Assembly: GCA_025355745.1 (NCBI GenBank)
Contig: JANXZA010000036.1
Coordinates: 1-33,177 of the forward strand
Length of the DNA stretch: 33,177 nt
Reading direction: 5' to 3'
From: Rhizobacter sp.
Lineage (GTDB): Bacteria; Pseudomonadota; Gammaproteobacteria; Burkholderiales; Burkholderiaceae_C
Of this stretch, positions 1 to 33,177 are shown one piece after another. The translations under genes were made by a program, and so were the position numbers. The notes beneath the pieces are model-generated. The model made no database searches, was not told the origin of the DNA, and saw only the letters and a list, made by a program, of their open reading frames with translations. Positions within the stretch are counted from its first letter, which is position 1. Every line of letters begins with the position of its first letter.

Positions 1-33
1 CGCGAATCGCCGGCGTCAACTATTCTTTACCAA

Positions 34-54
34 ATTGGTCAGACCACTTGACCA
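34..54. promoter_or_regulatory. FadR-family operator, likely autoregulatory
   Basis: The perfect palindrome TGGTCAGACCA lies at 36-46 and fits the TGGT-N3-ACCA operator pattern known for FadR-subfamily GntR regulators such as PdhR. A further half site, TGACCA at 49-54, forms a second inverted pair with TGGTCA at 36-41. The site lies about 27 bases before the ATG of the adjacent regulator gene, where bound protein would block transcription. A TATTCT at 21-26 could be the -10 box; its -35 would fall at or beyond the window edge. Autoregulation is inferred. Confidence 0.6.
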
Positions 55-80
55 GTTTACTCGCCTCCCATTCGCCCGCC

Positions 81-830
81 ATGCCGATCCAGACCATCGA
101 ACCGCGCCGCCTCTACCGCCAGATCGCCGACCAGTTGCGTGGCCTGGTCGAGCGCGGCGAGTATGCGGTCGGAACGCGACTGCCGCCCGAGCGCGATCTG
201 GCCACGCAGCTCGGCGTGTCGCGCCCTTCGGTGCGCGAGGCGCTGATAGCGCTCGAGGTCGAGGGCCTGGTCGAAGTGCGCATGGGTTCGGGCATCTACG
301 TGAGTCCACATGATCCGAAGCAGCTCAGGCGCGTCAGCGGCGAAGGGCCACTCGAAACCATCCGCGCGCGCCAGCTGATCGAGGCCGAGCTCGCCGCGCA
401 CGCCGCGCGCCACATGAAGAAGGCGCAGATCGCCGGCCTGCGCAACGCGCTCGCGCTGATGCAGCAGGAGGTTGACACCGCGCATCTGCCCACGCGCGGC
501 GATCGCCTCTTTCACGAGCGCATCGCCGAGGCCTGCGAAAACTCGGTCTTGCAGCGCATCGTCGGCGAACTGTTCGACGAACGCCACAACCCGCTGTTCG
601 AGCAGCTCGGCAACCACTTCGAGACGATGCGCAGCTGGGCCATCGCGATCGCCGAGCACCAGGCCATCATCGACGCGATCGCGAGTCGCTCGCCCGAGGC
701 CGCGCGCGACGCGATGAACACACACCTTGTGCGTTCGCACGACCGCTTCACTGCGAACTGGCCGGCGAAAGCACCCGGGGCCGACGCAGCCGCATCACCC
801 CGCAAGAGCACGAGCCGCAAAGCCGCCTGA
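81..830 (+). CDS. FadR/GntR-family transcriptional regulator (FCD domain)
   Basis: This 249-residue protein has an N-terminal winged helix-turn-helix (about residues 8-76; RLPPERDLATQLGVSRPSVR is the typical GntR recognition segment). An all-helical FCD ligand-binding domain follows (about 105-235) and carries the Asp/His positions that bind metal in this family. The C-terminus is a short, low-complexity basic tail. A TTG at 48 would extend the frame but lies inside the operator, so ATG 81 is chosen. The dehydrogenase gene begins 12 bases after the stop, so the two are probably co-transcribed. By family and context it is probably a repressor released by a sugar acid such as idonate or gluconate; the ligand is inferred. 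Confidence 0.85.
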   Translation: MPIQTIEPRRLYRQIADQLRGLVERGEYAVGTRLPPERDLATQLGVSRPSVREALIALEVEGLVEVRMGSGIYVSPHDPKQLRRVSGEGPLETIRARQLIEAELAAHAARHMKKAQIAGLRNALALMQQEVDTAHLPTRGDRLFHERIAEACENSVLQRIVGELFDERHNPLFEQLGNHFETMRSWAIAIAEHQAIIDAIASRSPEAARDAMNTHLVRSHDRFTANWPAKAPGADAAASPRKSTSRKAA

Positions 831-842
831 AGGACAAATGCA

Positions 843-1883
843 ATGACACTGACCTGCAGAATCCACGGCGCGAAAGACCTGCGCATCGAGGACGACGGCC
901 CGGCCGAGCTCGGCGCCAGCGATGTGGAGATGCGGCTGGGCGCCGGCGGCATCTGTGGCTCAGACCTGCACTACTACCAGCATGGCCGCGTCGGCGCATT
1001 CGTGATGCGCGAGCCGCTGATCCCGGGCCACGAGGTCTCGGGCACGGTCGCACGCGTCGGCAGCAATGTCACGCGAGTAAAAATCGGCGACAAGGTCGCA
1101 ATCAACCCGTCGCATGCCTGCGGTCACTGCGACTACTGCAACGCCGGTCGGCTCAACCTGTGCAGACAAATGCGCTTTCTCGGCAGTGCGAGCGTCTACC
1201 CGCACGTGCAGGGCATGTTCCGTGAGCGCTTCGTGATGGGCGAGCGCCAGCTCACGCCGGTGACCGAAGACATCTCGCTCGGTGAGCTCGCCTGCGCCGA
1301 GCCGCTGTCGATCGGCCTGCACGCGGTGCACCGCGCCGGCAACCTGACCGGCAAGACCGTGCTCGTGACCGGCGGCGGCACGATCGGCTGCATGAGCGTG
1401 ATCGCCGCGAAGCTCGCCGGCGCGGCCTGGATCGTCTGCTGCGACATCGCGCCGCGGCCGCTCGAGATGGCCAAGCGTGTCGGCGCCGACGCGGTGATCC
1501 GCTCCGACCAGGCGAGCGAGGCCGAGCTCACGGCGCAGTTGGCAGATTCGGCCGACATCTGCATCGAGGCCGCCGGCAGCCCGGCCGCGCTCGCGACCTG
1601 CCTGAAGGCGGCGCGCAAGGGCGGGCGCATCGTGCAGGTCGGCACGCTGCCGGCCGAGGGCGTGCTGTTCCCGGCCAACGCCATCATGGCGCGCGAGCTC
1701 GACTACGTCGGCGCGTTCCGCGCAGCGCATGCCTTCGACTGGGCCGTGCAGTACCTGCGCAGCGGCAAGGTCGACGTGAAGCCGCTGCTCAGCGCGCAGA
1801 TTCCCCTCAGCCGCTCGCTCGAAGCCTTCGAGCTGGCGAGCGACCGCACCCGCAGCACCAAGGTGCAGGTGGTGTGCGACTGA
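843..1883 (+). CDS. idnD: L-idonate 5-dehydrogenase-like zinc alcohol dehydrogenase
   Basis: This is a 346-residue medium-chain dehydrogenase. Catalytic zinc ligands are visible as C38 (GGICGSDLHYY) and H63-E64 (GHE). The structural zinc set is C93, C96, C99 and C107, and a Rossmann glycine motif lies near 175-181 (VTGGGTIGC). The GGICGSDLHYYQ, INPS and CGHC segments closely match Escherichia coli IdnD, which oxidises L-idonate to 5-keto-gluconate with NAD(P). An AGGAC ribosome-binding site precedes ATG 843. It lies between a FadR-type regulator and a TRAP binding-protein gene, as expected for a sugar-acid uptake and oxidation operon. The exact substrate could be a related polyol or aldonate. 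Confidence 0.82.
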   Translation: MTLTCRIHGAKDLRIEDDGPAELGASDVEMRLGAGGICGSDLHYYQHGRVGAFVMREPLIPGHEVSGTVARVGSNVTRVKIGDKVAINPSHACGHCDYCNAGRLNLCRQMRFLGSASVYPHVQGMFRERFVMGERQLTPVTEDISLGELACAEPLSIGLHAVHRAGNLTGKTVLVTGGGTIGCMSVIAAKLAGAAWIVCCDIAPRPLEMAKRVGADAVIRSDQASEAELTAQLADSADICIEAAGSPAALATCLKAARKGGRIVQVGTLPAEGVLFPANAIMARELDYVGAFRAAHAFDWAVQYLRSGKVDVKPLLSAQIPLSRSLEAFELASDRTRSTKVQVVCD

Positions 1884-1930
1884 TTTCTTTCCTTCCTCGT
1901 CCTGATTCAGAACATAACGGAGACAACCCG

Positions 1931-2422
1931 ATGACGAAGACCTTGCTGAAGACCCTGATCGCCGCCGCCGCACTCGCGGCCATGACGGGCGCGATCGCGC
2001 AACAGACGAAACTGAAATGGGCCCACGTCTACGAGACTTCGGAGCCCTTCCACACATCGTCCGTCTGGGCCGCCGCCGAGATCGAGAAGCGCACCGCCGG
2101 CCGCTATCACATCGACGTCTACCCCGCCTCGCAACTCGGCAAGGAGAACGACATCAACCAGGGCCTGACCCTGGGCACGGTCGACATGATCATCTCGGGT
2201 TCGAGCTTCGCAGCGAAGAGCTACCCGCGCATCGGCGTCACCTATTACCCGTACACCTTCCGCGGTGTCGATCACCTGCTGGCCGCCAGGCCGAGCAGCA
2301 AGCGGTCCATGCCGGTGGTGTGCAGATCGTCGAGCAGCAGGCGCACCCGCACGCCGCGTTGCGCGGCGTCGCGCAGGCCGCGCAAGATCAGGTGGCCGAT
2401 GCCGTCGTCGGCAATCACGTAG
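1931..2422 (+). pseudogene. dctP: TRAP transporter substrate-binding protein DctP, 3'-truncated
   Basis: The first 117 or so codons encode a typical DctP: a signal peptide (MTKTLLKTLIAAAALAAMTGAIAQ), then KLKWAHVYETSEPFHT, an ASQLGKENDINQGLTLGTVDM segment and YYPYTFRGVDHLLA. DctP proteins are usually about 330 residues and continue after HLLA with a sequence like YAKSD. Here the match ends at about 2284, and the frame runs on through the antisense of another gene to a stop at 2420-2422. About two thirds of the protein is missing, and so are the dctQ and dctM membrane subunits expected downstream. The start is ATG 1931, preceded by an ACGGAGA ribosome-binding site. The remaining stub cannot be functional. 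Confidence 0.85.
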
Positions 2423-2679
2423 TACTGCAGATCGAGCGAGTCACGCGCATTGGCGATCGAGGCCAGGCGTGCGTCGAGCGCAAAGCTGGCCTGCGGCAGC
2501 GGGTACACGCCCGACTGGCCGGCCGCGACGCCGGCGTCGCGCGCGAGCCTGGCCAGCGGTGCGTCGGGGGGTGCGGTGCGAGCCGTGGAAGCGGGCCGCT
2601 CGACCGCCGGCATGACCGCTGCGCAACCGTCTAGGAGGCCGACTGCCAGCGCGAGGCAGGTGAGGCGCACCAGCTGCAT
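2272..2679 (-). pseudogene. Phospholipase D-family lipoprotein, 3'-truncated
   Basis: Starting at the ATG at 2679, the frame encodes a lipoprotein signal (MQLVRLTCLALAVGLLDGC, lipid-acceptor Cys at residue 19). It continues into the beginning of a phospholipase D / cardiolipin synthase-like domain (SLDLQYYVIADDG, RGVRVRLLLDDLHTTGMDRL). Homologues continue for several hundred residues with two HxKxxxxD catalytic motifs. Here the frame reaches LLGLAA and stops three codons later, exactly where the dctP sequence begins on the other strand. No HKD motif is present, so the product is inactive. A longer in-frame start at 2748 is possible but would spoil the signal peptide. The family assignment is from recognition of the N-terminal domain. 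Confidence 0.75.
2281..2284. other. Rearrangement junction joining dctP to the phospholipase D gene
   Basis: The plus-strand dctP reading (GVDHLLA) and the minus-strand phospholipase D reading (LLGLAA) both end here. The GGCC at 2281-2284 can be assigned to either gene, so the junction has up to four bases of microhomology. No insertion sequence end, repeat or target duplication is visible on either side. It is either a deletion/inversion endpoint in the genome or an assembly chimera. Confidence 0.7.
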
Positions 2680-2689
2680 CAGTCGCACC

Positions 2690-2713
2690 CGTTGCAGCCG
2701 TTGCAGCCGTTGC
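2690..2713. repeat. Short tandem repeat, 9-bp unit
   Basis: The unit CGTTGCAGC is present 2.7 times in the leader just upstream of the phospholipase D fragment. Read on the minus strand in the gene's frame it gives a QRLQRL pattern, which is one reason to prefer the downstream ATG at 2679 as the start. Confidence 0.7.
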
Positions 2714-2761
2714 CCCGGGCCGGAAGGCCCGTACTGGCAGTTCAACATCCGCGCCGGGCGT

Positions 2762-3901
2762 TCATCTCAATTGCAGGTCGTCGGTCCCGAAACGAAGGCC
2801 CAGCGGTTCGATCAGAAGTTCCTTCGCCCCCGCCTCGACCACGCCGCAGACCCAGGCCGGCACGCCGACCGACTGCGCCACCTGGGCCGTGCGCAGCGCG
2901 TCTTCGGCTCTCACGAACAGCGCGAAACCGGCGCCCATGTTGAAGGTGCTGTAGGCCTCGCGATCATCCTGCTGGGCGTGGTGCTGGATGAACTTCAGCA
3001 CCGGCGGGACCTCGGGCACGGTGTGGATGTGGTAGCGGTGCTGGGCCGGATGCCGCAGCAGCTTGCGCCAGCCGTGGCCGGTGATGTTGGCGCAGTAGTG
3101 CGGCGTGATGCCGGCCTGGTACAGCGCTTCGGTGACCGGCGAGTACAGCACCGTGGGCGCGAGCAGCGCGTCGCCATAGGTCTGCGCCGTGCCTGCATCC
3201 GGCAGCGGCGTCAGGTAGCCCTGCGGCAGGCGCTCGACGAGCTTGCGCGCCAGGCTCAGGCCGTTGGCGTGGATGCCGCTCGAGGCCAGCAGCACGATCG
3301 CGTCGCCCGGCGTTAATTTGTCGCCGACCGACAGCCGCGACTTCGGGTTGATGAGGCCGGTGCACGAGGCCGCGAGGTCGATGCGGCCGTCGGCGACGAT
3401 GCCCGCCAGCGCCGGTGTTTCGCCGCCGCCCCAGGCCACGCGGCAGGCGTCGCAGGCGCGCTTCCAGCCTTCGACGAGAGCCTGCGAGCGCTGCGCGTCG
3501 CTGAACCAGTCGGAGCCGCCGGCGGCCCAGTAGGCCTGCACGATCAGCGGCGTGGCGCCGACCGTGATCAGATCGTTGATGGCCATCGCGATGGTGTCTT
3601 GCGCGATGCTGTCGTAGTAGCTCTTGCCCGTCAGGCGCTGCATCTCGTCGGCTACCAGCGCCTTCGAGCCCAGGCATTCGACGATGCTGGCGAGGTAGAA
3701 CGGACCGACGTCTACCACATACGCCGACTCGCCGCGCGAGGCCGAGACCTCGCTGAAGCCGTGCCCGGCGAGGTGCACCGCAGTGTCGGCAGCAGCGCGC
3801 TGGGCTCGCACTTTCAGCGGATCGATCAGGTCGTAGGCCACGCCCGCCTGTGCGTAGCTGAGGGGAGCGCCAGGCGCAGCAGGGGTTGGGGTGGAGGGCA
3901 T
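2762..3901 (-). CDS. PurM-like (AIR synthase-related) protein
   Basis: This 379-residue protein has the PurM/AIR synthase fold in order: LSYAQAGV near the N-terminus, IVECLGSKALVAD where canonical PurM has its TDGVGTKL motif, AMAINDLITVGATPL, WGGGETPAL, SSGIHANGLSLAR and NITGHGWRKL. Canonical PurM makes aminoimidazole ribonucleotide from FGAM and ATP in purine synthesis. This protein belongs to a divergent subgroup seen in several bacteria in which the Asp-Gly-Val-Gly-Thr-Lys loop is replaced by a Glu-x-Leu-Gly-Ser/Thr-Lys loop. The GGET, ND and Lys positions are kept, so ATP binding is likely, but the reaction is uncertain. The frame is open far upstream only as an antisense of dnaX; ATG 3901 fits the family start. 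It is divergent from dnaX. Confidence 0.75.
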   Translation of the reverse strand: MPSTPTPAAPGAPLSYAQAGVAYDLIDPLKVRAQRAAADTAVHLAGHGFSEVSASRGESAYVVDVGPFYLASIVECLGSKALVADEMQRLTGKSYYDSIAQDTIAMAINDLITVGATPLIVQAYWAAGGSDWFSDAQRSQALVEGWKRACDACRVAWGGGETPALAGIVADGRIDLAASCTGLINPKSRLSVGDKLTPGDAIVLLASSGIHANGLSLARKLVERLPQGYLTPLPDAGTAQTYGDALLAPTVLYSPVTEALYQAGITPHYCANITGHGWRKLLRHPAQHRYHIHTVPEVPPVLKFIQHHAQQDDREAYSTFNMGAGFALFVRAEDALRTAQVAQSVGVPAWVCGVVEAGAKELLIEPLGLRFGTDDLQLR

Positions 3902-4012
3902 CGGCAGGGGCTGGAAATGAAGCGTCGCTGCGGAGCTGCATCGAGTTCTGCAGCCAGCGCGCAAAGCTCGGATTATCCGGCAGCCAAGGGCAGACCACCG
4001 GGCCTGCGACCG

Positions 4013-4018
4013 TAGAAT
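4013..4018 (+). promoter_or_regulatory. Probable -10 element of the dnaX promoter
   Basis: TAGAAT lies only six bases before the dnaX ATG, and no Shine-Dalgarno sequence is visible. This arrangement suggests a very short or leaderless transcript. No convincing -35 element is seen 16-18 bases upstream. The 123-base gap to the divergent PurM-like gene holds no other feature. Confidence 0.4.
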
Positions 4019-4024
4019 CGAGCG

Positions 4025-5929
4025 ATGTCTTATGTCGTCCTGGCCCGCAAATACCGGCCGCCCAATTTCGACGCGCTGGTCGGCCAGGAGCATGTGGTGC
4101 AGGCGCTGGCGAATGCGCTGACCCAGCAACGCCTGCATCACGCCTATCTGTTCACCGGCACCCGCGGCGTGGGCAAAACGACGATCTCGCGCATCCTGGC
4201 CAAATCGCTCAACTGCACCGGCGCCGACGGGCAGGGCAGCATCACCGCCCACCCCTGCGGCGTGTGCGACGCCTGCCGCGACATCGACGCCGGCCGCTTC
4301 ATCGATTACGTTGAGCTCGACGCGGCCTCGAACCGCGGTGTCGACGAGATCTCGCAGCTTCTCGACCAGGCGGTGTACAAGCCGGTCGTCGGGCGCTTCA
4401 AGGTCTACATGATCGACGAAGTTCACATGCTCTCGACAACCGCGTTCAACGCGATGCTCAAGACGCTGGAGGAGCCGCCCGAGTACCTCAAGTTCGTGCT
4501 CGCCACGACCGACCCGCAGAAGGTGCCGGCCACCGTTTTGTCGCGCTGCCTGCAGTTCAACCTGCGGCCGATGGCGCCGCAGACGGTGCACGAGCACCTC
4601 GCCGCAGTGCTGGCCAGCGAGCACATTTCGGCCGAGCCCGGTGCGCTGCGCCTGCTGGCGCGCGCGGCGCGTGGTTCGATGCGCGACGCGCTGTCGCTCA
4701 CCGACCAGGCGATCGCGTTCGGCGCCGGCACGCTCGACGAGCCGGGGGTGCGCCAGATGCTCGGCGCGGTGGACCGCGGCCATGCGGTGCGCATCATCGA
4801 AGCGCTTGCCGCGGCCGACGGCGCGGGCCTGGTCCAGGCCGTCGATGCGTTGCGCGCGCTCGGGCTGTCGGCCAGCGGCACGCTGGAGGAAATGGCCGGC
4901 CTCCTGCAGCAGATGGCGGTCTTGCAGGCGGTGCCCGGCGCCGCCGATCCCGACGACCCGGACACGCCCGAGGCGGCCCGGGTCGCGACCCTGTTCGCCC
5001 CCGACGAAACCCAGCTTTTCTACAGCATCACCTTGCATGGCCGGGCCGAGCTGGGCCTGGCGCCGGACGAATACAGCGGCCTGGTGATGGTGTTGCTGCG
5101 GATGCTGGCCTTCAAGCCGAAGGGGGTGGTTGCAGCGAACCCTACCGTGGCTGGCGCTGCTGCGGTTGCGGCCAGGGCGCTGTCGCAGCCGGTGCAGGTG
5201 CAGGTGCGAGAGCCTGTGACCGCCAAACGCGCCGATCCGGCGCCAGCGGCCCTAACGCCGCGACTGCGCGGTACGGTTGCCGCAGCGCAGCCGGCCGTCG
5301 TGGCATCAACGCCGGTGCTGCGCGTTGCCACCGTGCCGGTCGAACCGCCGCCCTGGCTCGATGCGCCGTTTGAAGACGAGGCCGTCGCAGCGCCGCCAAA
5401 GCCGGCGACGCGGGCCGCTGCGCTGTTCGTCGCCGAACCCGACCCGGCGGCGTTTTTCGCGCAGGCTGCCGACGCCGATGCAAATGCCAATGTCGACCTC
5501 GCACACGCGCCGCCACGGTCGGTACCCACCGCCCTCGGCGCGCGCTGGGCCGAGCTGGTGCGCGAGATGAGCGACGCCGGTCTGATCAGCGCATTCGCGC
5601 GCGAACTCGCCACCCAAGCCCAATGCACGGCGCTCGACGAGGCGGCGCCAGGCCTCGTCTGCGAACTGCGTGTCGAGCGTGAAACCCTGCGCGCTGCCGC
5701 CCATTGCGACAAGCTGCAAGCCGCGCTCACGCAGGTTTTGCAGCGCGCGGTGCGACTTGAGGTCGAGCTTGGCGTGGCCGAAGACTCGCCCTCGAAACGC
5801 GCCGCTGCCCAACGCGCGCAGCGCCAGGTCGAAGCCGAGCAGATCATCCACGACGACCCGCTGGTGCGCGCGTTGATGGCGCAGTACAAGACTGCGCGCA
5901 TCGTTCCCGGTTCGGTCAAACCGCATTGA
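4025..5929 (+). CDS. dnaX: DNA polymerase III subunits tau/gamma
   Basis: This 634-residue protein is the clamp-loader ATPase of the replicative polymerase. The AAA+ domain has Walker A GTRGVGKT at residues 45-52, a zinc module with C64, C78, C81 and C84, and Walker B with DEVH at 131-134. A sensor-1 segment ([10 protein letters not shown]) and the SRC arginine finger region (LSRCLQF) follow. After the collar domain (to about 365) comes an Ala/Pro/Val-rich linker (about 375-490). A tau-specific C-terminal domain ([13 protein letters not shown] onward) binds the polymerase and helicase. No A-rich slippery stretch for a gamma frameshift is visible, so only tau may be made. It heads the classical dnaX-ybaB-recR operon. 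Confidence 0.97.
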
Positions 5930-5948
5930 ATTCCCAGGAGCACACCCG

Positions 5949-6275
5949 ATGATGAAGAACCAGTTGGCCGGGCTGATGAAGCAGGCCCAGGCGATGCAGG
6001 ACAACCTGAAGAAGGCGCAGGACGAACTTGCGTCGATCGAGGTCGAAGGCCAGTCTGGCGCCGGCCTCGTGAAGGTCACGATGACCTGCAAGCACGACGT
6101 GAAGCGCATCGTCATCGACCCGAGCCTGCTTGCCGACGACAAGGACATGCTTGAAGACCTGGTGGCCGCCGCGTTCAACGACGGCGTGCGCCGGGCCGAG
6201 GAAGTGAGCCAGGAAAAGATGGGCAAGCTGACCGCCGGCATGCCGATGCCGCCGGGCATGAAATTCCCCTTTTGA
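5949..6275 (+). CDS. ybaB: YbaB/EbfC nucleoid-associated protein
   Basis: This 108-residue protein matches the YbaB/EbfC family of small dimeric DNA-binding proteins. A helical N-terminus ([23 protein letters not shown]) leads into a beta-sheet core ([30 protein letters not shown]) and a C-terminal helix with a Met/Pro/Gly-rich tail. An AGGAG ribosome-binding site lies 9-13 bases before ATG 5949. It sits 19 bases after dnaX and 4 bases before recR, the conserved arrangement that links it to DNA repair and nucleoid organisation. Confidence 0.95.
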
Positions 6276-6279
6276 ACCG

Positions 6280-6867
6280 GTGACCGAACCGTCGCTCGAA
6301 GCGCTGGTCGAGGCGCTGCGGCGCCTGCCCGGGGTGGGCGTGAAGTCGGCGCAGCGCATGGCATTCCATTTGCTTCAGCACGACCGCGAGGGCGCGCGGC
6401 GGATCGCGTTTGCCTTGCAGTCGGCGGTTGACCATGTGCGCCACTGCGAGCGCTGCCACACGTTCACCGAAGCGATGGTCTGCGCCATCTGCCTCGACCC
6501 GCAGCGTGACGCGCGGCTGCTGTGCGTGGTCGAGACGCCGGCCGATCAGGCGGCGCTGGAGCGCACCGGCAGCTATCGCGGCCTGTACTTCGTGTTGATG
6601 GGTCGGCTGAGCCCGCTCGACGGCATCGGCGCGGCCGACATCGGTGCGCAGGAACTGCTGGACCGGGCCTCGGATGGCATCCTCGACGAGGTCATCATCG
6701 CCACCAACTTCACCGCCGAGGGTGAAGCCACCGCCCACGTGCTGGCCGAGGCGCTGAAGGCGCGCGGCCTGCGCGTCACGCGGCTGGCGCGCGGCGTGCC
6801 GATCGGCAGCGAACTCGAATATGTTGATCTGGGCACCATCGCCCATGCACTGGTCGATCGGCGCTGA
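6280..6867 (+). CDS. recR: Recombination mediator RecR
   Basis: This 195-residue protein (family usually about 200) helps load RecA at gaps together with RecF and RecO. Visible features are the helix-hairpin-helix ([20 protein letters not shown]), the zinc finger C56, C59, C68, C71 and a Toprim domain starting at [10 protein letters not shown]. The family hallmark [10 protein letters not shown] and the Walker-like C-terminal part also match. The start is GTG 6280, four bases after the ybaB stop; no other start fits the family N-terminus. Confidence 0.95.
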
Positions 6868-6942
6868 AGCACATCGACGCCGATCTGCCTAACTGCTGAA
6901 CTGCGCGGTAACCGCAGCTCCTTCGGAATGCGGATCGAACGG

Positions 6943-8580
6943 CTACTTGCGCGCCGGCCGCAACTGCGCCGCGGCCACCACTTGCCGCGCCGGTCGGGTC
7001 GACGCGACGTTGCGCGTCTTGCCGACACCCCCACTGCGATGGCTTGCCGCAGCGGTGCGAACCGCCTTCTTGCGTGGCGCCTTGGCCGCCACATAGACGA
7101 CGATGCTCTGGCCGGGCTTGAAGCTGGCGCTTGGGCTGAGGTTGTTCCACTGTGCGAGCTGCACCGGGCTGACATGGTGACGCTTCGCGACGCTGGCCAC
7201 GTTGTCCTTGCGACCGGCCTTCAGCGACACCTTGCGCAGCGGCGGCAGGTCGGGCGCCAGCGCCATCGTGGCGTTGTCGGCGACCTCGATCGATACATCG
7301 GCCTGGCGGTGCGCGTCGCGCGGAACCAGCAGGGTCGAGCCGGCCTTCACCAGCATGCGCGGCGGGATGTGGTTCACCTCGCGCAACTGCGCCTCGCTCA
7401 TGCCGACCTGGCGTGCGGCCTCGGCCGGGTGCAGTGTCTTCGGTGCCCGCCACGCGGTCCAGCTGGCGAGCGGGCCGCGCTGCAGCGGCAGGGCGCGCAC
7501 GAACAGGTTGGCGTTGTCGTAGGGCAGCAGCACCTGTGGCGTGCCGGCGGCCAGGATCACCGGCTTGTTCATCTGCGGGTTCAGCGTCTGGAACTCTTCC
7601 AGCGGCATGCCGGCGAGCCGCACCGCCATGGTCACGTCCATGTCGCGCTCGATCGGCACGCTCAGGAAGTACGGGTGGTTGCGCAGCACCGGCAGGGTCA
7701 GCGCGAAGTCGGCGGGCCGGGCGATGATGTTCTTCACGGCCTGCAGCTTGGGCACGTAGTACTGCGTCTCGGTCGGCATCTTCAGGCTCGCGTAGTCGGT
7801 CGGCAGGCCGAGCTTTTGATTGCGTGCGATGGCGCGCGCCACGCTGCCCTCGCCCCAGTTGTAGGCGGCCAGCGCGAGGTGCCAGTCGCCGAACATGCCG
7901 TGCAGCCGTTGCAGGTAGTCGAGCGCGGCGCGGGTCGAGGCCAGCACGTCGCGCCGGTCGTCGCGAAAGACGTTCTGCTTGAGGGCGAAATCGCGGCCCG
8001 TGGCCGACATGAACTGCCACATGCCCGAGGCCTTCGCGCTCGAGATCGCCTGCGGGTTGAAGGCGCTTTCGATGAACGGCAGCAGCGCCAGTTCGGTCGG
8101 CATGTTGCGGCGTTCAAGTTCTTCGACGATGTGGAACAGGTAGCGGCCACCGCGCTCGGTCATGCGTTGCACGTAGTCGGGGCGGGTCGCGTACCACTGC
8201 TCGCGGTTGCGCACCAGATCGGTGTCGAGGTCGGGCATCGCGAAGCCGCGCCGCACGCGCGCCCACAGGTCGGTTTGCGCGCTGCGGTCGTCGAGGTCGA
8301 GGCGCACATCGGGGCGCAGCGGATCGACAGGCACCGGCACCGGGGCCACGGCGAGCACCTCCGGCGCGGCGACGGCGACCGGTGAAGCGGCTTCGGCGAG
8401 CGCCACGGTTGATGCCGACGAAGCCGACAAAACCGGTGGAGCACTGGCCGTTGACGGCATCGCGGCCGGAGAACTCGCGGCGCCCGGAAGACCGCCGGTC
8501 GAGGCGCAGGCCGCGAGCAGCAGCAGGGCGGCGGCGAGGACGGGAAAGCGCAGCAGGCGGCAGGGTGTCGAGTGGGTCAT
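6943..8580 (-). CDS. mltD: Membrane-bound lytic murein transglycosylase D
   Basis: This 545-residue lipoprotein has a signal peptide ending in the lipobox LAAC (Cys25). A long Ala/Ser/Pro/Val-rich spacer follows (about 30-90) and then an SLT lysozyme-like domain. The catalytic glutamate is E171 in LLPFIESAFNPQAIS, followed by SGMWQFM and the AAYNWGEG segment. Two LysM-type peptidoglycan-binding regions follow: one near 385-420 (VNHIPPRMLVKAGSTLLVP) and one near 455-500 (VAKRHHVSPVQLAQWNNLS). It cleaves murein glycan strands at the outer membrane. It is convergent with recR; a small GCGGTAACCGC palindrome lies in the 75-base gap. The gene directly upstream on its strand is the gloB remnant, the usual neighbour in this order. 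Confidence 0.93.
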   Translation of the reverse strand: MTHSTPCRLLRFPVLAAALLLLAACASTGGLPGAASSPAAMPSTASAPPVLSASSASTVALAEAASPVAVAAPEVLAVAPVPVPVDPLRPDVRLDLDDRSAQTDLWARVRRGFAMPDLDTDLVRNREQWYATRPDYVQRMTERGGRYLFHIVEELERRNMPTELALLPFIESAFNPQAISSAKASGMWQFMSATGRDFALKQNVFRDDRRDVLASTRAALDYLQRLHGMFGDWHLALAAYNWGEGSVARAIARNQKLGLPTDYASLKMPTETQYYVPKLQAVKNIIARPADFALTLPVLRNHPYFLSVPIERDMDVTMAVRLAGMPLEEFQTLNPQMNKPVILAAGTPQVLLPYDNANLFVRALPLQRGPLASWTAWRAPKTLHPAEAARQVGMSEAQLREVNHIPPRMLVKAGSTLLVPRDAHRQADVSIEVADNATMALAPDLPPLRKVSLKAGRKDNVASVAKRHHVSPVQLAQWNNLSPSASFKPGQSIVVYVAAKAPRKKAVRTAAASHRSGGVGKTRNVASTRPARQVVAAAQLRPARK

Positions 8581-8596
8581 CGGGGGGCGTTTTCCG

Positions 8597-8836
8597 TTAG
8601 CGCAAAGTCGCCGGCACGGCGGCGGGTTCGTCGCTGGCCGCGCAGCGCGCGAACCGGAGATCGGGCAAAGTGGGTTCGCGGTGGGTCACTAGAATCGCCG
8701 CCAGCGTCAGGGGTCTCGCAGCGAGCGCGGTGGGCACCGGCGCCGAATCATCCGGATCGACCACAGCCGCACGGCGGCCATCGTGGAACATCCAGAAGCA
8801 GTTGTCGGACAAGGCAGGCAGGGCAATCAGGCTCAT
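8597..8836 (-). pseudogene. gloB: Hydroxyacylglutathione hydrolase (glyoxalase II), internally deleted
   Basis: The first 52 or so residues match Glo[21 protein letters not shown], then AAVVDPDDSAPV and LTLAAILVTH. GloB should then read HHADHVGG, the zinc-binding motif. Instead the frame continues REPTLPDLRFARCAASDEP, which resembles the HEYTLSNLRFA segment found much later in GloB (about residues 165-180), and stops at 79 residues. GloB is normally about 255 residues. The simplest reading is an internal deletion of about 110 codons between two His-containing points, followed by loss of the C-terminus. Nearly all metal ligands are gone. Its place between mltD and the methyltransferase gene is the native one. 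The deletion model rests on recalled family sequence. Confidence 0.8.
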
Positions 8837-9752
8837 GGCGGAACGCGCGATTATAGGTTTGGCCGACTGGCTCGAAACCCCCGCCGGTTGTTACGTTCTG
8901 CACTGGGAGCAGACGCACCTGGACCTGGCGGTGGCCGACCTGTTCGGCTTCCATGCGGTGCAACTCGGCCTGCCCGAACTCGACGCGCTGCGCGCCAACC
9001 GCATGCCGCACCGATGGCTTGCCACCGAGGCGCCGACGCAGCCCGCCTCGGTGCCGGTTCAGACCGCGATCGCGGGCGACGCGGAGTTCGCGTTGATGGG
9101 CGATGCCAAAGTTGCCTTGGTGGGCGAGGTGGACGGCGCGCAACCTTTGCCCCCAACCCCGCCCCGCACCGCCGTCGCCCTGCACTGCGACTTCGACGCT
9201 TTGCCCTTCGACACCGCCAGCCTGGACCTGCTGGTGCTGCCGCACGCACTCGAACTGGCGCGCGACCCGCACCTGGCGCTGCGCGAGGTCGAGCGCGTGC
9301 TGGTGCCCGAAGGCCGGGTCGTGATCGTCGGCTTCAACCCGTCGAGCCTGTGGGGCCTGCGCCAGTGGCTGGGGCGCTTGCGGCGCCGCTTCAGCGCGCA
9401 CCCCAGGCGCGAACTCTTTCTGCCGGCCGACGGCGAGTTCCTTAGCTACCGCCGCCTGCGCGACTGGCTGCGCCTGCTGAGCTTCGAGGTCGAGGCCGGG
9501 CGCTTCGGCTGCTACCGCCCGCCGCTCGGGGCGCAGAAATGGCTGGCGCGTTTCGCCTGGGCCGACCGCGTCGGCGAGCGTTGGTGGCCGGTGTTCGGCG
9601 CGGTCTACTTCGTCGTCGCCGTGAAGCGGGTGCGCGGCCTGCGCCTCGTCGGCCTTGCGCGCGCCGGCAACCGTGCGCCGCATGCCGCTGCCGCACCCGT
9701 CACGGTGGCGAATCAAAACAACAAGATCGATATGAACGCAGACCCGGCATGA
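8835..9752 (+). CDS. Class I SAM-dependent methyltransferase-like protein
   Basis: This 305-residue protein (counted from ATG 8835) is the methyltransferase-domain protein commonly found before rnhA in Burkholderiales. The C-terminal half shows the methyltransferase-11 pattern: [20 protein letters not shown], then [24 protein letters not shown] (motifs post-I to III). A clear glycine-rich motif I is not visible. Between about residues 74 and 110 lies a low-complexity stretch with a near-repeat (GDAEFALM / GDAKVALV), probably a local expansion. ATG 8835 shares its CATG with the opposite-strand gloB start; TTG 8859 is an alternative. The stop overlaps the rnhA start as ATGA, indicating translational coupling. 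The substrate is unknown. Confidence 0.75.
8850..8855 (-). promoter_or_regulatory. -10 element upstream of the gloB remnant
   Basis: Read on the minus strand the sequence is TATAAT, a perfect -10 box, 13 bases before the ATG of the gloB remnant. The promoter thus appears intact although the gene is not, and it also lies inside the first codons of the divergent methyltransferase frame. Confidence 0.5.
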
Positions 9753-10210
9753 ACCTCTCCGAGCCCGCGATCAAGCGCCCGCACGTCGTCGTCTACACCG
9801 ACGGTGCCTGCAAGGGCAACCCCGGCCGCGGCGGCTGGGGCGCGTGGTTGCGCACCGGCGAGCACGAGAAAGAGCTGTTCGGCGGCGCGCTGCTGACGAC
9901 CAACAACCGGATGGAACTGCTGGCGGTGATCGAGGCGCTGGCGTCGCTGAAACGCACGTGCGACGTGACGGTCTATACCGACAGCGAATACGTCCGCAAG
10001 GGCATCACCGAGTGGATCCACAACTGGAAGCTGCGCGGCTGGAAGACCGCTGACAAGAAGCCGGTGAAGAACGCCGACCTGTGGCAGCGGCTCGATGCCT
10101 TGCGCGTGCTTCACGCGGTCGAGTGGCGGTGGGTCAAGGGCCACTCGGGCGACCCCGGCAACGAGCGGGCAGACGCGTTGGCGAACCGGGGGGCGGCGCT
10201 GGCCGTATGA
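9749..10210 (+). CDS. rnhA: Ribonuclease HI
   Basis: This 153-residue enzyme degrades the RNA strand of RNA-DNA hybrids. All active-site residues are present: D18 ([11 protein letters not shown]), E56 (NNRMELLAV), D78 (YTDSEYV), H132 ([12 protein letters not shown]) and D142. The basic [20 protein letters not shown] handle region is also there. Length matches the family (about 155). The start ATG 9749 overlaps the preceding stop by four bases. A hairpin element follows ten bases after the stop. Confidence 0.97.
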
Positions 10211-10219
10211 AAGAATGTC

Positions 10220-10311
10220 TCACCGCAGAGTAACGGAGTTGACGAAGTTAACGCAGAGTTAAGTCTGCCTTTGCTCTGCGCAACGCCGCCAACTCCGTTA
10301 CTCAGCGGTGA
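10220..10311. repeat. Palindromic hairpin element, family A copy 1
   Basis: The 22-base arms 10220-10241 and 10290-10311 are inverted complements with one mismatch (TCACCGCAGAG / GCGGTGA ends). Inside, ACGCAGAG near 10251 and CTCTGCG near 10274 form a second stem. It lies between the convergent rnhA and the roadblock-like gene, so it may also act as a bidirectional transcription barrier, though it lacks a T-run. A small TTCGCTATTCGCTATTC tandem follows it at 10317-10333. Confidence 0.85.
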
Positions 10312-10369
10312 ATGAATTCGCTATTCGCTATTCATTGTTCGAGCAACTGACATGGCGCCACGCGCCCGG

Positions 10370-11734
10370 TCACACCAGCCCGCGTTCGATTTCCATCAAC
10401 TGGAAACGGACCAGCGCAAGGTTGGTGCGCTGCTTGTCGAGCAGCGCGGCAAGGAACAGGTCGGGGTAGCGCGACAGGATGCGGATCACCTGCTGACGCG
10501 GGCCGGCACTGATCATGATCTCGTCGATCGGCTCCGCCAGCCCCATGCTGCGGGCCGCCTGACGATGCGCCCGCAGAACCTGGGCACAGCCAGCGCCCGC
10601 CAGATTCATGTCGACCGGCCGGGCGTCCCCGGCTTCGCGGGTTTCGCGCGCCAGCACCAGGCCGGTGGTGGCATCGACGACCGCGCAGCCGAGCAGGCCG
10701 TCCAGCGTCAGCATGCCGGCCAGGGCGCGCCGAGCCTGCGCCGGGTCAAGCACGCCGCGGGTGCCGCGCAGGGCGGCCGGCGCCGCACTGCCGGAAAGTG
10801 CGGCCGGCGCCGCGTTGCCGGGCAGCGCGTCGGCCGCCGTAAAGAGCGCGCCAGCCCCGGTCACCACACCCGCCGACTCCGAGTGTGCGGTGGCGCCCGC
10901 GCCCAGTTCCGCGACCTTGATCGGGAAATCGTTCATGCCCATCAGTGGCGGGTTCGCAGGCTCCCAGCCGGGCTGGGCCTTGACCTGGTTCCACATCCCG
11001 AGCATCGCGTTCCAGACCGACGACGCGCCGGTCATCGATTCGCTCAGCACATGCACATGCAGGCGGCCCGGCCAGGCGATGGCGCTGACCTTGTTGGCGA
11101 TCCAGACCGCGCTCGGCGGCAGCATGAACAGCAGGTTTGGGCAGCGCCAGGTGGGCAGCATCGCGGCGGCGTGCAGGGCTTCGAGCAGCGCGTCGATCGC
11201 GTGCGCCTGCATCGGGCCGATGATGACGGTGGTCATCTGGCTGCGCTCCATCAGCGCGAACGGAATCTCGGCGTTCTCGATCCCCGGCGCGCGCACATCG
11301 GCGTGGTAGATGCGCAGCGTGTCTTCGTGGCGGCGCACCAGCGTCGTCCGCTCGATGGTGGCCAGCGTGCGCAAGGTGGAGTGCTCGCGCAGGTGCAGGC
11401 GCTCGATCGGGCGGCCGCCGGCATCCGACAAGGCCTTGATGACCGCCGCCGCCCACGCGCCGGCCGGGTCGAGCAGGGTGATCAAGGAGGTGGCGGTGTC
11501 GAGGTCGGCGCGGGTGTCGGCAAAGTGGTCGCGGATGGCCTGTGCGGGCGAGCCGCTGACGACCAGGTCGCGCGAATGCCGGTCGACCATCTGGCCCCGG
11601 GCGTTGACCTCGGTGGCCACCGTTTCCATGATGGTCGTGGCGGCGAAGCCGGTGTCGGAATCGTCGGCGCCGGAGCGCTTCTTGCCACCGGGCTCTTTGG
11701 GCGGCCCGAGGTCGCCGAACAGGGATGTGAGCAA
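10370..11734 (-). CDS. Conserved hypothetical protein with roadblock/LC7-like C-terminal domain
   Basis: The 454-residue product has no signal peptide or membrane segment. The N-terminal stretch is Gly/Lys/Asp-rich and looks disordered (about 8-28). A large central region (about 30-300) is not recognised. The C-terminal 120 residues (LAGMLTLDGLLGCAVVDATTG, EPIDEIMISAGPRQQVIR, LVRFQLMEIERGL) have the alternating pattern of a roadblock/LC7 regulatory domain, as in proteins that bind small GTPases. An Ala/Gly/Ser-rich linker (about 290-335, repeated GNAAPAALSGSAAPAAL) joins the two parts. The start is TTG 11734, preceded by AAGGAG at five bases; no ATG fits as well. The gene appears monocistronic. 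Function is unknown and the domain call is by eye. Confidence 0.6.
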   Translation of the reverse strand: MLTSLFGDLGPPKEPGGKKRSGADDSDTGFAATTIMETVATEVNARGQMVDRHSRDLVVSGSPAQAIRDHFADTRADLDTATSLITLLDPAGAWAAAVIKALSDAGGRPIERLHLREHSTLRTLATIERTTLVRRHEDTLRIYHADVRAPGIENAEIPFALMERSQMTTVIIGPMQAHAIDALLEALHAAAMLPTWRCPNLLFMLPPSAVWIANKVSAIAWPGRLHVHVLSESMTGASSVWNAMLGMWNQVKAQPGWEPANPPLMGMNDFPIKVAELGAGATAHSESAGVVTGAGALFTAADALPGNAAPAALSGSAAPAALRGTRGVLDPAQARRALAGMLTLDGLLGCAVVDATTGLVLARETREAGDARPVDMNLAGAGCAQVLRAHRQAARSMGLAEPIDEIMISAGPRQQVIRILSRYPDLFLAALLDKQRTNLALVRFQLMEIERGLV

Positions 11735-11909
11735 TCGAACTCCTTGCGGCGCTGGCACATGCAATGTGGCCGCTTGGGAAACAGATGGGCATCGGCTCGG
11801 CGACTCGCGAACCTGCCAAACGAGTCTAGGGAATTGCGCCTCGCCCGCCAAGCCCCCAGCCGGACCAGCGGCAAAAAGGATGTTGCAAGGCGTTGCGATC
11901 CGGTTCGTC

Positions 11910-12791
11910 TCAAAAGCCCAGAAAGCGGCTCGGCGTGGCCCCGACAGAGCGCCGCACCATCGCGCTGAACGCGCTCGGGCTGGCGTAGCCGAGCTCGGCG
12001 GCGATGGCGGCCATCGGCATCTTGCGCGCCGCCAGCGCCACCGCGCGCGCCAGCAGCACCTGCTGGCGCCATTGCACGAACGAGGTGCCGAGTTCGCTGC
12101 GAAACAGGCGCGCCACGGTGCGCGGGCTGGCGCCGCAGTCGCGGGCCCAGCCGTCCAGCGTGGCGTGGCGGGCGGGCTCGGCCAGCACCGCTTCGCACAG
12201 TGCGCGCAGGCGCTTGTCGGCCGGCAGGTCCACGCCCAGCGGCACCGGCCGGGCGCGCCGCAACTCGTCGAGCACGAGTGCGCACAGGCGCGCTTCGCGG
12301 CGCAATGCATCGGCGCCCAGCGGCGGGCCGGCACCGTCGGCGGTGGCATCGAGTTCCAGTGCCAGCGCGCGCAGCAGATCGGACACTTCAAGCACCCGGC
12401 ATTGCTGCCACGCGGCTTGCAGCGGCCCCGCCACCTGCGGGCCACAGCGGCCGCGCGGCTGGTGCAGGTACAGCGTCAGCAGGTCGGCGGTTTCGAGCAC
12501 CGTTACCGCGTGCTCCACACCTGGCGGAATCCACAAGGCGCGCGAAGGCGGCACGATGTACGTGCCGTGCGCCACCGTCAGCCGCACCACGCCGGTTGCC
12601 GAGACCGCGAGCTGCGCCCACGGGTGGCGGTGCGGCACGACGCGCGTGTCGGTGCCGAGCTGCTGGAGCTTGGCGCGGACCGGCCGGCGCGCATCCGGCA
12701 TGTACAGGTGCGGTGTGAGCGGGCCGATGGGCGCGGGCAGAATCGGCGGAAGGTGCAGGGGGTGCGGGGGGTGCGGGAAATTTGCCTTCAT
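11910..12791 (-). CDS. AraC-family transcriptional regulator with cupin sensor domain
   Basis: This 293-residue protein has an N-terminal cupin domain (VVPHRHPWAQLAVSATGVVRL, YIVPPSRALWIPPGVEHAV). The C-terminal AraC DNA-binding domain covers about residues 190-290, with two helix-turn-helix motifs (LDGWARDCGASPRTVARLFR and PMAAIAAELGYASPSAFSAM). The domain order and the divergent MFS gene resemble NimR-type regulators that control a neighbouring efflux pump. The first 30 residues are Pro/His-rich and unlike the family; an in-frame ATG at 12701 is a plausible alternative start. It likely controls the divergent transporter and enzyme genes; the effector is unknown. Confidence 0.85.
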   Translation of the reverse strand: MKANFPHPPHPLHLPPILPAPIGPLTPHLYMPDARRPVRAKLQQLGTDTRVVPHRHPWAQLAVSATGVVRLTVAHGTYIVPPSRALWIPPGVEHAVTVLETADLLTLYLHQPRGRCGPQVAGPLQAAWQQCRVLEVSDLLRALALELDATADGAGPPLGADALRREARLCALVLDELRRARPVPLGVDLPADKRLRALCEAVLAEPARHATLDGWARDCGASPRTVARLFRSELGTSFVQWRQQVLLARAVALAARKMPMAAIAAELGYASPSAFSAMVRRSVGATPSRFLGF

Positions 12792-12888
12792 TGGCGCGAT
12801 CTCGATAGAACTTGACGAGCTATCGTAATCCGGACGACCTGGCGCTGCCTATGATCGATGCAAATTCACACTGCGCGCCCAGCGTCCC
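12792..12888. promoter_or_regulatory. Divergent control region between the AraC regulator and the MFS gene
   Basis: The 97-base gap holds the promoters of both genes. For the MFS gene a TATGAT -10 candidate is at 12850-12855. TTGACG at 12812-12817 is too far from it to be its -35. The segment 12804-12829 has an imperfect CTCGATAG / CTATCG inverted pair that could be the regulator's binding site. These assignments are tentative. Confidence 0.35.
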
Positions 12889-14184
12889 ATGAGCATCCTG
12901 ACCGCACCTTCAGCCGCAGCACCCGCAGCGCCCTCACACCCGGCTCGCCACGACGCCCAACTCATCGGCCTGGTGGGCATCGCACACCTGATCAGCCACT
13001 TCAGCCAGTTGCTGCTGGCGCCGCTGTTCCCGTGGCTGAAGGACGCGTTCGATGCCAGCTACGCCGAGCTCGGCCTGCTGATGTCGATCTTCTTCGTCGT
13101 CTCGTGCGTCGTCCAGGCCGGCTCGGGTTTCGTCGTCGACCGCTTCGGCCCGCGGCCGGTGCTGTTCGCCGGCTTGAGCCTGCTCGGTGCGGCCGCCTTC
13201 GGTTTCGCGGCCAGCCACAGCTACGCCGTGCTGGCCGCGTTCTCGGTGCTGGCCGGGGCCGGCAACGGCGTGTTCCACCCGGTCGACTACACGCTCCTGA
13301 ACCGCAAGGTGCACCCGTCGCGGCTCGGTCATGCGTTCAGCGTGCACGGCATCACCGGCAGCCTGGGCTGGGCGCTCGCGCCGGCCATGCTCGTGCCGCT
13401 GGCGATCGCCTTCGGCTGGCGCGTCGCGCTGATGTGCGCTGGAGCGCTCACCTTCGCGGTGCTGGCCGTGCTGTGGTTGAACCGCTCGCATCTTGGGCTC
13501 GATTCGGTGCTTGACCCGGCACCTAATTCGGCGCTTGAGCCTGCACCCGAGTCGAAGCCGATGGCGCCACGGCCCGCAGTCGAAGGCAGCCTGGCGTTCT
13601 TGAAGCTGCCGGCGGTGTGGATGTGCTTCGCCTTCTTCTTCTTCTATGCGATGGCGCTCAGCGGTGTGCAGGCCTTCGCGCCGGAAGCGGCTCGCCTGCT
13701 GCACAACGTGCCGGTCCATGTGGCGGCGCTGTGCCTGACGATCTACATGGTGTGCAGCGCGGCCGGCATGGTGGTGGGCGGCTTCCTCGCCGCCGACCCG
13801 GCACGTTGCGAACGCATCATCGGCGTCGGCTTCGGTGTGGCCGTGTTGGTGGCGCTGACCTTGGGGTTTGCCGACGTGCCACCGATGGCGGTGCCGGTGC
13901 TGTTCGGCGTGATGGGCTTCGGTGCCGGCATCGCCGGGCCGTCGCGCGACCTGATCGTCAAGCGCGCCTCGCCGCCGAACGCCACCGGCCGTGTCTACGG
14001 CGTGGTGTATTCGGGCCTGGACATCGGCCAGGCGGTGGCGCCGCTGCTGTTCGGCAGCTTGATGGACCTGCACCGGCCCGAGCAGGTGTGGCTCGGCATC
14101 GCGGTGGTGCAGGGCGTGCTGATCGTGAATGCGTTCAACGTGCGCAAGGCGCGGCGCACCAAGCTGCTGATCGCGCCGGCGTAG
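12889..14184 (+). CDS. MFS transporter
   Basis: This 431-residue protein has about twelve hydrophobic segments in two groups of six. They are separated by a hydrophilic loop near residues 200-230 containing a short repeat of D/E-P-A-P (LDPAPNSALEPAPESKP). The loop-2 motif GFVVDRFGPRPVLFAG is the MFS signature, and GAGNGVFHPVDYTLLNRKV resembles the fosmidomycin-resistance (Fsr) subgroup. It lies in the inner membrane. Downstream, 90 bases on, is a ThDP-dependent enzyme gene on the same strand. It may import the substrate of that enzyme or export a toxic compound; the sequence does not decide which. Confidence 0.85.
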   Translation: MSILTAPSAAAPAAPSHPARHDAQLIGLVGIAHLISHFSQLLLAPLFPWLKDAFDASYAELGLLMSIFFVVSCVVQAGSGFVVDRFGPRPVLFAGLSLLGAAAFGFAASHSYAVLAAFSVLAGAGNGVFHPVDYTLLNRKVHPSRLGHAFSVHGITGSLGWALAPAMLVPLAIAFGWRVALMCAGALTFAVLAVLWLNRSHLGLDSVLDPAPNSALEPAPESKPMAPRPAVEGSLAFLKLPAVWMCFAFFFFYAMALSGVQAFAPEAARLLHNVPVHVAALCLTIYMVCSAAGMVVGGFLAADPARCERIIGVGFGVAVLVALTLGFADVPPMAVPVLFGVMGFGAGIAGPSRDLIVKRASPPNATGRVYGVVYSGLDIGQAVAPLLFGSLMDLHRPEQVWLGIAVVQGVLIVNAFNVRKARRTKLLIAPA

Positions 14185-14274
14185 GCTGCACCGAACGAGA
14201 ATGCGGGCAGCGCTGTCGTGCCGGTACCGGTACCGGCGCCAGCGTGCCTCGTATCGCCATCGCCACCGCCGACC

Positions 14275-15999
14275 ATGACCGTCCCCGCCTCGTCCCGCCT
14301 CGCCGGCCACCTGCTCGTTGAGGCGCTCATCGCGCAAGGCATCGACACCGCCTTCGGCGTGCCCGGCGAGAGCTTTCTGGCAGTGCTCGACGGCTTCCAT
14401 GAACACCGCGAGCGCATCCGCTTCATCGCCTGCCGGCAAGAGGGTGGCGCGGCCTTCATGGCCGAGGCCCAGGGCAAGCTTACCGGCCGCCCCGGCATCT
14501 GCTTCGTGACCCGCGGCCCCGGCGCCACGAACGCCGCCATCGGCCTGCACACGGCGTTCCAGGACAGCACACCGATGATCCTGTTCATCGGCCAGGTCGC
14601 CAGCGACCAGCGCGATCGCGAGGCGTTCCAGGAACTCGACTACCGCCAGGTCTTCGGCCCCGGCACGCTGGGCTTCGCGAAGTGGGTCGGCGAAGTGCAC
14701 GATCCGGCGCGCCTGCCAGAGTACATCGCGCGGGCCTTCCACACTGCGATGCAGGGCCGGCCCGGGCCGGTGGTGCTGGTGCTGCCGGAGGACATGCTGG
14801 CCAGCGTCACCGATGCCGCTGTGCTGCCGCGTATCGAGCCGGCATGGGCCTGGCCCGCACCGTGCGCACTGCGTGAGGTGCGCAGCTTGCTGCTGGCCGC
14901 GCAGCGCCCGTTCGTGATCGTCGGCGGCAGCGGCTGGGACGCGAACGCCTGCCACGCGTTGCAGCGCTTCGCCGAGGCCTGGGCGCTGCCGGTGGGCTGC
15001 GCGTTCCGACGTCAGGACCTGTTCGACAACCGGCACCCGAACTACGCCGGCGATGTGGGCATCGGCATCAACCCGAAGCTCGCGGCGCGCATCAAATCGG
15101 CCGACCTGATCCTGGCCGTCGGCACGCGCCTGGGCGAGATGACGACCGGCGGCTACACCTTGCTGCAAGCCCCGCGACCGTCACAAAAGCTGATCCATCT
15201 CCACGCCGGCGCCGAGGAACTCGGCCGCGTGTATGCCGCCGACCTGATGCTGCAGGCTTCGATGGCGGTGGCCGCCAAGGGACTTGAAACCCTGGCCGCG
15301 CCGCCGTCACTGCCCTGGTGTGCCTTGACCACCGAGGCGCACGCCGACTACGAGGCCAACCACGCGCCGGTGCCTGTGGCGCCGCTCGACATGGCCGAGG
15401 TCGTGAAGACGATCCAGCGGCTCGCACCGATCGACAGTGTGCTGACGAACGGCGCGGGCAACTACAGCGGCTGGCTGCACCGCTTCTACCGCTATCCCGG
15501 CCTGCAGCACGCTGGGCGCACCCAGCTCGCGCCGACATCGGGCGCGATGGGCTATGGCGTGCCGGCAGCGGTGGCAGCGTCGCTGCTGTATCCGCAGCGC
15601 ACCGTCATCAACATTGCCGGCGATGGCGACTTCCTGATGACGGGCCAGGAGCTCGCCACGGCCACCGCCCACGGTGCCGGCGCCGGCGTTGGCAAGCTCA
15701 TCGTGATCGTCGTCGACAACGCCACTTACGGCACGATCCGCATGCACCAGGAGCGCGAATACCCGGGCCGGGTCAGCGGCAGCGACCTGTTCAACCCCGA
15801 CTTCGCGGCGCTCGCGCAAGCTTACGGCTGGAACGCGAGCCGCGTCGATGCGACCGCGCAGTTCGAGCCCGCCTTCGCCGCGGCGCTGGCTGCAAGGCGG
15901 CCAACGCTGATCCACCTCAAGCTTGATGCGGACGTGAGCACTTCGCGATCGACCTTGACGGCGATTCGACGTGTCGCGCTTGAGGGCCGCGCGCGCTGA
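14275..15999 (+). CDS. Thiamine diphosphate-dependent enzyme, acetolactate synthase-like
   Basis: This 574-residue protein has the three domains of the acetolactate synthase / pyruvate oxidase family. The PYR domain has catalytic Glu56 (RQEGGAAFMAEAQGKLTG). A central Rossmann-like domain covers about 200-340. The PP domain has the ThDP/Mg motif GDGDF at 449 and Asn482 in DNATYG. It decarboxylates a 2-oxo acid and may ligate the resulting carbon unit, but the substrate cannot be read from the sequence. No regulatory small subunit (ilvH) lies nearby, so it is probably not the biosynthetic IlvB. A GTG at 14218 lies in frame upstream, but it would add a Pro/Val-rich leader from a GGTACC palindrome, so ATG 14275 is chosen. 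Confidence 0.85.
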   Translation: MTVPASSRLAGHLLVEALIAQGIDTAFGVPGESFLAVLDGFHEHRERIRFIACRQEGGAAFMAEAQGKLTGRPGICFVTRGPGATNAAIGLHTAFQDSTPMILFIGQVASDQRDREAFQELDYRQVFGPGTLGFAKWVGEVHDPARLPEYIARAFHTAMQGRPGPVVLVLPEDMLASVTDAAVLPRIEPAWAWPAPCALREVRSLLLAAQRPFVIVGGSGWDANACHALQRFAEAWALPVGCAFRRQDLFDNRHPNYAGDVGIGINPKLAARIKSADLILAVGTRLGEMTTGGYTLLQAPRPSQKLIHLHAGAEELGRVYAADLMLQASMAVAAKGLETLAAPPSLPWCALTTEAHADYEANHAPVPVAPLDMAEVVKTIQRLAPIDSVLTNGAGNYSGWLHRFYRYPGLQHAGRTQLAPTSGAMGYGVPAAVAASLLYPQRTVINIAGDGDFLMTGQELATATAHGAGAGVGKLIVIVVDNATYGTIRMHQEREYPGRVSGSDLFNPDFAALAQAYGWNASRVDATAQFEPAFAAALAARRPTLIHLKLDADVSTSRSTLTAIRRVALEGRAR

Positions 16000-16039
16000 A
16001 AGCCGGAGCGTGAATCGGTACCTCTTGAATGCAAAAGCC

Positions 16040-16151
16040 AACTCACTCACCGCAGAGGCGCTGAGTGACGCAGAGTTGCGCAGAGTAAAGACATGAGATT
16101 GAATTCCTCTGCGAACCTCTGCGTTCTCCGCGCCTCTGCGGTGGTGAGTTT
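16040..16151. repeat. Palindromic hairpin element, family A copy 2
   Basis: Arms at 16040-16085 and 16106-16151 are inverted complements over about 46 bases with a few mismatches, closing a 20-base A/T-richer loop. The arm begins AACTCACTCACCGCAGAGGC and contains repeated GCAGAG blocks. It fills the 200-base gap between the ThDP enzyme gene and the RraA-family gene. It could weaken read-through between them or stabilise the upstream mRNA. Confidence 0.88.
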
Positions 16152-16198
16152 GGCCACTTGTTGAGTCCCCGTCCATCGACCCAGAAAGCGAGCCCCGC

Positions 16199-16726
16199 AT
16201 GCCCACCGACCCAACCCCCATCCTCGTCACCGGCGACCTGTGTGATGTGCACAAGGACGGCGCGGACACCAGCTTTCGCGTCTTGCCACCGGTGTTCCGC
16301 GACTACGGCCGGCGCGTGCGCTTCGCCGGCGTCATCAGCACCGTCAAGTGCTTCGAGGACAACTCGTTCGTGAAGGCCGCGCTCGAAGAGTCGGGCGCGG
16401 GCCGCGTGCTCGTCGTCGATGGCGGCGGCTCGCTGCGCCGCGCGCTGGTCGGCGGCAACATCGCCGCCGCCGCAGCGAAGAACGGCTGGGCCGGCGTGGT
16501 GATCGACGGGTGCGTGCGCGACAGCGCCGAGCTGGCGCAGTGCGATATCGGCATCCGCGCGCTCGCCCTCATCCCGCTGCCCACCGAGCGCCGCAACCTC
16601 GGCCAGCGCGATGTGGCGCTGCACATTCACGGCGTGTGGCTGCTGCCGGGCGAATGGCTGGTCGCCGATGCGGACGGCATCGTGGTGATGCCGGCCCGGT
16701 CGGTGGCCAGCGTCACCAAGGGCTGA
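16199..16726 (+). CDS. RraA-family protein (HMG/CHA aldolase-like)
   Basis: This 175-residue protein matches the RraA / 4-hydroxy-4-methyl-2-oxoglutarate aldolase family. GGSLRRALVGGNIAAAAAKNGWAG and DGCVRDS (Arg107, Asp108) carry the family's G-x(about 20)-R-D active-site pattern, and the N-terminus has DLCDVH. Members either inhibit RNase E (RraA) or are class II pyruvate aldolases that split 4-hydroxy-2-oxo acids with a divalent metal. Since it follows an MFS transporter and a ThDP enzyme, an aldolase role in 2-oxo acid catabolism is possible. The automatic name for such proteins is usually ribonuclease E activity regulator, which is equally open here. Confidence 0.8.
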   Translation: MPTDPTPILVTGDLCDVHKDGADTSFRVLPPVFRDYGRRVRFAGVISTVKCFEDNSFVKAALEESGAGRVLVVDGGGSLRRALVGGNIAAAAAKNGWAGVVIDGCVRDSAELAQCDIGIRALALIPLPTERRNLGQRDVALHIHGVWLLPGEWLVADADGIVVMPARSVASVTKG

Positions 16727-16767
16727 GGGCGAGGGCGAGGGCTGAGCGCGCTTGCTGCTCCCGGGCC

Positions 16768-18144
16768 TCAGGCCGGCACGGTCGGCAAGCCGCTGAGCGC
16801 CATCGCCAGCTCGGCCTCGTCGTAGGGCTGGTCGACCAGCTTGCCGGCGGCATAAGCGCTGTACGCCGACATGTCGAAGTGGCCATGACCGCACAGGTTG
16901 AACAGGATCACCTCGGCGCGCCCTTCACGCTTGCAGCGCAAGGCCTCGTTGACGGCGCCCAGCACCGCGTGGTTGGCTTCCGGCGCCGGCACGATGCCCT
17001 CGGCCCGCGCGAACATCACGCCGGCTTCGAAGCAGGCCGTCTGGTGATATGCAGTGGCTTCGATCAGGCCGAGTTGGCTCAGGTGCGACACCAGCGGCGC
17101 CATGCCGTGGTACCGCAGGCCGCCCGAGTGGAAGCCCGGCGGCGTGAAGGTAGAGCCCAGCGTGTGCATTTTCGTCAGCGGCGTCAGGTGCGCGGTGTCG
17201 CCGAAGTCGTAGGCATAGCGGCCGCGTGTCAGCGACGGACAGGCGGCCGGCTCGACCGCGACGATGCGGCGCTGCTTCGTCTTGCCCGCGCCGCGCAGTT
17301 GCTGGCCGATGAACGGGAACGCGATGCCGGCAAAGTTCGAGCCGCCTCCGGTGCAGCCGACGATCACATCCGGGTCGTCGCCCGCCATCTCGAGTTGCAG
17401 CATCGCCTCCTGGCCGATGATGGTCTGGTGCATCAGCACATGGTTCAGCACCGAGCCGAGCGCGTACTTGGTGTCGTCATTGGTGGCCGCCACCTCGACG
17501 GCTTCCGAGATCGCGATGCCGAGCGAGCCGGGGTGGTTCGGGTTCGTCGCCAGGATCGCGCGGCCGGCGTTGGTCTCGTTCGACGGCGACGCGATGCAGC
17601 GCGCGCCATAGGTTTCCATCAGCGCGCGGCGGTAGGGCTTCTGGTCGTACGAGACGCGCACCTGGAACACCGTCACGTCGATGCCGAACAGCGAACCGGC
17701 GAAGGCCAGCGACGAGCCCCATTGCCCGGCGCCGGTCTCGGTGGCGATCTTCCTGATACCGGCCTGGGCGTTGTACCAGGCCTGCGGCACGGCGGTGTTC
17801 GGCTTGTGCGAGCCGGCCGGGGACACGCCTTCGTACTTGTAATAGATGCGCGCCGGCGTGCCCAGCGCCTTCTCGAGCCGGTGCGCGCGGATCAGCGGCG
17901 ACGGCCGCCAGAGCTTGAAGATCTCGCGCACCGGCTCGGGGATCGGCACCTCGCGCTCGGTGCTCACCTCTTGCATGATGAGCTCCATCGGGAACAGCGG
18001 CGCCAGGTCGTCGGGGCCGATCGGCTGCAAGGTGCCGGGGTGCAGCACCGGCGGCGCCGGCGACGGCAGGTCGGCGGCGATGTTGTACCAGTGGGTCGGC
18101 ATCCGGCTCTCGTCGAGCAGGAACTTGGTGGCTGATGAACTCAT
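16768..18144 (-). CDS. TrpB2-type tryptophan synthase beta-like PLP enzyme
   Basis: This 458-residue protein is longer than the usual TrpB (about 400) and matches the TrpB2 subgroup. The PLP-binding lysine is K114 in AGSHKPNTA, the phosphate-binding glycine loop is GCTGGGSNFAG near 285, and FNLCGHGHFD lies near the C-terminus. TrpB makes tryptophan from indole and serine; TrpB2 enzymes often lack a TrpA partner and are thought to salvage indole or act on O-phosphoserine. There is no trpA beside it. The serB gene, which makes serine, lies upstream on the same strand, which may be meaningful. A GAGGT site lies 5-9 bases before ATG 18144. It is convergent with the RraA-family gene; the gap holds a GAGGGC triplet repeat near 16724-16741. 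Confidence 0.9.
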   Translation of the reverse strand: MSSSATKFLLDESRMPTHWYNIAADLPSPAPPVLHPGTLQPIGPDDLAPLFPMELIMQEVSTEREVPIPEPVREIFKLWRPSPLIRAHRLEKALGTPARIYYKYEGVSPAGSHKPNTAVPQAWYNAQAGIRKIATETGAGQWGSSLAFAGSLFGIDVTVFQVRVSYDQKPYRRALMETYGARCIASPSNETNAGRAILATNPNHPGSLGIAISEAVEVAATNDDTKYALGSVLNHVLMHQTIIGQEAMLQLEMAGDDPDVIVGCTGGGSNFAGIAFPFIGQQLRGAGKTKQRRIVAVEPAACPSLTRGRYAYDFGDTAHLTPLTKMHTLGSTFTPPGFHSGGLRYHGMAPLVSHLSQLGLIEATAYHQTACFEAGVMFARAEGIVPAPEANHAVLGAVNEALRCKREGRAEVILFNLCGHGHFDMSAYSAYAAGKLVDQPYDEAELAMALSGLPTVPA

Positions 18145-18238
18145 GACAGACCTCGCGACGGGCCGGGATGGCCGGCGCCGATGCTACGGCTGGCGGACGA
18201 CGATGCGAAATACTCGCTTGCCCGTATGCGTCTTACTT

Positions 18239-18420
18239 CCTCTCCCTCTGGGAGAGGCGACCTTCTTTGCTCCCTCTCCCTCTGGGAGAGGCGACCTTCT
18301 TGCACCCTCTCCCTCTGGGAGAGGGTGGGGGTGAGGGTCGGGCCACCGCCGACCTCGTGCAGGCAGCCGACGCGCCTGCGGCGCGCCCTCACCCTAACCC
18401 TCTTCCAGGGGGAGAGGGGA
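18239..18420. repeat. Palindromic repeat array, family B
   Basis: Three near-identical copies of TCTCCCTCTGGGAGAGG begin at 18241, 18275 and 18308, with a 33-34-base period. The first two share the following GCGACCTTCTT. The third continues into GGGTGGGGGTGAGGG and is matched by an inverted copy, CCCTCACCCTAACCCTC, at 18387-18403. Each unit is itself a short hairpin. The array lies between trpB2 and serB, and its right end overlaps the 3' end of serB. Confidence 0.88.
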
Positions 18421-19164
18421 TAACTTCGGAGAGAGCGTGTCGAACAATTCGAGGGCCCGGTCCATGCCCCCTTGCATGATCGACACCATCGCCTGCGCCT
18501 GCACCGCAGGCTTCGGGTGGTAGGCGATGCTCAAGCCGGCCACGGCCATCATCGGCAAATCATTCGCGCCGTCGCCGACGGCAATCGCCTGCTCGGGCGC
18601 GATGCCCATCAGCTCGCAGACTTCGAGCACCACGCGCCGCTTCTCCGCCCCATCGACGATGTCGCCCCAGGGCCGGTCAACAAGCCGCCCGGTAAGCTGG
18701 CCGGCTTCGAGTTCCAGCACATTGGCACGCGCGAAATCGAGGCCAAGGCGCGCCCGCACGCGCTCGCTGAAGAACGTGAAGCCGCCCGACACGAGCAGCG
18801 TCTTCAGGCCCGCTGCCTGGCACGCCTGCACGAAGCGTTCGACGCCGGGGTTGAGTTGCAAATGCCTTGAGTAGACCTCGTGCAGGGCCGCTTCGGGCAC
18901 GCCTCGCAGCAGCGCGACGCGGCGGCGCAGGCTTTCCTTGTAGTCGGTGATCTCGCCGCCGAATTGACCATTCATGGCGGCCTCGGTGATCGCGGCGACC
19001 TCGGCCTTGCGGCCCGCGACCTCGGCGATTTCATCGACGCACTCGATGTTGATCAAGGTCGAGTCCATGTCGAACGCGACCAGCTTGAAGTCGGCCAGCC
19101 GCAGCGGCGGCGTGATGCCGCGGACGAGCAGGCCGGGGGCGAATTCGCGGGCGGACGTGATCAA
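18394..19164 (-). CDS. serB: Phosphoserine phosphatase
   Basis: This 256-residue HAD-family enzyme releases serine from phosphoserine in the last step of serine synthesis. The DxD motif is at 32-34 (VAFDMDSTLI), with D32 as nucleophile. The SGGF segment, the conserved lysine in GAEKRRVV and GDGANDLPM are all present. The start is TTG 19164, seven bases after AAGGA, which gives the family-typical MITSAREFAPGLLV N-terminus; longer frames run into the toxin gene. The last residues, LSPKLSPLPLEEG, are encoded by the family B repeat, so the natural C-terminus has been replaced or extended by repeat sequence. Activity should survive because the core is complete. The upstream toxin gene ends 40 bases before. 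Confidence 0.93.
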   Translation of the reverse strand: MITSAREFAPGLLVRGITPPLRLADFKLVAFDMDSTLINIECVDEIAEVAGRKAEVAAITEAAMNGQFGGEITDYKESLRRRVALLRGVPEAALHEVYSRHLQLNPGVERFVQACQAAGLKTLLVSGGFTFFSERVRARLGLDFARANVLELEAGQLTGRLVDRPWGDIVDGAEKRRVVLEVCELMGIAPEQAIAVGDGANDLPMMAVAGLSIAYHPKPAVQAQAMVSIMQGGMDRALELFDTLSPKLSPLPLEEG

Positions 19165-19204
19165 TGCACCATCCTTGGCAGTCTTGACGGCGGGTGACTT
19201 GGGT

Positions 19205-19612
19205 TCACGTCCGGGCCAGCGCTTCGGCCAGCGAACACGTGAGGTCGGGTGCCGCGCGGCGAAGCTTGGCGTCTTCCGTGACGAGCCGCGAGCCCATGGC
19301 GCGGGCCACGACCAGAAAGCGCGCGTCGTAGCCGGTGACGTCGAAGTGCGCGGCGGCAAGCAGGACGTCATGGTCTGCGACGCGGCGCAGGCCGGGTGCC
19401 ATGAGGCGGTGCGCAGTGTTCAGGATGATGGCAGCGTCGGTCAGCGTACAGGCCCGCTTGCGCACGACGGTGGCGAGCACGTTCGTCAGTTCGATCAGCA
19501 GCAGCGGCTCGCTCTGCCATTCTTGATCGCGGGCGTACAGCGAGCGTGCCGATTCGCTGAATGGGCCTTCCATGAGCAGGTTCACCAAGACATTGGTGTC
19601 AACGACCTGCAC
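19205..19612 (-). CDS. PIN-domain toxin, VapC-like
   Basis: This 135-residue protein has the PIN nuclease acidic residues in order: Asp in VVDTNVLVNLL (residue 5), Glu in LLLIELTNVLA, Asp in VADHDVLLAAAHFD and Asp near TEDAKLRRA. VapC toxins are Mg-dependent RNases that cleave tRNA or rRNA and are held inactive by the cognate antitoxin. A GTG start at 19612 lies seven bases after the antitoxin stop; an ATG at 19651 would overlap the antitoxin gene and add a non-family leader. The pair lies between mfd and serB. The substrate RNA is unknown. Confidence 0.82.
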   Translation of the reverse strand: MQVVDTNVLVNLLMEGPFSESARSLYARDQEWQSEPLLLIELTNVLATVVRKRACTLTDAAIILNTAHRLMAPGLRRVADHDVLLAAAHFDVTGYDARFLVVARAMGSRLVTEDAKLRRAAPDLTCSLAEALART

Positions 19613-19619
19613 GGCCGGC

Positions 19620-19859
19620 CTAGCTGCGCCCGTCGGCGATGGCGGCTTCAATCCATGCGGTGGTGAGTGGCCCGCCGGGCAGGCGAACGAGTGGCGGCAG
19701 CAGCGCCCCGGCCTGCGGCGCGATGGCGCGCGGGGCGAGCAGGCCTTGTTCGATCAGGGAAATGGCTTCTTTGGTGATCGAACGGTGGTGTTGCTGCGCC
19801 TGCACTTTCAGACGTTCGTGGAGTTGTTCGGGCAGATTCTTGACGACGAGTGTGGACAT
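19620..19859 (-). CDS. Ribbon-helix-helix antitoxin, FitA/VapB-like
   Basis: This 79-residue protein has an N-terminal ribbon-helix-helix DNA-binding fold (STLVVKNLPEQLHERLKVQA, then SITKEAISLIEQGL). A C-terminal tail (PGGPLTTAWIEAAIADGRS) should wrap around the toxin. The ATG at 19859 has a GGAG site at 6-9 bases. Antitoxin upstream of toxin on the same strand is the standard vapBC order, and such antitoxins repress their own operon. No clear operator palindrome was found in the 150 bases upstream. Confidence 0.82.
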   Translation of the reverse strand: MSTLVVKNLPEQLHERLKVQAQQHHRSITKEAISLIEQGLLAPRAIAPQAGALLPPLVRLPGGPLTTAWIEAAIADGRS

Positions 19860-20010
19860 GACTGGCTCCGGTAATACGAAACGGAAGCGAAATGGTAGCA
19901 AATGAGCTTGTGCGGGAGGAAGCAAGGCCGCGTCGGCCGGGAATCAGCGGTGCTTCGGGTCGGGTTCAGCACGACGCACTCGAATCAAATCGAGATTTAA
20001 GTCCATGTCT

Positions 20011-23000
20011 TCAGCCCGCCACGACGGCCACCTTCGGCACACCCAGCGCCCGCAGCACATCGCGAATCATCTGCGCCCGGTCTTTCGCCAGCGGCGTCTC
20101 GCGCTCGATGCGCAGCTTGTCGTTGCCGGCCAGCTTGATGTGGCGGTTCTTCTGCACCAGCTCGATGATGCGCAGCGCATCGACCGGCGGGTTCGCCCGG
20201 AAGCTGATCACCATCAACTGCGGCGCGGCGTCGATCTTGGTCACGCCGTAAGGCTTGGCGAGTACGCGCAAGCGGTGCACGTCGAACAGGGTCTGGCCTT
20301 GCGGTGGCAGCTTGCCGAAGCGGTCGGTGATCTCCTCTAACAGCGCGTCGATGTGTTCCGGCTTCGACGCGGTGGCGAGTTTCTTGTACAGCGACAGGCG
20401 CGTGTGCACGTCGCCGCAATACGCGTCGGGCAGCAGCGCCGGCGCGTGCAGGTTGATCTCGGTCGCGGCCGACAACGGGCTCAGCAGGTCGGGCTCGACT
20501 CCCGCCTTCAGCGAGCGCACGGCCTCGGCCAGCATCTCGTTGTAGAGCTGGAAACCGACCTCCATCATGTTGCCGCTCTGGTTGTCGCCCAGAACCTCGC
20601 CGGCACCGCGGATCTCGAGGTCGTGCATCGCGAGGTAGAAGCCCGAGCCGAGTTCTTCCATGCTCTGGATCGCCTCCAGCCGCATCGAAGCCGCCTTCGT
20701 CAACGCTTCCACATCGGGCACCATCAGGTAGGCGTAGGCCTGGTGGTGCGAGCGGCCGACACGGCCGCGCAACTGGTGCAGCTGCGCCAGGCCGAACTTG
20801 TCGGCGCGGCTCATCACGATGGTGTTGGCGGTGGGCACATCGATGCCGGTCTCGATGATGGTCGAGCACAGCAGCAGGTTGTAGCGCTGGGCCACGAAGT
20901 CGCGCATCACGCTCTCGAGTTCGCGCTCCGGCATCTGGCCGTGGGCGATGGCGATGCGCGCCTCGGGCACCAGCTCGGCGAGCTTGTCGCGCCGCGCCTT
21001 GATGGTCTCGACCTCGTTGTGCAAAAAGTAGACCTGGCCGCCGCGCTTCAGCTCGCGCAGCACGGCCTCGCGGATCGTGCCGCTGCTCTCGCTGCGCACG
21101 AAGGTCTTGATCGCCAGCCGGCGCTGCGGCGCAGTCGCGATGACGCTGAGGTCGCGCAGGCCTTCGAGCGCCATGCCCAATGTTCGCGGGATCGGCGTGG
21201 CGGTGAGCGTGAGCACATCGACCTCGGCGCGCATCGCCTTGATCGCCTCCTTGTGGCGCACGCCGAAGCGGTGTTCCTCGTCGATCACCAGCAGGCCGAG
21301 GCGCTTGAACTTCACCTTCTCGCTGATGAGGGCGTGGGTGCCGACGACGATGTCGACCGTGCCGTCGGCCAGCCCCTCGAGCGTGGCCTTCACTTCCTTG
21401 GCGGAGCGGAAGCGCGAGATCTCGGCCACCTTCACCGGCCACTTGCCGAAGCGGTCGGCGATGTTCTGATAGTGCTGCTCGGCCAGCAGGGTGGTGGGCG
21501 CCAGGATCGCCACCTGCTTGCCGCCGGTGACCGCGATGAAGGCGGCGCGCAGCGCGACTTCGGTCTTGCCGAAGCCGACGTCACCGCAGATCAGCCGGTC
21601 CATCGGCTGCGGCGACACCATGTCCTGGATCACGGCGTGGATGGCGGCCTGCTGGTCGGGCGTTTCCTCGAAGCCGAAGCTGGCCGCGAAGGCCTCGTAG
21701 TCGTGCGGCGAGAAGCGGAACGCGAAACCTTCGCGCGCGGCGCGGCGGGCGTACAGGTTCAGCAGTTCGGCGGCGGTGTCGCGAACCTGTTCGGCGGCCT
21801 TGCGCTTGGCCTTGTCCCATTGGCCCGAGCCGAGCCGGTGCAAGGGCGCTTCGTCGGCGCTGACGCCGGTGTAGCGGGCGATCAGGTGCAGTTGCGCGAC
21901 CGGCACGTACAGCGTCGCCTTGTCGGCGTACTCGAGGTGCAGGAACTCGCTGGCGCCACCGTCGGCGCCGTTCGACAGGTCGATGCTTTTCAGCCCGACG
22001 TAGCGGCCGATGCCATGGTTCGCATGCACCACCGGGTCGCCGACCTTCAGCTCCGACAGGTCTTTGATGAGCGCGTTGACATCGCTGACCTGCTCCTGCT
22101 TGCGGCGCCGGCGCGTGGTCGGCGAGGCGGCGAAGAGTTCGGTTTCGGTGATGAACTGGATCGCCGTGGATGCTTCGGGCTCGAACCAGAAGAAGCCTTG
22201 CGCGAGCGGCGCGACGGCGATCGCGAAGTGGGCGTCGCCGGCCTGGAATTCTGCGAGGGATGCGACGCTCGGCGGCTCGATCCTGCTGTCGCGCAGCAGC
22301 TCCAGCAGGCTCTCGCGCCGGCCTTCGCTTTCGGCGACGATGAGGACGCGGTGCGCGGTGGTGCCGACGTGCACCTGCAGCTTCTTCAGCGGCTCGGGCG
22401 CGCCGCGGTCGACGCTGAGGTCGGGCAGGGGGCGGGCCCAGGGGGCAGCGAGCGAGCCCTCACCCCAACCCTCTCCCAGAGGGCGACGGGGCAATACAGT
22501 CGCGTCCGCAGCGGCCTCGCGTGTTACTCCCTCTCCCGCCTGCGGGAGAGGGCTGGGGTGAGGGCCGGTGGTCCTCCCCCGCACCGACAACTGCGCATGC
22601 CTACCACAAAACGCAAAAAACTCCTCCGCCCGCAGGAACAATTCTTCCGGTGCCAGGATCGGCCGCTCCCGGTCGTGCTGCAGGAACCGATGGCGCTCCC
22701 GCGTGTCGACCCAGAACCGCGCCAGTGCCTCGTCCACTTCACCGTGCAAGGCGACCGTGGCCTCGGCCCCCAGGTAGTCGAAGATCGTCGCCGTCGCGTC
22801 GAAGAACAAGGGCAGGTAGTACTCGATCCCGGCGGTGGCAATGCCCGCGCCGATGTCCTTGTAGAGCCGCACCTTGGTCGGGTCGCCCTCCATTTTCTCG
22901 CGCCAGCGCGAGCGGAACGCGGTGCGCGCGGCTTCGTCCATCGGGAACTCGCGGCCCGGCAGCAAACGCACTTCGGGCACCGGGAACAGGCTGCGCTGGG

Positions 23001-23604
23001 TGTCGGGGTCGAAGGTGCGGATCGAGTCGACCTCGTCACCGAACAGGTCAACCCGGTACGGCACCAGCGAGCCCATCGGGAACAGGTCGATCAGCCCGCC
23101 GCGCACCGCGTACTCGCCCGGCGACACGACCTGGCTCACATGGGTGTAGCCGGCCAGCGTGAGCTGCGCCTTCAGGCCCGCTTCGTCGAGCTTTTCCTTC
23201 TGCTTGAAGTTGAAGGTGTAGGCGGCGATGAAGCTCGGCGGCGCCAGCCGCACCAGCGCGGTCGAGGCCGGCAGCAGCACCACATCGACATCGCGCTTGT
23301 CTCTTGAATTCAGGATCCGCCAGAGCGTGGCCAGGCGCTCGGAGATCAGGTCCTGGTGCGGCGAGAAGGTGTCGTAGGGCAGCGTCTCCCAATCCGGGAA
23401 CACGGCGATTCGCAGGGCCGGCGCGAAGAAGGCCAGTTCGTCCTCGAGGCGCTGGGTGTCGGCGGGCTCGGCGGTGACGATGCAGGTCAGCTTGCCCTGG
23501 GCACTTTGTGCGAGCGCGAACCGCGCCAGCAACAGGGCATCGGCCGAGCCGAACGGGCGCGGCAGGGTGAAGCGATTTCCGGGCTTGATGTCGGGCAGTT
23601 GCAT
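20011..23604 (-). CDS. mfd: Transcription-repair coupling factor Mfd
   Basis: This 1197-residue ATPase displaces RNA polymerase stalled at DNA lesions and recruits UvrA. Visible parts in order are the UvrB-homology region (FFAPALRIAVFPDWETLPYD), the RNA polymerase-interacting domain near 510-570 (VGDPVVHANHGIGRYVGL) and the RecG-like helicase. The helicase shows Walker A GDVGFGKTEVALRAAF, DEEHRFGV, TATPIPRTL, and the motif VI region QLRGRVGRS. The C-terminal UvrA-binding-like domain follows. The start ATG 23604 fits the family N-terminus better than the open frame back to 23670. About 37 residues near 346-382 come from a family B palindromic insertion and have no counterpart in the family; the frame stays open across it. 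It is divergent from ispD. Confidence 0.96.
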   Translation of the reverse strand: MQLPDIKPGNRFTLPRPFGSADALLLARFALAQSAQGKLTCIVTAEPADTQRLEDELAFFAPALRIAVFPDWETLPYDTFSPHQDLISERLATLWRILNSRDKRDVDVVLLPASTALVRLAPPSFIAAYTFNFKQKEKLDEAGLKAQLTLAGYTHVSQVVSPGEYAVRGGLIDLFPMGSLVPYRVDLFGDEVDSIRTFDPDTQRSLFPVPEVRLLPGREFPMDEAARTAFRSRWREKMEGDPTKVRLYKDIGAGIATAGIEYYLPLFFDATATIFDYLGAEATVALHGEVDEALARFWVDTRERHRFLQHDRERPILAPEELFLRAEEFFAFCGRHAQLSVRGRTTGPHPSPLPQAGEGVTREAAADATVLPRRPLGEGWGEGSLAAPWARPLPDLSVDRGAPEPLKKLQVHVGTTAHRVLIVAESEGRRESLLELLRDSRIEPPSVASLAEFQAGDAHFAIAVAPLAQGFFWFEPEASTAIQFITETELFAASPTTRRRRKQEQVSDVNALIKDLSELKVGDPVVHANHGIGRYVGLKSIDLSNGADGGASEFLHLEYADKATLYVPVAQLHLIARYTGVSADEAPLHRLGSGQWDKAKRKAAEQVRDTAAELLNLYARRAAREGFAFRFSPHDYEAFAASFGFEETPDQQAAIHAVIQDMVSPQPMDRLICGDVGFGKTEVALRAAFIAVTGGKQVAILAPTTLLAEQHYQNIADRFGKWPVKVAEISRFRSAKEVKATLEGLADGTVDIVVGTHALISEKVKFKRLGLLVIDEEHRFGVRHKEAIKAMRAEVDVLTLTATPIPRTLGMALEGLRDLSVIATAPQRRLAIKTFVRSESSGTIREAVLRELKRGGQVYFLHNEVETIKARRDKLAELVPEARIAIAHGQMPERELESVMRDFVAQRYNLLLCSTIIETGIDVPTANTIVMSRADKFGLAQLHQLRGRVGRSHHQAYAYLMVPDVEALTKAASMRLEAIQSMEELGSGFYLAMHDLEIRGAGEVLGDNQSGNMMEVGFQLYNEMLAEAVRSLKAGVEPDLLSPLSAATEINLHAPALLPDAYCGDVHTRLSLYKKLATASKPEHIDALLEEITDRFGKLPPQGQTLFDVHRLRVLAKPYGVTKIDAAPQLMVISFRANPPVDALRIIELVQKNRHIKLAGNDKLRIERETPLAKDRAQMIRDVLRALGVPKVAVVAG
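22456..22565. repeat. Palindromic element, family B, inserted in frame in mfd
   Basis: Outer arms of 22 bases, 22456-22477 and 22544-22565, are inverted complements with one mismatch (GCCCTCACCCCA / TGGGGTGAGGGC). A smaller perfect hairpin lies within at 22529-22552 (CCCTCTCCCGCC / GGGAGAGGG). On the mfd strand the element encodes peptides like HPSPLPQAGEG and RRPLGEGWGEG. It is the same repeat as at 18303-18420, in a paired, inverted arrangement like a BIME. Confidence 0.9.
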
Positions 23605-23681
23605 GAATCGTCGGGCTGAAAGCAAGACGCCCCAGGGGCCTTCTCGATGTGGCTTTCCCCGGGGCGGCAAAGAGCATCGAT

Positions 23682-23689
23682 TATAGAAT
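23682..23689 (+). promoter_or_regulatory. -10 element of the ispD promoter
   Basis: TATAGAAT lies 11 bases before ATG 23701, the only strong A/T-rich promoter-like block in the 96-base gap between the divergent mfd and ispD. No clear -35 box is visible. Its position supports ATG 23701 or the ATG at 23722 as the translation start rather than the open frame from 23647. Confidence 0.5.
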
Positions 23690-23700
23690 TTGCGCCTCTC

Positions 23701-24489
23701 ATGCCGCTTGCCGCCACGTCCATGTCCCTTGTTGCCGCCGCTGCGATTGACGTCACCGATACCGCCGATGCCGTTGCGGCCTTCGACAGCTCACCGCGCC
23801 TGTACGCGCTGGTGCCGTGCGCCGGCAGCGGTGAACGCTCCGGAGCGGCCGGGCCGAAGCAGTACGCGATGGTGGCGGGCCAGAGCCTGGTCGCGCACAC
23901 GCTCGCCGCGCTGGCGGCCGTGCCACGGCTCGCGGCGACGCTGGTGGTGCTGGACCCGCAGGACACGCAGTTCGAGCGCCACGCGTCGGCATTCACCGGC
24001 TGGGCCGCGCGGGTCGGCGGCAGCACGCGCGCGCAGACGGTGGCGAACGGCCTGGCCGAGCTGGCGCAGCGCGGCGCCGGCCCGCTCGACTGGGTGCTGG
24101 TGCACGACGCCGCGCGCTGCCTGCTGCGCACCGAGTGGGTCGATGCGTTGATCGATGCCTGCCTTGACGACGCCGTCGGCGGCCTGCTCGCGCTGCCGGT
24201 GGCCGACACGCTGAAGGCCGAGGGCGATGCCGATGGCAAGCATGCGGGCCGGGTCCAGGCCACGCTCGACCGGCGCGCAAAGTGGCAGGCCCAGACGCCG
24301 CAGATGTTCCGCCTGCGAGCCTTGCGCGATGCCTTGGCGGCGGCCAACAGCAACGTCACCGACGAGGCCGGCGCGATGGAGGCGCAAGGCCACGCGCCGA
24401 AGCTGGTGCCCGGCGCACTCGAGAATTTCAAGGTCACCTACCCGGCCGACTTCGACCTCGCCGACCGACTGCTCAGGACACGCCGATGA
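23701..24489 (+). CDS. ispD: 2-C-methyl-D-erythritol 4-phosphate cytidylyltransferase
   Basis: IspD makes CDP-methylerythritol from MEP and CTP, the third step of the non-mevalonate isoprenoid pathway. The nucleotide-binding signature is [27 protein letters not shown] (about 35-61); HDAARCLLR and [15 protein letters not shown] follow at the expected distances. The protein is 262 residues, about 30 longer than usual, because of an Ala/Asp-rich N-terminal extension ([15 protein letters not shown]). ATG 23722 is an alternative start. The stop overlaps the ispF start as ATGA, so the two are translationally coupled. Confidence 0.94.
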
Positions 24490-24998
24490 CTTCGCCGATG
24501 AATCCGAGGATCAAGCCGCCGTTGTGGCGCATCGGCGAAGGCTGGGACACGCACGCGCTGGTCGCAGGGCGCAAGCTCGTGCTCGGCGGCGTCGAGATCG
24601 CGCACACGCACGGCCTGCTCGGCCATTCGGACGCCGACGCGCTTTGCCACGCCATCACCGACGCGCTGTTCGGCGCCACCGCGATGGGTGACATCGGCTT
24701 CCATTTCCCCGACACCGACGCGCAGTACAAGGGCGCCGATTCGATCGCACTGCTGGCCGAGGCGGGCCGCCGCGTGCGCGCAGCGGGCTGGGTGATCGGC
24801 AACGTCGACGGCACGATCATCGCGCAGGCGCCGAAGATGGCGCCGCACATTCAGGCGATGCGCCAGCGCATTGCGCAGGCGCTGTCGCTGGAGGTCGATC
24901 AGGTCAGCGTGAAGGCCAAGACGGCGGAAGGCATGGGGCCGGTTGGGCGCGGTGAATCGATCGAGGCGCGGGCGGTTTGCCTGATTGCGAAGGCCTGA
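24486..24998 (+). CDS. ispF: 2-C-methyl-D-erythritol 2,4-cyclodiphosphate synthase
   Basis: This 170-residue trimeric enzyme closes the cyclic diphosphate in the MEP pathway. Zinc ligands are visible as D21 and H23 ([11 protein letters not shown]) and H55 within [26 protein letters not shown] and [15 protein letters not shown] complete the family signature. The usual GHGFD at the N-terminal motif reads GEGWD here, a change near but not at the metal ligands. AGGA lies about eight bases before ATG 24486. It is convergent with envZ, with a 36-base gap. Confidence 0.96.
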
Positions 24999-25034
24999 AT
25001 CGTCGCCGGACTCAGCGCCCGATTCAGGGCGCGA

Positions 25035-26363
25035 TCAAGGCGCCTTCTTCAACCGGATGTGCGCCATCAAGCCGCCATCCACCGCGTTCGCCAGCTCGAA
25101 CGTGCCGCCCATGCGCTGCACCGCCTTGTCGACGATCGCCAGCCCGAGGCCGGCACCGGTGGCGGCGGTGCGGGCAGCGTCGCCGCGGAAGAACGGCGTG
25201 GTGAGCTGCGCCAGCTTCTTCGGGTCGGCACCCTGGCCGAAGTCGCGCACGGTCAGGATCACCCAGGGCCCGGCGCGCGAATAGGTCACGCTGACGCGGG
25301 CGATGCCGGTATCGGTCGAGCGGCCGTAGCGGCGCGCGTTCTCGAACAGGTTTTGCAGCACGCGGCCGAGCTCGGTCTCGTCGGCCATGACCTTGGTGTC
25401 GATCGCCACGCGCGAGGTGATGCGGATCTGGCTGGTGTCGCGGAACGCCGCCATCTCGCGGTCGACGACGCTGCTCAGGTGCACCGGCACAGTCTGGTTG
25501 TCGCCAGGGCGGGCGTAGTCCATGAACTTGTCGATGATGTTGTCGAGCTGCTCGATGTCGAGCGCCATGTTGCGCTTGGCGTCTTCGTCCTGCACGCTCA
25601 TCTCGGCCTCCAGGCGCAGGCGGGCCAGCGGCGTGCGCAGGTCGTGCGAGATGCCGGCCAGCATGACCGCGCGGTCTTGTTCGACCTTGGCGAGTTCGCG
25701 CGCCATGCGGTTGAAGCCCATGTTGACCTGGCGGATCTCGGCCGTCAGCGTGGTCTCGTCGAGGCGCGAGTCGTACTCGCCCTCGCGAATGCGGCTGGCC
25801 GCGAACGAAAGTTCCTTCAGCGGCTGGTTGATGAGCCGGGCGATCGCGGCCGAACCGAGCACGGTGGCGAGCAGCGCGATGCTGACCCATAACGTTAGGG
25901 CGCTCCACGAGATCGGCGCGGTGCGGGTCGGGTCGGCTTCGAGCCAGTACGGGTCTTTCTCGATCGAGAAGCCGATCCACAGTCCGGGCACGCCATTCAC
26001 CGAACTGGCCACGATGGTGTCGGCGCCGAGTTGCGAGCGCAGTTCCAGCGCGGTGATTCGCGAGACGCGGTCGGTGTCGAACCGCTCCCATTTGTCGCCG
26101 CGTTCGCGCGGTGCGAGCTTGAGCGATTCCTGGCGCGAAACGCCTTTCAACAGCGCGACGCGGTTGATGCCGTCGGTCGACAAAAGTGCCGCCCGCGCCA
26201 GCTTCACGAGGCTGGCAATCTGGATCGCCGACTGGATCGCGCGCGGCTCGAACTCGAGCGCACGAAACGTCTGCACCCACGCCACGACGCCGCTGGCCAG
26301 CAGCAGTGCAAGCAGGAAGAAGGTGCGCCAGAACAGGCTGAGTGCGACTTGCTTTCGGGCCAT
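25035..26363 (-). CDS. envZ: EnvZ-type sensor histidine kinase
   Basis: This 442-residue kinase has two membrane segments (about 11-31 and 152-176) around a periplasmic domain of about 120 residues, then a HAMP domain (RLINQPLKELSFAASRIREGEY). The dimerisation/H-box SHDLRTPLARLRLEAEM has the phosphorylated His at 240 and is of EnvZ type. The catalytic domain carries NLFENARRYG (N box), VRDFGQGAD (G1) and GAGLGLAIV (G2). It probably senses osmotic or envelope stress and phosphorylates the response regulator encoded upstream. The two genes are separated by 205 bases that include a family A hairpin, unusual for a pair that is normally contiguous. Confidence 0.92.
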   Translation of the reverse strand: MARKQVALSLFWRTFFLLALLLASGVVAWVQTFRALEFEPRAIQSAIQIASLVKLARAALLSTDGINRVALLKGVSRQESLKLAPRERGDKWERFDTDRVSRITALELRSQLGADTIVASSVNGVPGLWIGFSIEKDPYWLEADPTRTAPISWSALTLWVSIALLATVLGSAAIARLINQPLKELSFAASRIREGEYDSRLDETTLTAEIRQVNMGFNRMARELAKVEQDRAVMLAGISHDLRTPLARLRLEAEMSVQDEDAKRNMALDIEQLDNIIDKFMDYARPGDNQTVPVHLSSVVDREMAAFRDTSQIRITSRVAIDTKVMADETELGRVLQNLFENARRYGRSTDTGIARVSVTYSRAGPWVILTVRDFGQGADPKKLAQLTTPFFRGDAARTAATGAGLGLAIVDKAVQRMGGTFELANAVDGGLMAHIRLKKAP

Positions 26364-26442
26364 CGGCGGGCGGGTTCAGTCACCGCAGGCGCGGCGTTGG
26401 GGAAGTGTCGCAGGTGGATGTGGGGGCCTGGAAAAACACAAT

Positions 26443-26547
26443 TCACCACCGCAGAGGCGCAGAGGCGGAGAGGGCGCAGAGCATCGCAGAGAAATCAACT
26501 CTTGGAAATTCCTCTGCGTTCCCTCTGCGCTCTCTGCGGTGCGTGAG
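26443..26547. repeat. Palindromic hairpin element, family A copy 3
   Basis: The left arm (CACCACCGCAGAGGCGCAG onward) and the right arm (CCTCTGCG ... CTCTCTGCGGTG) are imperfect inverted complements of about 40 bases, closing a loop near 26491-26511. The block GCAGAG recurs several times in each arm. It lies between ompR and envZ on their transcript and could cause attenuation or processing, giving unequal amounts of kinase and regulator. Confidence 0.87.
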
Positions 26548-26568
26548 TTGTCTCTTCGGCATTCCAGC

Positions 26569-27303
26569 TCAAGGCGCGCCGTCCGGCACGAACACATAGC
26601 CCACGCCCCACACGGTCTGGATGTAGCGCGGCTGGGCCGGGTCGGGTTCGATCATCTTGCGCAGGCGCGAGATCTGCACGTCCAGGCTGCGGTCGAAGGG
26701 TTCGAACTCGCGGCCGCGCGCCAGCTGCGCGAGCTTGTCGCGGCTCAGGGGCTGACGCGGATGGCGCACCAGCGCCTTCAGCATCGAGAACTCGCCGGTG
26801 GTCAGCGCGATCTGCTCGCCTTCCTTGCTCAGGCGGCGCAGCGCGAGGTCGAATTCGAACGGGCCGAAGGTCACGGTCATGGCGTCGAGTGCGGGCGCAC
26901 CGGGCGCTTCCAGCGTCGGCCGGCGCCGCAGCACCGCGTGAATCCGGGCCAGCAGTTCGCGCGGGTTGAAGGGCTTGGGCAGGTAGTCGTCGGCGCCAAC
27001 CTCGAGGCCGACGATGCGGTCCACATCCTCGACCTTGGCGGTCAGCATGATGATGGGCGTGAGGTCGTTGGCGGCGCGCAGGCGGCGGCAGATCGACAGA
27101 CCGTCTTCGCCGGGCAACATCAGGTCAAGCACGATCAGGTGCACGGTCTCGCGCGTCAGCACGCGGTTCAGCGCCTTCGCGTCCTCGGCGAGCAGCACTT
27201 CGAAGCCTTCTTGCGTGAGGTATCGGCGCAGCAGATCGCGGATGCGGGCGTCGTCATCGACAACGACGATTCGGTCAGCACGCGGGGTGGCGGCGGTGGA
27301 CAT
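26569..27303 (-). CDS. ompR: OmpR-type response regulator
   Basis: This 244-residue regulator has a receiver domain with acidic pocket D16-D17, phosphorylation site D60 (LIVLDLMLPGEDG), T88 and K110 (LPKPFNPRELLAR). A winged-helix DNA-binding domain follows (FEFDLALRRLSKEGEQIALT, LARGREFEPFDRSLDVQISRLRKM, TVWGVGYVF). The RSLDVQISRLRKMIEPDP segment is characteristic of the OmpR subgroup. The start ATG 27303 has a GGAG site 8-11 bases upstream; longer in-frame starts overlap the control region. It is encoded upstream of envZ and divergent from the SIMPL gene. Confidence 0.95.
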   Translation of the reverse strand: MSTAATPRADRIVVVDDDARIRDLLRRYLTQEGFEVLLAEDAKALNRVLTRETVHLIVLDLMLPGEDGLSICRRLRAANDLTPIIMLTAKVEDVDRIVGLEVGADDYLPKPFNPRELLARIHAVLRRRPTLEAPGAPALDAMTVTFGPFEFDLALRRLSKEGEQIALTTGEFSMLKALVRHPRQPLSRDKLAQLARGREFEPFDRSLDVQISRLRKMIEPDPAQPRYIQTVWGVGYVFVPDGAP

Positions 27304-27320
27304 GAATTCGGCTCCAAAAT

Positions 27321-27386
27321 TTGTAACAGTGGCGATTCTGCGCAGATTTCCAGCCGATTTCGGGCCGGTTCCACGGGCTGTTACAA
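27321..27386. promoter_or_regulatory. Possible OmpR-binding sites in the divergent ompR/SIMPL region
   Basis: TTGTAACAG at 27321-27329 and its exact inverse CTGTTACAA at 27378-27386 flank a 48-base segment just upstream of the ompR ATG. Both contain GTAAC, compatible with the GxxAC core recognised by OmpR in enteric bacteria. A direct ACAGTGGCG repeat (27326-27334 and 27392-27400) partly overlaps. Autoregulation or control of the divergent gene is an inference. Confidence 0.4.
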
Positions 27387-27514
27387 CTCCGACAGTGGCG
27401 CGTTTCACCCCGCTTTCGGCCATTGACCGTGTAAGGTGAGCGGCTGCGAGGCGGGCCATCGAGGGGCTCTCAAGAGCCACCCCCGCACGAATTCATTTCA
27501 AAGGAATCAACACC

Positions 27515-28234
27515 ATGTCCGACCACCGCCGATGTCTGGCCGTCGCGCTCTGCGCCGCGCTTCTTGGCGGCCCCGCCGCCGTTGCCGTTGCCGCCGAAAC
27601 GCTGCCGCCGCCGCAAGGCGTCGTGAGCCTGTCGGCAAGCGCCAGCGTCGAGGTCGTGCGCGACCTCCTAACGGTCACGTTGAGCACCACCCGCGAAGGT
27701 GCGGATGCCGCTGCCGTACAGTCGCAGCTGAAGCAGGCGCTCGACGCCGCGTTGGCCGAGGCGAAGCGCGCCGCCAAGCCGGGCCAGCTCGAGGTGCAGA
27801 CCGGCAACTTCTCGATCTCGCCGCGCTACACGAACAAGGGCGCGAGCAATGGCTGGCAGGGCAGCGCCGAGCTGGTCCTGGAGGGGCGCGACATGCAGGC
27901 CATCGGTCAACTGACGGGGCGCATCACGACGCTGACGATCGGCCGCGTCGGCTACAACCTGTCGCGCGAACTGCGTGAAAAGTCCGAAGGCGAGGTGTCG
28001 GCCCAGGCGATTGCGCGCTACCGCGCCAAGGCGGCCGACTACGCGAAGCAGTTCGGCTATGCCGGCTACGCAATTCGCGAGGTCAACGTGAGTGCCAACG
28101 AGCAGATGCCGCCGCGCGGCGTGCCGATGCAGATGAAGGCGATGGCGGTGGGGTCCGAAGAAGCGCTGCCGGTCGAGCCGGGCAAGGGCACGGTGTCGGT
28201 AAACGTGAGCGGCACGGTGCAGATGAACCGCTGA
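27515..28234 (+). CDS. SIMPL-domain (DUF541) periplasmic protein
   Basis: This 239-residue protein has a signal peptide ending near AVAVAAE (residue 27). It continues as a SIMPL/DUF541 protein: GVVSLSASASVEVVRDLLTVTLSTTREG, then FSISPRYTNKGASNGWQGSAELVLEG and ARYRAKAADYAKQFGYAGYAIREVNV. Related proteins such as YggE have been linked to oxidative stress tolerance, but the biochemical role is unknown. AAAGGAA lies about 9 bases before ATG 27515. It is divergent from ompR across a 211-base region and may be under OmpR control. Confidence 0.88.
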   Translation: MSDHRRCLAVALCAALLGGPAAVAVAAETLPPPQGVVSLSASASVEVVRDLLTVTLSTTREGADAAAVQSQLKQALDAALAEAKRAAKPGQLEVQTGNFSISPRYTNKGASNGWQGSAELVLEGRDMQAIGQLTGRITTLTIGRVGYNLSRELREKSEGEVSAQAIARYRAKAADYAKQFGYAGYAIREVNVSANEQMPPRGVPMQMKAMAVGSEEALPVEPGKGTVSVNVSGTVQMNR

Positions 28235-28334
28235 TGAAGCGCTGAAGGAGGTTAGCGTATCCGGCCAGGCCAGCCGTGGCCGGCGCTGGCTTACGATGGG
28301 CTTCGTATCTCTTCCCTGCCCATCGAAACGCGTC

Positions 28335-29210
28335 ATGACTGAACCCCGCCTGAACCATGTGCAATGCCTGGACACGCGCGGCCTGCACCGCATGGCGTAC
28401 TGGGAATGGGGCGATGCATCGAACCCGCGCGTGCTGGTCTGCGTCCACGGTTTGTCGCGGCAGGGGCGCGACTTCGACACCCTGGCGCGCGCGCTGTGTG
28501 CCGACTATCGCGTCGTCTGCCCGGACGTGGTCGGGCGCGGTCAGTCCGACTTTCTGGCCGATCCGGCGGGCTATCAGATCCCCGCTTATGTGGCCGATAT
28601 GGTGACCCTGCTGGCGCGCCTGGACGCCGCCACGGTCGACTGGGTCGGCACCTCGATGGGCGGGCTGATCGGCCTGGGGCTGGCCAGCCTGCCCGGCTCG
28701 CCGGTGCGCCGGCTGGTGCTCAACGATGTCGGGCCGACGATCCGCCCCGAAGCCATCGCGCGCATCGGCAGCTACCTCGGTGTGGCCCAGCACTGGGCCA
28801 CGCTCGACGAGGCGGCTGACTTTCTCTGGAGCATCTCCGCCAGCTTCGGCCCGCACACGCGCGAGCAGTGGCTGGCGCTGACGCGGCCGATGCTCAAGCC
28901 CGAGGGCGCGGGCTTCAAGCTGCACTACGACATGAACATCGCGCTGGCGCTGCGCGCCCTCACGCCCGAACTGGCAGTGTTGGGCGAAGCGATGCTGTGG
29001 CGCAGCTTCGACGCCGTCAGCTGCCCGACCTTGCTGCTTCGTGGCGCAGATTCGGACCTGCTGTCGCACGAGACGGCGCTGCTGATGACCGGCCGTGGCC
29101 CGAAGGCGCGGCTGGTCGAATTCGCCGACGTCGGGCATGCGCCGACGCTGGTCGCAGCCGATCAGGTCGCTGTCGTCGCGGGCTTTCTGCGCGAGCCGAT
29201 GCGGCCGTGA
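28335..29210 (+). CDS. Alpha/beta hydrolase
   Basis: This 291-residue protein has the alpha/beta hydrolase triad: S107 in VGTSMGG, an Asp near 240 (LRGADSDLLS) and a His near 272 (FADVGHAPTL). The oxyanion motif is HGLSRQG (38-44), and DVVGRGQSD follows. The lid region is about residues 150-215. The natural substrate is unknown; members of this group hydrolyse esters, amides or C-C bonds. ATG 28335 is chosen over an in-frame ATG at 28296, which overlaps a possible TACGAT -10 box (28292-28297). The relA gene follows 16 bases after the stop, so the two are probably co-transcribed. Confidence 0.88.
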   Translation: MTEPRLNHVQCLDTRGLHRMAYWEWGDASNPRVLVCVHGLSRQGRDFDTLARALCADYRVVCPDVVGRGQSDFLADPAGYQIPAYVADMVTLLARLDAATVDWVGTSMGGLIGLGLASLPGSPVRRLVLNDVGPTIRPEAIARIGSYLGVAQHWATLDEAADFLWSISASFGPHTREQWLALTRPMLKPEGAGFKLHYDMNIALALRALTPELAVLGEAMLWRSFDAVSCPTLLLRGADSDLLSHETALLMTGRGPKARLVEFADVGHAPTLVAADQVAVVAGFLREPMRP

Positions 29211-29226
29211 CGGCTGAGCGCTGGAC

Positions 29227-31524
29227 ATGAAGACCGGGCTGCTCGATGCGGGCCAGCGCACCTCGTCGATCGTCGAACTGATTGAGGCCGATCCCGATCA
29301 ACCGGACGCGGCGCCGGCAGGTGCATCACTGGAAGGGCAAGTGCTGCGCGCACGCGCTTTCTCCGAGCCGCTGCTGGCCGGCAGGCTGCTCGACACCGGC
29401 GAGGGCGCCCTCGCCCATGCCGACGCCGTGGCCGCAATTCTGGACGGCATTGGCGCGGCGCCGTCGATGCGCGCGGCGGCCTACTTGGTGTACGCCGGCG
29501 ACTACCTGAACAAGCCCGAAGAGGTGGTCACGAAGGCCTTCGGCGCGTCGCACGCCAGCCTGGTCGTGAACACCCGCAAGCTGGTGCAGATTCAGCGCGC
29601 GGCGCGCGAGGCGCAGGTCGGCCCCGAGCAGCGCGCGCAGCAGACCGAGCGCGTGCGCAAGATGCTGCTCGCGTTCTCGCGCGACCTGCGGGTGGTGCTG
29701 CTGCGGCTGGCCTCGCGGCTGCAGACCTTGCGCTACTTCGCGGCCAGCCGGCGCGCCTGCCCGCCGGCGCTGGCGGCCGAGTCATTGCAGGTGTTTGCGC
29801 CGCTCGCGAACCGGCTCGGCATCTGGCAGATCAAGTGGGAGCTGGAAGACCTGTCGTTCCGCTTCAGCCAGCCCGAGCCCTACCGAAGCGTGGCCGGCAT
29901 GCTCGACGAGCGGCGCGTCGAGCGCGAGGCGCGCATCGAGGCGTTTCGCCATCGCCTGGCCAACGATCTGGCCACGCACGGCCTGCGCGCCGAAGTGCAG
30001 GGCCGGCCCAAGCACCTGTACAGCATCTGGAAAAAGATGCAGGGCAAGGGGCTCGACTTCGCGCAGGTGCTCGACCTGCGCGCGGTGCGCGTGATCGTTG
30101 TCGACGTGGCCGCCTGCTACAAGGTGCTGGGCCGCGTTCACGAAATGTTCCGCGCGGTGGCGGGCGAGTTCGACGACTACATCGAGCGCCCGAAGCCGAA
30201 TGGCTATCAATCGCTGCACACCGTGGTGCTGGACGATGACGGGCGGGCGGTGGAAGTGCAGATCCGCACCGGCGCGATGCACGAACACGCCGAGCATGGC
30301 GTGGCCGCGCACTGGGCCTACAAGGATGCCGGCACCAAGGGCTATGCGGGCGCCGCCGCCGACGCCGCGCAGAGCGCCCGCGTGGCCGAGGCGCGCAAGG
30401 CCGTGCTGCGCCAGTTGCTGGCCTGGGAGCGCGACTTTGCGGGTCAAGACGAGGGCGTTGCGGCGCCAAATACAGCGACTGCGAAGGGGCGGGGGCCTGA
30501 CGACGCGCCCGCGGCCGAGGCCCGCCTCTACGTCTTCACGCCGGCCGCCACGATCGTCGAGCTGACGGCCGGCGCCACGCCGATCGACTTCGCCTACAGC
30601 GTGCACACCGACCTGGGCCACCGCTGCCGTGGCGCGAAGGTCGATGGTGCGATGGTGCCGCTGAACACCGTGCTGCAAAGCGGCCAGACGGTCGAGATCA
30701 CCACCACCAAGGAAGGCGGCCCGTCGCTTGACTGGCTGAACGCCGAACTCGGCTACCTGAAGAGCCCGCGCGCCCGCGCCAAGGTGCGCGCCTGGTTCAA
30801 CGGCCTGGCGCAGAGCCAGACTGTGGCGCGCGGTCGCGAGGCGGTCGAGAAACTCTTGCAGCGCGAAGGCAAGACCGCCCTCAAGCACGGCGACCTGGCC
30901 GCGCGCCTGGGCTTTCGCAACGCCGATGCGCTGTTCGAAGTGGTCGGCAAGGATGAGCTGTCGCTGCGCACCATCGAGACCCTGCTGCGCCCTGCCGAGG
31001 TGCTGCCGTCGCCCGACGAAGTGATCGCGCTGCGCCGCACCAACGTCGATGCGCCGGCGCCGAAGGGCGGCGTGCTGGTGGTCGGTGTCGAGTCGCTGAT
31101 GACGAGCCTGGCGCGCTGCTGCCGGCCGGCCCCGCCAGACCCGATCGGCGGCTACGTCACGCGCGGCAAGGGCGTGGCGGTGCACCGCGTGGCCTGCGCC
31201 AATTTCAAGGAGATGGCAGCGCGTGCGCCCGAACGCGTGATCGCCGTGGCCTGGGGCGCGGTGCGCAGCGACAAGGCCGCGCTGTACCCTGTGGATGTGC
31301 GCGTCGAGGCGGCCGACCGGCAAGGCTTGCTGCGCGACATCTCCGAGCTGTTCGCGAAGGAGAAGATGAACGTCACTGGCGTGCAGACCCGCTCGGTGAA
31401 GGATTCGGGCGGCGGCACCGCGTGGATGACCTTCACGATCGAAGTCGCCGACGCGGCCCGGCTCGGTCATGTGCTCGGGCTGGTCGGGAACGTGGCGGGC
31501 GTGCGCACGGTGCGTCGAAAATGA
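29227..31524 (+). CDS. relA: GTP pyrophosphokinase RelA ((p)ppGpp synthetase)
   Basis: This 765-residue RSH protein starts with an HD-like domain that lacks the HD hydrolase residues (ALAHADAVAAILDGIG, then LVYAGDYLNKP where active enzymes have a His-Asp pair), so hydrolysis is unlikely. The synthetase domain is complete: GRPKHLYSIWKKM, VLDLRAVRVIVVD, RPKPNGYQSLHTVV, VEVQIRTGAMHEHAEHGVAAHW. A TGS domain (YVFTPAATIVELTAGATPID) and a C-terminal zinc-finger/ACT region (ARCCRPAPPDPIGGYV, VDVRVEAADRQGLLRDIS) follow, and these bind the ribosome. The loop between synthetase and TGS (about 375-435) is Ala-rich. It senses amino acid starvation. Confidence 0.95.
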   Translation: MKTGLLDAGQRTSSIVELIEADPDQPDAAPAGASLEGQVLRARAFSEPLLAGRLLDTGEGALAHADAVAAILDGIGAAPSMRAAAYLVYAGDYLNKPEEVVTKAFGASHASLVVNTRKLVQIQRAAREAQVGPEQRAQQTERVRKMLLAFSRDLRVVLLRLASRLQTLRYFAASRRACPPALAAESLQVFAPLANRLGIWQIKWELEDLSFRFSQPEPYRSVAGMLDERRVEREARIEAFRHRLANDLATHGLRAEVQGRPKHLYSIWKKMQGKGLDFAQVLDLRAVRVIVVDVAACYKVLGRVHEMFRAVAGEFDDYIERPKPNGYQSLHTVVLDDDGRAVEVQIRTGAMHEHAEHGVAAHWAYKDAGTKGYAGAAADAAQSARVAEARKAVLRQLLAWERDFAGQDEGVAAPNTATAKGRGPDDAPAAEARLYVFTPAATIVELTAGATPIDFAYSVHTDLGHRCRGAKVDGAMVPLNTVLQSGQTVEITTTKEGGPSLDWLNAELGYLKSPRARAKVRAWFNGLAQSQTVARGREAVEKLLQREGKTALKHGDLAARLGFRNADALFEVVGKDELSLRTIETLLRPAEVLPSPDEVIALRRTNVDAPAPKGGVLVVGVESLMTSLARCCRPAPPDPIGGYVTRGKGVAVHRVACANFKEMAARAPERVIAVAWGAVRSDKAALYPVDVRVEAADRQGLLRDISELFAKEKMNVTGVQTRSVKDSGGGTAWMTFTIEVADAARLGHVLGLVGNVAGVRTVRRK

Positions 31525-31558
31525 GATGTGCCGCATCGGCCAGCCCCAATGCCGCTGA

Positions 31559-31564
31559 TATACT
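31559..31564 (+). promoter_or_regulatory. -10 element of the tRNA-Val promoter
   Basis: TATACT lies 12 bases before the first base of the mature tRNA, a typical distance for a stable-RNA promoter. No clear TTGACA-like -35 is visible upstream, since that position is GC-rich. Confidence 0.5.
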
Positions 31565-31576
31565 TGAAGGCTTAGC

Positions 31577-31653
31577 AGGCGCGTAGCTCAGCTGGTTAGA
31601 GCACCACCTTGACATGGTGGGGGTCGATGGTTCGAGTCCATTCGCGCCTACCA
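31577..31653 (+). tRNA. tRNA-Val (anticodon GAC)
   Basis: The 77-base cloverleaf includes an encoded CCA end. The acceptor arms AGGCGCG and CGCGCCT pair fully. The D-arm is TAGCTCAGCTGGTTAGAGC, the anticodon stem CCACC/GGTGG closes the loop TTGACAT, giving anticodon GAC, and the T-arm has TTCGAGTCC. This is a valine tRNA reading GUC/GUU. The 3' half is a common integration target, and gene-poor sequence follows. Confidence 0.97.
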
Positions 31654-31670
31654 AATTGGGTAGGAAAAAC

Positions 31671-31704
31671 AAGCACTTGGCGGTCACGCTCGGTGCTTTT
31701 TTTT
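31671..31704 (+). terminator. Rho-independent terminator after tRNA-Val
   Basis: AAGCAC at 31671-31676 and GTGCTT at 31693-31698 form a stem with a 16-base loop that can pair further internally. It is followed directly by a run of eight T (31697-31704). It lies 18 bases after the tRNA. Confidence 0.75.
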
Positions 31705-32109
31705 GGCGATACCAAAAAAAAGGTACCAAAAAACAGTGGATTGACAATATCTACAGCTGGCATGTCACTAAGGGTCCGCGCAGGGCGCCGTGCGGCCAAG
31801 TCCTGAAAACTTGGGGCAACGCAGCACTGCTTGTGAGTGTTGCCAGAGTTGTGACATCTAGTTACCCCATACATTCATAGCCTTGGCGCTGCCGTCTTCA
31901 AAGTAGGGTCATGCGGCTCGTCAGAGTTGATTCTTCGGTACGCAGGCCTCCTGTTAGCCTCGGCGGAAAACCACGCTCGAACTGTTCGAACCATCGCAGG
32001 GGTGTGGCTAATGGCCGATGTTTTTCGGCTTTGAATCCGGACAGCGGCCGCTACTGGGAGTCCCGCGCACGACTGCGATTGCCTGGCGTTCAGATTTCCG
32101 GCGCCACCT
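31705..32109. other. Gene-free, degenerate sequence downstream of tRNA-Val
   Basis: Only short spurious frames occur on both strands, and none resembles a known family. The first 40 bases are A/T-rich (ACCAAAAAAAAGGTACCAAA is a small palindrome). The segment around 32008-32090 (GCCGATGTTTTTCGGC, GCGGCCGC) has the look of dispersed intergenic repeats of this bacterial group, but no second copy is in the window. No attachment-site repeat of the tRNA end is seen. Confidence 0.55.
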
Positions 32110-32381
32110 CTCACGGAACAAGTCGGCGCAGCCCGACGTGCGCACTCCCGCGTCGCCTCTGTGCCGCTCGACGATTCGACCGAAGGTCTTCCACGGCACG
32201 AACTCCATCACCTGTGCGAACAGCGTCTTGCCTACGTTCATGCATCACCCCGGGTCGTTCAAACCCGCGAGCATCGCAAACCGGCAAATCAAAATTCAAA
32301 TCGTGGACACCCATGAAACCCTCGCAACCCACGTCAGTATTGGCTTTGCGGCTCGCTGACTCCCAATGAGCCGGACACTAC
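32110..32381 (-). mobile_element. IS4-family insertion sequence remnant with 5' transposase fragment
   Basis: On the minus strand, from ATG 32241, about 43 codons read MNVGKTLFAQVMEFVPWKTF and GRIVERHRGDAGVRTSGCAD. This is the start of the DUF4372 domain of IS4-type transposases. At about 32112 the match ends; the frame continues without similarity to a stop at 32008. About 90% of the transposase is missing. The sequence from 32242 to 32381 is the probable element end; read on the minus strand it begins TAGTGTCCGGCTCATTGG, which resembles terminal inverted repeats of such elements. It abuts the interrupted hydrolase gene. Confidence 0.7.
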
Positions 32382-32623
32382 TGATCGAAGACATTGGCGC
32401 GGTCTAGAGCCTCCTCGGGCCGCAGCAGGTCGAATAGCAACGTACCCAGTCGATGTTCGTTCAAGGCGTGCGCGACCTGAAGATTGCGCGGGCTGCGCCG
32501 GCCGCTGCCGCTGCCATGCGCGAACACGATGAGTGCCTGCGCGCGGGGCGGCAGCACCAACTCGCCCTCCAGGGTCTGTGGGCCGATCAAGACCCGTTTC
32601 GGGAGATACAGCAGCTCTTCCAT
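32378..32623 (-). pseudogene. Dienelactone hydrolase-like alpha/beta hydrolase, 3'-truncated
   Basis: From the ATG at 32623 (GGGAG site at 6-10 bases) about 80 codons read MEELLYLPKRVLIGPQTLEG, then ALIVFAHGSGSGRRSPRNLQVAHAL and LLFDLLRPEEALDRANVFD. This is the N-terminal part of a small alpha/beta hydrolase with its oxyanion motif HGSGSGR. Family members are about 200 residues and continue with the catalytic Ser, Asp and His. Here the frame ends at NVFDQ and a stop, exactly where the IS-like end begins. The gene was probably disrupted by the insertion, and its 3' part was then lost. Confidence 0.75.
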
Positions 32624-32651
32624 CGTCGCTCCCTGCATGCCGGGTCGACCT

Positions 32652-32690
32652 CGAATGCCGTGCATGAGCGTCGCTTACGCACGGCATTCG
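32652..32690. repeat. Perfect 12-bp inverted repeat upstream of the hydrolase fragment
   Basis: CGAATGCCGTGC (32652-32663) and GCACGGCATTCG (32679-32690) are exact inverted complements around a 15-base loop. It lies 29-67 bases upstream of the hydrolase fragment's ATG on the minus strand, where it could be an operator or a leader hairpin. There is no T-run for a terminator. Confidence 0.65.
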
Positions 32691-33124
32691 TTCGACGGAG
32701 TTTGCGAATTCGCAAGGATCCCGCGAGTACAAGCAATCCTTGGCCTCGAGCGTTTGCGCGCACCACCGACCAACCGGGCGAACCCAACTCTAGCCACTGA
32801 CCCGCTACGATCCCGTTCGAGACTGCCTCGCGCCGTATTTCCGGAGTGGCGCGTGCGGCTCCCTGCTGCCCGTAATCGAGGTGCAGTGCCGCAGCGACGA
32901 CACCTTGCGGCTGGGTCGGCCCCGAGGCGCAGGCGATGTGCATGCTGCCGCTGGTCTTGAGCACGGAGCTTGTAGACGGTGCCGGCCGATTCGACTTCCA
33001 GCTCGTGCAACAGGAAAGTGGTGCCGCCGCCACCGTATGAACCTATTTTCCTCAGTTGCCCGATTGCAATCTGGCGCAAACGTAGACTTGGCGCGGGTTT
33101 GAGATCGACACGAGGGGGCACCCG
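32691..33124. other. No recognisable gene
   Basis: Open frames on both strands are short and overlapping, and none is recognised. A minus-strand stretch around 32990-33110 (TFLLHELEVESAGTVYKLRA) has protein-like composition but no start, family or conserved neighbour that I can support. It may be a further gene remnant. Confidence 0.4.
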
Positions 33125-33177
33125 ATGGGTGAGCGCAAGTTGGCACCGGTCAAAGCGGTGAAGGCGGTGGCTGCGGC
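33125..33177 (+). CDS. Possible gene start, running off the window
   Basis: ATG 33125 is preceded by GAGGGGG at about 7 bases, a strong ribosome-binding site, and stays open for the 17 codons left in the window (MGERKLAPVKAVKAVAA). The product begins Lys/Ala/Val-rich, which is not enough to name it. It could be the first intact gene after the degenerate region. Confidence 0.35.
   Translation, partial: MGERKLAPVKAVKAVAA

Follow-up and report, generated by a model that had tools for sequence, protein, structure and literature searches.

How does a strongly palindromic repeat come to lie inside the open reading frame (ORF) of mfd, and what allows the gene to carry it? We addressed this question in the window, a 33,177-nucleotide stretch of DNA from Rhizobacter sp. 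(contig JANXZA010000036.1), where the mfd ORF occupies positions 20011-23670 of the minus strand (1219 codons from a TTG; in our judgement the ATG at 23604 is the likely start). Within it, positions 22456-22565 form an inverted pair of repeat units. The arms (22456-22482 and 22539-22565, 27 nt each) are 89% complementary across a 56-nt spacer, and the coding-strand RNA folds at −79.6 kcal/mol (z −6.1), a stability matched by none of 200 shuffles. As the preliminary description had stated, this 110-bp element (~37 codons) keeps the frame: the ORF is open across it, and Pfam Mfd domains lie on both sides.

The element fits the TM_ECO repeat family, which we take to be the boxC of E. coli. The published pattern, CCCTCNCCC-N3-6-GGGNGAGGG-N3-GGGNGAGGG, matches exactly at 18305-18337 and 22529-22564, its sole two matches in the window, and gave no match in 100 shuffles of the window. 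The match in mfd (plus strand) is a complete unit consisting of a C-stem, a 6-nt loop, a G-stem, a 3-nt loop and a second G-stem. The other unit of the pair (22457-22477) is truncated: on the minus strand it shows both G-stems, but the C-stem is not intact, and the full pattern finds no match there. The match at 18305-18337 belongs to an array at 18.3 kb (18237-18418) made up of an inverted pair (18305-18337 and 18386-18418) and half units; an exact pattern match in each bears out the earlier view that the array and the mfd element are of one family. An ORF that we take to be SerB-like has its stop codon (18394-18396, minus strand) and last residues within the array, so that the repeat supplies the end of that gene.

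TM_ECO was described in E. coli as an intrastrand-triplex (PIT) motif (Holder et al., 2015; PMC4666352). It forms such a triplex in vitro, although the authors' data, in the available text, give no support for a stable triplex in vivo, and their BLAST searches associated its copies with neither transposons, phages nor plasmids. The repeats studied here share with it the exact pattern, the frequent inverted two-unit configuration and the many copies per genome. They differ in location: according to the same available text the K-12 copies are always intergenic (PMC4666352), a habit that forms no part of the sequence definition, whereas here at least 10 genes contain the family in frame, and in mfd it recurs across a taxonomic family. 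The repeat is thereby brought from the intergenic setting described for K-12 into protein-coding space.

A search of the whole genome gave 83 matches to a 21-nt core of the repeat at ≤2 mismatches (3 for the reversed control), grouped into 69 clusters. Close unit pairs are inverted in 14 of 14 cases, eight in one order and six in the other. In a codon-usage scan the best frame agreed between the two flanks of 20 clusters, and in 10 of these it stays open across the repeat; at least 10 of the 69 clusters therefore lie in frame within genes, a minimum because some cases may escape the scan. Pfam and NCBIfam identify the 10 genes as mfd, murD, aceF (pyruvate dehydrogenase acetyltransferase), a senA-like (selenoneine-synthase-like) gene, a CusA-like pump gene, a hydantoinase gene, putA, an indolepyruvate oxidoreductase gene, hrpA and an MmeI-like gene (C-terminal Pfam match below cut-off, none in NCBIfam). 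Judged from position, about five of the 10 inserts fall between Pfam domains. The murD and hrpA copies rule out a family special to mfd. Among the 30 best-scoring loci retrieved for each gene with an insert-bearing query, murD carries the family in three (G000, the window's genome, with G004 and G273) and hrpA in five (G000, G273, G205, G371 and, in degenerate form, G005). Most of these sites have a long, variable linker in any case, unlike the short Mfd site in the window's close relatives. MurD in this lineage has a long variable linker (L150, L270), in which the window's genome and G004 share an SWLASQDR-type stretch beside the palindromic repeat; an SWLASQD stretch, perhaps another repeat, is seen again in L185, within the hydantoinase ORF.

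The Mfd site is nearly empty in close relatives. Between the conserved LSVRG and WARPL the Mfd protein of the window (P0001) has 45 residues (366-410; window 22441-22575, minus strand), and the sister genome G001 has five (LSVRG-SEPSE-WARPL). G001, of the same genus, is the nearest row in our tree (SH-aLRT 99). The site holds ~4-6 residues throughout the same-genus genomes G001, G002, G004, G005, G008 and G009, and is longer and variable in a second clade. The possibility that relatives carry the same residues without a palindrome was checked: relatives including G001 have short linkers and the palindrome is absent from them. On our favoured reading the insertion is recent on the window's branch. 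The preliminary description had put the gain at about 37 residues, which agrees with the length of the element; the net gain over G001 is however 40, the old linker having been replaced and not cleanly split. No target duplication was seen by eye. The nearest named relatives are Rhizobacter, Piscinibacter and Rubrivivax, in accord with the Burkholderiales host that had been proposed.

In the protein, the alignment to E. coli Mfd stops at residue 355 (~331 in E. coli) and restarts at 413 (356 in E. coli). Counting through the conserved HAxLxxRG motif, an extrapolation, would place the insert at about E. coli residues 342-356. Pfam matches UvrB_inter at 154-242 and MFD_D3 at 438-512. Sequence comparison puts the insert at the border to which it had been assigned, with the UvrB-like module (D1b) on one side and D3 on the other. 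We used AlphaFold2 to model residues 23-530 with a 69-row alignment (A1). Mean pLDDT was 85.7; model residues 348-383 fell below 50 (pLDDT ~35), and their flanks were mostly above 90. The model predicts a disordered, probably floppy loop between two folded domains.

The preliminary description had raised the idea that the insertion is present only here. This proved wrong: the same repeat family occupies the same linker in 11 other genomes of the taxonomic family. We ran a 157-residue insert-bearing query over 399 genomes of that family and took Mfd linkers for 84, of which 83 were readable. With the core at ≤3 mismatches, 12 of the 83 carry the repeat (G000, G014, G216, G414, G273, G341, G040, G355, G220, G293, G060 and G054), a count that is not a prevalence since the linkers were chosen largely from the best scorers of the query and are biased to inserts. 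The strict pattern also matched in nine of the 12 (not in G054, G060 and G273), and the core matched outside the Mfd linker in two of 194 loci scanned. Among 80 named relatives, two were flagged (L017 and a degenerate L022). The linker length is divisible by three in all 12 carriers and in 81 of the 83 overall; the linker of G081 is off-frame. Unit order and frame vary among carriers, from PHPSPLP...GEGWGEG in G000 to RERAGVR...PSPQPS in G273. These observations bear on an assembly artefact, for which the 284 contigs of the window's genome might speak; the frame is kept and an insert sits at this site in G040, G293 and G355, whose genomes are single contigs, and we consider an artefact almost certainly not the explanation.

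Carriers are mostly rich in the repeat. Ten of the 12 have 54-109 core copies at ≤2 mismatches (G341 has six, and G054 five against two in its reversed control), so the insert mostly arises where the repeat is common. A comparison set of 20 other family genomes, about half of them with the linker read, has 0-12 copies. At ≤1 mismatch, 45 genomes of the family reach 20 or more core copies; of these, nine have the Mfd-linker insert, 14 were read without it and 22 were unread; one of the 14, G399, carries a different repeat at this position, described below.

In a quick tree of 63 genomes, setting the carriers of the family against every other row takes 10 changes, five of them forced by starred (well-supported) branches. 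Shuffled labels need 11.2 changes on average, so that carriers are about as scattered as chance would have them; G220, G293 and G355 form one clade. One or a few old insertions, with repeated loss and with remodelling by gene conversion from genomic copies, might produce such a distribution. The changes may be gains or losses, 21 of the 60 inner forks are unresolved, five of the 10 changes rest on well-supported branches, and three changes suffice when the label is compared only with rows carrying other repeats. Against this, the inserts vary in the order and spacing of their units and span 123-216 nt between fixed anchors, while 22 of the 64 linkers scored as free of any repeat are exactly 48 nt. 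We give this reading little credence.

The linker has apparently been struck by two further palindrome types, in five or six genomes and in two. The second palindrome has GAGCTTGTCGAAG-like arms and lies in the Mfd linkers of G096, G399, G278, G154, G244 and, weakly, G346, where one arm is seen; the G278 copy, a call by eye, looks decayed and was scored as repeat-free. Its pattern was useless at ≤4 mismatches (82 loci matched outside the linker); at ≤3 it found five of the six named linkers and none of 34 other Mfd linker loci. In G244 there is a frame break between the matched parts, and its linker was read off-frame in one scan and in frame in another. Core copies of this second repeat number 92 in G154, 86 in G244, 19 in G278, eight in G399, three in G096 and two in G346. 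G143 (141 copies; short linker) and G054 (77 copies; TM repeat in the linker) are without it at the Mfd site and speak against a simple abundance link. The second repeat also occurs in hrpA of G329, and we found no relevant paper on its core in the open-licence literature. The second palindrome, GTTCGCCCTGAGCTTGTCGAAGG with its inverse, was noted in the Mfd linkers of L219, L220, L222, L227 and L253, some copies decayed. The third, a short palindrome (CCCCCTCGGGGGG), is at the Mfd linker of two genomes only, G374 and G324 (L125, L126). The eight genomes with these other two repeats have 0-7 TM_ECO core copies at ≤2 mismatches, except G399 with 34.

Recurrence at the Mfd linker is the less expected part of these results and might reflect more than tolerance. 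One possibility is a target preference at the DNA level, the linker sequence itself being a preferred entry site. The repeated strikes on one linker (10 tree changes, five on starred branches) would fit; the apparently three repeat types, both unit orders, differing flanks and lack of a target duplication by eye argue against it, and we find it very doubtful. Alternatively, a longer linker might be selected because it loosens a self-inhibited Mfd or because the hairpin slows translation at a domain border, the site being hit again because this is beneficial. For the face of Mfd D2 that binds UvrA to be exposed, D1-D3 has to shift. Consistent with such selection are the recurrence at one linker, apparently by three repeat types, the strength of the hairpin and the module-like shift of D1-D3 during the Mfd cycle (PMC7864632). 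However, the peptides that the inserts encode are not alike in frame, unit order or sequence, variable linkers of hrpA and murD are also struck, and 64 of the 83 readable genomes were scored without any of the three repeats. Furthermore, the linker stressed for D1-D3 movement in the available text is D3-D4 and not D1b-D3 (PMC7864632). We judge selection for length unlikely.

We therefore favour, with good though incomplete confidence, a non-autonomous TM_ECO-family repeat that was inserted in frame as an inverted pair and is tolerated at a permissive Mfd linker. The source of the inverted pair would be the copies already resident in the genome, and its destination the codons of the D1b-D3 linker. 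The insert keeps the frame and avoids the sole frame in which GGGTGAGGG reads TGA; Mfd is thus presumably made with ~40 extra disordered residues. Survival would be by tolerance, the linker accepting length and sequence while Mfd-breaking insertions are lost; the enlarged Mfd would still work and the addition would be neutral. In a broader version, housekeeping proteins would continually gain new disordered linkers from palindromic repeats, with the Mfd D1b-D3 linker a general landing site for different families and inserts fixed because a longer, looser linker usefully alters Mfd control; this we think rather unlikely. Since nature provides Mfd proteins both with the added linker and lacking it, tolerance or benefit of D1b-D3 lengthening is directly testable.

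As to movement of the favoured repeat, the Y1/RAYT transposase domain (PF01797) has no match in the window's genome (rated 96% complete), and control genomes were positive in five of 14. Of 40 relatives, 11 carry the repeat, six of these with the domain, and 29 do not, 20 of these with the domain. The lack of a PF01797 match in the window's genome and of a link with the repeat in the relatives led us to reject RAYT mobilisation; replication-linked template switching is our guess for the copying route. Intragenic GTAG and CGTC REPs have also been described (Di Nocera et al., 2013; PMC3733652); their dimers or groups add 20-30 residues, many in DNA-repair genes such as uvrA, uvrB and recB, much as here. 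The GTAG type is proposed there to be moved by RAYT, unlike the repeat in the window's genome, where RAYT was not found. By eye, no GTAG/CGTC tag is seen in the mfd element; where a GTAG REP would bear an unpaired GTAG/GYRG tag at one end, the unit here closes with GTGAGGG. The likeness to the Rickettsia palindromic elements (RPE; described in PMC3733652) that had been suggested holds for mode of action, palindromic repeats being kept in frame within several genes; the sequence fits TM_ECO, and the host belongs to a Burkholderiales lineage and not to Rickettsia. The main text of PMC3733652 mentions neither mfd, boxC nor triplex. In the open-licence literature we found nothing fitting by title on mfd or transcription-repair coupling with such repeats, and no relevant paper on the insert-encoded peptides. 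Two things stand out as uncommon: that the TM_ECO family lies in coding sequence here, and that a single Mfd linker has been used repeatedly, by this repeat and apparently by others.

Elsewhere in the window, positions 16048-16143 and 26447-26541 are two copies of a different dispersed inverted repeat, with ends CACCGCAGAG ... CTCTGCGGTG.
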